Of a stretch of 64,000 bases of DNA, positions 1 to 64,000 are shown in pieces (the stretch's first letter is position 1; every line of letters starts with the position of its first letter). Below the pieces are notes generated by a model. The model saw only the letters and a list, made by a program, of their open reading frames with translations, had not been told where the DNA came from and did no database searches. The position numbers and the translations under genes are program-made. Source of the stretch: Bacillota bacterium (GTDB lineage Bacteria > Bacillota > Sulfobacillia > Symbiobacteriales > Symbiobacteriaceae); NCBI GenBank assembly GCA_023623185.1, contig JAMNXV010000114.1, positions 1-64,000 on the forward strand, in the 5' to 3' direction.

Positions 1-3000
1 CCCTCCGGCTCCATCTTGATCCGCACCCGCGTCGGCCCCGGGTGGGCCCGCAGCACCCGCTCCACCCGGCGCATCATCGGCGAGTCCTGATCCCGCGCCG
101 GTACGCGCAGATAGACGAACTTGGGCTCTGGCGCACCGGGCGTCTCCCGCACGGGCTCCCGGGCGGCTTGCGAGCCCGGTTCCTGAGCGGCTAACCTCAC
201 GTCTTGCCGCCGGGCCTGGCCGGCAGCCGCACGCTGGGTCTCCCGCCCCGCAGCCTCCACCGGCTCCGGCGGCCGCGGCCGCCGGGGCCGTTCGTCGTCC
301 CGGAGCAGGCTCACCTCATCCGCCAGCAGCTTCACCTCGTCCTCCTGCACCTGCAGCCGGCCCCGCACCAGCAGCGGGTGCTCCTCCCGCAGCAGGCGGG
401 CGCAGGACTGCAGCACCCGCGGGAAGACCACCACCTCCACCTGGCCGGTCTGGTCCTCCAGCGTCAGGAAGGCCATGTTGGCGCCGGAGCGGGTCGTCAC
501 CTGCTTCAGCCCGGCCAGCATGCCCCCCACCGCCACCTTTGCGCCGTCCCGCTGCTCGGGCAGCGCCGCGACCGGCAGGCAGCCGTGCACCGCCAGGGCC
601 GCCTGGTACTGCCTGAGCGGGTGGCCCGACACGTAGAAGCCCAGGACCTCCTTCTCCATCGCCAGCAGCCGCTGCGGCGGGAACTCCGGAATGTCCGGCA
701 GGGGCTCCGCGCCGCTGCTGCCCGGGGCCGCAACCCCCAGGTCGAAGAGCGAGATCTGCCCGGCCTGCCGGTGGCGCTGCAGCTTCTGCGCGTCCTCCAG
801 AATCTGATCCAGCGCCTCCAGCAGCTGCGACCGGTAGGCCGGCCTGCCGCCGGGCGGGGCCACCCGGTCGAAGGCCCCGGCCATGATCAGCGACTCCAGC
901 GCCCGCCGGTTCAGAGGGCGCAGGTCCACCCGCTCGCAGAGGTCCCGGAGGCTGGTGAAGGGTCCGCCCTCCTCCCGTGCGGCCACAATGGCCTCCACGG
1001 CGTTGGTCCCGATGTTCTTCACCGCCGCGAGGCCGAAGCGGATCTTCGCGCCGTCGGGCACGAACCGGGCGAACGAGGTGTTCACGTCCGGCGGCAGCAC
1101 CTGAATGCCCAGCCGGCGGCACTCCTCCATGTAGAGCGCCAGCTTCGCCTCCTGCCCCATCACCGAGTTCATCAGCGCGGCCATGAAGGCCACCGGATGG
1201 TGCCGCTTCAGGTAGGCGGTCTGGTAGGCCACCTTGGCGTACGGGGTCGCGTGGCACTTGTTGAAGCCGTAGTTGGCGAAGCGGATCATCTGGTCATAGA
1301 GCGCCGTGGCCACCTCATGGCTGTAGCCCCGCTCCTCCAGGGCCTCCATGAAGAGGCGGCCGTACTTCTCCATGTCCTCCCGCTTCTTCTTGGCGATGGC
1401 CCGGCGCAGCAGGTCGGCCTGCCCGAGGGAAAGCCCGGCCAGCCGGTGGGCGATCTGGATGATCTGCTCCTGGTAGACCATCACCCCGTAGGTCTCGCTG
1501 AGGATGGGCTCCAGATCCGGGTGCAGGTACTGCACCGCGTCCGGGTTCTGCTTGCCGGCGATGTAGTCGGGGATGTGCTCCATCGGCCCCGGCCGGCAAA
1601 GCGAGATGGTGGCGATGATGTCCTCGAACCGGGTCGGCTTCATCTGCCGCAGCACGTCGGCCACCCAGCCCGCCTCGATCTGGAAGAGCCCCAGGGTCTC
1701 GCCCCGGGCAATCATGGCGTAGGTCTCCGGGTCGTCCATGGGGATCTTTTCGATGTCAAACCCGGGCTCGTACTCCCGCACGTACTTCACGGCGTGGTCG
1801 ATCACCGTGAGGGTGCGCAGGCCCAGGAAGTCCATCTTCAGGAGGCCGATCTCCTTCAGCTGGTCCATGTCGAACTGGGTGACGATGGCGTCGTCGCCCA
1901 TCTTGTACAGCGGCACGTGCTCCACCAGCGGATCGGCGGTGATGACCACCCCGGCGGCGTGGACCGACGGGTTGCGGGGCATGCCCTCCACCGCCCGGGC
2001 GGTGTCGATCAGGAGGCGAATCTCCTCCCGCTCCTGGTACAGGGCGCGCAGCTCCTCGGTCTTCTCCAGGGCGCTGTCCAGAGACTGGCCCCACGGCAGC
2101 AGCTTGGCCACCCGGTCCACCTCACCGTAGCTCATGCCGAGAGCCCGGCCCACGTCCCGTACTGCCGCCCGGGCCGCCATGGTGTTGAAGGTGATCACCT
2201 GGGCGACGCACTCCGCCCCGTACTTGTTATGGACGTACTCGATGACCTCGCCGCGCCGCTCGTAGCAGAAGTCGATGTCGAAGTCGGGCATGTCCACCCG
2301 CTCCGGGTTCAGGAACCGCTCGAACAAGAGGCCGAACCGCAGGGGATCGACGTCGGTGATGCCCAGCACGTAGGCCACCAGCGACGACGCTCCCGAGCCC
2401 CGCCCCGGCCCCACGGGAATGGACCGGGAGCGGGCGTACTCCACGAAGTCCCACACGATCAGGAAGTAGCCGGCAAAGCCCATGCTGATGATCACGTTCA
2501 GCTCGTGCTCCAGCCGCTCCATCGCCCCCTCGGGCGGCTTCCCGCCATAGCGCGGCCCGATGCGCTCATAGCAGAGCTTGCGCAGGTATCCCGGTGCGTC
2601 GTAGCCGGGGGGCAGAGCGTAGTGGGGCAGGTGGATCTGGCCCAGGGGCAGCTCCACGTTGCACCGCTCGGCGATGGCCAGGCTGTTTTCCAGCGCGCCG
2701 GGGATGTGGCCGAAGCGCCAGTACATCTCCTCGGCCGACTTCACGTACATCTCGTTGGTGTTCATCCGCATGCGGTTCGGGTCGTCGACCGTCTTGTTGG
2801 TGCCGATGCAGATGAGCACATCCTGGGTGCGGGCATCCTGGGGGCCCAGGTAGTGGGCGTCATTGGTGGCCACCACCGGCAGCCCCTGCTCCAGCAGAAA
2901 GCGGTTGAGCCCCTGCTGCTCGGGCAGGCCCAGGTCCTGCAGCTCCAAGAAGTAGTGGTCGGGCCCGAAGATCTCCCGGTAGCGGCCGATGGTCTTCCTG

Positions 3001-3464
3001 GCCTCCTCCGTCTGGCCGGCCAGCACTTTCTGCGACACCTCGCCGGCCAGGCAGCCCGAAAGGACGATCAGCCCCTCCCGGTAGGTGTTCAGCAACTCCA
3101 GGTCGACCCGGGGCTTGTAGTAGAAGCCCTCGGTGTAGCCCGCCGAGACCAGCTTCACCAGGTTCTTGTAGCCGGTGTAGTTCTCGGCCAGCACCGTGAG
3201 GTGGTAGGGCTTCTCGCCGCCGGTCTTCACATGGCGCGAGCCGGGGGCCACGTAAAGCTCGCAGCCGATGATCGGCTTCACCCCGTGCTTGCGCATCGCA
3301 TTATAAAAAGGAAGCACGCCGAAGAGCACGCCGTGGTCGGTCATGGCCATCGCCCGCATGCCCAGCTCGGCGGCGCGCCGTGCCAGGGGCTCGATGCGGT
3401 TGGCCCCGTCCAGCAGCGAGTACTCGGTGTGCAGGTGCAGGTGCACGAACTCCGGGCGGCCCAT
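1..3464 (-). CDS. dnaE: DNA polymerase III alpha subunit (DnaE), 3' end truncated by window edge
   Basis: Reverse-strand reading gives MGRPEFVHLHLHTEYSLLDGANRIEPLARRA...AMTDHGVLFG (PHP domain), PDFDIDFCYERR, GPGRGSGASSLVAYVLGITDVDPL and FNKCHATPYAKVAYQTAYLK. It is absent from the ORF track because no stop lies inside the window. Confidence 0.95.
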   Translation of the reverse strand, partial: MGRPEFVHLHLHTEYSLLDGANRIEPLARRAAELGMRAMAMTDHGVLFGVLPFYNAMRKHGVKPIIGCELYVAPGSRHVKTGGEKPYHLTVLAENYTGYKNLVKLVSAGYTEGFYYKPRVDLELLNTYREGLIVLSGCLAGEVSQKVLAGQTEEARKTIGRYREIFGPDHYFLELQDLGLPEQQGLNRFLLEQGLPVVATNDAHYLGPQDARTQDVLICIGTNKTVDDPNRMRMNTNEMYVKSAEEMYWRFGHIPGALENSLAIAERCNVELPLGQIHLPHYALPPGYDAPGYLRKLCYERIGPRYGGKPPEGAMERLEHELNVIISMGFAGYFLIVWDFVEYARSRSIPVGPGRGSGASSLVAYVLGITDVDPLRFGLLFERFLNPERVDMPDFDIDFCYERRGEVIEYVHNKYGAECVAQVITFNTMAARAAVRDVGRALGMSYGEVDRVAKLLPWGQSLDSALEKTEELRALYQEREEIRLLIDTARAVEGMPRNPSVHAAGVVITADPLVEHVPLYKMGDDAIVTQFDMDQLKEIGLLKMDFLGLRTLTVIDHAVKYVREYEPGFDIEKIPMDDPETYAMIARGETLGLFQIEAGWVADVLRQMKPTRFEDIIATISLCRPGPMEHIPDYIAGKQNPDAVQYLHPDLEPILSETYGVMVYQEQIIQIAHRLAGLSLGQADLLRRAIAKKKREDMEKYGRLFMEALEERGYSHEVATALYDQMIRFANYGFNKCHATPYAKVAYQTAYLKRHHPVAFMAALMNSVMGQEAKLALYMEECRRLGIQVLPPDVNTSFARFVPDGAKIRFGLAAVKNIGTNAVEAIVAAREEGGPFTSLRDLCERVDLRPLNRRALESLIMAGAFDRVAPPGGRPAYRSQLLEALDQILEDAQKLQRHRQAGQISLFDLGVAAPGSSGAEPLPDIPEFPPQRLLAMEKEVLGFYVSGHPLRQYQAALAVHGCLPVAALPEQRDGAKVAVGGMLAGLKQVTTRSGANMAFLTLEDQTGQVEVVVFPRVLQSCARLLREEHPLLVRGRLQVQEDEVKLLADEVSLLRDDERPRRPRPPEPVEAAGRETQRAAAGQARRQDVRLAAQEPGSQAAREPVRETPGAPEPKFVYLRVPARDQDSPMMRRVERVLRAHPGPTRVRIKMEPE

Positions 3465-3648
3465 CTCTCCGTCACCTCGCTCGTTGCGGCAATGATTCGC
3501 CGCACGCCCCGACCGAACCTGCATTCGTCTGTAGTCTGGCCAGCAGGCCCAGCCAGAGATCTCGAGGGTCACCCGAATCATGGCGCCACCTCCTTTCAGC
3601 GAGGCGCCCCGCCCCACCACCCGGCTTACCCCAAAATGGCACAAAGAG

Positions 3649-3684
3649 GTGAGGCCCCACCGCGTGAGCGGCCTGGGGCCTCAC
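3649..3684 (-). terminator. Hairpin GTGAGGCCCCA...TGGGGCCTCAC downstream of the aldo/keto reductase
   Basis: 11-bp perfect stem with inner CCGC/GCGG pairing, just after the stop at 3695. Confidence 0.5.
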
Positions 3685-3694
3685 CCTCATACGT

Positions 3695-4555
3695 CTACAA
3701 CACTTCCAGCGGCACCTTCCGGGTCGGCGGCGGGAACGCCCGGTCCAGCTCCGCCAGGTCCTCCGCCGTCAGCGTCAGATCCAGCGCCGCCCGGTTCTCC
3801 CGCACGTGCTCCGGCCGGCTCGCCTTCGGAATCACCATGATGTCCCCCTGCCGGAGGATCCACGCCAGCGCGACCTGCGCCGCCGTGGCGCCGTGGCGCG
3901 CGGCGACCCGCTGCAGCGTCGGGTTCCGCAGAATGCGCCCCTGCTCGATCGGTGAGTAGGCCATGATGGGAATGCGCCGCTCCCGGTGCCAGGGCAGGAG
4001 GTCGAACTCAATGCCCCGCCGGCTCAGGTTGTAGAGCACCTGATTGGTGGCCACTTTGGCGCCGCCCCGAATCCCCACCAGTTCCTCCATGTCGTCGGTG
4101 TCGAAGTTGCTCACGCCCCAGTACCGGATCTTCCCGGCCTTCTGCAGTTCCGCGAAGGCCTCCAGCGTCTCCGAGAGGGGATACCGCCCGCGCCAGTGCA
4201 GCAGGTAGAGGTCGATCCGATCGGTGCGGAGGCGGCGGAGCGACCGCTCGCAGGCCTCGATGGTGCGCCGCCGCGACGCGTTGCCGGGCAGCACCTTGCT
4301 CACCAGGAAGACCTCGTCCCGCCGGCCCTCGATGGCCTCGGCCACCACCTCCTCGGCCCCACCGGATGCGTACATCTCTGCCGTGTCGATGAGCGTCATG
4401 CCCAGGTCAATCCCCAGGCGCAGGGCGGCCGCCTCCTCCCGGCGGGAGCGGCGGTCCTCGCCCATGTACCACGTGCCCTGGCCCAGGATCGGCACGCGCT
4501 CGCCGGAAGGAAGGCGCAGCGTCGGAACGGGATGGACAGGCTCGTGCTGCGTCAT
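3695..4555 (-). CDS. Aldo/keto reductase
   Basis: C-terminal ~286 aa of the 1992-aa [37 protein letters not shown]...[15 protein letters not shown]...LYLLHWRG...GVSNFD...[10 protein letters not shown]. The upstream part of that ORF is antisense shadow. Confidence 0.93.
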
Positions 4556-4675
4556 GGGGCACCTCCTCACCGCAGGACTCTCAAGCCCAATCTTACCACA
4601 GCCAGGCTCAGCAGGAGACTGCGCCCGCCGGAAGAAGTATTTATGTTTACCACGACACGATTGCGAGGCATCCGG

Positions 4676-7645
4676 ATGATCACGGTTCACGGCAGTTTCG
4701 TCCCCTCCGGCGCCGCCGGCTTCTTTTTCCTCTGGGGCCTCGATGACGGCGCCGCCCAGCCCGCCGCGCCCCAGCGGCGTCGCAGCCGCGGGATCCCTGC
4801 ACATCCGCATGCGGCCGCGCCGGAGGCGCTCTACCCCATCCTGCGGGGGCTGCCCTACCTCAGCACCCTCACCCTGGTACAGTGGCAGCCCGCGTACGAC
4901 GGCGCCAGCCCCGCGAGGCTCCCGGGGGTCGCCCTGTCGCTGCCCAACGCCGTGCAGTGGCTGCTGGATCTGCCCGATCACTTCGACGGCGCCCCCCTCC
5001 GCCCCGGGCACAGCCTGCGGCTCTGGAGCGTGGCCGCCAAACTGCTGCTGGAGTTCCTGGGGCGGGGCCGTATGCTGCCGGTCCTGCGGGCAGAGGCCGG
5101 GGTGCCGGCCGCCGGCTGGACGCTGCACCTGACCGACGCCGAGGACGCCCGCCGCCTGACCCGGCTGGCAGCCGGCCTGCCGGAGGCCTGCCGCGCCCTG
5201 GTGCCGCCGGACCGCAGCCCGAGGGCCTACCCGCTGCCGGCTGCCGATGCGCTGGTGCACCAGTTCATGCGCACCGCCGCGGCCGGCGTGATCCGGCTCC
5301 TCCTGGAAGACGTGCCCCTGCCGGAGGCCGAGTCGCTGCAGGACACCGCCCTGCGCCACTGGCTGGCGGCCCTGGCCGGCGACGCGCCCCGCGACCTGCC
5401 CCCGGGCCTCCCGGGCGAGCAGGCGCTCCTTGCCGCCCTGGACCGCTGGACCGCGCCCGCCACCGGCGTGCTGGGCCACGCCAGCCTGCGCACGGGGCTG
5501 CGCCTGAATCTGCCCGGCCCCGAGACCGGCGGCGACTGGGAGCTGGAGCTCACGCTGCACGCGCCCGAAGAAGGGGCGCTGCCCATCACGGCCGATGGGG
5601 TCTGGGCCAGCCTGGGGGGCGAGGTGGAGATCGGCGGACAGCGCTACCGCAACGCCGAGCAGCGGCTGCTGGCCGACCTGCCGGCGATGGCGCGCCTCTT
5701 CCCGCCGCTCGCGCCGCTGCTGGAGGATCCTGCCCCCTCCCGCGTCGCCATCACCGCGGACGATGTGATGGCGCTCATCCAGGAGGGCGCGCTGCTGCTG
5801 CAGCAGGCCGGCCACCCCGTGCTGCTGCCGGCCGCCCTGGTGAAGCCGGCCTCCTTGCGGGTCGGCATGCGCCTCAGCCCCGCCGGCGATGGCCCCTCGC
5901 TGTTCGGCCTGCACCAGATCGTCGACGTGCGGTGGGACGTGGCTCTGGGCGACACCGGGCTCACCCTGGACGAACTGCGCCACCTGGCCCAGCAGAAGCG
6001 GCCGCTGGTGCAGATGCACGGGCAGTGGGTGCGGGTGGATGCGCGCACGCTGGCTGCGGTCCTGAAGCGCATCGAGCAGCACGAGAAGCAGATGGAGCTG
6101 GGCACCGCCCTGCGCCTGGCCCCGGAGGTGGATGAGACGACGGCCACCGGCTGGATCGCCGAGCTGCTGGAGCGGCTGGAGGAGCCCGCACGGGTGGAGC
6201 CGGTGCCAACCCCCCGGGGCTTCACCGGCACGCTGCGGCCCTACCAGGAGCGGGGGCTGGCGTGGCTCGCGTTCCTGCGCCGCTACGGCCTGGGCGCCTG
6301 CCTGGCCGACGACATGGGGCTGGGTAAGACGGTTCAGCTCATCGCGCTGCTCCTGCACGAGCGGGAGAACGGGCTGGCGGCCGGGCCCACGCTTCTCATC
6401 TGCCCCGTCTCGGTGCTGGGCAACTGGCGGCGGGAGCTGGCCCGCTTCGCCCCGGGCCTGCGGGTGCTGGTTCACCACGGGGCGAACCGGCTGGGCGAGT
6501 CGGATTTCGCCCGTGAGGCGGCGGCGCACGATGTGGTGCTCACCACCTACTCGCTGATCGCCCGCGATGCGGAACTGCTGGGTAAGGTGACGTGGAACGG
6601 CATCGTCGCCGACGAGGCACAGAACCTGAAGAACCCGGACACCCTGCACGCCCGGGCCCTGCGCCGGCTCACCGGCGGATACCGCATCGCCCTCACCGGC
6701 ACGCCCATCGAGAACCACCTGGGCGACCTCTGGTCCCTCTTCCAGTTCCTCAACCCCGGCCTCCTGGGCAGCCGGGAGGAGTTCCAGCGGCGCTACGCGA
6801 TACCCATCCAGCGGTTCGACGATGACGAGGCGGCCGCGCAGCTGCGCCGGCAGGTGGGGCCCTTCATCCTGCGCCGGCACAAGAACGATCCCGCCATCGC
6901 GCTGGACCTGCCCGAGAAGCTGGAGAACACCGAACTGGTCACCCTGTCGGTGGAGCAGGCGGCGCTCTACGAGGCCATCGTGCAGGAGACCCTGGAGCGG
7001 GTCGCCCGGTCCGAGGGCATCCAGCGGCGCGGCGCCATCCTCGCGGGCCTCACCCGACTGAAGCAGGTCTGCAACCACCCCGCGGCCGTCACCGGCGACG
7101 GCCCCCTGGCGGGCCGGAGCGGCAAGATCGACCGGCTGGTGGAACTCCTCCGGGAGGTGCTGGCGGCCGGCGAGCAGGCCCTGCTCTTCACCCAGTTCGC
7201 CCGCTTCGGCGCCCGGCTGCAGGCCTACCTGGCCGAGACGCTGGGCTGCGCGGCGCTCTTCCTGCACGGCGGAACGCCGCAACCCGAGCGGGAGCGGCTC
7301 ATCGCCCAGTTCCAGGGCGGCGAGGCGCCGCTCTTCATCCTGTCCCTGAAGGCCGGCGGCCTCGGGCTCAACCTCACCGCCGCCACCCACGTCTTCCACG
7401 TGGACCGCTGGTGGAACCCCGCGGTCGAGGACCAGGCCACCGACCGGGCCTACCGCATCGGCCAGACCCGGCGGGTGCTGGTGCACCGGCTGGTCACCGC
7501 CGGCACGCTGGAGGAGCGCATCGACCGGCTGCTGGCCGAGAAGCGGGCCCTGGCGGGCCAGGTGATCGGCAGCGGCGAATCCTGGCTGGGCCAGCTCTCC
7601 ACCGAGGAGCTGCGGGCCCTGATCACGCTGGAACGGGAGGCGTAG
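4676..7645 (+). CDS. SNF2-family DEAD/DEAH helicase (YwqA-like)
   Basis: SNF2 motifs: [97 protein letters not shown]. Start chosen as [12 protein letters not shown] (alternative 4643). Confidence 0.95.
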
Positions 7646-7648
7646 GCC

Positions 7649-9742
7649 GTGGCGGAATGGCTGAGCGAGCGCTGGCTCGCCTACCTGCAGGAGGAACTGC
7701 TGCTTGTGCCGATGACCCCTGGCCAGCGGAAGAGCGCCGAGCGGGGCGATGCCCGGCTCACCTTCGCGCGGGGCAGGATCGAGGCCGAGGTGAGCGTGGG
7801 CACAACGGGGGCCATCGCCACCGCGACGTTGAAGATCCGGCCCTTCGGGCAGCGGGAGTGGCGCCGCATCGAGGCGGCCATCGCCCGTGATCCCGAGGCG
7901 GCCCGTCGGCTGCTGAGCGGCACGGTGGGCCCCGACCTGGAGTCGCTGTTCAACAAGGCCGGCGCCAGCCTTCTGCCCGCGGGCCGCGGGCTGAGCCACC
8001 GCTGCACCTGCAACCAGGGCGCGGGCTGCCGGCACCAGCGGGTCCTGGCCGTGCGGGCGGCGCGCGCCTTTGCCGCCAACCCCTTCCTGTGGTTTCAGGT
8101 GCTGGGGCGGGAGCGGGACGAGCTGCTGGCGGGCGTGCGGGCCCATCTGGCTGACCGGGCGGGGTCCGCGGGGCATCTGCCGACGGGGGCAGCTGGCCTG
8201 CTGTCGGCGGCGACGCTGGAGCCCCTGCTTGACCCCCGCCGGTTCCTGTTCACGGAGACCGACCCGGCCGACATCCCGGTCCGGCCTGAGGAGGCGGAGG
8301 TGCCCGACGCCCTCCTCCGGGTGCTCGGGCCGCTGCCGCTGGCGCCGGAGCTGAACCGCACCCGCCGCTACGAGATCGCCCCGGTGGCGCGCTGGGGCCG
8401 CACCTTCAACGTGCACCAGCTGGTGGAGGAGACGGCCGAGCAGGTGCTGGCCCGCTACTACCGCGCCGTCAGCGTCGGCGCTGCGGAGCTGGCCAGGGGC
8501 GAGCGCGCGCCGGTCTACCGGGAGGAGCCCCTGCCCGGAAAGCGCATTCCCCCGCGGGACCGGATCGCCGACGAGATCGCCGCCCTGGTGGCGGAGCGCG
8601 CGGAGAGCATCGCACTGGACGAGCTCGTGGCCGCCTGCCCCACCGCCGCGGCCCTGCCCTGGGAGACCGCCGCCCAGGCGGTGCGGGAGGCGGCCGCGCG
8701 CCTGCCCGCGGGCTACCTCGTGCTGGCCGGCCGCTGCGTCGCCCGCCGGGACGACCTCCTGAGCGGCGCCGCCTTCCGCCACGTCATCACCTGGCCCGAG
8801 TGGCAGTCGCGGCGGCTCAGCCCCTCCGGCGACTGGTTCCTGGCGCTGGCCCTCATCGGCTGCCGCCCGCCGTTTGAGGCGGAGGTCGGGGGAGTGGCCG
8901 TCCCTGCCCCCGGCGTCCACGAATCCGCCGACCCCGTCTTCGCCCTGCTGGAGCCCGAGGTCGGCGACGAGCTGATCATCACCGTGGCGGAGGCCGAGCC
9001 CCTCCGGCTGCACGTGCAGCTGCGCCGCCGGGCCGCCCGCAGCCTGCTGGAGCCGCTGCCGGCCGACCAGGCTGCCGCCCGGATCGTGGCGACTGCGATT
9101 GCGACCGACCCGTACCAGGGCATCGCGGAGGCCGACGTGATTCAGCTCCTGCTGGCCGAGGGCTTCTACCGGCCCGGCCGCATGCCCGACCCGGTCTGGC
9201 TGCTGCCCATGCCCGCCGTGGGCGAACCGATCCGATGGGGCTCGGGCCGGAGGATCGTCTCCTCGTACTGGGGGCGGTCTTCGCTGACCCCGGGCACCCA
9301 TCCGCTCCACTGGCGCCAGGGAACGCGCTTCACCCCCGGCTTCGGGAACTGCCTCGCCGCGCTGCCGCTCCCTGAGCGCCGCGCAGCCCTGACGCTGGTC
9401 GAGACGTGGGCGGAGCGCTGGCACGGCAGCCTGCTGAATCCCGATCACCCGCCTCCTCTTAGCGCGTTCCTCCACTTCCTGCTCAACTGGGCGCCGGTGA
9501 TCGCCCAGCAGCTGAACCTCTCGGCGGAAGCTGCCCTCCGGGCGCTGGGCCTGGGCATCCGCTGCCTGGTGGACGCCGAGCCGGCGATGGCCCGGGTGTA
9601 TCGCCCGTTCCTGGAGGCCTGCGGGGCCGTCGAGCCCTTCCGGCACCGGCTGGAGACCCTGCCGCCGCTGCACACGCCGGAGTTTCAGGTGTGGGAGATG
9701 GAAGGCTTCCGCTGGCTGGGCCCGGAGTTGAGTCTTTCTTAG
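7649..9742 (+). CDS. SWIM zinc-finger domain protein (YwqB-like)
   Basis: SWIM motif [23 protein letters not shown] (CxC...CxH); starts 3 nt after the SNF2 stop. Confidence 0.85.
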
Positions 9743-9750
9743 AACACCGG

Positions 9751-9774
9751 ACCAGGGTGCGAGCGCACCCTGGT
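9751..9774 (+). terminator. Hairpin ACCAGGGTGC-GAGC-GCACCCTGGT
   Basis: 10-bp perfect stem immediately after the SWIM gene stop. Confidence 0.65.
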
Positions 9775-9840
9775 CTGGTCGTTTCCGGAGACCGGCTTAC
9801 ACAAGGCGTGGAGCCGCCTTCCCGCAGTTAATGTGTTCGG

Positions 9841-10071
9841 GGTGAGCGGATGAGCCAGGATGAAGAATCGGGTGGCTCACTTGCTCACCATTCGGGTCAC
9901 CCAGGAACCCCACTGCGCGGCAAGGACGCCCGAAATCTGTGGGAAAAAGGCCCCCACGGCCCCCAATAAGGGCGCGCGAGGGGGCCCGCGCGCAGTCCTG
10001 CCGGTTAGTTGAAGCGTGAATGGTGACCGGATGAGCCAGGCGGGAAAGACAGGTGGCTCACTTCTTCACCA
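9841..10071. repeat. Two direct copies (9841-9889 and 10021-10071) of a palindromic ~50 nt element
   Basis: GGTGAGCGGATGAGCCAGG-(variable)-GGTGGCTCACTTGCTCACC versus TGGTGACCGGATGAGCCAGG-(variable)-AGGTGGCTCACTTCTTCACCA; inner stem TGAGCC/GGCTCA in both. Confidence 0.7.
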
Positions 10072-10350
10072 CGGCCGGGGCACACAAGGGCTGCTCGCCA
10101 GGCTTGATCTGGAGCGTGCCGGCTCCACATCGCCCTGAGCGTCTCCAAGGTCAGGACAGACCAAGTTTCTGTTGAAACAAAGAGTCCCAGAACATCTGGC
10201 AGGCGATCTTCACCCACTCGCGGAAGCACCGCTCAGGAAACCATGAAGGGGTGAACATCATTCGACGTACTGCGGTACATCCTTGAAGAGCTGAGACCCC
10301 GGGCCGTCACTTCAGACGAAGGCCTGTTCCAGCACCAGGAGTCTCAGGCG

Positions 10351-11256
10351 ATGTTCAGCCTCCCCGTCGTTCACCTTCCCTTTGACGCGGCGAATCCCGC
10401 CCACTGGCAGGACCGGGGGTACATCCTCGACTTCCTCTGCACTGCTGGCGGCGGCGACCTGCTCGACTTCGGCCCGGGCGATGGCTGGCCCTCGCTGCTC
10501 GTCGCGCCTTTCGCCCGGCACGTGACGGGAGTTGACGCCTCGCCCAGGCGAGTGGCCGTCTGCGAGGCGAACGCCCACAGGCTGGGGGTCAGCAATTTCC
10601 GTTGCATCCACGTGCCGGCGGGCCGGCCGCTGCCGTTTCCGGACAACAGCTTCGACGGCATTCTGGCCGCCAGCGCGGTGGAACAGACGCCCGAACCCAG
10701 ACAGACCCTGCGGGAGCTGCACCGGGTGTTGAAGCCGGGCGGAAGGCTGCGCCTTCATTACGAAGGGCTCGCCCGCTACCGCGGGGGAAACGAGTACGAA
10801 CTGGATGCGTGGGAGAGCGAACCCGGTGTCACGCAGATCCTCATCATCCAGCGGTTGACCGAGAAGGAGCAGGCCAACTACTGTCGCCTGCAGTTTCGGC
10901 TCTCGCGAGACCAGCTCGCCCAACTCCTCACCGGAGGCGGCGAAATCCGTTTCGATGCCCTCACGACCCGAGGGCTGCAGCGGGCCCGGGCGGCTCTCAC
11001 CGAGGCCGTCTGCTGGTCGCTGACGCACCCCGGCTGCCGAACCTGGCTTAGATGGATGCGCGAGGTGGGCTTTGCGGACGCCGTCCCCACCCATTCCGGA
11101 GGGCGGGCAGCCCGGCGCGCCTTCGAGGCCGTTCCCCCCGACAGCCGCCCGGCAGACCTGGCCGGTGTCGATGCGTTCCTCCGGCCGTTGGTGATGGTCG
11201 CCGTCGCCCTGGAAGCCCCCGCGGAGCTGGATCCGCCGATCACGGCGGTGAAGTAG
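10351..11256 (+). CDS. Class I SAM-dependent methyltransferase
   Basis: LLDFGPGDGWPSLLVAPFARHVTGVDASPRRV...LPFPDNSFDGILAASAVEQTPEPRQTLRELHRVLKPGGRLRLHYEG. Confidence 0.88.
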   Translation: MFSLPVVHLPFDAANPAHWQDRGYILDFLCTAGGGDLLDFGPGDGWPSLLVAPFARHVTGVDASPRRVAVCEANAHRLGVSNFRCIHVPAGRPLPFPDNSFDGILAASAVEQTPEPRQTLRELHRVLKPGGRLRLHYEGLARYRGGNEYELDAWESEPGVTQILIIQRLTEKEQANYCRLQFRLSRDQLAQLLTGGGEIRFDALTTRGLQRARAALTEAVCWSLTHPGCRTWLRWMREVGFADAVPTHSGGRAARRAFEAVPPDSRPADLAGVDAFLRPLVMVAVALEAPAELDPPITAVK

Positions 11257-11269
11257 CGGGGCCGGGGCT

Positions 11270-11327
11270 GGGAACCGGCACTTTTTCGCTTCGGGTTCGA
11301 GGCCAAATTGAAAAACCTGCGGTTCCC
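11270..11327. repeat. Palindromic element related to a second copy near 55953
   Basis: GGGAACCGGCACTTTTTCGCTTCG...GAAAAACCTGCGGTTCCC; GAAAAACCTGCGGTTCC is the exact reverse complement of GGAACCGCAGGTTTTTC at 55953-55969. Confidence 0.65.
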
Positions 11328-11378
11328 ACCCGAGCGATGGCCTAAGTACCACCGACAACGGCACCCCAATAAGCAAGG

Positions 11379-11403
11379 CGGTCCCGCCACCACGGCGGGA
11401 CCG
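11379..11403 (-). terminator. Hairpin CGGTCCCGCC-loop-GGCGGGACCG
   Basis: 10-bp perfect stem just downstream of the minus-strand DUF364 gene. Confidence 0.65.
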
Positions 11404-11416
11404 TCTCATTCTCTCC

Positions 11417-12181
11417 TCACCCCACCCGCAGGGCCCACTGGTGGGTCAGCTCGTTCAACTCGTGAAACCGCTTCCCCTCGCCGATGCCCGCGAGCGCCTC
11501 CTGATGATGCTCCGGCGGCCAGGTGGCGCCGGCGAGCACCGTGACCCCCGTTCCGGCAAAGGCCTCGGGGTAGAGCGGCGTGCTGGGGCCGATGATCACG
11601 ATGTCCCGGGCCTTCGTGCACCAGGAGAGCAGCGTGTCCAGGGTGCCGTTGGTCACCGCCGATCCCGTCACGAAGACCACGTCGCACAGGGGCAGCAGTT
11701 CGGGCTGCTGTTCCTCCGGGCTGATGCCGGGCTCGCCGTCCAGCGACCGGTCGAAGATGATGATGCGCTCCACCCGGTCCACGATCCGGCGGTGGATCGA
11801 GCGGATGAAGCCGATGAGCCCCACGGTGTCGGTGGGGCGAACCTGCACCGTCGTCAGCGCATCGGGGTCCTCCAGGCTGTGCGCCGGGTCGGGCTGCGCC
11901 ACCGCGTTGCAGACGGCCATGCCCAGCGAGCGCGCCACCAGGTCCTCCTGCGTCAGCCCGGCCAGCATCTCCACGGCGTCCATCCCGGCGAACTGCGCGG
12001 GATCCGGAAAGACCGGCTCCGGCGCCCGCCGCTCCCCCGGCAGGGCGTAAGCGACGCCGAGCTCACCGCTGTCCAGCAGCACACCGACCAGGTAATGACC
12101 GATCCGAACCTCCTGCACCCGCTTGCCCGCGATGCGCGGGGCCGCGGCCTCGTACAGCCGTTCCAGCAGCGTCATGGGCAA
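11417..12181 (-). CDS. DUF364/DUF4213 (putative heavy-metal chelation) family protein, copy 1
   Basis: VRPTDTVGLIGFIRSI...GPSTPLYPEAFAGTGVTVLAG; paralog of next gene. Confidence 0.8.
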   Translation of the reverse strand: MPMTLLERLYEAAAPRIAGKRVQEVRIGHYLVGVLLDSGELGVAYALPGERRAPEPVFPDPAQFAGMDAVEMLAGLTQEDLVARSLGMAVCNAVAQPDPAHSLEDPDALTTVQVRPTDTVGLIGFIRSIHRRIVDRVERIIIFDRSLDGEPGISPEEQQPELLPLCDVVFVTGSAVTNGTLDTLLSWCTKARDIVIIGPSTPLYPEAFAGTGVTVLAGATWPPEHHQEALAGIGEGKRFHELNELTHQWALRVG

Positions 12182-12190
12182 AACCTCCTA

Positions 12191-12958
12191 CTACTCCACC
12201 CGCAGCGTCACGCTCGTGCGCCCCTTCAGGTGCCTGAAGTGCGCCCCCGCGGCAATCTGCTCCAGGGCCTCCTCCGGATCCGCGATCTGCCAGCGGAAGC
12301 CGGCCAGCACCGTCACGCCCGAGCCCACGAAGGCCTCGGGGTAAAGCGGCGTGCTCGGCCCGAGCAGCACGACCTCCCGGGCCCGGGTGCAGTACGTGAG
12401 CAGCCGCTCCAGCGTGAGGTTGATCAGGGCCGAGCCGGTGATGAAGACCAGGTCGCACACGGGCAGCAGTTCCGGCTGCCGCTCCTCAGGGTAGACGTCC
12501 TCCTCGTCCTCCTGCGACCGGTCGAAGATGATCGTCCGCGCCGCCTCGGCCTGCACGCGCCGGACCACCGTGCCCACGTAGCCCACGAACCCCACCGTGT
12601 CGGTCGGGCGGGCAGGCACCGCCGCGGCGGCGTCGGGGTCCACCAGGAGCCGGGCCGGGTCGGGCTCGGCCACCGCGTTGCACAGGGCCACGCCCAGGGC
12701 CCGGTGGAAAGTGGTCTCCCCCTGCATGCAGCGCCGGGCGACCTCCAGCGCCGGCTGACCCGTCAGCATCCGCAGCTCGCCCGCCAGGTCGGCTTCAGAC
12801 ACGCTCCCCGGCGGCCGCTCACCCGGCAGGTGGTAGCCGGCGCCGAACCGCCCGTCATCCAGCACAACACCCACGATCCTCGCGCCCATGCGTGCGGCCT
12901 GTACCCGCCGGCGGCTCAGGCCCGGCGCAGCCGCTTCCAGCACCCGCTCCAAGAGCAT
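12191..12958 (-). CDS. DUF364/DUF4213 family protein, copy 2
   Basis: ARPTDTVGFVGYVGTVV...LGPSTPLYPEAFVGSGVTVLAGFRWQI. Confidence 0.8.
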   Translation of the reverse strand: MLLERVLEAAAPGLSRRRVQAARMGARIVGVVLDDGRFGAGYHLPGERPPGSVSEADLAGELRMLTGQPALEVARRCMQGETTFHRALGVALCNAVAEPDPARLLVDPDAAAAVPARPTDTVGFVGYVGTVVRRVQAEAARTIIFDRSQEDEEDVYPEERQPELLPVCDLVFITGSALINLTLERLLTYCTRAREVVLLGPSTPLYPEAFVGSGVTVLAGFRWQIADPEEALEQIAAGAHFRHLKGRTSVTLRVE

Positions 12959-12964
12959 TGCGTC

Positions 12965-13738
12965 CTACCTCTCTTCCGTCAGGATGAGGCGGCGCCCGTC
13001 AGGCAGGCCCACCACATCGATCGGCATCTCATACAGCGTCTGCAGGTTTTCCGGCGTCATGACCTCGGCTGCGGGGCCCGCCCGGAACACCCGGCCCTCC
13101 CGCAGCATGATCACCCGGTCGGCGAACGCGAGGGCCAGGTTCGGATCGTGCATGGCCACCAGCACCCCCACGCCCCGCTCCCGTGTAATGCGCCGCACGA
13201 TCGACATGATCGCGTGCTGGTTGGTGAAGTCCAGGTGCGACGTGGGCTCGTCCATCAGCAGGTAGGGGGTCTCCTGCGTGAGGGCCCGCGCGATGAGCAC
13301 CAGCTGCCGCTCACCGCCGCTGATCTCCATGTAGTCCCGTTCGGCCAGGTGGGCGATGCCCACGGTCTCCATGGCCGCGCGGGCCGCCTCGCGGTCCGCC
13401 GCGCCCGGCCGCGCGATCAGCCCCAGGTGGGGGTTGCGCCCCATCACCACCAACTCTTCGACACCGTAAGGAAAGACCCCTTGGTGCTCCTGCGGCACGA
13501 AGGCGACCTGCCGGGCCACGGCCGGCCGGGGGCTCTGCAGCACGTCCAGGTCGCCGATCCGGATGGACCCCGACTGCGGCCGCAGGATGCCGTTCACCAG
13601 CCGGATCAGGGTGGTCTTGCCCGAGCCGTTGCGGCCCAGCAGGCAGGTGATGGCCCCCTCGGGCACGGCGAAGCTGGCGCCGCGGATCACCTCGGTCCCT
13701 CTGTAGCCGAAGCGGACCGATTCTGCTGTAATCGCCAT
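12965..13738 (-). CDS. ABC transporter ATP-binding protein, FecE/BtuD class
   Basis: LLGRNGSGKTTLIRLVNGILRP (Walker A), ISGGERQLVLIARALTQETPYLLMDEPTSHLD (signature, Walker B). Confidence 0.93.
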   Translation of the reverse strand: MAITAESVRFGYRGTEVIRGASFAVPEGAITCLLGRNGSGKTTLIRLVNGILRPQSGSIRIGDLDVLQSPRPAVARQVAFVPQEHQGVFPYGVEELVVMGRNPHLGLIARPGAADREAARAAMETVGIAHLAERDYMEISGGERQLVLIARALTQETPYLLMDEPTSHLDFTNQHAIMSIVRRITRERGVGVLVAMHDPNLALAFADRVIMLREGRVFRAGPAAEVMTPENLQTLYEMPIDVVGLPDGRRLILTEER

Positions 13739-13741
13739 CGC

Positions 13742-14773
13742 CTACCGCCACGCCTCCCTTCTGCCGGTGATCAGGAGGTAGCCGAAGAACGGCGCCCCGA
13801 TGGCCGAGGTGAGAATGCCCACGGGGATCTCCGCGGTGGTCAGCGAGCGGGCCAGGTCGTCCATCAGCAGCATGAAGCCGGCGCCGAAGAGCATCGCCAC
13901 CGGCATCGACCGGTCGTGGTCCGCGCCCGCCAGCATGCGGGCGATGTGGGGCACCACCAGGCCCACCCAGGAAATGGTGCCCGTCACGCTGACCGCTCCG
14001 GCCACCATGAGGGTGGCGGCGGCGATCAGCAGGGGGCGCAGCACCCGCACGTTCACCCCCAGCGAGAGCGCCTCCTCGTCGCCCAGCGAGAGGATGTTCA
14101 GCTTCCAGGAGGTGAGCAGGAGCAGAACGGCGCCGGGGATCACCGTGAGGAGCAGGCTGCCCACCGCCTGCCACGATGCCCTGTGGAAGCCGCCCATCAG
14201 CCAGAAGACGATGGTGGGCAGCTGCTCGTAGGGGTCGGCCACGTACTTCAGGAACGAGAGCGCCGCGCTGAAGAAGGCCGAGACCACCATGCCGGCCAGC
14301 ACCAGCATCACCACCGACTGGCCCCGGGTGGCCCGGGCGATGCCGTAGGTCAGGGCCACCGCCGCCACGCCGGAGGCGAAGGCCCAGAGCTGAATCGTGC
14401 CGCCCATCGGCATCAGGATGCCGATGGCCGCCCCCAAGGCCGCGCCGGACGAGACCCCCAACACGTCGGGCGAGACCAGCGGGTTGCGGAACATGCCCTG
14501 AAAGAGCGTGCCCGCCCCGGCGAGGGCCACCCCCGTCAAGGCGGCCAGGATGATGCGCGGCAGGCGGATGTAGTAGAGCACCCGCGCCGCCTCGCTGGCC
14601 GTGGCGACGTCAAACTGGCCAGAGACGATCTGCCACAGAATCCGCATCACCTCGCCCGGGGCGATCGGGTAGCGGCCCATGCCGAAGGAGAGCAGAACCA
14701 CCAGGGCGGTGAACAGCCCAGATAGGAGGAGGGCCCGCCACCTGCGGGCGGGCCGTGCATCTGACCTAGTCAT
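13742..14773 (-). CDS. ABC transporter permease, FecCD/BtuC class
   Basis: RLPRIILAALTGVALAGAGTLFQGMFRNPLVSPDVLGVSSGAALGA...SWVGLVVPHIARMLAG; start MTRSDARPARRW overlaps the upstream gene stop. Confidence 0.93.
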   Translation of the reverse strand: MTRSDARPARRWRALLLSGLFTALVVLLSFGMGRYPIAPGEVMRILWQIVSGQFDVATASEAARVLYYIRLPRIILAALTGVALAGAGTLFQGMFRNPLVSPDVLGVSSGAALGAAIGILMPMGGTIQLWAFASGVAAVALTYGIARATRGQSVVMLVLAGMVVSAFFSAALSFLKYVADPYEQLPTIVFWLMGGFHRASWQAVGSLLLTVIPGAVLLLLTSWKLNILSLGDEEALSLGVNVRVLRPLLIAAATLMVAGAVSVTGTISWVGLVVPHIARMLAGADHDRSMPVAMLFGAGFMLLMDDLARSLTTAEIPVGILTSAIGAPFFGYLLITGRREAWR

Positions 14774-15929
14774 CCAACGTGCCGCCAAGCTCCGTGAAGC
14801 TCTTGCCGAAGAAGGTCGCATGGAACTCGTCCACCTCCGCCAGCAGGTCCACATCCGCCATCTGCTCGGGGTAGAGCGTGTGGGCCAGCCAGAGCATGCC
14901 CAGAATCGAGCGGGGCTCGGGGTAATCCCACGGATCCATGCTGTGGGGGAACATGTAGACCCGGCCGTCCTGCACCGCCTTCACGGTCTGCAGCTGCGGG
15001 TTGCTCAGGATTTCGTCCACCGTGCAGTCGCAGTACTGCACCGCGACGATGACGTCCGGGTTCCATGCGACCACCTGCTCGGCGGAGACGTCCGAGAAGC
15101 CGCCCTGCAGTTCCGCGCCGACGTTGATGCCGCCGGCCGACTCAATGATGAAGTGCTGGTACATGGTGCCCGGCACCGTGGAGAAGACGCCGCTGGAGCC
15201 GACCATGTAGACCCGCAGCTTCTCCGCCTCGGGGATCGACCCCACCTTCTCCGCCAGCATGGCCAGGGTGTCGTCGTAGTACTGGATCATCTTCTGGGCC
15301 TGCTCCTCGGTCCCCAGGATCTCGCCGATCAGGCTCACGGCCTCCTTCATCTGGTCGAGGCTCTCGGGGATCAGGACGAAGGCCGGGATGCCCTGGGACT
15401 CCAGCTGCTGGATGACCGGCTCGGTGTCGGCCCCGTGCCAGATGAAGACCACGTCAGGCTTCACGGCGACGATCTGCTCGACGTTGAGCCCCTTCTTGTT
15501 GCCCACGCCGGGCAGGTCGAGGATCCCGGGGAAGACGGCGGTCAGGAACTCGGACCGCTGCGAGGAGCTGTCCACGCCGACGATCTTGTCCCGGCCGCCG
15601 GCCGAGATCACCAGCAAGGTGCCCGGACGCCACGTGGTGACGACCCGGTCCACCTCGGCCGAAAGCGTGACCGTGCGCCCCGCCTGGTCCGTGATGGTGC
15701 GGGTCGCGGGCTGTGCAGGTTCGGGTTCGGGTTCCGGCTCGGGCTCAGCCGCGGGCGCCGGCTCCTCCTGCTGCACAGGCGCCTGGGCAGCCGGGCTGCC
15801 AGACTGGGGCTGCGCGTCGGTGTTGCCGGCGGGCTGCGAGCCACCGCATGCGGCAAGCAGCGGCAGGGCCAGCATCAGCAGAACCAGGATCGGAACGAGA
15901 ATGCGGACCTTGCGGAAGCGCAATGACAT
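14766..15929 (-). CDS. ABC transporter substrate-binding lipoprotein, FecB/BtuF class
   Basis: Lipobox-like LPLLAACGG; RTITDQAGRTVTLSAEVDRVVT...KPDVVFIWHG; overlaps FecCD permease. Confidence 0.92.
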   Translation of the reverse strand: MSLRFRKVRILVPILVLLMLALPLLAACGGSQPAGNTDAQPQSGSPAAQAPVQQEEPAPAAEPEPEPEPEPAQPATRTITDQAGRTVTLSAEVDRVVTTWRPGTLLVISAGGRDKIVGVDSSSQRSEFLTAVFPGILDLPGVGNKKGLNVEQIVAVKPDVVFIWHGADTEPVIQQLESQGIPAFVLIPESLDQMKEAVSLIGEILGTEEQAQKMIQYYDDTLAMLAEKVGSIPEAEKLRVYMVGSSGVFSTVPGTMYQHFIIESAGGINVGAELQGGFSDVSAEQVVAWNPDVIVAVQYCDCTVDEILSNPQLQTVKAVQDGRVYMFPHSMDPWDYPEPRSILGMLWLAHTLYPEQMADVDLLAEVDEFHATFFGKSFTELGGTLDD

Positions 15930-15949
15930 GGCGTGTCTCCCCCAATCTC

Positions 15950-15973
15950 CGTTATGTACACACGAACATAACG
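15950..15973. promoter_or_regulatory. Perfect inverted repeat CGTTATGT-N8-ACATAACG upstream of the FecBCD/DUF364 operon (ModE-like operator candidate)
   Basis: 8-bp perfect arms, 8-nt spacer, ~20 bp upstream of the minus-strand start at 15929. Confidence 0.65.
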
Positions 15974-16061
15974 TGTTCCAATGCCCAGATAATCAGATGT
16001 GTCAGGTTAAGTCAAGCGCAGCAGGGATCACCCGAGTCCGTTTAGAACCATCCAAATCGGG

Positions 16062-17561
16062 GTGATTGAGCGAATGCACCGCCTGGCGCCGCAGCACAGA
16101 CTCTTCCTGCTACTGCTGGCCGTTGGCCTCGGGCCTGTGGTCCTCCTCCCCTTCCTTGGCCTGGCCCCCCGCACGCTGCTCTGGGCGGCGCCCGCCCTCG
16201 CCCTTCTCCTCTACCTTGTGGCGCACTGGGTCACGCGGCCGCTGGGCGAGGTACTGGCCCTGGCCCGCCGGCTGCGCAGCGGCGACCTCAGGGCCCGGGC
16301 GGTGGTGGAACCGGGGACGGACTGGTTCCTGCTGGCCCGCACCATGACCGACCTGGCGGAGCAGCTGGACACGGTCACCCGGAACCTGGAGGAGCAGGTG
16401 GCAGCGCGCACCGCCGCCCTGGCCCGCAAGGCCGACCAGCTGCGGGCCGTGGGCCAGGTGGGACAGCAGGTGGCGGCCGTGCTGGAGTCCGATGTGCTGC
16501 TCCACTTCGTCACGCGCGTCATGCGGGGCACCTTCGGCTACGACGTGGTCGCCGTGCTGCTGCAGCACGGCGATTACCTGGTGCTCGCGGCGTGCGCGGC
16601 GCGCGGCCGGGAGGAGGTCCCGCTGGGGCGCGCCTTCCCGCTGGCCGGTCCAAGCCCCTCACCGCTGGCGCGCGCCCTGGCCGACGAAGGACACGGGAGC
16701 GCACAGCCCGGGGGCGCAGCGCCCACCCCGCTCCTCCCCGGAACGGCACCCCTGGCCGAAATGGCCATCCCCATCCGCGTGGCCGACCGCACCCTGGGCC
16801 TGATGGTGGTTCAGAGCTTCGACCCGGCGCCCTTCGACGAGGAGGACCGCTTCACCGTGCAGACCATCGCCGGGCAGGTGGCCGTCGCCCTGGAGAACGC
16901 CCGCCTGCTGGAGGCGGAGCGGCGGCTGCGGGGCCTGGCGGTGGCCGAGGAGCGCAACCGCATGGCCCGCGAGATTCACGACACCCTGGCACAGGGGTTC
17001 ATGGGGATCATCATGCAGCTGCGGGCGATGGAGGCCGCGGCCGACCCCGAGACCGCCCGCTTCCACCGGGAGGCCGCCCTGGCCCTGGCCCAGGAGTCGC
17101 TGCAGGAGGCGCGGCGCTCCGTCTGGAACCTGCGGCCCCGCCCGCTGGAGGACCGGGGGCTGGCCGGGGCCTTGGCCGCTGAGGTGGCGGCGCTGGAAGG
17201 GCAGTTCGGCCTGATCGGGCGGTTCCACATGGACGGCGACGCCGCGGCGCTGGAGCCGCCGGTGGAGGTCGCCCTGCTGCGCATCGCGCAGGAGGCGATT
17301 CACAACGCCGTGAAGTACGCCCGCGCCACCCGGCTCGACGTCGGCCTGACCATCCGCGATGGCATGGCCGTGCTGACCGTGGCCGACGACGGCGTCGGCT
17401 TCGACCCGGCCAGCCCGCCGAAGCCCGCGGCCGGCGGGGGCTACGGCCTGGGGATGATGGCCGACCGGGCGCGCCAGGTGGGCGGCGGCCTGGAGGTAGA
17501 CGCCCGCCCGGGCGGCGGCTGCCGCATCGTGGCCCGAGTTCCCTTGCGAAAGGAGAGGTGA
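16062..17561 (+). CDS. Sensor histidine kinase (HAMP, GAF, HisKA_3/HATPase)
   Basis: EERNRMAREIHDTLAQGFMGIIMQL; HNAVKYARAT (N box); VADDGVGFDPAS; YGLGMMADRARQVGGGL. GTG start; 16074 ATG is an alternative. Confidence 0.92.
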   Translation: MIERMHRLAPQHRLFLLLLAVGLGPVVLLPFLGLAPRTLLWAAPALALLLYLVAHWVTRPLGEVLALARRLRSGDLRARAVVEPGTDWFLLARTMTDLAEQLDTVTRNLEEQVAARTAALARKADQLRAVGQVGQQVAAVLESDVLLHFVTRVMRGTFGYDVVAVLLQHGDYLVLAACAARGREEVPLGRAFPLAGPSPSPLARALADEGHGSAQPGGAAPTPLLPGTAPLAEMAIPIRVADRTLGLMVVQSFDPAPFDEEDRFTVQTIAGQVAVALENARLLEAERRLRGLAVAEERNRMAREIHDTLAQGFMGIIMQLRAMEAAADPETARFHREAALALAQESLQEARRSVWNLRPRPLEDRGLAGALAAEVAALEGQFGLIGRFHMDGDAAALEPPVEVALLRIAQEAIHNAVKYARATRLDVGLTIRDGMAVLTVADDGVGFDPASPPKPAAGGGYGLGMMADRARQVGGGLEVDARPGGGCRIVARVPLRKER

Positions 17562-17562
17562 G

Positions 17563-18207
17563 ATGGCCGTCAGAGTGGTGGTGGTCGACGACCACCGCGT
17601 CGTGCGGGCCGGTTTGGTCGCCCTGCTCCGCCAGGCGCCGGGCCTCGAGGTGGTGGGCGAGGCCGGCAACGGGCAGGAGGCCCTGGACGTGGTGGAGGCC
17701 ACGAAGCCCGACGTGGTGCTGATGGACATGCAGATGCCGGTGATGAACGGCGTGGAAGCCACCCGGCAGATCCGGGCCAGGTTCCCGGACGTCGAGGTGC
17801 TGGTGCTCACCACCTACGACGACGACGAGCTCATCTGGGGCGGCATCCAGGCCGGGGCGAAGGGCTATCTGCTGAAGGACGCCCCGCCGCAGCAGCTCCT
17901 GGAGGGGATCGAGACCGTGGCACGGGGTCAGTCCCTGCTGTCGCCGGAGATCGCCGCCAAGCTGGTGCAGGTGATCAGCCAGGGGGGGCCCGCCCGGCAG
18001 GAAGGCGCGGAGGGGCTGACCGAACGGGAGACCGAAATCCTGCGGCTTATCGCCTCGGGCGCCGCCAACAAGGAGATCGCCGCGGCGCTCTTCATCAGCG
18101 AGAACACGGTGAAGACGCACATCTCCAACCTGTTTCAGAAACTCGGAGCCCGCGACCGCACGGAGGCGGTCACGAAGGCGCTGGCGCGGGGCTGGCTCCG
18201 ACTTTAG
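17563..18207 (+). CDS. NarL/LuxR-family response regulator
   Basis: VVVVDDHRVVRAGLVALL...DVVLMDMQMPVMNG...LTERETEILRLIASGAANKEIAAALFISENTVKTHISNLFQKLGARDRTEA. Confidence 0.95.
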   Translation: MAVRVVVVDDHRVVRAGLVALLRQAPGLEVVGEAGNGQEALDVVEATKPDVVLMDMQMPVMNGVEATRQIRARFPDVEVLVLTTYDDDELIWGGIQAGAKGYLLKDAPPQQLLEGIETVARGQSLLSPEIAAKLVQVISQGGPARQEGAEGLTERETEILRLIASGAANKEIAAALFISENTVKTHISNLFQKLGARDRTEAVTKALARGWLRL

Positions 18208-18212
18208 GGAAG

Positions 18213-18240
18213 GCCGCATCGCCCAAACGGGTGATGCGGC
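18213..18240 (+). terminator. Hairpin GCCGCATCGCCC-aaac-GGGTGATGCGGC
   Basis: Near-perfect 11-12 bp stem 6 nt after the response regulator stop. Confidence 0.55.
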
Positions 18241-18337
18241 CCTTCGCCTGACTGGAGCCATGCAAAACGCCCACCCCGGCGATGGTGAAGAAGTCCACGG
18301 CTTCGGTATGATTTCGGTACGGAAGGGGGAGGAGCGC

Positions 18338-19309
18338 ATGGCAGCATCGTTGACCGAAGCGGAGGTGCGGAGTGCCAGAGCAGCCGCACCCGCCGTGCTG
18401 ATCGAGGCCAGGGGGCTGGTGAAGCGCTACGGCGACAAGCTGGCCGTCGACGGGTTCAGCCTGCAGGTCCGCTCCGGCGAGATCGTCGGCCTGCTGGGGC
18501 CCAACGGCGCCGGCAAGACCACCGCCGTCGAGATGATGGAGGGGCTGCGCCGCCCCGACGCCGGACAGAGCATCATCTGCGGCCTCGACGTGCACCGGCA
18601 GGGCCGCGCGCTCAGGCCCCGCATCGGGATTGCGCTGCAGGCGGCCCGTTTGCCGGAGTACGCCACCGTGCTGGAAATCCTCACGCTCTACGCCAGCTTC
18701 TATGAGGACCCGATGCCCGTGGGGGACCTGCTGCGGCAGTTCAGCCTGGAGGAGAAGGCCCGCACCCGGTTCTCGCACCTCTCCGGGGGCCAGCGGCAGC
18801 GGCTGGCCCTGGCCGTGGCCCTCATCGGACGGCCGAAGGTGCTCTTCCTGGACGAGCCGACCACGGGCCTGGACCCGCAGGCGCGCCACGCCCTCTGGGA
18901 CGTGATCCTCGACCTGAAAGAGGAAGGGCGCGCCATCCTCCTGACCACCCACTACATGGAGGAGGCCGAGCGGCTCTGCGACCGGGTGGCGGTGATGGAC
19001 CACGGGCGCATCCTGGCCGAGGGGACGCCCCGGGAGCTCACCAGGGCATACGGGCCCGAGGCCGCCGTGGAGCTGGACCCGGGCGGCGCCCGGGTGGACC
19101 TGGCCGAACTGGCCCGGCTGTCCGCGGTGACCGGCGTGCGCTCGGAGGACGGGCGGGTGCTGCTGCACACCGCCAACCCTCCGGCCACCCTGATGGCCCT
19201 GGCCCGCTACGCCCAGGAGCGCAGCCTGCCGCTCTCCGACCTGCGAACCCGCTCCGCGACGATGGATGACGTGTTCATGGCCCTCACGGGAAGGAGGCTG
19301 CGTGACTGA
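18338..19309 (+). CDS. ABC transporter ATP-binding protein (ABC-2 exporter)
   Basis: GLLGPNGAGKTTAVEMMEGLRRPDAG; LSGGQRQRLALAVALIGRPKVLFLDEPTTGLDPQARHALWD; start preceded by GGGGGAGGAGCGC. Confidence 0.94.
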   Translation: MAASLTEAEVRSARAAAPAVLIEARGLVKRYGDKLAVDGFSLQVRSGEIVGLLGPNGAGKTTAVEMMEGLRRPDAGQSIICGLDVHRQGRALRPRIGIALQAARLPEYATVLEILTLYASFYEDPMPVGDLLRQFSLEEKARTRFSHLSGGQRQRLALAVALIGRPKVLFLDEPTTGLDPQARHALWDVILDLKEEGRAILLTTHYMEEAERLCDRVAVMDHGRILAEGTPRELTRAYGPEAAVELDPGGARVDLAELARLSAVTGVRSEDGRVLLHTANPPATLMALARYAQERSLPLSDLRTRSATMDDVFMALTGRRLRD

Positions 19310-20418
19310 TGCGGATGGCCAACCAGCTCTGGCAGGTGCTGATGCTGAACGTCCGGCAGCAGATGCGCAACAAGAGCGCGTTCTTCTTCAACCTCATCAT
19401 GCCCGTCCTGATGCTGCTCTTCTTCGGGGCCACCAACGCCGGTTCCGACACCGTCACCGCCGTGACGGTGGGCCTGGTGGACCGGGACGGCGGCCCCGTG
19501 GCCCAGCTCATCCGGACAGGCCTGCAAGAGTCGGGCTACTTCGAGGTGGAAGCCGGCGAGGAGGCGGAGCTGATCAGGCGGCTGGACGCCGGGAAGGTCC
19601 GGGCCGTGCTGGTCCTGCCGGCGGGGCTGAGCGAGCAGGTGGCCGTCGGCTCCGGCCCCGCGGAGGTCATCGTCCACTGGGACCCGACCTCCACCGCATC
19701 CGCCGCCGCGCAGGGCGGGTTGCAGTACCTGATCCAGGGCCTGGAGACCTTCCAGAAGGAGCCATCCATCGCCGTGCGCGACCAGCGGCTGGATTCCACC
19801 GAGCAGCTGGGACTCTTCGACTTTATGATGCCGGGCCTCCTGGTCTACATGACCCTGAACGCCGGGGTGCTGGCCATCGGCACCGCCGTCTCCTACCAGC
19901 AGCGGGCGGGAACCCTGCGCCATATGTTCAGCACGCCGCTGACCATGGGCGCCTGGCTGGTGGGCACCGTGCTGGGCAACCACCTCCTCGCCATCCTGCA
20001 GCTCTCCGTGATCTGGTGCGTCGGAATCGCCTTCTTCAAGATCCAGTTGCCCAACAACCTGCCCGGCACCGTGGCCATTCTGCTGCTCAGCAGCACGGCC
20101 GGCATCGGCATCGGCCTGGCCATCGCAGCCTTCGCCCGAAGCGGCGAGACAGCCATGCCCATCGCGATCATCGCCTCCATGGGGCTCACCTTCCTGGGCA
20201 ACGCGATGATGCCCCTGGACCACGCGCCGGAGATCGTCCAGACCGTGATGCGCTTCATGCCCAGCTACTACATGACCCACGCGCTCCAGCAGGTAACGAT
20301 GAAGGGCCAGCCGCTTGCCGCCGTGCTCCCTGACCTGGGGGTGCTGGCCCTCACGGCTACGATCGGCCTCGGGTTGGCGGCCTGGCGGCTGCGCCGAACC
20401 GTGGTGACGGCGGCCTGA
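19309..20418 (+). CDS. ABC-2 type transporter permease
   Basis: NVRQQMRNKSAFFFNLIMPVLMLLFFG...GLLVYMTLNAGVLAIGTAVSYQQRAGTLRHMFSTPL...NAMMPLDHAPEIVQTVMRFMPSYYM; overlaps the ATPase stop. Confidence 0.93.
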   Translation: MRMANQLWQVLMLNVRQQMRNKSAFFFNLIMPVLMLLFFGATNAGSDTVTAVTVGLVDRDGGPVAQLIRTGLQESGYFEVEAGEEAELIRRLDAGKVRAVLVLPAGLSEQVAVGSGPAEVIVHWDPTSTASAAAQGGLQYLIQGLETFQKEPSIAVRDQRLDSTEQLGLFDFMMPGLLVYMTLNAGVLAIGTAVSYQQRAGTLRHMFSTPLTMGAWLVGTVLGNHLLAILQLSVIWCVGIAFFKIQLPNNLPGTVAILLLSSTAGIGIGLAIAAFARSGETAMPIAIIASMGLTFLGNAMMPLDHAPEIVQTVMRFMPSYYMTHALQQVTMKGQPLAAVLPDLGVLALTATIGLGLAAWRLRRTVVTAA

Positions 20419-20438
20419 CGGTCCGCCCGTACGAGCAA

Positions 20439-20468
20439 GAACCGGCTCCCCTGCGCGGGAGCCGGTTC
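20439..20468 (+). terminator. Hairpin GAACCGGCTCCC-loop-GGGAGCCGGTTC
   Basis: 12-bp perfect stem after the permease. Confidence 0.65.
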
Positions 20469-20481
20469 GCGCGTGTTCAGT

Positions 20482-20955
20482 TGGTTCCGGGCAGAATGTG
20501 CACGCTGACCGGGAGTCAGGGTGCACTTTCTGCCCCGAACTTCAAGGGAAACTGGTGGAATGACGGAGGGGCGCCCCTGCCACACCCGCAGTCGATGCGA
20601 TGACGGACCAGTTGCGGGCAGAATGTGCATGCTGCCCTGGATGCCAAGTGCATTTTCTGCCCCGAACTCCCCGGAAAGCGGTGAAATCACGGAGGGGCGC
20701 CCCTGCCACACCCGCAGTCGATGCGATGACGGACCAGTTGCGGGCACAACGTGCATGCTGCCCTGGATGCCAAGTGCATTTTCTGCCCCGAACTCCCCGG
20801 GAAGGCGGTGGAATCACGGGAGGAGTGCCCCTGCCGCACCCTCAGTCGACGCGATGACGGACCAGTTGCGGGCACAATGTGCATGCTGCCCTGGATGCCA
20901 AGTGCACTTTCTGCCCCGAACTCCCCGGAAAGCGGTGAAATCTCGGAGGGGCTGC
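20482..20955. repeat. Four tandem ~127 bp units, each with a palindromic core
   Basis: GGGCA anchors at 20489, 20616, 20742 and 20870 (spacing 127/126/128). Shared text TGCATGCTGCCCTGGATGCCAAGTGCA(T/C)TTTCTGCCCCGAACTCCCCGG and GCAGTCGATGCGATGACGGACCAGTTGCGGGCA. Confidence 0.9.
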
Positions 20956-21005
20956 CCCTGCACTTACCCGGCGGCACGGCCGCGGGCCAAGTCGTCGAAG
21001 CATGA

Positions 21006-21030
21006 AGGGCTCCCGCATGTGGGAGCCCCT
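21006..21030 (-). terminator. Hairpin AGGGCTCCC-gcatgt-GGGAGCCCCT
   Basis: Stem directly downstream of the minus-strand rocA stop. Confidence 0.6.
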
Positions 21031-21048
21031 TTCCGCGTCCACAGATCC

Positions 21049-22605
21049 CTACAGCTTCTCCGACACCGCCTGCGCCTGGGTGAAGAGCAGCAGGTAGTCC
21101 GGGCCGCCGGCCTTCGAGTCGGTGCCGCTCATGTTGAAGCCGCCGAAGGGGTGCACACCGACGATGGCGCCGGTGGACTTCCGGTTGAAATACAGGTTCC
21201 CGACCATGAACGCCTTGCGGGCGCGCTCCAGGTTCGCCCGGTTCCGGGAATAGACGGAGCCCGTCAGGCCGTACTCGGTATCGTTGGCGATGCGCAGGGC
21301 GTCCTCGAAGTCCTCGGCCTTGATGAAGGCCAGCACCGGCCCGAAGATCTCCTCCTGCGCGATGCGGGCGTTCGGGGCCACGTCCGCGAAGATGGTGGGC
21401 TCCACGTAGAAGCCCCCCGGCCGGGCGCTGCCGCCCAGCACCAGACGGCCCTCCGACTTGCCGATCTCGATATACTCCAGGATCTTCTTCTGGTACCGCT
21501 CCGCCGTCACGGGGCCGACGTCGGTCGCCTTCTCGGTGGCCGGGCCGATCTTCAGGGCTCGGGTGCGCGCCACCACCTTCTCCAGCACCTGGTCGTACAC
21601 GTCCGCCGTCACCACCGCCCGGGAGCAGGCCGAGCACTTCTGGCCGCTGAAGCCGAAGGCGGATGCCACGATGCCGGCCGCCGCCTCGTCCAGGTCTGCG
21701 CTGCCGTCTACGATGATGGCGTCCTTGCCGCCCATCTCGGCGATGACCCGCCGCAGGAACTTCTGCCCCGGCTGCACCTTCGCCGCCAGTTCGTAGATGT
21801 GGCAGCCCACCTGCTTCGAGCCGGTAAAGTTGATGAAGCGGACCTCCTTGTGGGTGGTGAGGTAGTCGCCCACCTCGACCGGGTCCGCGAAGAGCAGGTT
21901 GGCCACGCCCGGCGGCAGCCCGGCCTCCTCCAGGATCTCAAAGACCTTCGCGGCGATCACCGGCGCCTCGGTGGAGGGCTTCACCACCACGGTGTTCCCG
22001 GCCACGATGGCCGCCGCCGTCATCCCCGTCAGAATGGCCAGCGGAAAGTTGAAAGGGCTGTGGACCACCCCCACTCCCAGCGGCCGGTAGTAAAGGTGGT
22101 TCTCCTCGCCGGGATAAGGGGTGAGCGGCTGGGGAGCGGCCAGCCGCAGCATCTGCCGGCCGTAGTACTCCAGGAAGTCGATGGCCTCCGCGGTGTCGGC
22201 GTCGGCCTCGGCCCAGTTCTTGCCCACCTCGTGGCACATCCAGGCCGACAGCTCGTGCCGCCGGCGCCGCATGATGGCCGCGGCCTTGAACAGCACCCGG
22301 GCCCGGACCTCGGCCGGGGTGTCAGCCCAGGCCGGGAAGGCCTCCACGGCGGCCTGCACCGCCGCCTCCGCCTCGGCGAGCCCGCCCCTGGCCGCGTAGC
22401 CCACCACCTGGTCGGGCTGCGAGGGGTTGACGGACGCGATGCTCTCCCCGGTGTCCACGCGCTTTCCGCCGATGATCATCGGATAGCGCTGCCCCAGCTG
22501 CTCCTTCACGGTGGCCAGCCCCTGCTCGAAGGCCGCCGCCACCTCCGGCTTGCTGAAGTCGCTGAAGGGCTCGGGGCGGAACGGTTTATTGTGCAATCTC
22601 AGCAC
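21049..22605 (-). CDS. rocA: L-glutamate gamma-semialdehyde (1-pyrroline-5-carboxylate) dehydrogenase
   Basis: PFNFPLAILTGMTAAAIVAGNTVVVKPSTEAPV; INFTGSKQVG; EMGGKDAIIVD; FSGQKCSACSRAVV; FGGFNMSGTDSKAGG. Confidence 0.95.
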   Translation of the reverse strand: MLRLHNKPFRPEPFSDFSKPEVAAAFEQGLATVKEQLGQRYPMIIGGKRVDTGESIASVNPSQPDQVVGYAARGGLAEAEAAVQAAVEAFPAWADTPAEVRARVLFKAAAIMRRRRHELSAWMCHEVGKNWAEADADTAEAIDFLEYYGRQMLRLAAPQPLTPYPGEENHLYYRPLGVGVVHSPFNFPLAILTGMTAAAIVAGNTVVVKPSTEAPVIAAKVFEILEEAGLPPGVANLLFADPVEVGDYLTTHKEVRFINFTGSKQVGCHIYELAAKVQPGQKFLRRVIAEMGGKDAIIVDGSADLDEAAAGIVASAFGFSGQKCSACSRAVVTADVYDQVLEKVVARTRALKIGPATEKATDVGPVTAERYQKKILEYIEIGKSEGRLVLGGSARPGGFYVEPTIFADVAPNARIAQEEIFGPVLAFIKAEDFEDALRIANDTEYGLTGSVYSRNRANLERARKAFMVGNLYFNRKSTGAIVGVHPFGGFNMSGTDSKAGGPDYLLLFTQAQAVSEKL

Positions 22606-22608
22606 CTC

Positions 22609-23526
22609 CTAGGGTTTCATCAGGTTAGCCAGGACGAACCAGACGTTCGCGGGCCGCTCGGCCAGCCGCCGCACGAAGTAGGGGTACCAGTCCACGCCGA
22701 AGGGCACGTAGACCCGGGTGCGGTAGCCCGCGCGGGCCAGCTCCCGCTGGCGCTCCTGGCGGATGCCGTAGAGCATCTGGAACTCGAACTGGCTGCGGGG
22801 GATGCCCTTCTCCGCCACGAAGGACTCGGTGAAGGCGATGATGGCGTCATCGTGAGTGGCCACCGCCGTATAGCAGCCGGCGGAGAGATGCTGCGCGATG
22901 AGCCGCTTGAAGGCGGCATCCACGTCGGCCTTCGCCGGGTACGCCACGCTCGGGGGTTCCAGGTAGGCCCCCTTCACGAGGCGCACGTTCATCCCCAGTT
23001 CAGCCAGCTCCTCCAGGTCCTTGGGACTGCGGTACAGGTAGGCCTGGATCACGGTGCCCACGTTGGACGCCCGGGCGTAGAGACGCTTCACCACGTCGAG
23101 AGTCGGGTCCACCAGGTCGCTGGACTCCATGTCCAGCCGGATGAAGGTCCCCGAGCTGCGGGCGATGTCCTGCAGGTACACCATGTTCTCCATCGCCACC
23201 TCGGGGTCGATGGAGAGACCGAGCTGGGTCGGCTTCACCGAGAGGTTCGCGTCGAGCCCCTCCCGCTCGATGGCGTGCAGGATCTCACCGCAGCCCTCGG
23301 CCATCTTGCGGGCGTCCTCGCGGCTGGTGATCCCCTCGCCCAGCAGGTCCAGGGTGACCGCGAGGCCCTGCTCGTTCAGCCGCCTGGTCACCTCCACCGC
23401 ATCGTGGAGGGTCACGCCGGCGACGAACCGGCCGGCGCCGATCTTGAGCCCGTGCCGGGTCATGGCGCGGGTCATGAAGCGGTTGCCCGCCACGGAGAGA
23501 ATGGCCTTGCGCGCAAGCGTTGACAA
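22609..23526 (-). CDS. putB: Proline dehydrogenase
   Basis: GRFVAGVTLHDAVEVTRRLNEQGLAVTLDLLGEG...FIRLDMESSDLVDPTLD...VRLVKGAYLEP...VATHDD...FEFQMLYGIR...RVYVPFGVDWYPYFVRRLAERPANVWF; TTG start 4 nt from rocA operon partner. Confidence 0.95.
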   Translation of the reverse strand: MSTLARKAILSVAGNRFMTRAMTRHGLKIGAGRFVAGVTLHDAVEVTRRLNEQGLAVTLDLLGEGITSREDARKMAEGCGEILHAIEREGLDANLSVKPTQLGLSIDPEVAMENMVYLQDIARSSGTFIRLDMESSDLVDPTLDVVKRLYARASNVGTVIQAYLYRSPKDLEELAELGMNVRLVKGAYLEPPSVAYPAKADVDAAFKRLIAQHLSAGCYTAVATHDDAIIAFTESFVAEKGIPRSQFEFQMLYGIRQERQRELARAGYRTRVYVPFGVDWYPYFVRRLAERPANVWFVLANLMKP

Positions 23527-23616
23527 GTCGGTCTGCCCCCTCCCTCATGATCTTGCTCACGTCAAACACCGCAGCAAAGAGGCAACAAACAACAACAGCC
23601 AACACTGACTGGGACT

Positions 23617-23632
23617 AGCAACGACCGTGCCA
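23617..23632 (-). promoter_or_regulatory. Sigma-54 (-24/-12) promoter for putB-rocA
   Basis: Minus strand reads C-TGGCACGGTCGTTGCT, full match to YTGGCACGRNNNTTGCW, ~90 bp upstream of putB. Confidence 0.85.
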
Positions 23633-23750
23633 GCCTGGGAAAGGCCCGGAAACGTAACTATTAGTTTTATATTGGACGAACAGGTGTGTATGTGACAGCG
23701 AACAGCGCGGTACCGGCGAAGAGGGGAGGGGACGCCGACGGCCAGACCCG

Positions 23751-24758
23751 CTAGAGCCCCAGGTCCACTTCCTGCCCGATCCCCATCGCCACCGCCCGGT
23801 CGTAGATGGCCCGCCCGACCACCACGTCCATCACGGCCAGGCCCACAGACTTGAAGACCGTCACCTCGTCGTCGGCGGCACGGCCCGGCTTCTTGCCGGC
23901 GGCGATCTCCCCCAGCTCGGCGTAGATGTCCTCCGGCCGGAAGAGGCCGTCCCGCACGGGAATCACCAGATCGCCGCTCTCCTCCAAAGCGACCTCCCGC
24001 GACTCCACCACCACCTTCGCCGCCGGGCTGATCACGCCGGGCGGCAGCTCCTGCATGGTGGGCCGGAAGGAGCCGATCGCGTTCACATGCATGCCGGGCT
24101 CCACCAGGCCCGCCGGGAAGACCGGCGTGAACGAGTTGGTGGCGGTCACCACGATGTCCGCCCCGCGCACCACGTCCTCGGGGGTGAGGCAGACGACGAT
24201 GCGGGGCTGCCGCCCCGGCGGGAGCTGCGCCGCAATCTCCTGGCTGCAGCGGTAGGCCTTGTCGGGGTGGCGGTTGTAGAGCCGCACCTCCCGGATCTCC
24301 CTGACCGCCATGATCCCCCGGAGCTGCCACGGGGCCTGCGCGCCGGTGCCGATGATCGCGACCGTGTGAGCGTCCTCCCGCGCCAGCAGCCGGGTGGCGA
24401 GCCCGGTCGCCGCGCCGGTGCGCAGGGCGGTCAGGTAGGAGGCCTCCAGCAGGGCGATGGGCTCGGCGGTCTTCACATCCGCCAGCACCAGCACCCCGGA
24501 GATGGTGGGCTTGCCCAGCGTCTTGTTCTGGGGAAAGACCGAGACGAACTTCACCCCCAGCCCCCCGGCCCGCGCCACCAGGGCGGGCATGAACAGGCTG
24601 GTGCCGTTCCGCTCGGTGACCGGCACGGCCGTGCGCATGGGCGAGTCGGCACGCCCGGCCGAAAACTCCATCAGTGCGGCAGCCACCGCATCGATGGCCT
24701 CCTCCATGGTCAGAATCCCGATCTGGTCACGTGCCCCGAGAATGCGCACGCTCGGCAA
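23751..24758 (-). CDS. Ornithine cyclodeaminase/mu-crystallin family protein
   Basis: SVFPQNKTLGKPTISGVLVLADVKTAEPIALLEASYLTALRTGAATGLATRLLAREDAHTVAIIGTGAQAPWQLRGI. Confidence 0.92.
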   Translation of the reverse strand: MPSVRILGARDQIGILTMEEAIDAVAAALMEFSAGRADSPMRTAVPVTERNGTSLFMPALVARAGGLGVKFVSVFPQNKTLGKPTISGVLVLADVKTAEPIALLEASYLTALRTGAATGLATRLLAREDAHTVAIIGTGAQAPWQLRGIMAVREIREVRLYNRHPDKAYRCSQEIAAQLPPGRQPRIVVCLTPEDVVRGADIVVTATNSFTPVFPAGLVEPGMHVNAIGSFRPTMQELPPGVISPAAKVVVESREVALEESGDLVIPVRDGLFRPEDIYAELGEIAAGKKPGRAADDEVTVFKSVGLAVMDVVVGRAIYDRAVAMGIGQEVDLGL

Positions 24759-24764
24759 TTGGTC

Positions 24765-25484
24765 TCAGCGTCCTCCTCCCAAGTAAGCTGCCACCACCTG
24801 CTCGTTCCGGGCGAGCTCCGCCGCCGGCCCCTCCAGGGTGATGCGGCCGGTCTCCATCACGTAAGCCCGGGTGGCGAGCCGCAGGGCCGACCGGGCGTTC
24901 TGCTCCACCACCAGCACCGTCACACCCTGCTGGTTGATCTCCCGGACGGTCTGCATGATGAACTGGACCAGGTTGGGGGCCAGCCCCATGGAGGGCTCGT
25001 CCAGCATCAGGAGCCTGGGGCGGGCCATGAGGGCGCGGCCCACCGCCAGCATCTGCTGCTCGCCGCCCGAGAGGGTGCCCGCGAGCTGCCGCCGCCGCTC
25101 CTTCAGGCGGGGGAACATGTCGTAGACCCGCGCCATGTCCTCCTGAATCCGGGCCTTCTGGCCCCGGGCCAGGAAGGCGCCCATCTCCAGGTTCTCCTCC
25201 ACGGTGAGGGGGCCGAAGATGCGGCGGCCCTCGGGCACCTGCACAATGCCCAGCCTCACGATCTCATCCGGCGGCAGGCCGGCGATGGGCTGCCCCTGGA
25301 ACCGGACCTCCCCCTGCCTGGGACGCAGAAGTCCCGAGACGGTCCGCAGGGTGGTGGACTTGCCGGCCCCGTTGCTGCCCAGCAGGGCCACCACCTCGCC
25401 CTCCTCCACCTTCAGGCTGATCCCCTTCAGGGCCTCGATGGCCCCGTAGAACGTGTGGATCCCGCTCAGTTCCAGCATGGCCAT
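24765..25484 (-). CDS. livF: Branched-chain amino acid ABC transporter ATP-binding protein LivF
   Basis: LLGSNGAGKSTTLRTVSGLLRP; LSGGEQQMLAVGRALMARPRLLMLDEPSMGLAPNLV. Confidence 0.93.
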   Translation of the reverse strand: MAMLELSGIHTFYGAIEALKGISLKVEEGEVVALLGSNGAGKSTTLRTVSGLLRPRQGEVRFQGQPIAGLPPDEIVRLGIVQVPEGRRIFGPLTVEENLEMGAFLARGQKARIQEDMARVYDMFPRLKERRRQLAGTLSGGEQQMLAVGRALMARPRLLMLDEPSMGLAPNLVQFIMQTVREINQQGVTVLVVEQNARSALRLATRAYVMETGRITLEGPAAELARNEQVVAAYLGGGR

Positions 25485-25486
25485 GG

Positions 25487-26257
25487 CTACGCCCCCTCCT
25501 CCTCTTTGCCGAGGTAGGCCTCGATCACCCGGGGGTTGTTCCGCACGCTCTCCGGATCGCCCTCGGCGATCTTCTCGCCATGGTCCAGCACCACCAGCCT
25601 GGAGCAGATGCGCATCACCAGGCTCATGTCGTGCTCGATGAGCAGGGGGGTGACCCCGCCCTCGCGGATCTTGTAGATCAGCTCCATGAGCGACTCCTTT
25701 TCGGCGGGGTTGAGGCCGGCCGCCGGCTCATCCAGCAGAAGGAGCTTCGGCTGCGAGGCCATGGCCCTGGCGATTTCCAGCCGGCGCTGGGCGCCGTAGG
25801 GCAGGTTCTTGGAGAACCGGTTGGCCTGGTCCTTCAGCCCCACGAACTCCAGCCAGTGGAGGGCCATCTCCCGCACCTGCCGCTCCTCGAGCCGCTGCGC
25901 CGGGGTGCGGAGCATGCTCGTGAACAGGCCCGCGCGGGTCCGGCAGTGCGCGCCGGCCATCACGTTCTCGGCCGCCGTCAGGTTGGGGAAGAGGCGCAGG
26001 TTCTGGAAGGTCCGCGCCATGCCGAGCTCCGTCCGGCGGTGGGGGCGCAGCCCCAGCACCGACCGGCCGTCGAACACGATCTGGCCGGACGCCGGCTGGT
26101 AGAAGCCGGTGATGCAGTTGAAGATCGAGGTCTTGCCCGCGCCGTTGGGCCCGATCAGGCCCACGATCTCGCCGGCGTGCACCTGGAAGGAGAGGTCACG
26201 GATGGCCGTCAGGCCGCCGAAGGTGAGCGTAACGTTCTCCACGCTGAGCAGCGGCAT
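25487..26257 (-). CDS. livG: Branched-chain amino acid ABC transporter ATP-binding protein LivG
   Basis: LIGPNGAGKTSIFNCITGFYQPASG; GMARTFQNLRLFPNLTAAENVM; LPYGAQRRLEIARAMASQPKLLLLDEPAAGLNPAE. Confidence 0.94.
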   Translation of the reverse strand: MPLLSVENVTLTFGGLTAIRDLSFQVHAGEIVGLIGPNGAGKTSIFNCITGFYQPASGQIVFDGRSVLGLRPHRRTELGMARTFQNLRLFPNLTAAENVMAGAHCRTRAGLFTSMLRTPAQRLEERQVREMALHWLEFVGLKDQANRFSKNLPYGAQRRLEIARAMASQPKLLLLDEPAAGLNPAEKESLMELIYKIREGGVTPLLIEHDMSLVMRICSRLVVLDHGEKIAEGDPESVRNNPRVIEAYLGKEEEGA

Positions 26258-26260
26258 CCG

Positions 26261-27229
26261 CTACACCTCCTCCTTTCCGGCGTGCCGGGCGGGCCAGAGC
26301 CCCGCCGGCCGGAAGAGCATCAGGAGCACCAGGGCGGCGCCGAAGACCAGGTAGCGCCAGTCGGAGACCGCCCGGAGCATCTCGGGCAGCAGGATGACCA
26401 GCGCGCCGCCCAGGACGACGCCGGGAACGCTGCCCATGCCGCCCATCACGACCGCCAGCAGCACCGTCACCGACTGCATGAAGCTGAAGCTGCCGGGCGA
26501 AACGGCCGTCATCTTCACCGCGAAGAACGCCCCCGTGAGCCCGCCCCAGAAGGTGCCGGTGAGATACGCCAGCAGCTTGTAGCCCAGGGTGTTGATCCCC
26601 ATGGCCTCCGCGGCGTCCTGATCCTCCCGGAGGCAGGCCCAGGCCCGCCCCACGCGTGAGTTGCCCAGCCGCGCCATGGCGATGGTGCTCAGCACCACCA
26701 CGATCAGCATGACGAAGTAGATGTTGCGCGGCTGCCCCAGCGAAAGGCCGAACACCTTGGGGGCCATGATCCCGAAGATGCCGGTGGGGCCGCCGGTGAT
26801 CTTCAGGTTGTTGGCGGTGATGCGAATGATCTCGCCGAAGCCCAGGGTGACCATGGTGAGGTAGTCGCTGCGCAGGCGCAGAACGGTCATGCCGATGAAC
26901 GACCCCAGGAGCATGGCGAACACGCCCGCGGCCAGCAGGGCCAGCCAGAAGTTGACCTGGAAGGTCTTGGTCAGGATGCCCAGGGTGTAGGCGCCCACGG
27001 CGAAGTAGGCCGCGTAGCCCAGGTCCAGCAGGCCCGCGTAGCCCACCACCACGTTCAGCCCCAGGGCCAGGGCCATGTAAAACAGCATCTGAATGGCGAT
27101 GTCCAGAACGTACGGGCTGGACGAGACGAAGGGCAGCGCGACCGCGGCCGCGAGCAGGAGGACGACGCCCCCGGTCCGCGCCAGGCGGCCCCGGTCCGGT
27201 CCCGCGCTGCGGGCGTTTACCGTGTTCAT
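26261..27229 (-). CDS. livM: Branched-chain amino acid ABC transporter permease LivM
   Basis: LNVVVGYAGLLDLGYAAYFAVGAYTLGI; RLRSDYLTMVTLGFGEIIRI; VVMGGMGSVPGVVLGG; start MNTVNARSAGPD. Confidence 0.93.
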   Translation of the reverse strand: MNTVNARSAGPDRGRLARTGGVVLLLAAAVALPFVSSSPYVLDIAIQMLFYMALALGLNVVVGYAGLLDLGYAAYFAVGAYTLGILTKTFQVNFWLALLAAGVFAMLLGSFIGMTVLRLRSDYLTMVTLGFGEIIRITANNLKITGGPTGIFGIMAPKVFGLSLGQPRNIYFVMLIVVVLSTIAMARLGNSRVGRAWACLREDQDAAEAMGINTLGYKLLAYLTGTFWGGLTGAFFAVKMTAVSPGSFSFMQSVTVLLAVVMGGMGSVPGVVLGGALVILLPEMLRAVSDWRYLVFGAALVLLMLFRPAGLWPARHAGKEEV

Positions 27230-27231
27230 GG

Positions 27232-28140
27232 CTACATCCTCCCCGCGGTCCTCTCGCCCAGCAGGCCGGTGGGCTTGAAGACCAGGATCAGTATCAGGGC
27301 CCCGAAGGCGAAGACGTCCTTCCACTGGCCGCCCACGGAACTCGTGCCGAAGACCTCCAGCACCCCCAGCAGCATGCCGCCCACCATCGCCCCGGGCAGA
27401 TTGCCGATGCCGCCCAGGACCGAGGCGGTGAACGCCTTCAGGCCGACGATGAAGCCCATCAGGAAGTTGATCTGGCCGTAGTAGAGGCCGGCCATCACAC
27501 CGGCGGCCGCCGCCATGATGGAGCCCAGGAAGAAGCCCAGGGAGATCATCCGGTTGGCGTTGATGCCCATCAGCTGGGCCGCCTCCAGGTCAAAGGCCAC
27601 CGCCCGCATCGCCTTGCCGTAGGTGGACCGCTCCACGAAGAGGTGCAGCCCCACCATCAGGAAGAGCGCCATGGCGAAGATGGCCAGGTGGGCATAGCCG
27701 ATGTGCACGCCGAAGAGGTCAAAGCCGGCGCGGCCCAGCGTCACCGGGTAGACCCGGAAGCTGGCGCCCCACGGCTTGAACACCATGACCGCGTTCTCAA
27801 GGAAGAGCGACATCCCCAGGGCCGTGATGAGCGGGATGATGCGCGGGGCTCCCCGCAGCGGCCGGTAGGCGACCCGCTCCACCAGGACGCCGAGGCCGCC
27901 GGTCATGCCCATGGCGATCAGCATCGCGAGGAGGACCCCCGTCACGCCGCTCCCCAGGGAGATGCGCCCGAGAAGCAGGAGCGCGCTGTAGCCGAAGAAG
28001 GCGCCGAGCATGTACAGGTCGCCGTGGGCGAAGTTGATCAGGCGGATGATGCCGTAGACCATGCTGTAGCCCAGGGCCACCAGCGCGTAGAAAGAGCCGA
28101 TCACCAGTGCGTTGAGAAGCTGTTCCAGAAACTGTGACAT
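27232..28140 (-). CDS. livH: Branched-chain amino acid ABC transporter permease LivH
   Basis: LLNALVIGSFYALVALGYSMVYGIIRLINFAHGDLYMLGAF; KAFTASVLGGIGNLPGAMVGGMLLG. Confidence 0.94.
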   Translation of the reverse strand: MSQFLEQLLNALVIGSFYALVALGYSMVYGIIRLINFAHGDLYMLGAFFGYSALLLLGRISLGSGVTGVLLAMLIAMGMTGGLGVLVERVAYRPLRGAPRIIPLITALGMSLFLENAVMVFKPWGASFRVYPVTLGRAGFDLFGVHIGYAHLAIFAMALFLMVGLHLFVERSTYGKAMRAVAFDLEAAQLMGINANRMISLGFFLGSIMAAAAGVMAGLYYGQINFLMGFIVGLKAFTASVLGGIGNLPGAMVGGMLLGVLEVFGTSSVGGQWKDVFAFGALILILVFKPTGLLGERTAGRM

Positions 28141-28166
28141 AGTCGCACCCTTTCATGGGGTTGGCA

Positions 28167-28195
28167 GGGGCCCACGGCCTTGCGTCGTGGGCCCC
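28167..28195 (-). terminator. Intra-operon hairpin GGGGCCCACG-N9-CGTGGGCCCC between livK and livH
   Basis: 10-bp perfect stem in the livK-livH gap. Confidence 0.5.
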
Positions 28196-28213
28196 GTCGC
28201 CGCGCCGTCCCGC

Positions 28214-29422
28214 TTACCGGGGGGCGCCCTGCACCACCGTGAACTCGCCGTCCTTCACTTCCAGCACGATGAAGTAGCCGTCCTTGCGGTTGCCGGTCTC
28301 GGTGAAGGAGATCGGGCCGCTGATGCCTTCGATATTGATATTCCGGATCGCCTTGGCCACGGCCGCCCGGTCCGTGGTGCCGGCCTGCTTGATGGCCTCC
28401 GCCACCACGTACGCGGCGTCATAGGCGTGCACGCTGTAGGGGCCGGGCTCGCCGTACTTCTCCCGGTACCGCGGGATCCAGTCGCTGGAGCCGGTGAAGT
28501 CGAAGGCGCCCGGGCTGGTGGTGATGGCCACGCCCTCAGCGTTCTCGGCGCCGGCGATCTCGACCAGGGTCGGGTCATTGGCGCCGTCGCCCACCATGAT
28601 CTTGGCATCGATGCCCAGGCCGCGGGCCTGCTTGATGATCAGGCCGCCCTCGGCGTAGTAGGCGGTGAAGTAGATGGCGTCGGGCTCCTTGCTCTTGATG
28701 CTGGTCAGGATGGCGCTGAAGTCCTTCTCGCCGGGGGTGATGGCCTCAAAGGCGACCACCTCGGCCAGGCCCTCGAGGTTCTCCCGCGTCAGCTCCGCCA
28801 GCTCCCGGGCGAAGGCGGAGTTGTCGTGGATGAGGGCGACCTTCTTGGCGCCCCACTGGTTCACCATGTAATCGGCCGCCGTGCGGGCCTGGTCCCGGTT
28901 GGTGGCGTTGATGAGGTTGATCTCCTCGTAGCCCTGCTCGGTCAGGCTGACCGCGTTGGCCGCGGGCACGACGACGCCCATCCCGGCGTTGTGGTAGATG
29001 GCCTCGGTGGGCAGGAAGGCGCCGCTGCAGTAGCCGCTGATGACCGCCACCACGTTCATGCTGACGATCTTATTGGCCGCCGCCACTGCGGACTGCGGGT
29101 CGCAGGCGTCGTCCTGCACCTCCAGCTTCAGCTTCCGGCCGAGGACGCCGCCCTGCGCGTTGATCTCCTCGAAGGCCATCTCGATGGAGTTCTGCATGTC
29201 CTGGCCCATCTTGGCGCTGCCGCCGGTGATGGGGAGGACGGCGCCGATCACGATGTCGCCCTCAGCCGGGGCGGGCGCCTGGTCGCTGGGCTGGGTCTGG
29301 GTGCCGCCGCCCGCCGGGCTGGGGGACTGCTGGGACGGCGCGGAGCCGCACCCGGCGAGCACCACCAGCGCGAGGGCCAGCAAGAGACTGGACAGTCGAC
29401 GCAGATTCCGGAAGGGTACCAT
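28214..29422 (-). CDS. livK: Branched-chain amino acid ABC transporter substrate-binding protein LivK
   Basis: Lipobox VVLAGCGSA; GDIVIGAVLPITGGSAKMGQDMQNSIEMAFEEINAQGGVLGRKLKLEVQDDACDPQ; start MVPFRNLRRL. Confidence 0.93.
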   Translation of the reverse strand: MVPFRNLRRLSSLLLALALVVLAGCGSAPSQQSPSPAGGGTQTQPSDQAPAPAEGDIVIGAVLPITGGSAKMGQDMQNSIEMAFEEINAQGGVLGRKLKLEVQDDACDPQSAVAAANKIVSMNVVAVISGYCSGAFLPTEAIYHNAGMGVVVPAANAVSLTEQGYEEINLINATNRDQARTAADYMVNQWGAKKVALIHDNSAFARELAELTRENLEGLAEVVAFEAITPGEKDFSAILTSIKSKEPDAIYFTAYYAEGGLIIKQARGLGIDAKIMVGDGANDPTLVEIAGAENAEGVAITTSPGAFDFTGSSDWIPRYREKYGEPGPYSVHAYDAAYVVAEAIKQAGTTDRAAVAKAIRNINIEGISGPISFTETGNRKDGYFIVLEVKDGEFTVVQGAPR

Positions 29423-29555
29423 CGCTCTCCTCTCCTTTTTCGCACCTTTCTTTATCTGCGAGGTGAAAAGCCTTCGGCCAGGGGGGCGCCCCCCGGGCCT
29501 CGGGCACAGCTGACGCACTTCCGCAGGATCCCCGGTGTTTGATCCCCATGCTGTA

Positions 29556-29571
29556 TGCAATCATCATGCCA
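29556..29571 (-). promoter_or_regulatory. Sigma-54 (-24/-12) promoter for livKHMGF-ocd
   Basis: Minus strand reads T-TGGCATGATGATTGCA, one mismatch to YTGGCACGRNNNTTGCW, ~134 bp upstream of livK. Confidence 0.8.
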
Positions 29572-29644
29572 ACGCGATAAAGCGTCGCAAAATCTGATAG
29601 TATTTTGAATAACAAGCTAGAGTGTATTGAAACTCGCACAGGCC

Positions 29645-29684
29645 CTGTGTTAGAATTCCGACACAGCTCCAGGTGTTCGGACAC
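29645..29684. promoter_or_regulatory. Two adjacent palindromes (candidate enhancer sites for the sigma-54 activator)
   Basis: CTGTGT-N10-ACACAG (29645-29666) and GTGTTCGGACAC (29673-29684), 75-115 bp upstream of the livK -24 element and directly upstream of the regulator gene. Confidence 0.5.
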
Positions 29685-29705
29685 TCGGACAGGGGGTACT
29701 GACTC

Positions 29706-31709
29706 ATGGGCCTTTCCCTGCTGACGGTTGCAGACCTGATGTCGCGGAGGTTCTCCCTGCTGGAGGTGGAGGGTTTCAGCGGCGAGCTGCCCCGGGAGCC
29801 CGGGCTGATCGTAATCCGCACCCACCGGGGCCGCCCGTCCGGCGCGGCGACCAGCGAGCAGCTGGCCGACTATCTGAGCCACCACCCTGCGGCGGAGCTG
29901 GAGCGCTTCCCCTGGCTGCCGGTGCAGGTGGTGCCCGCCACCCTGCCGGTGGCGGCCGCGATGCTGCAGCCGGGCCGCGGGATCACGGTGGTGACGGGTG
30001 CGGACGGAGCGCCGGTGGGCATTCTCTGCTGGGCCGACGTCAGCCGGTCCCTCCACGAGGCCCACCGCCGGCTGCAGGCGCAGTTCACCGCGCTCATGAA
30101 CACCCTGGAGGAGAGCGTCTGCATGGTGGACGAGGAGGGGCGGGTAAGCGGCTGGAACCCGGCGGCTGAGCGGCTTTACGGCTTCAAGTCTGAGGAGGCC
30201 ACCGGCCGGCCGCTGGCCGACCTGTTCCCCGGCCGGGAGCAGTACAGCCTGCGGGCCCTGGCCACCGGCGCCTCGGTGCATCAGAAGCTGCACGAGCCCC
30301 GCCCCGACACGTGGGTGATCATCAACGCGCACCCGATTCGGCTGGGCGACCGCATCATCGGGGCCCTGGCCGTGGAGCAGGACGTCACCAACATGGTAAA
30401 GCTGCACGAGCAGCTCGACCGGACCACGTCGGAGTACCGGGCCCTGGCGGGTGAGATCTCGCGCATCCGCGAGAACGGCGACCCCTTCCAGCGCATCAGC
30501 GGAAGGGGGCAGGCGATCCAGCGCACCGTAGCCATGGCGCGCCGGGTGGCCGCTTCCGACGCGACCGTGCTGATCCGCGGCGAGAGCGGCGTGGGCAAGG
30601 AGGTCTTCGCCCGGGCGATTCACGACGCCAGCGAGCGCCGGGACAAGCCCTTCGTGGCGATCAACTGCGGCGCGATTCCGCCCGCGCTCTTCGAGAGCGA
30701 GCTTTTCGGTTACGAGCGCGGCGCCTTCACCGGCGCAGACCAGAAGGGCAAGGCCGGGAAGCTGGAGCTCGCCCAGGGCGGCACGCTCTTCCTGGACGAG
30801 GTCGGCGAGCTGCCCCTGGAGACCCAGGTGAAGCTCCTCCGGGTGCTTCAGGACCGGCGCTTCTACCGGCTCGGCAGCGAGAAGCCCCGCCTGGCCGACG
30901 TGCGCATCATCGCCGCCACCAACCGCAACCTTGAGGAGATGCTGCGCCAGGGCCGCTTCCGGGAGGACCTCTACTTCCGGCTGGACGTGGTCACCCTGGA
31001 GGTTCCGCCCCTGCGGGAGCGGCTGGACGACCTGGCCGACATGGTCCACCAGTTCGCCCGGGAGTTCGCCATCCGCCACCGGCGGTCCATCAAGGGCATC
31101 GAGCCCGGCGTCATGGTAGCCTTCATGGAGTACGCCTGGCCGGGCAACATCCGGGAGCTGCGCAACGTGATTGAGCGCCTGGTGGTGCTCAGCGACGACG
31201 GCATGATCAAGGCGGAGTTCCTGCCGCCCGCCATCCGCCGCGCCGAGGGGTCGGGGGCCGGGGCGTCCCCCGCGTCGTCCGCCCCCGACGCATCCGCTGC
31301 GGCAACGTCCGCCGCCCGCGCGGTCGCCTCCGGCCCGTCAGCCGCGCGGGCGCCTGACCCGCCCGCATCCGCGCCGCTCCCGCCGGGCGCCGCAGACCCC
31401 GCCGTATCGCCCGCGGGGGCCCTTCCGCCTGCCGGGTCCGGCAACCCCCACGTCGGCGCAGGCGCACCCCACGCCGCTGCGGGCGCCCTGCCCGCCGGCG
31501 CGGCCGCTCCGCCTTCCCTGCCCGCCGGTGTAGGCGCTCCGCCCGCCCCGCCGGTCTCCGACCTCTCCTCCGCGGCGCGGGAGGCCCGGCGGGCCGCGAT
31601 CCTGGCGGCGCTGCAGGCGGCGGGCCAGAACCGCTCACTGGCGGCCAAGCGGCTCGGCATCTCGCGCAGCGCGCTGTACTATCAGATGAAGCAGCTCGGT
31701 ATCTCCTGA
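29706..31709 (+). CDS. Sigma-54-dependent transcriptional regulator (N-terminal sensor region, PAS, AAA+, Fis-type HTH)
   Basis: GESGVGKEVFARAIHDAS; ELFGYERGAFTGADQ (GAFTGA motif); GGTLFLDEVGELPLETQVKLLRVLQ; C-terminal AAILAALQAAGQNRSLAAKRLGISRSALYYQMKQLGIS. Confidence 0.95.
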   Translation: MGLSLLTVADLMSRRFSLLEVEGFSGELPREPGLIVIRTHRGRPSGAATSEQLADYLSHHPAAELERFPWLPVQVVPATLPVAAAMLQPGRGITVVTGADGAPVGILCWADVSRSLHEAHRRLQAQFTALMNTLEESVCMVDEEGRVSGWNPAAERLYGFKSEEATGRPLADLFPGREQYSLRALATGASVHQKLHEPRPDTWVIINAHPIRLGDRIIGALAVEQDVTNMVKLHEQLDRTTSEYRALAGEISRIRENGDPFQRISGRGQAIQRTVAMARRVAASDATVLIRGESGVGKEVFARAIHDASERRDKPFVAINCGAIPPALFESELFGYERGAFTGADQKGKAGKLELAQGGTLFLDEVGELPLETQVKLLRVLQDRRFYRLGSEKPRLADVRIIAATNRNLEEMLRQGRFREDLYFRLDVVTLEVPPLRERLDDLADMVHQFAREFAIRHRRSIKGIEPGVMVAFMEYAWPGNIRELRNVIERLVVLSDDGMIKAEFLPPAIRRAEGSGAGASPASSAPDASAAATSAARAVASGPSAARAPDPPASAPLPPGAADPAVSPAGALPPAGSGNPHVGAGAPHAAAGALPAGAAAPPSLPAGVGAPPAPPVSDLSSAAREARRAAILAALQAAGQNRSLAAKRLGISRSALYYQMKQLGIS

Positions 31710-31720
31710 GAAAAAGAAGA

Positions 31721-31755
31721 CGGCGCAGGGCTCCCGGACCGGGAGCCCTGCGCCG
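31721..31755. terminator. Bidirectional hairpin CGGCGCAGGGCTCCCGG/CCGGGAGCCCTGCGCCG
   Basis: ~16-bp perfect stem between convergent genes. Confidence 0.7.
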
Positions 31756-31779
31756 TGGTTGGTGGTTGGTCGGCGGTTA

Positions 31780-32808
31780 TCAGTAGTGCTCCGCCTCGCT
31801 GCCGGTACCGGCCCGGCCGAACAGCTTGTAGGCCCAGACCTGGTACAGCAGGACAAAGGGAAGGAAGATGAGCACCACAATAAACATGAACTGCAAGGTG
31901 TAGTGGCTGCTGGAGGAGTTGAACGCCGTGAGGCTGTACGCCGGGTCGATCTTGGACGGGAACATGTTCGGGAAGAGGCCGATCACCCCGGCGATCACGG
32001 TGATGCCCACCGTGAGCGAGCCCATCAGCAGCGAGAACACGTGCTGGCCCTTCTGCATGTACACCCGGGTCAGCACCAGCAGGACCACCGCCAGCGCCGG
32101 CACCAGGAACAGCACAGGCACCTTGAGGTAGTTCTGCATCAGGTTCGTGGCGAACGGGGTGTAGACCAGCCAGCCGGCGGCCACCACGAGGACCACGGGC
32201 CAGATGCGCTTGGCAAACGTGTCGGCCTTTGCCCGCAGCTCGTCGTTGGGGGCCTTGTGCGCCAGCCAGGAGGCGCCGTTCATCAGGAAGGCGACCACGA
32301 ACAGGACGCCGGTGAGCAGCCCATACGGGTTCAGCAGGCTGACGATGGTGCCGTGGTAGCCCTGGGCATCCAGCAGCATGCCCTGGAAGATGTTCCCGAA
32401 GGCCACGCCGAACAGGAAGGCCACCAGGAAGCTGCCGACGGCCAGGACCCAGCCCCAGATCCTCTGCCAGCCCTTGTCGAAGTCCATGTGGTGGTAGAAC
32501 TCGATGGCCGCCGCACGGAACATCAGGCCGAACAGGATGATGAACAGGGGCAGGTAGAGCGAGCTGAACATGGTCGCATAGAGCTTGGGGAAGGCAGCGA
32601 AGGTGACGCCGCCGGCGGTGATCACCCACACCTCGTTGCCGTCCCAGATCGGGGCCAGCGACCCGATCAGGTGGCGCTGCTCCTCGTCCTCCCGGAAGAC
32701 GCCGGCCAGCATTCCGGACCCCAGGTCAAAGCCGTCGAGGCCGAAGTAGATCGCCCACAGCAGCCCCCACAGGGCGAACCAGATCACCTGCAGCAACTCG
32801 TAGGACAT
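31780..32808 (-). CDS. cydB: Cytochrome bd ubiquinol oxidase subunit II
   Basis: MSYELLQVIWFALWGLLWAIYFGLDGFDLGSGML...APIWDGNEVWVITAGGVTFAAFPKLYATMFSSLYLPLFIILFGLMFRAAAIEF. Confidence 0.95.
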   Translation of the reverse strand: MSYELLQVIWFALWGLLWAIYFGLDGFDLGSGMLAGVFREDEEQRHLIGSLAPIWDGNEVWVITAGGVTFAAFPKLYATMFSSLYLPLFIILFGLMFRAAAIEFYHHMDFDKGWQRIWGWVLAVGSFLVAFLFGVAFGNIFQGMLLDAQGYHGTIVSLLNPYGLLTGVLFVVAFLMNGASWLAHKAPNDELRAKADTFAKRIWPVVLVVAAGWLVYTPFATNLMQNYLKVPVLFLVPALAVVLLVLTRVYMQKGQHVFSLLMGSLTVGITVIAGVIGLFPNMFPSKIDPAYSLTAFNSSSSHYTLQFMFIVVLIFLPFVLLYQVWAYKLFGRAGTGSEAEHY

Positions 32809-32838
32809 CCGTACATACCTCCTTTGCACACAGGTGGG

Positions 32839-34164
32839 TTAGTCTGCCACGGCAACCTGCCGCTCGTCGTAAGCCTCGGGGCCGGCCTTGGCGTAGCGGA
32901 CCAGGAGGTATACGTCGAGGCCCACGAGAATGGCATAGAAGACCACCACGAGGCCGAGGCTGATGATCACGTCAGAGAGCGCAACCGGCGAGACCGAATC
33001 GGCGGTGGTGATGAGCCCGTAGACGGTCCACGGCTGCCGCCCCACCTCGGCGGTCATCCAGCCCAGGTTGGTCGCGATGTACGGCAGCGGAATGCTCCAC
33101 ATGAGGTACTTCAGGAGGCGCGTGCGGTCCATGAGGGTGCCCTTGCGGCGATGCCACCAGGCCGCGATGGCCAGGCCCAGCATGACGAAGCCGAGAAGCA
33201 CCATGATGCGGAACGACCAGAAGGTCAGCGCCACAGGCGGCCGCTCGTTCACGGGAACGTCCTTCAGACCCAGGACCTCGGCGTCCATGCTGCCGTAGGA
33301 CATCCAGCTGGTCAGGCCGGGAATGGTCAGCGCCTCAATCGAGTTGCGCTCGTTCTTCTCATCCGGGACCACGATCAGGGAGAACCCGGAGTTTGTCTGA
33401 GTCTCCCACTTCGCCTCCATGGCGGCCAGCTTGACGGGCTGCCGCAGGGCGACGTTCTTGCCGTTGAAGTGACCGGTGATGGCGTTGCCCAGGGTGGCGA
33501 TGATGGCGAAGACCGTGGCGTACTTGACGACTTCCTGCATCATCTCCACGTTGCGCTTACGGAGCAGGTGGTACGCTGCAACAGCCAGCACGAAGAAGGC
33601 GCCGACGCTGTAGCAGGCGAAGATGGTGTGGACGTAGGTGTGCCAGGCGTAGGGGTTGAAGAGGACCTCCCAGAAGTTCACCAGCTCCGCGCGGTTGTTG
33701 CGCAGCACATAGCCCACGGGATGCTGCATGAAGCCGTTGGCGACGATGATCCAGACCGCGGAGAGGTGGGTGCCCAGCGCGATCAGCCAGCCGGCCAGCA
33801 GGTGCATCTTCTTCGAGAGCTTCTCCCACCCGAAGATCCAGATGCCCAGCATGGTCGACTCCAGGAAGAAGGCCATGAGGGCCTCCACGGCCAGCGGCGA
33901 ACCGAAGATGTCACCCATGAACTCCGAGTAGCGCGACCAGTTGGTGCCGAACTGGAACTCCATGGCGACCCCGGTGACCACGCCCAGGAGGAAGTTGATG
34001 GTGAAAAGTCTGCCCCAGAACTTGGTCAGGGTCTTGTACTTGGGATCCCCGGTGCGGACGTACAGGGTCTCCATGATCACGGTGAAGATGATCAGGCCGA
34101 TGGACAGTGGCACGAAGATGAAGTGAAAACCGACCGTCAAGGCAAACTGGATCCGGCTTAGCAT
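32839..34164 (-). CDS. cydA: Cytochrome bd ubiquinol oxidase subunit I
   Basis: MLSRIQFALTVGFHFIFVPLSIGL...EFQFGTNWSRYSEFMGDIFGSPLAVEALMAFFLESTMLGIWIFGWEKL...GWMTAEVGRQPWTVYGL. Confidence 0.96.
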   Translation of the reverse strand: MLSRIQFALTVGFHFIFVPLSIGLIIFTVIMETLYVRTGDPKYKTLTKFWGRLFTINFLLGVVTGVAMEFQFGTNWSRYSEFMGDIFGSPLAVEALMAFFLESTMLGIWIFGWEKLSKKMHLLAGWLIALGTHLSAVWIIVANGFMQHPVGYVLRNNRAELVNFWEVLFNPYAWHTYVHTIFACYSVGAFFVLAVAAYHLLRKRNVEMMQEVVKYATVFAIIATLGNAITGHFNGKNVALRQPVKLAAMEAKWETQTNSGFSLIVVPDEKNERNSIEALTIPGLTSWMSYGSMDAEVLGLKDVPVNERPPVALTFWSFRIMVLLGFVMLGLAIAAWWHRRKGTLMDRTRLLKYLMWSIPLPYIATNLGWMTAEVGRQPWTVYGLITTADSVSPVALSDVIISLGLVVVFYAILVGLDVYLLVRYAKAGPEAYDERQVAVAD

Positions 34165-34228
34165 TGTGACGCCCAACTCTTCTCATCCTTTCCCGGCATC
34201 CTGCCGCTTGACTTGGTTCGTTCCTGTC

Positions 34229-34244
34229 TGTGACGCACGTCACA
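34229..34244. promoter_or_regulatory. Rex-type (or CRP/FNR-type) operator TGTGACGCACGTCACA upstream of cydAB
   Basis: 7-bp perfect arms (TGTGACG/CGTCACA); matches TGTGA-N6-TCACA. Confidence 0.65.
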
Positions 34245-34403
34245 ACTCTTTTTCACCTTGAGTCTAGCAACGGCACTAGGCACTTGGTATGAGTCAAAGG
34301 AACAATCTTACTCATGCCCAATTCTGCATTGTTAACCGTAGTTTCCCCTACAGCGGGGGTCGCAGGCCAAGCGGTGGTTCCAATGGATAAGGAGGTACGA
34401 ATT

Positions 34404-35546
34404 GTGGAGCGGCCGATCTACCTCGATTACAATGCCACCACCCCCGTGGATCCGGCGGTGGTGGAGGCAATGCTTCCCTACCTGACCGAACACTGGGGCA
34501 ACCCGCACTCCGACCACCAGCTGGGCGCCGTGGCCGCGGCAGCCGTCCAGACGGCCCGGGAGCAGGTGGCCAGCCTGGTCGGGGCCGCGGCCGGCGAGAT
34601 CGTCTTCACGTCGTGCGCCAGCGAGTCGATCAATCTCGCCGTCAAGGGCGTCGCCTTCGCCCGGGGGCGGGGCCACATCATCACCTCGGGCGTCGAACAC
34701 CCGGCCACCCTGGAGGCCTGCCGCTATCTGGAGCGCCACTTCGGCTTCGCCGTCACCTTCCTTCCTGCCGACGGCCAGGGGCGCGTGGATCCCGACGCGG
34801 TGCGCCAAGCCCTGCGCCCCGACACCATCCTCATCACCCTCCTGCACGCGCAGAACGAGACCGGGGTCATCCAGCCGGTGGAGGAGGTCGGCCGCATCGC
34901 CCGGGAGGCCGGGGTGCTGTTCCACGTGGACGCCGCGCAGAGCTGCGGCAAGATCCCCGTCGACGTCTCGGCCATCGGCTGCGACCTGCTCACCGTCGCC
35001 GGCCACAAGCTGTACGCCCCGAAGGGCGTCGGCGCGCTCTACGTGCGCAGCGGCGTGACCCTGCACCCGCTGATCCACGGCGCCGACTACGAAGGAGGGC
35101 GACGGGCGGGCACCGAGAACGTGCCCTACCTCGTCGCCCTGGGGCGGGCCGCGGAGATCGCCGAGCTGAAGCTGGCCACGGGCGAGCCCCGGCGGCTCGC
35201 GGCGCTGCGGGACAGGCTGCAGGAGCAGCTTGCCGCCGCGCTGCCGGTGCGCATCACCGGGCTGGGGGCCCCGCGGCTCCCCAACACGCTGCACCTGCTG
35301 GTCGAGGGCATGGTCGGCAACGACCTGCTGGCGGCCGCGCCGGAGGTCGCCGCCTCCACCGGCTCCGCCTGCCACGCCGGAGTGAGCGAGCCCAGCGCCG
35401 TGCTCCTCGCCATGGGCCTCACGCCCGGTGAGGCGCTGGGCTCCATCCGGCTGAGCGTCGGCCGCTACACCACTCAGGAGGAGGTCGACGCCGCCGCCGC
35501 CGCCCTGATCACGGCGGCCCGGCGGCTCGGGCCCGCCGGGCCATAG
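34404..35546 (+). CDS. Cysteine desulfurase (NifS/IscS-like)
   Basis: RPIYLDYNATTPVDPAVVEAMLPYLTEHWGNPHSDHQLG; SGVEHPATLEACR; DAAQSCGKIPVDV; AGHKLYAPKGVGALYV; STGSACHAG. GGAGG at 34391 before a GTG start. Confidence 0.93.
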   Translation: MERPIYLDYNATTPVDPAVVEAMLPYLTEHWGNPHSDHQLGAVAAAAVQTAREQVASLVGAAAGEIVFTSCASESINLAVKGVAFARGRGHIITSGVEHPATLEACRYLERHFGFAVTFLPADGQGRVDPDAVRQALRPDTILITLLHAQNETGVIQPVEEVGRIAREAGVLFHVDAAQSCGKIPVDVSAIGCDLLTVAGHKLYAPKGVGALYVRSGVTLHPLIHGADYEGGRRAGTENVPYLVALGRAAEIAELKLATGEPRRLAALRDRLQEQLAAALPVRITGLGAPRLPNTLHLLVEGMVGNDLLAAAPEVAASTGSACHAGVSEPSAVLLAMGLTPGEALGSIRLSVGRYTTQEEVDAAAAALITAARRLGPAGP

Positions 35547-35564
35547 ACCCCGCATCCGGGCAGA

Positions 35565-35608
35565 GGTCTAGGGGCGGCTACTGCGCGGGCAGTAGCCGCC
35601 CCTAGACC
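35565..35608. terminator. 20-bp perfect hairpin GGTCTAGGGGCGGCTACTGC-gcgg-GCAGTAGCCGCCCCTAGACC
   Basis: Perfect complementarity; 19 nt after the cysteine desulfurase stop; no T-tract. Confidence 0.5.
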
Positions 35609-35722
35609 GCGCCGGCCCTTCGGCTCTAATCGAAAAAGAGTTGCCTGAAGCCCCCTGCCGCGACAGGGGATTTCCCTGCGGGTGGCGAATAACCTGTTTA
35701 CGAGGTAAGGAGGTGAGGGCCG

Positions 35723-35926
35723 TTGCACCGCACTCCGACCAGGTACTGGATTGCGCCCGAGTCCATCCCCCTCCTCACCCCGCGCGCGACCGCCGGGCCG
35801 CGCGACTGGTTGGGCGGGCTGCGCAGCGGCCTGCCCGGAATCAGAGAGTGTGCGTACGGAATCGCCTTTGTTTCGGAATCAGGAGCCTGTGCGGAGCCGG
35901 GCCTGTGGCCAGGCTGTCCGACGTGA
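35723..35926 (+). CDS. Possible small protein (67 aa), no recognised family
   Basis: TTG start preceded by AAGGAGGTGAGGGCCG; otherwise no homology recognised. Confidence 0.25.
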   Translation: MHRTPTRYWIAPESIPLLTPRATAGPRDWLGGLRSGLPGIRECAYGIAFVSESGACAEPGLWPGCPT

Positions 35927-36088
35927 GCGAACTGATTGCGAAGCGAAGGCGATTTTTGTCCCCCGTCCCGGTGACGCCCTCCCTGCGCGGCACACCGCCG
36001 TCCGGCGCCCGGCGGAAACGTGCCGGCAGGGATGATGCCCAGTGGGGAGTGCAGGCGCCAATACTGAAGCGCCAGGGAGGAATGCCCA

Positions 36089-36652
36089 ATGAGTCTGAGA
36101 CTGTATGAAGGCATGTCGCTCCGCGAGATCTCCGAGTACCTGTTCGTCGAGGATGAGCCCACACCCGCAGACCTGATCCTGGTCTTCGGCGGCAAGCGGC
36201 TCGAGCGGGCCGAACGCGCGGCAGAGCTCTACAAGGCCGGGCTGGCCCCCCGGGTCTTCATCACCGGCGGCGACAAGCGCGGCATCGGCGTCTGCGAATC
36301 GGAACGGCTGCGGGACCACATGGTCGCGCTGGGCGTGCCGGCCGAAGCCATCGACGTGGAGTGCGAATCCCTCAACACCATCGAGCAGGTGCAGTACTCG
36401 GTTAAGCGTATAGATGAAGCGATCGGCTGGAAGAACATCAAGAACGTCCTCCTGGTCAGCGCGCCGCACCACATGCGCCGGGTGAAGCGAACCATCGCCA
36501 ACTATATCCCCCGCGAGACCGTGATCACCTGCTGCCCCGACCGGCGCACGGACATCACCCGGGACAACTGGTGGCACACGGATGAGGGCCAGCGGCTGAT
36601 CTACCGGGAGCTCGAAAAGGTCCGCACCTACGCCCTGCACGGAAACCTGTAA
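36089..36652 (+). CDS. DUF218 (YdcF/SanA/ElyC-like) family protein
   Basis: ADLILVFGGKRLERAERAAELYKAGLAPRVFITGGDKRG...ESLNTIEQVQYSVKRI...LLVSAPHHMRRVKRTI; preceded by AGGGAGGAAT. Confidence 0.85.
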   Translation: MSLRLYEGMSLREISEYLFVEDEPTPADLILVFGGKRLERAERAAELYKAGLAPRVFITGGDKRGIGVCESERLRDHMVALGVPAEAIDVECESLNTIEQVQYSVKRIDEAIGWKNIKNVLLVSAPHHMRRVKRTIANYIPRETVITCCPDRRTDITRDNWWHTDEGQRLIYRELEKVRTYALHGNL

Positions 36653-36659
36653 ACGGCAA

Positions 36660-36690
36660 AGCCCCCTGGCAGACCGGCTGCCAGGGGGCT
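36660..36690 (+). terminator. Hairpin AGCCCCCTGGCAG-accgg-CTGCCAGGGGGCT
   Basis: 13-bp perfect stem followed by ATTGTT. Confidence 0.75.
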
Positions 36691-37073
36691 ATTGTTCAGG
36701 GAGACGGGCGGGCGATCCGCCCCGTACTCAGTGCCAGGTGCGCTGCGGGAACCGGCGCAGCTCACCGGAGGCGGGAGCCCGCGTCCGGGCAAGGCCCGGG
36801 TACCGCTCCCGGATCGCGTGCAACACCTCCCAGTGCCAGAAAGAACGCCACCGCCGGCGGAGTCGGCTCAGCAGAACGGCAAGCCAGCCGCTGCGCCGCC
36901 GCCCGCGGCTGTAGAGCCACGGACCCTCGCGGCGCAGCCGCCCCGCACCGGTCCCCGGGCGTCGCTCCCGGCCCCTGCCCCAGCCGCGCGTTCGCACGTC
37001 GCCCTCACTCCCCCCGTGCTGCCTGCGCTAACAGTGTTCCCGCACAGGCTCCGCACGATACAGGGGAGACGGG

Positions 37074-37733
37074 TCAGGGCCACCGGATCACCTCCATGAC
37101 CTCATCCAGCGGCCGCCGGGGCGCGCCTACCCGCTCCTCGGCGGGGAAGCCCACGGGGACCAGCGCCACGAACTCCCAGCCCTCGGGAATGTTCAGCAGC
37201 TCCTCAATCTCCCGTTTCGCCTGTAGGGGACCGGCCATCCAGCAGGCACCCAGCCCCTGCTGGTGCAGGGCCAGAAGGAGCAGCATGATCGCCCCGCCGA
37301 TGGTCTGGATGCGGGACGACCCAAACCTGCGCCACTCCGCCATCTCCGCGGCCGCCGGGTCCTCCGTGCCCCTGGCGGCCAGCAGCTTGTCGGCCACCGA
37401 CTGGTAGCCGCCGACCTGCACGGCGATGCAGGCCGGCGCGTGCCGGAAGAAGGCGCTGTTCCTGATCCAGCGGTCGGCCTGCTCCCGGTAGCGCTCCGCC
37501 TCGGGCCACGACGCCATGAGCCGGCTGCGCGCCTCCACGGCATCGGCCATCTTCTGAATCAGCTCCCGGTTCTTCACCACGGTAAACCGCCACGACTGAT
37601 GGTTGCCCCCGCTCGGGGCCCAGGTGGCCAGTTCAATGGCCCTCTGCAGCATCTCATCGGGCACGTCGTCGGGCTTGTAGCGGCGGATCGACCGGCGGGT
37701 GCGGACAAGATCGAACAGCTCCTGGTACTCCAT
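37074..37733 (-). CDS. Nitroreductase family protein
   Basis: MEYQELFDLVRTRRSIRRYKPDDVPDEMLQRAIELATWAPSGGNHQSWRFTVVKNREL...GACWMAGPLQAKREIEELLNIPEGWEFVALVPVGFPAE. Confidence 0.93.
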   Translation of the reverse strand: MEYQELFDLVRTRRSIRRYKPDDVPDEMLQRAIELATWAPSGGNHQSWRFTVVKNRELIQKMADAVEARSRLMASWPEAERYREQADRWIRNSAFFRHAPACIAVQVGGYQSVADKLLAARGTEDPAAAEMAEWRRFGSSRIQTIGGAIMLLLLALHQQGLGACWMAGPLQAKREIEELLNIPEGWEFVALVPVGFPAEERVGAPRRPLDEVMEVIRWP

Positions 37734-37791
37734 CTTCCACGACTCCCTTCCATAAATACACGCCGTGCATGCCACGGCGTGCCCGTTCGGT

Positions 37792-38274
37792 TCAGGATGC
37801 GCCGTCCAGGACGCGCTCGATGTCGGCGGCGGCCAGGCGGCGGCGGTGCCCCACCAGCTTGCCCGTGCGGTCGAACAGGAACCAGTCGCCCATCTGCGCC
37901 TTCAGCTCTTCCATCATGCCCGCGGCGTCGGGGTGGCCGACATCCACGTAGATGAACTCGCAGCGCCCCCGGTACTGGCGTTCCACGGGGGCCACCAGCG
38001 GGCGGCTCAGCAGACAGCTCAGGGAGAAGTCGCTGTAGAAGTGCAGCACCGTCGGCCGGGTGCCGCTGCGCGACCGTTTCAGCTTCTTGCGGGGGTCGGC
38101 GGGGGTAAGCGCTCCCCGGCGTACCACAACCCAGTAGGTGGCAAAGGCCGCGGTCAACACCAGGATGATGATGTACCCCGCGAGCGGCCACCGCATCCGC
38201 CAGCCCAGCAGACCGAAGAACACCAGCAAGAGCAGGCTCAGCAGCAGGTACGAGAACCGACGGATGAAGAACAT
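37792..38274 (-). CDS. Membrane-anchored thioredoxin-like protein
   Basis: Two N-terminal TM segments then TVLHFYSDFSLSCLLSRPLVAPVERQYRGRCEFIYVDVGHPDAAGMMEELKAQMGDWFLFDRTGKLVGHRR. Confidence 0.65.
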   Translation of the reverse strand: MFFIRRFSYLLLSLLLLVFFGLLGWRMRWPLAGYIIILVLTAAFATYWVVVRRGALTPADPRKKLKRSRSGTRPTVLHFYSDFSLSCLLSRPLVAPVERQYRGRCEFIYVDVGHPDAAGMMEELKAQMGDWFLFDRTGKLVGHRRRLAAADIERVLDGAS

Positions 38275-38449
38275 CGGGCAGGTCTACCTCCTCCGGCCAT
38301 ATTGCTTCTCAATTCAGCATCGCCGGGCATAAACCCTGCCGGGCCCCCGGCGGCCCGGAGGCGCCCGCCCGTCCGCTGTCGAATTGGGCAGAATACCCGA
38401 CAGGCGCCGGGGGCCCCTCCCCGGCTGACCTTTCTGCGGAGGTGTCATC

Positions 38450-40321
38450 GTGAACGCCCATACCTTGCTGCCCCTGCCGCGGGAGGTCTCGTGGCAGGGC
38501 CGAACGGTTCAGCTGCCGGAGCGACTCTGGGTGGTGGCGCTGCGCCGCCACGACCTGCTGCTGCCCGCGCTCCGCCGGTTTCAGTCCGCCGCGCTGCGGG
38601 CCGGCATCGAGGTCTGGCTGACGGCCAGCGGCGCGGGGCTGGCCGGTATGCCCCACGTGGTCGTCGACCCGCAGAGCGACGCGGTCGACCGGGCCCAGGG
38701 GTACGAGCTGGCGGTGGACCCGGAGCGCATCACCATCGCCGCCGCCGACCCGGCCGGGGCCGCCTACGGGCTCACCACGCTCGCGCAGCTCCTGGCCGGC
38801 GGCCGGGAGGTGCGCTGCGGCCTCATCCGCGACTGGCCCGATTTTCCCCGCCGCGGCGTGATGCTGGACATCAGCCGCGGCAAGGTGCCCACCATGGCCA
38901 CCCTCTGCCGCTTCGTCGACTTGCTGGCAGACCTGAAGATCAACGAGTTTCAGCTTTATACCGAGCACACCTTTGCCTACCGGGAGCACCCGGAGGTCTG
39001 GCAGGCCTACTCGCCGATGACGGGCGAGGAGATCATGGCCCTGGACCAGTACTGCCGCGAGCGGTTCATCGACCTGGTGCCCAATCAGAACTCCTTCGGC
39101 CACATGACCCAGTGGCTCATCCATCCCCGCTACCGGCACATGGCCGAGGCCCCTGAAGGCTTCGACCTGCCCTGGGGCGGCCGCCGCAATGAGCCCTACT
39201 CCCTCTCGCCGGAAGAGCCGTCGGTCATCCCCTTCCTGGCCGGGCTGTACGATGAGCTCCTGCCGCACTTCACCAGCCAGTATTTTAACGTAGGCTGCGA
39301 CGAGACCTTTGACCTGGGGCAGGGCCGGTCGCGGCAGGCGGTGGCCGAGCGGGGCGAACACGCCGTCTACCTGGAACAGCTCCTGAAGATCCACCGGCTG
39401 GTCACCGAGCGGGGCCGCACCATGCAGTTCTGGGGCGACATCATCATCAAGCACCCGGAGGCCGTGGCGCAGCTGCCGAAAGACGTGATCGCGCTGGAGT
39501 GGGGCTACGAGGCCGACCACCCCTTCGCAGAGCGCTGCGCCGAGTACGCCCGGGCGGGCATCTCCTTCTACGTCTGCCCCGGCACCTCCACCTGGATGTC
39601 GCTGGTCGGCCGCACCGACAACGCCCTGGGCAACATGCGCAGCGCGGCCGAACACGGCCTCCGGCACGGCGCGGTGGGCTTCCTGAACACCGTCTGGGGC
39701 GACTACGGTCACCAGGACTACGAACCGGTCGCCTACCTGCCCCTCGCCTACGGGGCGGCCGTGAGCTGGGCCGTGGAGGCCAACCGGGTGGCCGACGTGC
39801 GTCCCTTCCTCAGCCGCATGGTGTTTCAGGATCGTGCAGAAGCGATCGCCGGCGTGCTTTACGATCTGGGCAACACCTACCTGGCGGCCGGGCCCCGGCT
39901 GCACAACGCCAGCGTGCTGGGCCGCCTCTTCCACAGCGCGGCCACCTGGCGGGAGTGGCAGGTCCTGCCCGAGTGCGATTTCGACGCGCAGGAAGAGGCC
40001 GTGCGGCGCGCCGCCGCCGGCCTCGACCGGGTGGATCTGCGCTGCGCACAGGGCCCCCTGATCCTGCGCGAGCTCCGCAACGCAGTGAGACTGCTGCTTC
40101 TGCTCTGCGAGTTGGGGCGCACGCTGCAGGGCGTGCGGAAGGGCAGCCCGCCGGCACCGGGGGCTGCGGACAGGCTCATCCAGGAGCTGGAGGCCGTGGC
40201 GTGCGCGCACCGGGAGCTGTGGCTCCAGCGCAACCGCCCCGGCGGGCTGGAAGAGATGAGCATGAAGCCCTTCCGGGCCTGGCAGGCGGAGCTGCGCCGG
40301 CTTCAGTCGTACAGATGGTAG
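38450..40321 (+). CDS. Beta-N-acetylhexosaminidase, GH20 family
   Basis: LIRDWPDFPRRGVMLDISRGKVPTMATLCRFVDLLADLKINEFQLYTEHTFAY...FNVGCDETFDLGQG. Confidence 0.9.
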   Translation: MNAHTLLPLPREVSWQGRTVQLPERLWVVALRRHDLLLPALRRFQSAALRAGIEVWLTASGAGLAGMPHVVVDPQSDAVDRAQGYELAVDPERITIAAADPAGAAYGLTTLAQLLAGGREVRCGLIRDWPDFPRRGVMLDISRGKVPTMATLCRFVDLLADLKINEFQLYTEHTFAYREHPEVWQAYSPMTGEEIMALDQYCRERFIDLVPNQNSFGHMTQWLIHPRYRHMAEAPEGFDLPWGGRRNEPYSLSPEEPSVIPFLAGLYDELLPHFTSQYFNVGCDETFDLGQGRSRQAVAERGEHAVYLEQLLKIHRLVTERGRTMQFWGDIIIKHPEAVAQLPKDVIALEWGYEADHPFAERCAEYARAGISFYVCPGTSTWMSLVGRTDNALGNMRSAAEHGLRHGAVGFLNTVWGDYGHQDYEPVAYLPLAYGAAVSWAVEANRVADVRPFLSRMVFQDRAEAIAGVLYDLGNTYLAAGPRLHNASVLGRLFHSAATWREWQVLPECDFDAQEEAVRRAAAGLDRVDLRCAQGPLILRELRNAVRLLLLLCELGRTLQGVRKGSPPAPGAADRLIQELEAVACAHRELWLQRNRPGGLEEMSMKPFRAWQAELRRLQSYRW

Positions 40322-41469
40322 GCCGCCGCCTCTGCGGCAAAGGCCCGGGCCTCCTCCTCCCATCCGGCGAGCACCTCCGCGAGCGGAAGCTCCCCCTCGG
40401 CGGCGCGGTAGAGCCGGTCGGAGCCGCTCAGCCGGTCCAGTGAGCGGATCCGGCCCCAGTGGATCCACTCGAAGCGCCCGGGGTGAAGCCGCCGCACCGC
40501 CGCGATCACGTGGGCGCCCAGGGCCACGGGCCGCACCGCCTGCCGGTCGACGACGTGCACCTGCACCCCCCGGCAGAACTGGCCCTGGTGCTTGGACGAA
40601 CACGGGGTGAAGTAGGTCGGCCGGAAGAGGACGCCCGGCAGCCCGAGGCCGGACAGCTCCGCCACCGTGCGCGTTTCGTCGAGCCAGGGCGCGCCGAATA
40701 CCTGGAAGGGCAGGGCGGTGCCCCGCCCCTCGGAGAGGTTCGTCCCCTCCAGGAAGCAGAGCCCCGGGTAGAGGGTGAGCATGTCGAGGCCGTTGGCGGC
40801 CGGGCTGGGCGGAACGAAAGGCAGGCCCGTCTCGTCCCACCACATGGAACGCCGCCACCCCTCCATCGGCACGACGACCAGGTCGCAGCCCAGCTGGAAC
40901 CGGTCGTTCAGCCAGCGGGCGATCTCGCCGTGGGTCAGCCCGTGGCGGGTCGCCACCGGATAGAGGCCGACGAAAGACTCCAGGCCCGGCTGGACGACGC
41001 CCCCCTCCACCTGCACGCCGCCGATGGGGTTGGGGCGGTCCAGCACGATCAGCCGCTTGCCCTGCTCGGCGGCGGCCTCCATGCAACGGGCCATCGTCCA
41101 CGTGTAGGTGTAGAAGCGGACCCCGGCATCCTGCAGGTCGAACAGCAGCACGTCCACGTCCGCCAGCATCTCAGGGGTCGGCTTCCGGGTCTCGCCGTAC
41201 AGACTATGGACGGTGAGGCCCGTGGCCGGGTCCACCGTGCTGCCCACCTTCTCGCCCGCCGCCACGTCTCCCCGGATGCCGTGCTCCGGCGAGAAGAGCG
41301 CCGTCACCCGCACCTCCGGGTCAGCCGCCAGCAGGTCGATGATCGACTCGAGCCGGCTGTTGACCCCGGTATGGTTGGTGACAATACCGACCCGGACCCC
41401 CTGCAGCAGCGCCCGGCGGGACTCCAGCAGCACCTCGTTGCCCAGCCTGACCTTCGCCAACTTCATCAC
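40303..41469 (-). CDS. namZ: DUF1343 / exo-beta-N-acetylmuramidase NamZ-like (GH171)
   Basis: GVRVGIVTNHTGVNSRLESIIDLL...ALFSPEHGIRGDVAAGEKVGSTVDPATGLTVHSLYGETRKPTPEMLADVDVLLFDLQDAGVRFYTYTWTM. Confidence 0.9.
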   Translation of the reverse strand: MMKLAKVRLGNEVLLESRRALLQGVRVGIVTNHTGVNSRLESIIDLLAADPEVRVTALFSPEHGIRGDVAAGEKVGSTVDPATGLTVHSLYGETRKPTPEMLADVDVLLFDLQDAGVRFYTYTWTMARCMEAAAEQGKRLIVLDRPNPIGGVQVEGGVVQPGLESFVGLYPVATRHGLTHGEIARWLNDRFQLGCDLVVVPMEGWRRSMWWDETGLPFVPPSPAANGLDMLTLYPGLCFLEGTNLSEGRGTALPFQVFGAPWLDETRTVAELSGLGLPGVLFRPTYFTPCSSKHQGQFCRGVQVHVVDRQAVRPVALGAHVIAAVRRLHPGRFEWIHWGRIRSLDRLSGSDRLYRAAEGELPLAEVLAGWEEEARAFAAEAAAYHLYD

Positions 41470-41505
41470 TCACCTTTGTGTATCGTTGAGGAGTCTGATG
41501 CACGT

Positions 41506-42657
41506 ATGATCGCAGTACCCATGACCGACGGCCTGTACGAGACCCGCTGGCCCCGTGGGCTCCACCCGGCCGGCCCTGCCGCTGCCGGGTTCGACGGCGA
41601 CCGGCTGGAAGCGGCCATCCGCCTCCTGGAGGCTGAGATCGCGGCAGAGCGGCTGCCGGGGGCGGTGGTGGTCATCGCCCGGAACGGGGCGGTGGCGGCC
41701 CACCGGGCCCTGGGATGGGCGGCAATCTACCCCCGGCGCCGGCCGATGACGCCCGGGACCCTCTTCGACCTGGCCTCGCTCACCAAGGTGATGGCCACCC
41801 TGCCGGCCGTACTGCGCCTGGTGGAGATGGGGGAGATCCGGCTGGATGACCCGCTCCACCTATTCTTCCCCGAGTACCGGGGGGAGGGGCGGGAGGAGAT
41901 CCGCATCCGCCACCTGCTCACGCACACCGCCGGACTGCCGCCCGGCAGCCCGGTCCTGCGGGAGCCCGCGGCGGACCGGGCCGAGCGCATCGCCCGCATC
42001 GCCACGATCCCGCCGGAGGCGGCCCCCGGCAGCCGGATCATCTACAGCGACCTGGGGTTCATCCTGCTGGGCGAGCTGGTCGCCAGAGTGAGCGGCCAGC
42101 CGCTGGAACAGTTCGTGCGGGAGCAGGTCCACGGGCCCCTGGGCCTCGCCGAGACGGGCTACCTGCCTAAGGGCGAGCGCGCACAGAGCGCAGCGGCCAC
42201 GGAGTACCGGGAGCACCTGGGCCGCTACCGGTGCGGCGACGTGCACGACCAGACCGCCGCCGCCCTGGGCGGCATCGCCGGCCACGCCGGCCTGTTCGGC
42301 ACCGCCCCCGAAGTGGCGGCGTACGGCCAGATGTGGCTGGACGGCGGCAGCGGCGTCCTCTCCCCGGCCGCGGTCGCCGCCGCAACCCGCGACCAGACCC
42401 CGCACATCCAGGGGCCGGAGCACCGGGGGCTGGGCTGGATCGTCGCCCATGACGGCGCCGCCTTCCTCAGCTGCGGCGACCTCTTCAGCATCGGCTCCTT
42501 CGGCCACACGGGCTTCACCGGCACCAGCCTCTGGGTGGACCCCCACCGCGGCCTGGTGGTGGCCCTGCTCACCAACCGGGTGCACTTCGGCCGCACCGAC
42601 CACATCATCCGACTGCGGCCCCGGTTTCACAACGCCGTGGCGGCGGCGTTGAGGTAG
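41506..42657 (+). CDS. Serine hydrolase, class-C beta-lactamase family (YbbE/AmiE-like)
   Basis: TLFDLASLTKVMATLPAVLRLVEMGEIRLDDPL (SxxK); IRHLLTHTAGLPPG; IIYSDLGFILLGELVARVSG (YSN-like); HTGFTGTSLWVDP. Confidence 0.9.
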   Translation: MIAVPMTDGLYETRWPRGLHPAGPAAAGFDGDRLEAAIRLLEAEIAAERLPGAVVVIARNGAVAAHRALGWAAIYPRRRPMTPGTLFDLASLTKVMATLPAVLRLVEMGEIRLDDPLHLFFPEYRGEGREEIRIRHLLTHTAGLPPGSPVLREPAADRAERIARIATIPPEAAPGSRIIYSDLGFILLGELVARVSGQPLEQFVREQVHGPLGLAETGYLPKGERAQSAAATEYREHLGRYRCGDVHDQTAAALGGIAGHAGLFGTAPEVAAYGQMWLDGGSGVLSPAAVAAATRDQTPHIQGPEHRGLGWIVAHDGAAFLSCGDLFSIGSFGHTGFTGTSLWVDPHRGLVVALLTNRVHFGRTDHIIRLRPRFHNAVAAALR

Positions 42658-42714
42658 CGCCTCCCCGTGCCCAAAGCGGAACGGCTCGGGTTATCGGAAC
42701 ACGTGAGGTAAATC

Positions 42715-42785
42715 CCATTCGGAAGCCATCGGGACTGAGGGGCAGACTCCTCAGGCCCTCGATGGCTCCTCTTATTGCCGAATGG
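42715..42785. other. Nested imperfect hairpin (structured nucleic-acid candidate)
   Basis: CCATTCGG/CCGAATGG, AGCCATCG/CGATGGCT, CTGAGG/CCTCAG nested in order. Confidence 0.6.
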
Positions 42786-42861
42786 AGCAGGGAGGTGACG
42801 TTACATAGGGGTGTAGAACTAGTCAGACTACCGATTCATGTCCGTGAAGGAGGAAGGATCG

Positions 42862-43098
42862 ATGCATCGCTGGCTCGGGCATGTGGTGGCGATCTGCGGG
42901 GGAGTGGCCGCGGTTTACGCTGCGGGTGTCGTGCAGCGACTTGGTGCTGAGGAATGGTCGCGGACGCTTCGCACTGCGTGGGCCCACGTCTACCTGTCAC
43001 GCGCGCTGTGGGCCGTTGCCGGCTTCTTCCTGCTGGTCCCGTTCATTCTGCCCCTCGGAAACCGCCAGCGTAGCAGCTGGATGCAGTGGGCACCGTAA
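42862..43098 (+). CDS. Small membrane protein (78 aa)
   Basis: GAAGGAGGAAGGATCG-ATG; MHRWLGHVVAICGGVAAVYAAGVV...LSRALWAVAGFFLLVPFILPLG, two hydrophobic segments. Confidence 0.5.
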   Translation: MHRWLGHVVAICGGVAAVYAAGVVQRLGAEEWSRTLRTAWAHVYLSRALWAVAGFFLLVPFILPLGNRQRSSWMQWAP

Positions 43099-43240
43099 CC
43101 CACCTTGGACTGGATCCCCGCAGGCCTGCGCCGTCACGCCGCCATCGTGAGAGGTTGGCAGGGGAGGTTGCTGTACCTGAAGGTATTCGGCTAATTGAAA
43201 ACAGTTTGTTGGGAGCGGCGCAGTATTGGAGGTGTGGCCT

Positions 43241-43460
43241 GTGGAGTCACTGTTGTTATGGATAGCTGGTATCTCCTTCCTCTTGGCGGTCGCATTCAGC
43301 GGGGTGCTTACGAGTGGCGATCGTGTTCGGGCAAACTACCACACAGAGCATCCTGCCGACCGTTCGTTTTCGGTTGACGGTTACGATTGCATGCCTCGCC
43401 GTAGCGGTAATAGCAGCGGCACTTGCGTGGGTGGTATCACTACTGAATCCTCAGGCATGA
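43241..43460 (+). pseudogene. DUF5316-like small membrane protein with apparent +1 frameshift at TTTT (43367-43370)
   Basis: Frame A: VESLLLWIAGISFLLAVAFSGVLTSGDRVRANYHTEHPADRSF; frame B after the shift: RLTVTIACLAVAVIAAALAWVVSLLNPQA*. GGAGG 8 nt upstream of the GTG. Confidence 0.55.
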
Positions 43461-43694
43461 GGGTTACGATGGACCGGGAGACAACAGAGTGTCGTTTCCA
43501 CGGGCAGATCCCGAAAACGCACCTGTTGCCTCCCTTCTTGTTGTGTTGGCCAGGATAGGCTCTGGACCACGCCCGTCTGTCGAGGAGGACGCCGACCAGA
43601 GCCCTGGACGCCAACCTCGGCTCCTGAGCCCCTCGTCCCACCACCGCTCGCAATAGCCTGGAAGCCACCGCCTTATGTTCGCTTTCGCCGGAAC

Positions 43695-43792
43695 GAATGT
43701 GCACTTTCCGCAAACCCTTGTGCCACAGGCATTTCCGCAGTCACGATCCCCGAAACCCAGGTCACGCTTGGCGCTCACGAAAGTGCACTTTC
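43695..43792. repeat. Two GTGCAC-centred palindromic copies (43695-43708, 43779-43792)
   Basis: GAATGTGCACTTTC and perfect palindrome GAAAGTGCACTTTC; core resembles the palindromic core of the 20.5 kb array. Confidence 0.55.
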
Positions 43793-43903
43793 TTTCCAAC
43801 CGCAGCTCTGACGGGAAAAGGCCCGGGTAGCGAGAGCGCAGGCGCATCCAGGTCGCCCCCGGGCGCCGGGCCCCGCTGCCGCGAGCCTGCGTCGAAAGAA
43901 GGC

Positions 43904-44638
43904 CTACAACTCCAGCGGAAGCCGCTCGCCGGCGAAGCGCTGCACCATGCCTCCCCTGGGCACCATCAGCGTCGCGGCGTACTTCCAGTTCAGCCCCCCG
44001 CCCAGGCAGCCCCGCAGCCGGGCCAGCGACTTGTAGTAGTCCGCGTACGGCCAGCCGGTTCCGCCCTCCCACAGGGCGAAGCTGGAGAGCGCGTCGCAGT
44101 ACTGCTCAAAGATGGGCTCCGGGATCTCCACGTAGATGTCGGGCTCGTACCCCTCCATGTCCTCCCAGTTCTCCGAGAAGTAGACCCGGCGGGTCCAGTG
44201 CGCAGGCTTCGCCCGTTCAATGCGCTTCAGGGCGGCGAAGAAATGGGCGTCCATCGCGATCTTGTGAGCGTGCCGGTGGTCCCGGTGCATCGAGTTCTGC
44301 CAGTGGGTGATGATCACATCGGGCTTGATGTCGCGGATGATGTCGCAGACCTCAAGGCTCACCTCATCGTTGTAAGGCAGTTCAGCATCCTTATAGTTCA
44401 GGAAGATCGCCTCTGCGCCGAGCTTCCGGCAGCACTCGGTCGCCTCCCGCTTCTTCTGCTCGGCGTACTCCTCGGCCGAGAGGGTGGCATGCCCCTTCTC
44501 GCCCGGGGTCAGGCTCAGCACGAACGCCTTGTGGCCCGCGGCTGTGTACTTCGCGATGATCATCCCGGCCGCCAGCTCCTGGTCCGCCGCGTGGGCGCCA
44601 ATCGTCAGAATCCGCATCTCCTTCTTCTCGGTCAACAC
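43904..44638 (-). CDS. PIG-L/LmbE-family deacetylase
   Basis: MRILTIGAHAADQELAAGMIIAKYTAAGHKAFVLSLTPGEKGH...DVIITHWQNSMHRDHRHAHKIAMDA. Confidence 0.9.
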   Translation of the reverse strand: MLTEKKEMRILTIGAHAADQELAAGMIIAKYTAAGHKAFVLSLTPGEKGHATLSAEEYAEQKKREATECCRKLGAEAIFLNYKDAELPYNDEVSLEVCDIIRDIKPDVIITHWQNSMHRDHRHAHKIAMDAHFFAALKRIERAKPAHWTRRVYFSENWEDMEGYEPDIYVEIPEPIFEQYCDALSSFALWEGGTGWPYADYYKSLARLRGCLGGGLNWKYAATLMVPRGGMVQRFAGERLPLEL

Positions 44639-44775
44639 AGGCCCCTCCTCAGTGGTGCGGCCCCGCCATGGGGCCGCCCGTTGCAGTTTCAATTGCAGAT
44701 CAAGCTCCGAGTTGCAGTGCGCCCCCGCCGTCCACCGACGTGCCGGACAGCGGGCCGACCACCAGCCGCTCCGGC

Positions 44776-45939
44776 TCAGGCTCCACCCCATGTGGCCCGC
44801 TCCGCCCGCCTGACGATGCACGCGGCGACCACGGCGTTGTGAAAGGCCGGCCGCAGCGCGAGCAGGTCTGGCCCCTTCCGTTCCGGCACCGGGTGGAGCC
44901 GGTTGGTCAGAAGGATGATGAACAGCTCCTTCTCCGGATCGATCCAGAGCGACGTGCCCGTGAAACCGGTGTGGCCGTAGGCCGCCGCCGAAAGCAACTC
45001 GCCGCAGGAATGAGGCCGGGCCGGCAGCGGCTCCTCGGGCGGCTTCTGCCACCCCAGCCCCCGCGCCCCGCCCAGGCCTGCCGTCAGGTTACGGGTGGCC
45101 AACTGCACCGTGGGGGGCGACAGAATTGGAAACCCCCGGCGCAGCCAGGCCCGGGCATACGCCGCGAGATCGGCGACGGTCCCGAACAGGCCCGCGTGGC
45201 CGGCGACACCGCCCAGCCCGTAGTGGGCGTTGCCGTCGTTGACTTCGCCCCATAGTATCTCCTGCCGCCAGTGGCCGAACTCCGCCGCCCGCGCCCCGGC
45301 CATGTCCATCTCCGTGCGGTTGCCGGCCTCTGTGGCGGCGATGCGCTCCCGCGGGGCGGCGGGCAGCCAGCCGGTCGCGTCCATGCCCAGCGGTGCGAAC
45401 ACCGCCTTGCGGCAGTAGTCCGGCAGGGATTCGCCTGCCACCCGCTCCACGATGGCCCCGAGCAGGATGAAGCCCAGGTCGCTGTACACTACCCGCTCGC
45501 CGGGCGGGCGCTCCAGGGGCATCCCGCCGATGGCCCGCAGGTACGCGGGCAGTCCCCGGTGGTCCAGGTAGAGCGGCGCCCAGGCGGGAAGGCCCGAGGT
45601 GTGGGTCAGCAGGTGGCGCACGGTCACGCGGCGGTCGGCGAACTCGGGGAGCAGGTCGGCCACCGGCGCGTCCAGGGAGAAGGCGCCGTCCTCCACCAGC
45701 CGCAGCACCGCCGGGGTGGTGCCGACCACCTTGGTCAGCGACGCCAGGTCGAACAGCGTATCCGGGCGCATGGGCACGCGTGCAGGCTGCAGGGCGGCGT
45801 GGCCGAAGGCGCGCACGACCAGCGCGTCGCCACAGCCCACTGCGGCCACCGCTCCGGCGAAGGCGCCGCCTTCCACCCCGCGTTCGACAACTGAAAAGGC
45901 GCGTTCCAGGCGGCCCTCATCCAGCGCCCACATCAGCAC
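44776..45939 (-). CDS. Serine hydrolase, class-C beta-lactamase family (second paralog)
   Basis: TLFDLASLTKVVGTTPAVLRLVEDGAFSLDAPV; VRHLLTHTSGLPAW; VVYSDLGFILLGAIVERVAG; YGHTGFTGTSLWIDPEKE. Confidence 0.9.
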   Translation of the reverse strand: MLMWALDEGRLERAFSVVERGVEGGAFAGAVAAVGCGDALVVRAFGHAALQPARVPMRPDTLFDLASLTKVVGTTPAVLRLVEDGAFSLDAPVADLLPEFADRRVTVRHLLTHTSGLPAWAPLYLDHRGLPAYLRAIGGMPLERPPGERVVYSDLGFILLGAIVERVAGESLPDYCRKAVFAPLGMDATGWLPAAPRERIAATEAGNRTEMDMAGARAAEFGHWRQEILWGEVNDGNAHYGLGGVAGHAGLFGTVADLAAYARAWLRRGFPILSPPTVQLATRNLTAGLGGARGLGWQKPPEEPLPARPHSCGELLSAAAYGHTGFTGTSLWIDPEKELFIILLTNRLHPVPERKGPDLLALRPAFHNAVVAACIVRRAERATWGGA

Positions 45940-45945
45940 ACCCCC

Positions 45946-46013
45946 TCCCCCATTCCGGTGCGCACGCCGTCACGCCCCCTTCCCCATTCCCGTGCGCATG
46001 CCGTCCCGCCCCC
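45946..46013. repeat. Two tandem 34-bp units between serine hydrolase and nagZ
   Basis: TCCCCCATTCCGGTGCGCACGCCGTCACGCCCCC / TTCCCCATTCCCGTGCGCATGCCGTCCCGCCCCC. Confidence 0.75.
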
Positions 46014-47636
46014 TCACCGGGCGGGAAGGTCCACCGGCAGGCGGCCCCGGGCCGGCGCCTCACCCAGCAGGCAGCGCAGGGCCGCCTCGGCCGCCGGGCG
46101 CCGGTCCTCGTACATGACGACGGCGCCCCTGACCCGCGGCGCGGCAAGCAGGTCATAGGGACCCCGCTGCGGGATGAGGATGACGGTGCGGCCCGCCGCC
46201 TGCAGGGCCTGCACCAGGGCGACCTGGCCAGGGAAGCGGTCGGCGAGGTAGGTGGCCACCAGCACCACCTCCGCGCCGGCCGCCTCGCGCACCAGCCGGT
46301 CCACCTCGGCGGCGGAAGGATCCCGCGACACCCCGATCGCCCGGAGGTCCGGAGCCAGGTCAGCTGCCGCTGCCAGCACAGGCGAGCCGGGCTCCCGTCG
46401 GTCCTCCACCACCACCACCGGCGCTGCCTCCACGGCCAGGAGCAGCGTGCGCGCCGGGTCCAGGGGCACGACACCCTCCAGATCGCCTGTGGCGGTGACG
46501 GCCGCGCGGGCCGCCTCCGCCGCGAGCTCCCGGTGCTCGGCGCAGCCAACCACCGAAAGCCGCGGATGCCCGGCAGAGCCTGACTGCGACCGCACCCGGT
46601 CCCCAGCTGAGCCATCCACCCCGAGAGGTTGCTCCGCCGCCATACGGCCGACGCGCGCTCGCGCCGCCCGCACCCGCCGCAGGGCCTCCTCGACACGCCG
46701 GGCCGGAATCCGCCCGTCGCCGATCGCGGCCCGCACGGCCCGAATGGCCTCCCGCTGCAGCTCAGCGGTGTGGGAGATGAGCACCATGTCGGCGCCGGCG
46801 GCGATGGCCCGCACCACCCCCTCCACCGTTCCCACACCGTCGGCAATCGCCTTCATCTCCATGCAGTCGGTGATGACCAGCCCGTCGTAGCCCAGCCGCT
46901 CCCGGAGCAGGCCGGTCAGCGCCGTCGGCGAGATCGTGGCCGGCGTGTCGGGCTCGGTCTCCACCGCCGGGAAGAAGACGTGGGCGGTCATGATGGCATC
47001 CACGCCGGCGGCGATGGCGCGGCGGAACGGGACCAGCTCCACCGCCTCCAGCCGCTCCAGGCCGTGGGGAATCACGGCCAGCGCGTGGTGTGAGTCCACC
47101 GCCGTGTCACCGTGCCCCGGAAAATGTTTCGCAGTTGTCAAGACGCCCGCTTCATGGTGCCCGCGAATGTACGACGCACCGTGCTCGGCCACCAGGTTCG
47201 GGTCGGCGCCGAACGAGCGCACGCCGATCACCGGATTGGCCGGGTTCACGTTCACATCCAGCACCGGCGCCAGGTTCATGTTGATGCCCATGGCGCCCAG
47301 CTCCCGCGCGATGCCCGCTGCCACGCGACGGGTCAGGTCCGGGTCCGCGGCCGCTCCCAGCGCCATCGCGCCGGGCCATGAGGTGGCCTCGAAGCGCAGG
47401 ACGATGCCCCCCTCCTGGTCGGTGGCGATGAGCAGGGGCAGGTTAGGACTGAGCGACTGGATGTGTGCGGTCAGGCGGCGGACCTGACCGGGCGATCGCA
47501 GATTGCGGGCGAAGAGGATTACACCGCCCACACCCTGCCCGCGGATCAGGGATTCAGGCACGTCAGCAGGTTCGGTGCCGGAGAAGCCGATCATGAACAG
47601 CTCCCCGGCGTGCTCGGCCAGCGACATCGTGGTCAC
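46014..47636 (-). CDS. nagZ: Beta-N-acetylglucosaminidase NagZ-like (GH3)
   Basis: LLIATDQEGGIVLRF; KHFPGHGDTAVDSHHALAVI; DAIMTAHVFFPAV; GYDGLVITDCMEMKAI. Confidence 0.93.
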   Translation of the reverse strand: MTTMSLAEHAGELFMIGFSGTEPADVPESLIRGQGVGGVILFARNLRSPGQVRRLTAHIQSLSPNLPLLIATDQEGGIVLRFEATSWPGAMALGAAADPDLTRRVAAGIARELGAMGINMNLAPVLDVNVNPANPVIGVRSFGADPNLVAEHGASYIRGHHEAGVLTTAKHFPGHGDTAVDSHHALAVIPHGLERLEAVELVPFRRAIAAGVDAIMTAHVFFPAVETEPDTPATISPTALTGLLRERLGYDGLVITDCMEMKAIADGVGTVEGVVRAIAAGADMVLISHTAELQREAIRAVRAAIGDGRIPARRVEEALRRVRAARARVGRMAAEQPLGVDGSAGDRVRSQSGSAGHPRLSVVGCAEHRELAAEAARAAVTATGDLEGVVPLDPARTLLLAVEAAPVVVVEDRREPGSPVLAAAADLAPDLRAIGVSRDPSAAEVDRLVREAAGAEVVLVATYLADRFPGQVALVQALQAAGRTVILIPQRGPYDLLAAPRVRGAVVMYEDRRPAAEAALRCLLGEAPARGRLPVDLPAR

Positions 47637-47746
47637 TCCTCAGCATTCATGGTGGTGCTGCTCGGGCCGTGGTTCGCTCGATGGAATCACGAGCGCTGGA
47701 AGTCTCAGACAGGCCTCCCCCTGTAGGAGGAGGATCAGATCGTGCC

Positions 47747-47834
47747 AACGAAATAATACTTCAGAGGCTAGTTGGTTGCAAACACTATGGAACGAAATAA
47801 TACTTCAGAGGCTAGTTGGTTGCAAACACTATTG
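47747..47834. repeat. Tandem duplication of a 44-bp unit upstream of the opp operon
   Basis: AACGAAATAATACTTCAGAGGCTAGTTGGTTGCAAACACTATGG repeated; only the 43rd base differs (ATGG vs ATTG). Confidence 0.95.
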
Positions 47835-47852
47835 AATGAGGTGTGACTTAAC

Positions 47853-48827
47853 TTGCGCAAACTCATTATGCCTCTCATCACAATCCTGTTTGCCATCATC
47901 GCCATGTTTCTCGTGATTCAGAACATGCCGGGCGATCCCGTAGAGACGCTCGCCGCAGAGATCTCCCGCACTGAGAATCTCGAGATGGAACTGGCTTACG
48001 CCAAGGCCAAGAGCGTGCTGAACTACGACCCCGATATCCCCGTGTTCCAGCGGCTGGTCGGCTACCTGGGGGGAATCCTGCGCGGCAACCTGGGCGATTC
48101 GCTGGCTTACCGAAAGCCGGTGCTCGACCTGGTGCTCGGGGCCCTGCCCTGGACGCTCCTGGTGCTGACGGTCTCCCTCGCCCTCTCCTTCACGGTGGGT
48201 GTGGTGGCCGGCCTCTTCATCGCCTGGAAGCGGAAGCGCTGGATGAACGCGCTGCTGAACCTGTGGCAGTCGATCTTCGGCTCCGTCCCTGACTACATCA
48301 TCGCCTATCTGCTGATCTTCCTCTTCGCCGTCACCCTGGGATGGCTGCCGGCCCGCGGCCCGTACAGCGCCCAGGTAACGCCGGGCTTCAACATGCCCTT
48401 CATCGCCAGCGTGCTGCGCCACGCCATCCTGCCGGTCCTGGCCTACTTCCTGACCACGGTGGCCAACTGGACCATCGGCATGCGGGCCAACGCGCTGGGA
48501 TCGCTGGGCGAGGACTACGTGGCCTACGCCAGGGCCCGGGGGCTCTCGCAGCGGCGCATCCTCATCCACTACGTGGGCCGGAACTCGATCCTGCCGATGA
48601 TCACCTCGCTGGCCATCTCCTTCGGCTTCATGTTCGGCGGCTCACCGCTGATCGAGAACCTCTTCCTGTACCCCGGCGTGGGCTACTACCTGAACCAGGC
48701 CATCGCCCGGCGCGATTACCCGCTCATGCAGGGGATGTACTTCATCATGATCGTCGTGGTCGTGCTCTCCGGACTGCTGGCCGAGAGGCTCTACACCGTG
48801 CTCAACCCACGTCTGAGGGAGAGGTAG
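47853..48827 (+). CDS. Oligopeptide/oligosaccharide ABC transporter permease (OppB-like)
   Basis: Membrane permease; DYVAYARARGLSQRRILIHYVGRNSILPMITSLAISFGFMFGGSPLIENLFLYPGVGYYLNQAI; TTG start. Confidence 0.92.
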   Translation: MRKLIMPLITILFAIIAMFLVIQNMPGDPVETLAAEISRTENLEMELAYAKAKSVLNYDPDIPVFQRLVGYLGGILRGNLGDSLAYRKPVLDLVLGALPWTLLVLTVSLALSFTVGVVAGLFIAWKRKRWMNALLNLWQSIFGSVPDYIIAYLLIFLFAVTLGWLPARGPYSAQVTPGFNMPFIASVLRHAILPVLAYFLTTVANWTIGMRANALGSLGEDYVAYARARGLSQRRILIHYVGRNSILPMITSLAISFGFMFGGSPLIENLFLYPGVGYYLNQAIARRDYPLMQGMYFIMIVVVVLSGLLAERLYTVLNPRLRER

Positions 48828-48833
48828 TCAACC

Positions 48834-49706
48834 ATGAAAAACGGACGCAGCGGCAAGTTTGCCGGTTTCAGGGCGTTTTTCAGCGTCATCTGGCGGAACC
48901 CCATGTCCCGCGCGGGCTTCCTCATCCTGCTGGTCTTCCTGCTGATGGCCATCTTCGGGCCCATGCTGATCCCCGACCTGAAGTCGGACTACGCCAACCG
49001 GCTGCAGCCGCCTTCCCGGGAGCACTGGCTGGGCACTGATCTGGCCGGCAAGGACACCCTGCTGCAGCTCATCCTCGGCTCCCGCGACGTGCTGCTGGTG
49101 GCGGCCTACGCCGGCCTCTTCGCCGTGCTGATCGCAGCGGCAATCGGCATCGTGGCCGGCCTGCAGGGCGGCCTCGTCGACCGGGTGCTCATGCTCTTTA
49201 CCGACGTGGTGCTGACCATGCCCAGCTTCCCGGTGACCATGATCCTCTCCATGGTCATCCAGATCACGGACCCCCTGGTGTTCGGCCTGGTGCTCGGCCT
49301 CTGGTCGTGGGCCGGCCTGGCCAAGGCCATCCGCTCGCAGGTGCTGACCCTCAAACACCGGGAGTTCATCGAAGCCAGCCGCATCATGGGCATCAGCAAG
49401 CTGAACATCATCCTGTACGACGTACTGCCCAATCTGGTCTCTTACATCGCTGTGAACTTCATCTCCATCATGAAGGGCGCGATCACCTCCAGCGTCGGCC
49501 TGATGATCCTGGGCCTGGTGCCCTTCCAGGGCAACCACTGGGGCGTGATGATTCAGGTGGCCATCTCCCAGACCGGCGCCCTCATGGGATCGGCCTCCAT
49601 GGTCTACTTCCTGGCCCCCGTGCTGTGCCTCATGCTGTTCCAGCTCGGTTCCTACTTCTTCGCCAGTGGGCTGGATGAGGCGCTGAACCCGCGGCTGCGG
49701 TCGTAG
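48834..49706 (+). CDS. ABC transporter permease (OppC-like)
   Basis: HWLGTDLAGKDTLLQLILGSRDVLLVAAYAGLFAVLIAAAIGIVAGLQGG...HREFIEASRIMGISKLNIILYDVLPNL. Confidence 0.93.
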   Translation: MKNGRSGKFAGFRAFFSVIWRNPMSRAGFLILLVFLLMAIFGPMLIPDLKSDYANRLQPPSREHWLGTDLAGKDTLLQLILGSRDVLLVAAYAGLFAVLIAAAIGIVAGLQGGLVDRVLMLFTDVVLTMPSFPVTMILSMVIQITDPLVFGLVLGLWSWAGLAKAIRSQVLTLKHREFIEASRIMGISKLNIILYDVLPNLVSYIAVNFISIMKGAITSSVGLMILGLVPFQGNHWGVMIQVAISQTGALMGSASMVYFLAPVLCLMLFQLGSYFFASGLDEALNPRLRS

Positions 49707-49718
49707 AGGAGGGTATAC

Positions 49719-50723
49719 ATGACCGAACCTATCCTGGAGGTCAAGAACCTCACCGTGGAATTCAAGCTGCATGACCGCACGATCCGCGCCTGCGACAACG
49801 TCAGCCTCACCGTGAACCGGGGGGAGATCGTGGGCATCATCGGCGAAAGCGGCAGCGGCAAGACCACCCTCGTCTTCGGCATCCTCAACCTGGTGCAGGC
49901 GCCGGGCGAGGTGACCGCGGGCCAGGTGATTTACCACCCGAAGGGCGGAAGGCCCGTCGATCTGCGCACCCTGAGCCCCGAGGAGTTCGCCCGCTACCGC
50001 TGGACCAACCTGACCAGCGTCTTCCAGGCGGCGCAGAACGTGCTGAACCCCACCCTGCGGGTGAAGGAGCACTTCCTGGAGACCGTCTGGGCGCATGACC
50101 CGAACGCCCGGGAGGAGGATGTCCTCGCCAAGGCCCGCGACCTCCTGAGCCAGGTCCGGCTGGAGGAGCGTGTGCTCGACTGCTATCCGCACCAGCTCTC
50201 GGGCGGCATGAAGCAGCGCACGATCATCGCGCTGAGCCTGATCCTGAACCCCGACATCATCTTCCTGGATGAGCCCACCACGGCCCTGGACGTCATCACG
50301 CAGTGGTACATCCTGGAGATCCTGAAGCGCATTCAGAAGGACCACGGCCTGACGATGGTCTTCTGCACCCACGACGTCTCCATCATCGGCTCCGTCGTCG
50401 ACCGGCTGGGCGTGATGTACGCGGGCGAGCTGGTCGAGTACGGCCCGGTGCTGAACATGTTCAAGAAGCCGACGCACCCGTACACCGCCGGCCTGATGAC
50501 GGCGATCCCGTCCTTGCGGGACGACGTGACCAAGCGGAAGGCCATTCCCGGCAACCCGCCGGACCTGGCCAACCTGCCCGACTCGTGCCGGTTCGCCCCG
50601 CGCTGCTTCGCCCACGCCCAGGGCCTGTGCGAAGGCGACCGGGCGCGGACCGGGCAACTGTACCCCAGCCATCCGGGCCAGTACACTCGCTGCTACAGCT
50701 GGGAGAAGGTGTTTAAGTCGTGA
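49719..50723 (+). CDS. ABC transporter ATP-binding protein (OppD-like)
   Basis: GIIGESGSGKTTLVFGIL; LSGGMKQRTIIALSLILNPDIIFLDEPTTALDVITQW; HPYTAGLMTAIPSL; C-terminal Cys-rich oligopeptide motif. Confidence 0.94.
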   Translation: MTEPILEVKNLTVEFKLHDRTIRACDNVSLTVNRGEIVGIIGESGSGKTTLVFGILNLVQAPGEVTAGQVIYHPKGGRPVDLRTLSPEEFARYRWTNLTSVFQAAQNVLNPTLRVKEHFLETVWAHDPNAREEDVLAKARDLLSQVRLEERVLDCYPHQLSGGMKQRTIIALSLILNPDIIFLDEPTTALDVITQWYILEILKRIQKDHGLTMVFCTHDVSIIGSVVDRLGVMYAGELVEYGPVLNMFKKPTHPYTAGLMTAIPSLRDDVTKRKAIPGNPPDLANLPDSCRFAPRCFAHAQGLCEGDRARTGQLYPSHPGQYTRCYSWEKVFKS

Positions 50724-51724
50724 GCCTGATCAAGCTGGAAAACGTAAGTGTCTACTTCCAGAATGAGAAGAACCCGCGGGAGCGGGTCGGCGCCCTGGTG
50801 GGGATGAACCTGGAGATCGAGCCGGGCGAGATCATCGCCGTGGTTGGCGAGAGCGGTTGCGGGAAGACTACGCTCGGAAAGGTCATCACCGACATCTATC
50901 AGCCCACCGAGGGCAGGTTGCTCTACAAGGGCAAGGATGTCCGGGAACTCGACAAGCGGGAGTACCGGGAGTACCGCCTCGGCGTGCAGATGATTCACCA
51001 GGACTCCTACGCGGCGCTGAACCCCAACCGCACGATCTTCCAGTCGCTCTCGCTGCCGCTGCTGCAGCACAAGATGGTGAAGAACCGGCAGCAGGCGTGG
51101 GACCGGCTGGTGGAGCTCTTCACCGAGATCGGCCTCACGCCGCCCGAGCAGTTCCTGGAAAAGTACCCGCACCAGCTCTCCGGCGGCCAGCGCCAGCGCA
51201 TCCTGCTGGCGCGGGCGCTCTCGGTGAAGCCGAGCCTCATCGTGGCCGACGAGCCGGTCTCCATGGTCGATGTCTCGCTCCGCATTTCGCTCCTCGACCT
51301 GATGGCCCGTGCCAACAAGAAGTACGGCATCTCCTTCGTCTACATCACCCACGACCTCGGCACCGCGCGCTACATCGCCCACCACGGCCGCATCGCGGTG
51401 ATGTACCTGGGGCGCATGGTCGAGCTCAACCAGATCCAGGCGGCGCTCGACCGGCCGGCGCACCCCTACTTCCACGCGCTGATCTCGGCCGTGCCCGAGG
51501 CGGACCCGACCCTGCGCAACGGGCGCATGGCGTCGCTTCCCCTGAAGTCGTTCGACATGCCCAGCGTCACCAACGCACCACCGGGCTGCAAGTTTCACCC
51601 CCGCTGCCCGTACGCCGAAGCGGTCTGCGAGCGCGAGGAGCCGAGGCTGCGGGAGTTTGAGGGAGGACTGGTGGCGTGCCACCTGGTGGAGAAGATCAGG
51701 GCAAACGCCCCGCCCCGGGATTAG
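50720..51724 (+). CDS. ABC transporter ATP-binding protein (OppF-like)
   Basis: VVGESGCGKTTLGKVITDIYQPTEG; LSGGQRQRILLARALSVKPSLIVADEPVSMVDVSLR; HPYFHALISAVPEADP. Confidence 0.94.
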   Translation: MSLIKLENVSVYFQNEKNPRERVGALVGMNLEIEPGEIIAVVGESGCGKTTLGKVITDIYQPTEGRLLYKGKDVRELDKREYREYRLGVQMIHQDSYAALNPNRTIFQSLSLPLLQHKMVKNRQQAWDRLVELFTEIGLTPPEQFLEKYPHQLSGGQRQRILLARALSVKPSLIVADEPVSMVDVSLRISLLDLMARANKKYGISFVYITHDLGTARYIAHHGRIAVMYLGRMVELNQIQAALDRPAHPYFHALISAVPEADPTLRNGRMASLPLKSFDMPSVTNAPPGCKFHPRCPYAEAVCEREEPRLREFEGGLVACHLVEKIRANAPPRD

Positions 51725-51918
51725 GCGGACCCCTGCAGTTCCTGCGGGCGATCACCGCGGCGGCGGTCACCATCCTGGTGATCGCCGTGCTGGGGCTCGC
51801 CTTCGGCCCCAAAGACCCAGGTACGCTCACCCTCTACGGCCTGGTGATCGGACTGAACCTGCTGATCGCCCTGGCTTACTGGCCGATCGTACGGTACTTA
51901 CAGCGCGTAAAGCGATGA
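51676..51918 (+). CDS. Small two-TM membrane protein (up to 80 aa) in the opp operon
   Basis: LQFLRAITAAAVTILVIAVLGLAFGPKDPGTLTLYGLVIGLNLLIALAYWPIVRYLQRVKR; start uncertain, overlaps oppF end. Confidence 0.55.
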   Translation: MPPGGEDQGKRPAPGLGGPLQFLRAITAAAVTILVIAVLGLAFGPKDPGTLTLYGLVIGLNLLIALAYWPIVRYLQRVKR

Positions 51919-51938
51919 GGGAAGGAGCCCGTAAACCT

Positions 51939-52913
51939 ATGATCAGACCGATGGGTTCGCAGGACTTGCCGGCTGTGGCGGCGCTCTGGAACCAGGCGGC
52001 GGAAAGCCGCGACATTCTGCACAAGCCGCTCACCCCGGAGCAGTTCCGGCAGAAGTTCGTGGCAGCCGACTCCACCGAGGTGAAGCACAACCTGGTCGCC
52101 GAGGCGGACGGCCGTGTGGCCGCATTCGGCAGCGCCTACCACAGGCTGGGGGCCGACCACGGGTACGTCACCTTCGTGCTCGTTGACCCCTCCCACCGGC
52201 GGAAGGGCATCGGGAGCCAGCTCCTCTCGGCCCTCGAAGCCCGGCTCCGGGAGTTCCCCACGGTGACCAGAATCAACCTGAACTTCTTCAATCCCGTCAA
52301 CCTGGAGTGGCTCATTCCCGGCACGCCGGGGCACGACCACCCCAACGCCCCGGGGGTCGACGCCCGGTCGCCCGCCCTGCCCTTTTTCCTGAAGAACGGC
52401 TACGCGGAGACGGCCCGGCAGTACTCCTACTACCGGCTCCTGGAGGGGTTCGAGTTCCTCCCCAAGATCGCCGAGCGCCGGCGGAAGCTGGCCGAGCAGG
52501 GCGTCACCATCACCTACTACGACCCGGCCCTGCACCACGGCCTGAACGAGCTCTTCGGCGACCTGGGCAACGAGGACTGGCGGGAGAAGGTCATGGCGAA
52601 TGCCTGCAGCCCCAACCCCCACCCGCTGCTCATCGTGCAGCGCGACGGGCGTGTGGGGGGCTTCGCCGGCCCCCTGTTCGTGCAGGAGAGCGGCCGGGGC
52701 TACTTCGCCGGCATCGGCGTTCACAGCGAGTTCCGGGGGGGCGGCGCCGGCTCCGTGCTCTTCTCGGCGCTCTGCAAGGGCCTGCAGGAGATGGGCGCCA
52801 CCTTCATGTCGCTCTTCACGGGCAAGGCCAACGTGGCCCGCACCATCTACGAGTCCGCCGGGTTTGAGGTCGTGCACGAATGGGCGTGCATGCGCAAGGA
52901 CCTGGGCGCCTGA
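51939..52913 (+). CDS. Tandem GNAT acetyltransferase
   Basis: VTFVLVDPSHRRKGIGSQLLSALEARLRE and FAGIGVHSEFRGGGAGSVLFSALCKGLQEMGATFMSLFTGKANVARTIYESAGFEVV; GGAAGGAG upstream. Confidence 0.85.
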   Translation: MIRPMGSQDLPAVAALWNQAAESRDILHKPLTPEQFRQKFVAADSTEVKHNLVAEADGRVAAFGSAYHRLGADHGYVTFVLVDPSHRRKGIGSQLLSALEARLREFPTVTRINLNFFNPVNLEWLIPGTPGHDHPNAPGVDARSPALPFFLKNGYAETARQYSYYRLLEGFEFLPKIAERRRKLAEQGVTITYYDPALHHGLNELFGDLGNEDWREKVMANACSPNPHPLLIVQRDGRVGGFAGPLFVQESGRGYFAGIGVHSEFRGGGAGSVLFSALCKGLQEMGATFMSLFTGKANVARTIYESAGFEVVHEWACMRKDLGA

Positions 52914-52936
52914 GCTCCCGGACCCCCAACTGCGGC

Positions 52937-52966
52937 AATGAGAGAGCGGCCCGCGCCGCCCTCATT
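52937..52966 (+). terminator. Hairpin AATGAG..GCGGC-ccgc-GCCGC.CTCATT between GNAT and substrate-binding protein genes
   Basis: Interrupted stem in intergenic gap. Confidence 0.4.
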
Positions 52967-52995
52967 CAAATAACCCCATCAGGGAGGCATCCGAA

Positions 52996-54873
52996 TTGAA
53001 GAAGCTGGCAGCAGCACTACTCGCCACCGCAATGCTCCTGGCGACCGCGTGCAGCACCAACAACGGCAATCCGCCCCAGAACGGCGGCGGTGGCGGGCCT
53101 CAGGACCCGTCCGCCCAGGCCCCGGCCAGCCTCAAGCTCACCGGTGACGTGGATACCAGCAGGACCCTGACCACCTTCGTGAACATCCAGCCGCCCCCTG
53201 CGTTCCACGGGAACCCCTACGATGACGTTGCGGGCCTGAACTGGTCGGTTCAGCCCTTCCTCTTCGAGCCGCTGACGGACTACTCCGCCCTGCCGGAGAA
53301 GGAGTACCGCCCGGCCGCCCTCGAGAGCTTCGAGATGGAGGGCAGGACCCTGACCATGGTGCTGCGTGACGACCTGAAGTGGAGCGACGGCAGCGCCCTT
53401 ACGGTCGATGACGTGATGACCTCGCTCTACCTGCAGGCGGCCAAGGGCACGCTCTGGCAGGTGGCCGAGTCCATCGAGAAGGTGGACGAGCGGACCATCG
53501 TCGTGGAGTTCGTCAACGAGAGCCCGCTCAACCTGAACCTGATCCTTCCCACCTACATCATGACGCCGGCCGTCACCTACGGCGAGTTCGCCGAGGAGCT
53601 GAAGGGCTACGTGGAGCAGTACCGCGTGTGGGACGAGGCCACCGCCCGGTACAAGTTCGACGCGGCCGGCCAGGATATGATCAACGACATCAACACCCGC
53701 CTGGGCAACTACAAGCCCGATCCGCTGACGGAAGTGCTCTACTCCGGCCCCTACGTGCTCACCGGGGTCACGAGCGCCGAGGCCGTGTTTGAGGCCAACC
53801 CCCACTACTACATGGAAGTGAAGATCCCGAAGATCCGCGCCCTGCGCTCCGCCGGGGGCGAGTCCTTCGCCACCGCCGTGCTCGAGGAGGCCTTCACGGT
53901 GGAGAACGGCGGCCTGAGCCCGGAAATGACGGCGCAGGTGGAGAACAAGTTCAAGAACACCCTGCGCACCATCTACATCCCCGAGTTCTCCCAGATCGGG
54001 TACCTGTTCAACTACCAGAAGTACCCCTTCAACATCCCCGAGGTCCGCAAGGCCTTCGCCTACATGATGGACCGTGAGACCCTGATCAAGCTGGCCGAGC
54101 CCGGCAGCTTCATCAGCGACACGCACGCCACCGGCATGCTGCCCTCGCTGATGCCGGCCTACACCGGGGAAGGCTTCATCGACACCCTCACCGACTACAG
54201 CTACGACCCGGCCAAGGCCGAGGAGCTGCTGACCTCCATCGGCTGGCAGAAGGTGAACGGCAAGTGGGCGAACGAGAACGGCGAGGTCGTCAAGATCGAG
54301 ATGGTCACCATCGGCTCCTGGCCGTCTCTGATGTTCCCCGCCGAGGCGTACTCCACCATGCTGAAGGAGGCCGGCTTCGACATCGAGTTCAAGCCGATGG
54401 AGTTCGCCGCGATGATCGACTACATGAACAAGGGCGATCACCAGATTGCCTCGTACTTCGTGCCCAGCATGTCGACCTACGCCCACCCGTGGGAGGTCTA
54501 CAACCAGACCTACCTGGGCGCCTACGCCGGCCGCATGAACCTGCCGCAGCTCGACCCCGGCGAGGACCGCATCATGAAGGCCCCGAGCACCGGCAAGGAG
54601 TACAACGTCACCGAGATCCTGGCCCGGCTCTACGAGGCCACCGACCAGTCTGAGATTCAGACGCTCACCCAGGACCTCATGACGCTGACCAACGACCTGG
54701 TGCCCTTCATCCCGCTCATCGAGAAGACCGCGCCGCTGCGCATTTACGACCCCAAGCTGAGCGCGGCCGAGGGCGAGATCGGCGTGCCGCAGAGCGACTT
54801 CTTCTGGTACGGCAACCTGAACAGCATGCTGACCAAGCAACTCCGGGCCGGTGAGCTCTACTTCGTGAAGTAA
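52996..54873 (+). CDS. ABC transporter substrate-binding lipoprotein, family 5 (OppA-like)
   Basis: MKKLAAALLATAMLLATACSTN lipobox; LKWSDGSALTVDDVMTSLYL; PFNIPEVRKAFAYMMDRETLIKLA. Confidence 0.92.
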   Translation: MKKLAAALLATAMLLATACSTNNGNPPQNGGGGGPQDPSAQAPASLKLTGDVDTSRTLTTFVNIQPPPAFHGNPYDDVAGLNWSVQPFLFEPLTDYSALPEKEYRPAALESFEMEGRTLTMVLRDDLKWSDGSALTVDDVMTSLYLQAAKGTLWQVAESIEKVDERTIVVEFVNESPLNLNLILPTYIMTPAVTYGEFAEELKGYVEQYRVWDEATARYKFDAAGQDMINDINTRLGNYKPDPLTEVLYSGPYVLTGVTSAEAVFEANPHYYMEVKIPKIRALRSAGGESFATAVLEEAFTVENGGLSPEMTAQVENKFKNTLRTIYIPEFSQIGYLFNYQKYPFNIPEVRKAFAYMMDRETLIKLAEPGSFISDTHATGMLPSLMPAYTGEGFIDTLTDYSYDPAKAEELLTSIGWQKVNGKWANENGEVVKIEMVTIGSWPSLMFPAEAYSTMLKEAGFDIEFKPMEFAAMIDYMNKGDHQIASYFVPSMSTYAHPWEVYNQTYLGAYAGRMNLPQLDPGEDRIMKAPSTGKEYNVTEILARLYEATDQSEIQTLTQDLMTLTNDLVPFIPLIEKTAPLRIYDPKLSAAEGEIGVPQSDFFWYGNLNSMLTKQLRAGELYFVK

Positions 54874-54901
54874 GCCCCGCCGGTCTTGGGGGACCCGGTG
54901 T

Positions 54902-55789
54902 TTGGCAGCGGACCTTTCGGGCCGGGTCCTGGGCGAGGGGCGCGGCGGCCCGGCCAACGCCCTGGTGGTGGGGCGCGACCGGGCGGTGCAGAGCATCGCT
55001 GAGGCCGCCCGGCAGGCGCTCGCGGCCGCGGGCCGCACGCCTGAGGAGGTCGGCGCCGTGTGCGCCGGGCTCGCCGGCGCCGGGCAGCCCCGGATCCAGG
55101 AGGAGCTTTCCGGGGCCATCGCCGCAGCGCTCGGGCTGCCCGCCTCGGCCCGGGTGCAGGTGGTGAACGACGGCCGCGTGGCGCTCGCCGGCGCCCTGCA
55201 GGGCGGCCCCGGCGTCATCCTGATCGCCGGCACGGGCTCGATCGCCTACGGGCTGGACGACGCCGGCCAGCTCGCGCGGGCCGGCGGCTGGGGCTGGATG
55301 CTCGGCGACGAGGGGAGCGGCTTCGCCATCGGCCGGCAGGCGCTGGCGGCCGCGCTCTGTGCGCTGGACGGCGCCGGCCCGGCCACGGTCCTCGGCGACC
55401 GCATCTGCGCGGCGTGGGATCTGGCGAGGCTGACCGACGCGATTCCCCGCATCTACGCTGATCCTTCCGCCGCCCGCACGGAGATCGCGGCGCTGGTGCC
55501 GCATGTGGCGCAAGCGGCGGCGGAGGGCGACGCCGTCGCCGAGGAGATCCTGCGGCAGGCGGGACGCGACCTCGCGCACCTGGCCGCGGCGCTCATCCGC
55601 CGGATGACCCTTCGGGAGCCCCGGGTGGCGACCACCGGCGGCGTTCTGGAGGGGGTCGCGACCGTGCGGGAGGCGCTGGCGCAGCGGCTCGCAGAGCTGA
55701 TGCCCGCCGCCCGGGTGGTGGAGAGCGCCGGGAGCCCGGCCTCCGGGGCCGTGCTGATGGCCCTGGAGTTGTTAGGGGAAGGCGCGTAG
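54902..55789 (+). CDS. BadF/BadG/BcrA/BcrD-type ATPase (amino-sugar kinase-like), N-terminally truncated
   Basis: LAADLSGRVLGEGRGGPANALVVG...VVNDGRVALAGALQGGPGVILIAGTGSIAYGLD...GWMLGDEGSGFAIG; no DGGGTKT-like loop in any frame between the SBP stop and this start. Confidence 0.8.
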   Translation: MAADLSGRVLGEGRGGPANALVVGRDRAVQSIAEAARQALAAAGRTPEEVGAVCAGLAGAGQPRIQEELSGAIAAALGLPASARVQVVNDGRVALAGALQGGPGVILIAGTGSIAYGLDDAGQLARAGGWGWMLGDEGSGFAIGRQALAAALCALDGAGPATVLGDRICAAWDLARLTDAIPRIYADPSAARTEIAALVPHVAQAAAEGDAVAEEILRQAGRDLAHLAAALIRRMTLREPRVATTGGVLEGVATVREALAQRLAELMPAARVVESAGSPASGAVLMALELLGEGA

Positions 55790-55808
55790 TACGCTCGGCG
55801 AGATGGAT

Positions 55809-55844
55809 GAGGGCGGTTCCGCCAGGGATGGCGGAACCGCCCTC
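55809..55844 (+). terminator. Hairpin GAGGGCGGTTCCGCCA-ggga-TGGCGGAACCGCCCTC
   Basis: 16-bp perfect stem followed by TTCTTG. Confidence 0.75.
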
Positions 55845-55952
55845 TTCTTGATGATCTACCTTCCCTCCCGCTGCCTGCCACTCCACCCCGCCGGCAGCGT
55901 ACCCGGTCGGATCCTGGGGTAGTCTGCAGGGTCGCCAGGCACCCCCACGCCC

Positions 55953-55976
55953 GGAACCGCAGGTTTTTCGCTTCGC
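55953..55976. repeat. Second copy of the GGAACCGCAGGTTTTTCGCTTCG element
   Basis: 17-nt exact match to the reverse complement of 11310-11326, then GCTTCG as in 11288-11293. Confidence 0.65.
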
Positions 55977-56058
55977 CGCCAGGCCCAAAGGGCGGTGCGC
56001 CGCCGACGGGAACACCCGTCGGGCCGATAACGTCATTGTCAGAAAGGTCTCGCGGGGA

Positions 56059-56894
56059 GTGGTGCGCATGACCGTCCGGGATTTTGCCGACCTGCAGAAG
56101 GAGGTGTTCCGCCTGCACGCCGAGGAGGCGTACCGTGAGGCGCTGGCGCTGATCGACCAGGAGGCCGGCCGGTTCGCCGATCACGCCGCCGACCTGTACT
56201 ACTGGCGGGCGTGCCTCGCCTGCCGGGCGGACGGCGCGGACGCCGGGCTCCGGTGGCTGCAGGCGGCCGCGGGCGCAGGGAGGCCGCGCAGGCCCAATCC
56301 CGGCCGGTGCTGCACACGTATGAGCCGGAGGGCGCCCCCCGCGGCCTGCTGCTGGCGCTGCACGGCGCGGGAAGCGGCTTCGAAGGGCACCTGGAAAGGC
56401 CCCACTGGATTTCCGCCCGGGCGGCCGGCTGGCGGGTGGCCCTGGCCCAGTCGTCGCAGGTCTGGACCCCGGGCAGGTACTTCTGGGGCGACCGCGACCG
56501 GGCCCTGGCGGAGGTCAGTGCGCACCTCGACAGCCTGGGGCCCCACGACCCCACCGTGCTGGCCGGCTTCTCGGCGGGCGCCGCGGTGGCGATGTTCGGC
56601 GTGCTGAGCGGGGCGCTGACCGCAACCCGCTTCCTCGCCGTCGCACCGGCGATCCGGCCGGAGACCTTCCTGCCGCTGCTGGCCGGGGCGCGCCGGGACG
56701 TCCGGGGCTACATCGTCATCGGCGAAGGCGACTGGGCGTTCAAGGCAGCCCGCGAGTTCGCGTCCGCCATGACCGAGGCCGGCCTCACCTGCGAGCTGGA
56801 GGTGCACCCTGGCCTCGGCCACGACTACCCGCCCGACTTCGCCGCGAGGCTGCAGGAGCGGCTGGCCGCCCTCAGTTCGCCCAGGCCGGCCTGA
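56059..56894 (+). pseudogene. TPR-like N-terminus plus alpha/beta-hydrolase, apparently split by deletion/frameshift near 56265-56290
   Basis: Frame A ...DLYYWRACLACRADGADAGLRWLQAA; frame B REAAQAQSRPVLHTYEPEGAPRGLLLALHGAGSG...VLAGFSAGAAVAMFGVL...GLGHDYP. Confidence 0.55.
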
Positions 56895-56902
56895 GCCGAT
56901 CC

Positions 56903-58798
56903 TCACCCCGCCTCGAAGAACTTGAACTGCGCCTGAATGAGCCCGTAGTACGTGCCACGCCTGGCCATCAACTGTTCGTGGGTGCCCATCTCGACGATCC
57001 GCCCGTGGTCCAGCACCACGATCTTGTCCGCGTTGCGGATCGTCGACAGCCGGTGGGCGATGACGAATGAGGTGCGCCCCTTCAGGAGCTGCGCCAGGGC
57101 CTCCTGGATCAGCAACTCCGTCTGCGTGTCGATGGAGGCCGTCGCCTCGTCCAGCACCAGGATGCGCGGGTCCGCGAGCAGCGCGCGGGCAAACGAGAGC
57201 AGCTGCCGCTCGCCCATCGAGAGCCGCGAGCCCCGTTCGCGCACCTCCGTCTGGTAGCCGTGGGGGAGCCGCATGATGAAGTCGTGCGCCCGCACGGCCT
57301 TGGCGGCGGCGATCACCTCTTCGTCGGTGGCGTCCAGCCGGCCGTAGCGGATGTTGTCCATGATCGTGCCGCTGAAGATGAACGTGTCCTGCAGCACCAC
57401 GCTGATCTGCCGGCGCAGCGACTCCAGCGTCACGTCCCGCACATCCACGCCGTCGATCCGCACCGCGCCCTCGTCCACGTCGTAGAAGCGGGTGAGCAGG
57501 TTGATGATCGACGTCTTGCCCGCGCCGGTGTGGCCCACCAGGGCCACCGTCTCGCCCGGGGCCACCTTCAGGGAGACCCCGCGCAGGGCGGTGCGCCCTT
57601 TTTCGTATGCGAAGGTCACATTGTCCAGCTCCACCTCGCCCCGGATCGGGGGCAGCGGCCGGGCGTCGGGCTTCTCGGGCACCGTGGGCTTCGTGTCCAG
57701 GTACTCGAAGATCCGCTCGCTGGAGGCCATGGCCACCAGCATCTGGCCGTAGAGCCGCGAGATCCGCAGGATCGGCTCCCAGAACTCGCCGACGTAGGTC
57801 ACGAACGCGACCAGCACGCCGACGGTGATCGCGCCGCTCTGCAGGATGCGGGTGCCGTAGAAGAAGACGACCGCGGTGCCCAGGGCGCCCATGATCTCCA
57901 CGATCGGCATGAACCAGGCGTTGAGCCGGATGGTGTTCAGCCAGGTGCGGCGCACCTGGACGTTCATATCGGCGAAGAAGTCCTTGTTGGGCTCCTGTTG
58001 GCTGAAGGCCTGCGTCACCCGCGCGCCCTGAATCGCCTCGGCCAGGTGCGCGGTGAGCCGGGAGCGCTGCAGCCGCACCCGCTGCCAGCCGTGGCGCACC
58101 CGGGTGCGCAGCCGCACGGTGGTGATCAGCATCAGCGGCAGGAAGGCGAAGATCACCACAGACAGCTTCAGGTGCATCGACATCATGATGACGACGATGC
58201 CGATCAGCGTCAGCACGTCCTGGAACAGGTTGATGATGCCGTTGGTAAACAGATCCTGCAGCGAGTTGACGTCGTTGGTGATGCGCACCAGGATCGAGCC
58301 GGCCGGCCGGGTGTCGAAGAAGCGGAGCGAGAGCGACTGCACGTGCGAGAAGATCTTCATCCGCAGGTCGTCCAGGGCCCGCTGCCCCACCCAGCTGGTC
58401 AGCCGAATTCGACCGTGGTTGGCGACCCAGTTGACGAGGTGCACCGCCAGCATGATGCCGACCAGGATGGCGAGCCGCTCCGTGCGCTCATAGGGCTCCA
58501 GCCACTGCGTCCAGCGGGTGAAGCGGGTCTGCGGCTCCAGGACCGCGTCGATGGCCTGGGCGATCAGCCACGGTCCGGCCAGCTGCGTAAACGTCGCTGC
58601 CAGCATGGCCACAAAGGCGAGGATGACCTGTCGGGTATAGGGCAGCACAAAGCGCCCCAGCCGCTTCATCTGGTTCCAGTCGAAGGGCTTCTCGAAGACC
58701 TTCTCCTCCCGGTAGTAGAAGCGGTCCGCGTGCTCGCTCTGCTGGATCGGCCCGCGGTGGCGGAGTTCCCGGGCCGTGCGGTATTGACCCATGCCCAT
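56903..58798 (-). CDS. ABC transporter ATP-binding/permease protein (multidrug exporter half)
   Basis: ALVGHTGAGKTSIINLLTRFYDVDEG; LSMGERQLLSFARALLADPRILVLDEATASIDTQTE; N-terminal TM domain. Confidence 0.95.
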   Translation of the reverse strand: MGMGQYRTARELRHRGPIQQSEHADRFYYREEKVFEKPFDWNQMKRLGRFVLPYTRQVILAFVAMLAATFTQLAGPWLIAQAIDAVLEPQTRFTRWTQWLEPYERTERLAILVGIMLAVHLVNWVANHGRIRLTSWVGQRALDDLRMKIFSHVQSLSLRFFDTRPAGSILVRITNDVNSLQDLFTNGIINLFQDVLTLIGIVVIMMSMHLKLSVVIFAFLPLMLITTVRLRTRVRHGWQRVRLQRSRLTAHLAEAIQGARVTQAFSQQEPNKDFFADMNVQVRRTWLNTIRLNAWFMPIVEIMGALGTAVVFFYGTRILQSGAITVGVLVAFVTYVGEFWEPILRISRLYGQMLVAMASSERIFEYLDTKPTVPEKPDARPLPPIRGEVELDNVTFAYEKGRTALRGVSLKVAPGETVALVGHTGAGKTSIINLLTRFYDVDEGAVRIDGVDVRDVTLESLRRQISVVLQDTFIFSGTIMDNIRYGRLDATDEEVIAAAKAVRAHDFIMRLPHGYQTEVRERGSRLSMGERQLLSFARALLADPRILVLDEATASIDTQTELLIQEALAQLLKGRTSFVIAHRLSTIRNADKIVVLDHGRIVEMGTHEQLMARRGTYYGLIQAQFKFFEAG

Positions 58799-60607
58799 TC
58801 AGCGGCTCCCCCCCTTCGCGGCGGCCTGCGCCGCCCGCTGCTCCTCGTAATCGCGGAACTGTATGTCGTAGATAGCCCGGTAGACGCCGCCCCGGGCCAG
58901 CAGCTCCTCGTGGGTGCCCCGCTCCACGATGCGGCCCTCGTCCAACACCAGGATCTCGTCGGCGTGCTTCACCGAGGAGAGCCGGTGGGCGATGATGAAC
59001 GTCGTCCGCCCGCGCATGGCGCTCCGCAGCGCCAGCTGAATCTCGTGCTCGGTCTCCATGTCCACCGAGGCCGTGGCGTCGTCGAAGATCAGGATGCGGG
59101 GGTTGTTCAGGATCGCCCGGGCGATGGCGATGCGCTGCCGCTGGCCGCCGGAGAGGCCCATCCCCCGCTCGCCGATGATGGTGTCGTAGCCATCCGGCGT
59201 CTCCATGATGAAGTCGTGCGCCCGGGCCAGCTTCGCCGCCGTCACGATCTCTTCCATCGAAGCCGACCGGCGGCCGTAGGCGATGTTCTCCCGGATCGTC
59301 GCCGACCAGAGGAAGGTCTCCTGCTGCACGATGCCGATCTGCCGCCGCAGGTCGGTCAGGTCCAGGGCGCGCACATCGATGCCGTCGATCGTCACCCGGC
59401 CCCGGGTCGCGTCGTAGAACCGGGGGATCAGCGAGACCAGGGTCGTCTTGCCCGAGCCGGTGGCGCCGATCAGTCCGATGACGCTGCCGGGCGGGGCGTC
59501 CAGGTCGATGTCCGCCAGCGCCGGCCGCGCGGTGATCTCGCCGGTGCCCGGCCTGGGCGAGTCGTACTGGAACGTCACCCCCTCGAAGCGCACGTGGCCC
59601 GCCATCTCCGGCAGACGCACCGCATCCGGCCGGCTGCGCACGGCCACCGGGTGCTCCAGCACCTCCAGCAGCCGCTGGCCCGAGGCCGCGGCCTGGGTCA
59701 TCTCGTTGATGCGGTAGCCGATCTCCCGCATCGGCCAGATCCAGTACCAGATCAAGCTGTTGAAGGCGACCAGCTCGCCCAGGGTGAGGTCGTTCCGGAG
59801 CACCAGCCAGCCGCCGTAGGCGAGCATCAAGGTGAGGGTCAGGTTGGAGAGCAGCTCGATCACCGGGAAGTACCGGGCCCAGAGCCCCGCCGTGTTCAGG
59901 TTGGCCTTCAGGTACTCCTGGCTGTGGGCCGAGAACTTCTCCACCTCGAACGGCTCCCTGGCGAAGGACTTGACCGTCCGCATGCCGCTCAGGTTCTCCT
60001 GGGTGGCGGTGGAGAGGCTGGCCAGCGCCTCGCGGACCCTGCGGAAGGCCGGGTGCACCTGCCGCTCGAACCGCATCACCACCACCAGCAGGAAGGGCAT
60101 CGCCAACAGGGTGACCAGGGTCAGCCGGACGGACATGGAGAGCATGACGACCAGCGAGAAGAGCGTCATGAAGAAGATGTCCATCAGGTGCACGAAGCCG
60201 AAGGAGAGGAACATCCGGAAGGCCTCCACATCGGATGTGACGCGCGACATCAGGTCGCCCGTGTGGGCGTTGTCGTAGTACTTGAAGTGCAGGTACTGGA
60301 GCTTGTCGTAGAGGGCGTTGCGCAGGTCAAAGGTCGCGTTCTGCCCGAACACGTGGCCCAGATACTGCCGCAGGAAGTTGAACACCGCGCGCACCAGGGC
60401 CACCCCCACCACCGCCGCGGCCCAGTAAGGCAACTCCCCGAACCGCTGCTCCCGGATGACCCTGTCGATCAGCTGCTCCAGCAGCCACGGCCGCACCAGG
60501 CCCACGGCGGTCAGGAGCGCCATCGCCAGCACCGAGCCCAGACCCCACCCGATGTACGGCGTATAGAACCGCCTGAGGCGAACGAACACCTGCATGGACG
60601 GAACCAA
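58799..60607 (-). CDS. ABC transporter ATP-binding/permease protein (multidrug exporter half)
   Basis: LIGATGSGKTTLVSLIPRFYDATRG; LSGGQRQRIAIARAILNNPRILIFDDATASVDMETE. Confidence 0.95.
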   Translation of the reverse strand: MVPSMQVFVRLRRFYTPYIGWGLGSVLAMALLTAVGLVRPWLLEQLIDRVIREQRFGELPYWAAAVVGVALVRAVFNFLRQYLGHVFGQNATFDLRNALYDKLQYLHFKYYDNAHTGDLMSRVTSDVEAFRMFLSFGFVHLMDIFFMTLFSLVVMLSMSVRLTLVTLLAMPFLLVVVMRFERQVHPAFRRVREALASLSTATQENLSGMRTVKSFAREPFEVEKFSAHSQEYLKANLNTAGLWARYFPVIELLSNLTLTLMLAYGGWLVLRNDLTLGELVAFNSLIWYWIWPMREIGYRINEMTQAAASGQRLLEVLEHPVAVRSRPDAVRLPEMAGHVRFEGVTFQYDSPRPGTGEITARPALADIDLDAPPGSVIGLIGATGSGKTTLVSLIPRFYDATRGRVTIDGIDVRALDLTDLRRQIGIVQQETFLWSATIRENIAYGRRSASMEEIVTAAKLARAHDFIMETPDGYDTIIGERGMGLSGGQRQRIAIARAILNNPRILIFDDATASVDMETEHEIQLALRSAMRGRTTFIIAHRLSSVKHADEILVLDEGRIVERGTHEELLARGGVYRAIYDIQFRDYEEQRAAQAAAKGGSR

Positions 60608-60776
60608 CTCCCTTATTGCACTAGCACGTCTATCCCTATAACGTTCGCCCCCTCATTCGGTTACTCCTTCACTATGTAAATTGTCAACGGCATTTACCAC
60701 TAATTTGTTGACAGCGCGGCGGCCCCAACCTACGATTGAATTGTCAAAGTATGATAGGAAAGTCGGGGCGACGCGG

Positions 60777-62642
60777 ATGCGCATTCGGCTTGTCACCAAA
60801 CTGATCGGCCTTTCCCTGATCGGCACCGTTACCGTCGGCGTTGCAGCCGGCTCCATCTTCCTCGCCCTGAACCGCGTAGAAGCGGTGTACGGTGAGGTCG
60901 CACTGCAGATCCAGCCCGCCCACCAGGCGGCCACCGCGCTCAATGCCGCCCTCTACCGCATGAGCGCAGCCGCGCGCGGCTACGTGATCGACCCGTCGGC
61001 CGACGTCCGCGCGCATTTCGCAGACGCGTACGGCGACGTGGCCGCCCACATCGCGGAGATCCGCGCGCACACAGACGACCCCGTGGTGCTGCAGCACGTG
61101 GCAGAAGCACAGGATCTGGCCGGAACGTACGCCGAGGCCATGCAGAAGATGATGGACCTGCGGGACGACGGCCTGGTCTCGCAGGCCACGACGGTCCTGA
61201 AGAACGAGGTCATCCCCGTCAACGAGAAGATCATCGCAGCCACCGGCCAGGCCGCCGCGCGTCTCCAGTTGCTGGCTGAGGAGGCGACGCTTGAGGCGCA
61301 GCGCCAGGCCGCCTCAGCCCGGCTGATCGGCGCCGCCGTCACGTCGCTGGGCGTGGCGCTGGCCCTGGCGATCGGCATCCCGGTGGCCCGCTCGCTGGCG
61401 AACCCCGTCCGGCAGCTCTCCCAGGTGGCCCTGCAGGTGGCTGCGGGCGACCTGACCGTCGCGGAGCTGCCCGTCCGCGGCGGGGACGAGGTGGCCGACC
61501 TCACCCGGGCGGTGAACACGATGCTGGCCTCGCTCCGCACCCTCATCCGGGAACTCGCGGCATCGGCCGCCACTCTCGGCGACGCCTCCGAGGCGCTGGG
61601 GGCCGTTGCCGCCCAGGCCACCCAGGCGGCCGACCAGGTGGCCGGCAGCATGGAGCAGGTGGCCGCGGGAGGCAGCAGCCAGGCCGCGGCGGCGGCCGAG
61701 GTCCAGCAGACCATGCAGCAGCTGCAAGAGGCGATCCGCCAGGTCTCGGCCGGGGCGGAGCAGACCACCGGCGAGATTCAGCAGGCGGTGGCGGTGCTGG
61801 GCGCCGTGACCCGCGAAACCGCCGACATGGCGCGGGCGGCCTCCGCCGAAGCCGCGGCGGTGCTGGAGGGGACCCGCAGCGCCGCCGAGGGGGCGCGTGC
61901 CGTGGAGGCTGCGACCGCCGGCATGAGCCGGGTGAAGGACGCCGCCGATCTCACGGCGCAGAAGGTACGCCGCCTGGCGTCGCTCTCGGTGGAGATAGGG
62001 AACATCACCACCGCCATTTCCGACATCGCCGGGCAGACCAACCTGCTGGCCCTGAACGCGGCCATTGAGGCCGCGCGGGCCGGCGAGCACGGACGGGGCT
62101 TCGCAGTGGTGGCGGGCGAGGTGCGGCGCCTGGCGGAGGGCGCGTCCCGGTCAGCCGGGGAAATCGCCGGGCTGATCGAGAAGATCCAGTCGCTCACCGC
62201 CGAGGTCGCCACAGCCATGGAGGCCGGCCTGGCGGAGGTCGACACCGGCGTGCAGCAGGCTGCGGAGGCCGGCCAGGCCCTGCAGCGGCTGCATCAGACG
62301 GCCGAGCACACCATGCAGAGCGTGGAGCGGATCGCCCAGGTGGCCGAGCGCACCCGGGAGCGGCTCGAGTCGATGGATCAGCTCTTCACCAACATCGTGA
62401 CCGTCGCCGAGGAAAACTCGGCCGCATCCGAGGAGATGGCCGCCCAGGCCGGCCAGGTGTGCGCCTCGCTTGACCAGGTGGCGGACGTCGCACGGGAGAA
62501 CGCGAACGCGGCGGCCGCTGCCTCACAGGCCGCCTCCAGCATGGCCTTCGCCAGCACGGAAGTCTCCGCGGCCGCCCGGCGGGTGCAGAGGGTCGCGCAG
62601 CAGATGCGGGAGCAGGTCGGCCGGTTCCGAACGCCGGAGTGA
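60777..62642 (+). CDS. Methyl-accepting chemotaxis protein
   Basis: N-terminal TM, HAMP, hairpin tip [54 protein letters not shown]. Confidence 0.95.
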
Positions 62643-62734
62643 CGACCGGCGGCTGCTCGCCGCGCCCGCTTGCCCGCGCCCCCACGGGGTAGTATCATGG
62701 GCCCATAGGGCCCGAGTGATGGGAGCGGTAGGCC

Positions 62735-63178
62735 ATGCAGCACTTGCGAAGGCACCTCTCCGCCGGCGGCCTCGTCCTGAACAGGGGTTCCATCCTCCTG
62801 GTCCGGAACCGGCGCGGGCACTGGGGGCTGCCGAAAGGCCACTGGGAGCCCGGCGAGCTGCTGACAGAGACCGCCGCACGGGAGGTGCTGGAGGAGACGG
62901 GACTCCACGTGGAGATCGGCGACCTCGCGTTCATCACCGAGTTCCGGAACGCCGAGGCCAGGGAGCACCTCGTCCAGTTCTTCTTCGCAGCCAGACTGAT
63001 CGGCGGCTCCCTCGCCCCCGCCCCGGGGGAGATTTCCGGGGTGAAGTGGGTGCCAACCTCCGAGGTGGAGCAGTACATCCGCTGGCGCCCGTGGCTGGAG
63101 CCGCTGCGCCACTGGCTGGACGGCGGCACGATCCGGTATCATTCCTTTCCCGATCCCTCCCGGAACCGCATCCGCTGA
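62735..63178 (+). CDS. Nudix hydrolase
   Basis: Nudix box GHWEPGELLTETAAREVLEETGLHVEIG. Confidence 0.93.
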   Translation: MQHLRRHLSAGGLVLNRGSILLVRNRRGHWGLPKGHWEPGELLTETAAREVLEETGLHVEIGDLAFITEFRNAEAREHLVQFFFAARLIGGSLAPAPGEISGVKWVPTSEVEQYIRWRPWLEPLRHWLDGGTIRYHSFPDPSRNRIR

Positions 63179-63225
63179 CGGTGCGGGAGGGATGGCAGGC
63201 GCCCGCCGGGGCGCACCGCGAAAGA

Positions 63226-63258
63226 GAGGCCGGGGGTTCTCCATGAACCCCCGGCCTC
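63226..63258. terminator. Bidirectional hairpin GAGGCCGGGGGTTC-loop-GAACCCCCGGCCTC
   Basis: 13-bp perfect stem between convergent genes. Confidence 0.7.
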
Positions 63259-63275
63259 GTGCGCGCTCGCCCTTC

Positions 63276-64000
63276 TCAGGTTCCCGCCTGCAGGACCGCC
63301 CGCTGGCGGCGGAAATCCACGTCCGCATGGTACATCTCGGCCACCAGCAGGTTGGGGCCGGTGCAGCCCACCTCGGGGCAGTGGCAGTTCAGCGGCTGGA
63401 AGCGCGGATGCTGCTGCCAGCGGCGGAACGCATCCTCCAGCCGGTCGGTGCGGACGTCACCCAGCGGAGGCATCCCGCCGAAATCCGTCACCCGGATGGC
63501 CCCGGTGAACAGATCCACGTTGACCCGGTTCTTGCCGTCCGGGCAGTTGCGCACCGACACGTTCGGCGCCGCCGCGATCGCCCGGAGCAGGGCCTGGTCT
63601 TCCGGCAGCGGACTGCACGGCAGGAAGGGGAAGGTGCCGAAGAGCACCCACAGGTCCGGATCCCGCTCCTGCAGGAAGCGCACCACCGCCTGCCGGAAGG
63701 CCGCAAGCGGCAGGACGGGCAGGTCGGCCGCCCAGTCCACCGGGTACATGGGATGCACCTCGTGCCGCCGGCAGCCGATCTCCGCCAGGAACCGGTTCAT
63801 CGCCCCCAGGTGTTCGGCGGTCTCCAGGTTGACCATCGTCTCCGCAGAGACGAACCGCCCCTGCGCCGCCAGGGCCCGGGCATTCTCGATGATGCGCCGG
63901 AACAGCTTCCGGGAGGCGGCCGGCGACGCGCCCTCCCGCCCGTGCCCCCACACGGTGCGGTGGAAGTGCCCTTCGTCCCGGTAGTTCCAGGTGATATGGA
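63276..64000 (-). CDS. Radical SAM/CxCxxxxC protein, YfkAB-like; 5' end beyond window
   Basis: HITWNYRDEGHFHRTVWGHGREG...VHPMYPVDWAADLPVLPLAAFRQAVVRF...CHCPEVGCTGPNLLVAEMYH (CxCxxxxC). Frame stays open to position 64000. Confidence 0.75.
   Translation of the reverse strand, partial: HITWNYRDEGHFHRTVWGHGREGASPAASRKLFRRIIENARALAAQGRFVSAETMVNLETAEHLGAMNRFLAEIGCRRHEVHPMYPVDWAADLPVLPLAAFRQAVVRFLQERDPDLWVLFGTFPFLPCSPLPEDQALLRAIAAAPNVSVRNCPDGKNRVNVDLFTGAIRVTDFGGMPPLGDVRTDRLEDAFRRWQQHPRFQPLNCHCPEVGCTGPNLLVAEMYHADVDFRRQRAVLQAGT

Follow-up and report, generated by a model that had tools for sequence, protein, structure and literature searches.

The window, which is the whole 64-kb stretch of DNA analyzed here, is contig C99 of the host genome G000 (226 contigs). 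Within it, an ABC-type exporter permease gene and a rocA-like gene converge, and the gap between them is filled by a tandem array of palindromic units (Table 1). A first-pass annotation of this DNA had named the same setting and had described a four-copy array of ~127 bp, and both descriptions are borne out. TRF, run on the 64-kb window, places the array at 20484-20961 with a period of 126 bp, 3.8 copies, 89% matches, and a score of 722. In full it covers 20484-20965, with four units, the last of them shortened to about 101 bp; a repeat search gives their spacings as 127, 126, and 128 bp. The array is not a chance product, because the scores of the remaining arrays in the window are all far lower and come nowhere near it. 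The palindromes start where they had been annotated, at 20489, 20616, 20742, and 20870, and the drift reported for one arm of units 3 and 4 is likewise present, both carrying GGGCACAA on the left arm. In unit 1, the symmetry of the core site reaches about 7 bp farther on both sides. Each end of the array is bracketed by a simple hairpin, and neither hairpin scored in a scan for intrinsic terminators.

Table 1. Features of the array, its surroundings, and related elements (window positions unless another locus is named)
Feature	Position	Strand	Length or basis
ABC-type exporter permease gene, flanking	19309..20418	+	gene annotation
Hairpin AACCGGCTCCC..GGGAGCCGGTT, 3' of ABC permease gene, terminator-like without T-run	20439..20468	+	sequence, repeat search
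Array unit 1, best palindrome	20484..20610		127 bp
Core site of unit 1: half-site GGCAGAATGTGCA, 19 bp, inverted half-site	20490..20534		45 bp; geometry and site-model match
Array unit 2	20611..20736		126 bp
Core site of unit 2	20617..20661		45 bp; geometry and site-model match
Array unit 3	20737..20864		128 bp
Core site of unit 3, left arm GGCACAACGTGCA	20743..20787		45 bp; geometry and site-model match
Array unit 4, truncated	20865..20965		about 101 bp
Core site of unit 4, left arm GGCACAATGTGCA	20871..20915		45 bp; geometry and site-model match
Hairpin GGGCTCCC..GGGAGCCC, 3' of rocA-like gene	about 21003..21027	-	sequence, repeat search
rocA-like gene (delta-1-pyrroline-5-carboxylate/aldehyde dehydrogenase), flanking	21049..22605	-	gene annotation
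Tract near-identical to G002	17192..20607		4 differences in 3.4 kb (99.9% identical)
Second element, unarrayed: AACGAATGTGCACTTTCC and diverged palindromic copy 84 bp away	43692..43795		
Candidate partner gene L246	G000:C3:6193-7191		333 aa
115-bp palindrome family	L045:2163-2450		
115-bp palindrome family	L197:3481-3724		
115-bp palindrome family	L282:1580-2013		
115-bp palindrome family	L278:77-677		

Recurrent half-sites and their helical register

How much of this unit is found beyond the window? A search with the whole unit returned the array itself, weak arm-like matches and, elsewhere, only the orthologous site in G002, the complete genome (3,566,135 bases) of a related Symbiobacterium, which carries three units to the four of G000. 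Occurrence of the unit nowhere else had been named in advance as part of what would refute the first-pass reading. For the linker, the single orthologous locus is indeed all there is, but the half-sites recur and are the conserved part. Judged by sequence comparison, the conserved entity is the half-site, not the unit. The half-site GGCRGAATGTGCAC recurs in about 30 intergenic arrays of G000 and G002, and the half-arm GGGCAGAATGTGCA is found again in other arrays. At nine loci compared with the distance left free, every site reads GGC-RRAATGTGCA, 19 bp, TGCACATTYYGCC, for a total of 45 bp, and in many copies the symmetry is extended outwards to GTTC..GAAC.

Two classes of site share this geometry. 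Class 1 half-sites are paired at one distance throughout (~20 arrays, with one aberrant first unit), while class 2 sites, CGCGCARAAYCTGAAC, are built on the same 45 bp, 92 of 93 half-site pairs falling at one distance in an unbiased window of 14 to 60 bp. The census comes from model searches whose counts are lower bounds: class 1 has at least 105 matches in G002 (both strands) and at least 21 in G000, and class 2 occupies at least 11 loci in G002, most of which are arrays. The class 1 matches listed include none from a second Symbiobacterium species or from five further genomes. When 84,980 species genomes were scanned for GAATGTGCA-N17-21-TGCACATTC, most matches were lone and chance-like. Leifsonia sp. 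CL147 (L108, L114, L115, and L130) has real intergenic tandem arrays of TGCACATTCGTSACGAATGTGCA, a half-site-like sequence in another build, with 23-bp palindromes at a 40-bp period, and a Coriobacteriaceae metagenome-assembled genome (L132 and L137) has two long palindromic repeats, GAATGTGCA..CTCGTATTTTATGAGG..TGCACATTC, on a single contig.

The dispersed arrays lie mostly 3' of genes, often between convergent and rarely between divergent ones. Eleven G002 arrays compared with G000 and G001 are mostly absent at the orthologous sites, and this comparison yielded no clean empty site, the intergenic regions being too divergent. Inspected by eye, replication-strand bias of the arrays is not significant. 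Arrays at L146 and L147 adjoin genes for group II intron reverse transcriptases that are nearly identical.

The spacing of the sites follows whole turns of the double helix. Mean periods of 64, 74.7, 85.3, 106.7, 117, 127, 138.5, and 171.5 bp correspond to 6, 7, 8, 10, 11, 12, 13, and 16 turns of 10.66 bp. Phasing across 27 arrays is strong (V = 0.956 at 10.667 bp, p = 1e-12), and a Monte Carlo test that counts each of the 8 period classes once and leaves the helical repeat free between 9.5 and 11.8 bp gives p = 6e-5. No phase appears in 19 other tandem arrays drawn from these same genomes (V = 0.07), a control set that includes the 115-bp palindrome family (10.8 turns; described below) and the upstream arrays of longest period (200-250 bp), both of which misfit the 10.667-bp phasing. 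The register is kept over long distances, sites deviating by at most about 4 bp over up to 1 kb, and at the glyS locus the orthologous arrays differ by one turn, with periods of 117 bp in G002 and 127 bp in G000.

Could the common periods simply reflect common descent? Within one array the linkers are usually alike (similarity of 0.5 to 0.94). Between arrays of equal period they are unrelated, with a similarity of 0.574 versus 0.559 for shuffled sequence. The common period is therefore not inherited from one ancestral unit, and the arrays are not recent wholesale copies of each other, which contradicts what a simple copy-out model predicts. The first-pass annotation had listed an amplified palindromic element and a protein-binding array among its candidates, and both are supported by the recurring half-sites, the fixed geometry, and the many arrays. 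The single exact half-site distance, the helical-repeat spacings, and the presence of half-sites in other arrays go beyond it.

A candidate nuclease gene family next to the arrays

In G002 the array at 1.206 Mb, and in G000 the array at the end of contig C3, are each immediately upstream of a gene, and the two genes are homologous; a class 2 array at 2.927 Mb is likewise immediately upstream of a homologue. The candidate partner of the window array, L246, belongs to this family and is encoded in the window's own genome. A dedicated partner enzyme had been anticipated. Its existence looks right, but its type does not, as the candidate found here is not a transposase but a winged-helix nuclease. 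The product, of ~330 amino acids, combines a pair of winged-helix domains with a Vsr/EDxHD-like nuclease domain at the C terminus. Conserved catalytic residues, as looked for in a Vsr, EDxHD, or PD-(D/E)XK nuclease, are present: D222, E232, G235, H238, T242, and K261 are invariant in 42 aligned homologs, very diverged copies included. An AlphaFold model is confident, with a pLDDT of 92.6. PHROG profiles liken the C terminus to phage homing endonucleases (phrog_559, E = 3e-13 for L282) and the N terminus to phage replication initiators, and Pfam gives HTH matches alone for most members. The best relevant Foldseek match of the C terminus is Vsr (1cw0) and is weak (TM of about 0.4, E = 1.5), while the whole protein retrieves winged helices only. 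NCBIfam and PADLOC hold no family that covers it. The nuclease family appears to be previously undescribed, and the arrays appear to be its targets.

Three Symbiobacterium genomes carry 7, 6, and 7 copies of the family, which is present in 20 of the 61 genomes of the class. How regular is its association with arrays? A tandem array lies within 700 bp upstream of 13 of the 20 Symbiobacterium copies and downstream of 3 (sign test, p = 0.013), leaving 7 copies that have no nearby upstream array. The upstream arrays are 98 to 363 bp from the start of the nuclease gene, and 12 of the 13 are strong, with scores of at least 488 and periods of 75 to 250 bp. Twelve strong arrays for 20 genes have P <= 2e-11 at a chance rate of at most 5% per gene. 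With only about 3 comparable arrays in 164 kb (the window plus 100 kb of G002), an assumed per-gene rate of 2 to 5% is generous. Outside Symbiobacterium, the upstream preference is not significant (8/30 versus 5/30 downstream). The genome G004 has eleven copies of the family, and the copies examined have no long-period upstream array. Viral contigs (L312-L333) encode distant relatives of the nuclease domain, at 25 to 46% identity. At L154:3530-3754, right after a class 1 array, lies a probable relic of the 3' end of a nuclease gene.

Site divergence between genomes and paralogs

The class 1 half-site differs between the two genomes at a single base. At base 4, G000 has A in 26 of its 28 arms and G002 has G in 132 of 136; the difference spans unlinked arrays, including those beside the nuclease gene of each genome and the orthologous glyS array. 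This pattern, as read from the aligned arms, suggests trans-acting selection on the half-sites. Among the arrays of G002, only the ortholog of the window array departs from this rule, and it adjoins the tract of near identity. In the window this tract (Table 1) is flanked by DNA that is about 85 to 90% identical (10 to 15% different), and its right end falls inside the array, at the boundary of units 1 and 2. The simplest reading is that tract and array were transferred from a relative of G000 into the G002 lineage. A tract boundary at the array is the outcome expected from break repair there, in what is a single case. In G002, several CRISPR arrays (GTCGTCCCCACGCGCGTGGGGGTGAACCG) lie at L215:6960-13879, near a region syntenic with the window.

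Paralogs of the nuclease likewise differ in the sites they accompany, every paralog checked adjoining its own palindrome type. Class 1 sites lie beside L246 and L247 and class 2 sites beside L266. L246 and L247 are 67 to 70% identical to L266, with 58 to 61% in the N-terminal half and 75 to 78% in the nuclease half. A family of 115-bp palindrome arrays (GATTTCCACTTCGC..GCGAAGTSGAAATC) is found beside L282, in two dispersed arrays of G000, and beside the G002 relative L278; the one at L197 stands where G002 carries a class 1 array. A test search was made with the palindrome beside L267 (GAGCCAC-N-GTGGCTC). It has 34 sites in the genome that encodes L267, G001, and 1, 2, and 7 in G000, G002, and G004, respectively; reversed-pattern controls gave 1 or 2. 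The intervals between L267-type sites are phased at the preset 10.667 bp (V = 0.75, p = 1.2e-5).

A proposed mechanism and its alternatives

What might maintain such arrays? The favored explanation, with a probability of roughly two in three, is that the window array is the recognition-site platform of L246 acting as a sequence-specific DNA-binding nuclease, with a dimer on each site and with arrays resized and spread by cutting and repair. Each unit would present one palindromic site of ~57 to 60 bp, made of two inverted half-sites of ~20 bp with a rigid 45-bp core, and L246 would most likely bind it as a dimer with one half-site per subunit. Adjacent dimers would be packed on the same face of the DNA, given that unit spacings are whole numbers of helical turns. 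The nuclease most likely cuts or nicks its own sites, and repair of the breaks would resize arrays and copy sites, or the DNA beside them, from one allele or genome to another. The arrays, their geometry and phasing, the association with the genes, the genome-specific half-site, and the conversion-like tract are seen in the sequence itself, from which binding, dimerization, cleavage, and repair are inferred. Diverged paralogs would each have a palindrome type of their own, in the form of a gene-adjacent array and dispersed arrays. The broader proposal is more tentative, at somewhat less than even odds: that these are an undescribed class of chromosomal element, in which winged-helix/Vsr-like nuclease families have palindromes of their own in helical-turn arrays across the genome, specificity and sites coevolve, and arrays spread and are resized by cutting and repair.

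The main rival casts the protein as a transcription regulator or a nucleoid protein. On this view the array upstream of its gene is an operator for autoregulation, the arrays elsewhere are regulatory or architectural, and the nuclease domain serves another purpose, with no role in array dynamics. The 98- to 363-bp distance of the arrays from the gene start, the suitability of helical phasing for cooperative binding, and the resemblance of the N-terminal winged-helix (wHTH) domains to regulators and initiators all agree with it. The location of the dispersed arrays, mostly downstream of genes and rarely between divergent ones, also counts in its favor. Against it, the dispersed arrays are seldom in a promoter position, catalytic residues are invariant even in very diverged copies, and the arrays turn over between species, being mostly absent at orthologous sites, unlike conserved regulatory sites. 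Such a regulator is considered unlikely.

The other explanations are far less probable. Neutral tandem duplication of arbitrary sequence (a VNTR) would account for the copy number of 3 versus 4 and for the homogenized units within arrays, but it is contradicted by half-sites and geometry that are common to arrays with unrelated linkers, and neither the unphased control arrays nor the genome-specific base of the half-site is what it would lead one to expect; it is very improbable. A structured RNA, which had been suggested earlier, or a multi-hairpin transcription terminator is just as hard to credit. The convergent-gene setting suits it, and unit 1 folds better as RNA than its shuffled versions (z of -3.4/-4.4), but units 2 to 4 fold no better than shuffled sequence (z of -0.9 to +1.1), Rfam has no match for the window array, and B-DNA helical phasing would serve no purpose in RNA. 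Arm-to-arm covariation and pairing are no better than shuffled in class 1 and class 2 alike, a result that suits a DNA site better than an RNA stem. Less credible still is derivation from the ends of IS21-family elements. Most of the first 11 to 13 positions of the half-site TGCACATTCCGCC agree with local IS21 ends (TGCGTATTCCGG), but those ends are direct repeats of ~22 bp in another layout, and 65 of the 66 exact half-sites listed for G002 are inside arrays, with none at an IS end. Identity with an IS21 terminal repeat or a MITE was rejected, as the half-site is not the end of any IS in the genome.

Equally remote is the candidate that the first-pass annotation had put forward, a REP/BIME-type repeat moved by a RAYT (Y1 tyrosine, TnpA_REP) transposase. 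Dispersed intergenic palindromes, often between convergent genes, do recall it. It is contradicted by a profile search for PF01797 (Y1_Tnp), which is found in none of five genomes and in 5 of 14 control genomes as positive controls, and by the build of the sites: loops of ~17 to 19 bp rather than 4 to 5 nt, head-to-tail arrays of fixed geometry, and no GTAG tag at a fixed place in the aligned sites. REP/REPIN-RAYT systems consist of GTAG-tagged REPs with a dedicated enzyme gene (PMC3733652, PMC2817692). The likeness to them lies in the dispersed intergenic palindromes and in a dedicated enzyme gene with repeats of its own type on its flanks; the differences are a winged-helix Vsr/EDxHD-like nuclease in place of a Y1 transposase and sites of ~57 to 60 bp with 17- to 19-bp centers that are tandem and helically phased. 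REPs tagged with CGTC have 4- to 5-bp loops and were not found in this phylum (PMC3733652), and here CGTC occurs in some arrays only. By analogy, the system is most likely REP/RAYT-like in logic and run by a different enzyme, and it falls outside REP/RAYT as that is defined.

Three other comparisons bear on the proposed nuclease. (i) EDxHD enzymes dimerize on targets of nearly 60 bp (PMC3943268). Homing endonucleases of this type, such as I-Bth0305I, have a related-looking nuclease domain and a target close in size to the sites here, but the present family differs in its tandem winged-helix DNA-binding part and its many chromosomal target arrays and is not intron-borne. (ii) Odn of phage ICP1, a nuclease with an initiator-like domain, cuts semipalindromic iterons of ~30 bp and requires the iterons (PMC8263062). 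The joining of a nuclease to an initiator-like DNA-binding domain is shared, but the nuclease domain of Odn is T5orf172/GIY-YIG and its target is the origin of a parasite, not host arrays beside the gene. (iii) Iteron arrays at plasmid and phage origins also combine tandem winged-helix proteins with tandem sites in helical register, but here many arrays are dispersed over the chromosome. A literature search found no description of such arrays, which is not proof of absence.

If the nuclease explanation is correct, arrays and enzymes together would form a repeat-plus-enzyme system of a new kind. Noncoding repeats kept by a dedicated protein, the arrangement known from REP/RAYT, would then have arisen a second time with an unrelated enzyme. 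Thanks to the helical register, the binding model lends itself to direct testing. The arrays would also explain assembly breaks and one between-species recombination boundary in these genomes, and paralogs with differing palindromes would offer a natural set of new tandem winged-helix specificities joined to a nuclease. Another of these palindrome types is present in the window itself, in the unarrayed second element (Table 1). Its AACGAATGTGCACTTTCC is an exact match to the array upstream of the nuclease paralog L277 in G002, and its half-site is of the type that accompanies the L277 and L283 paralogs.
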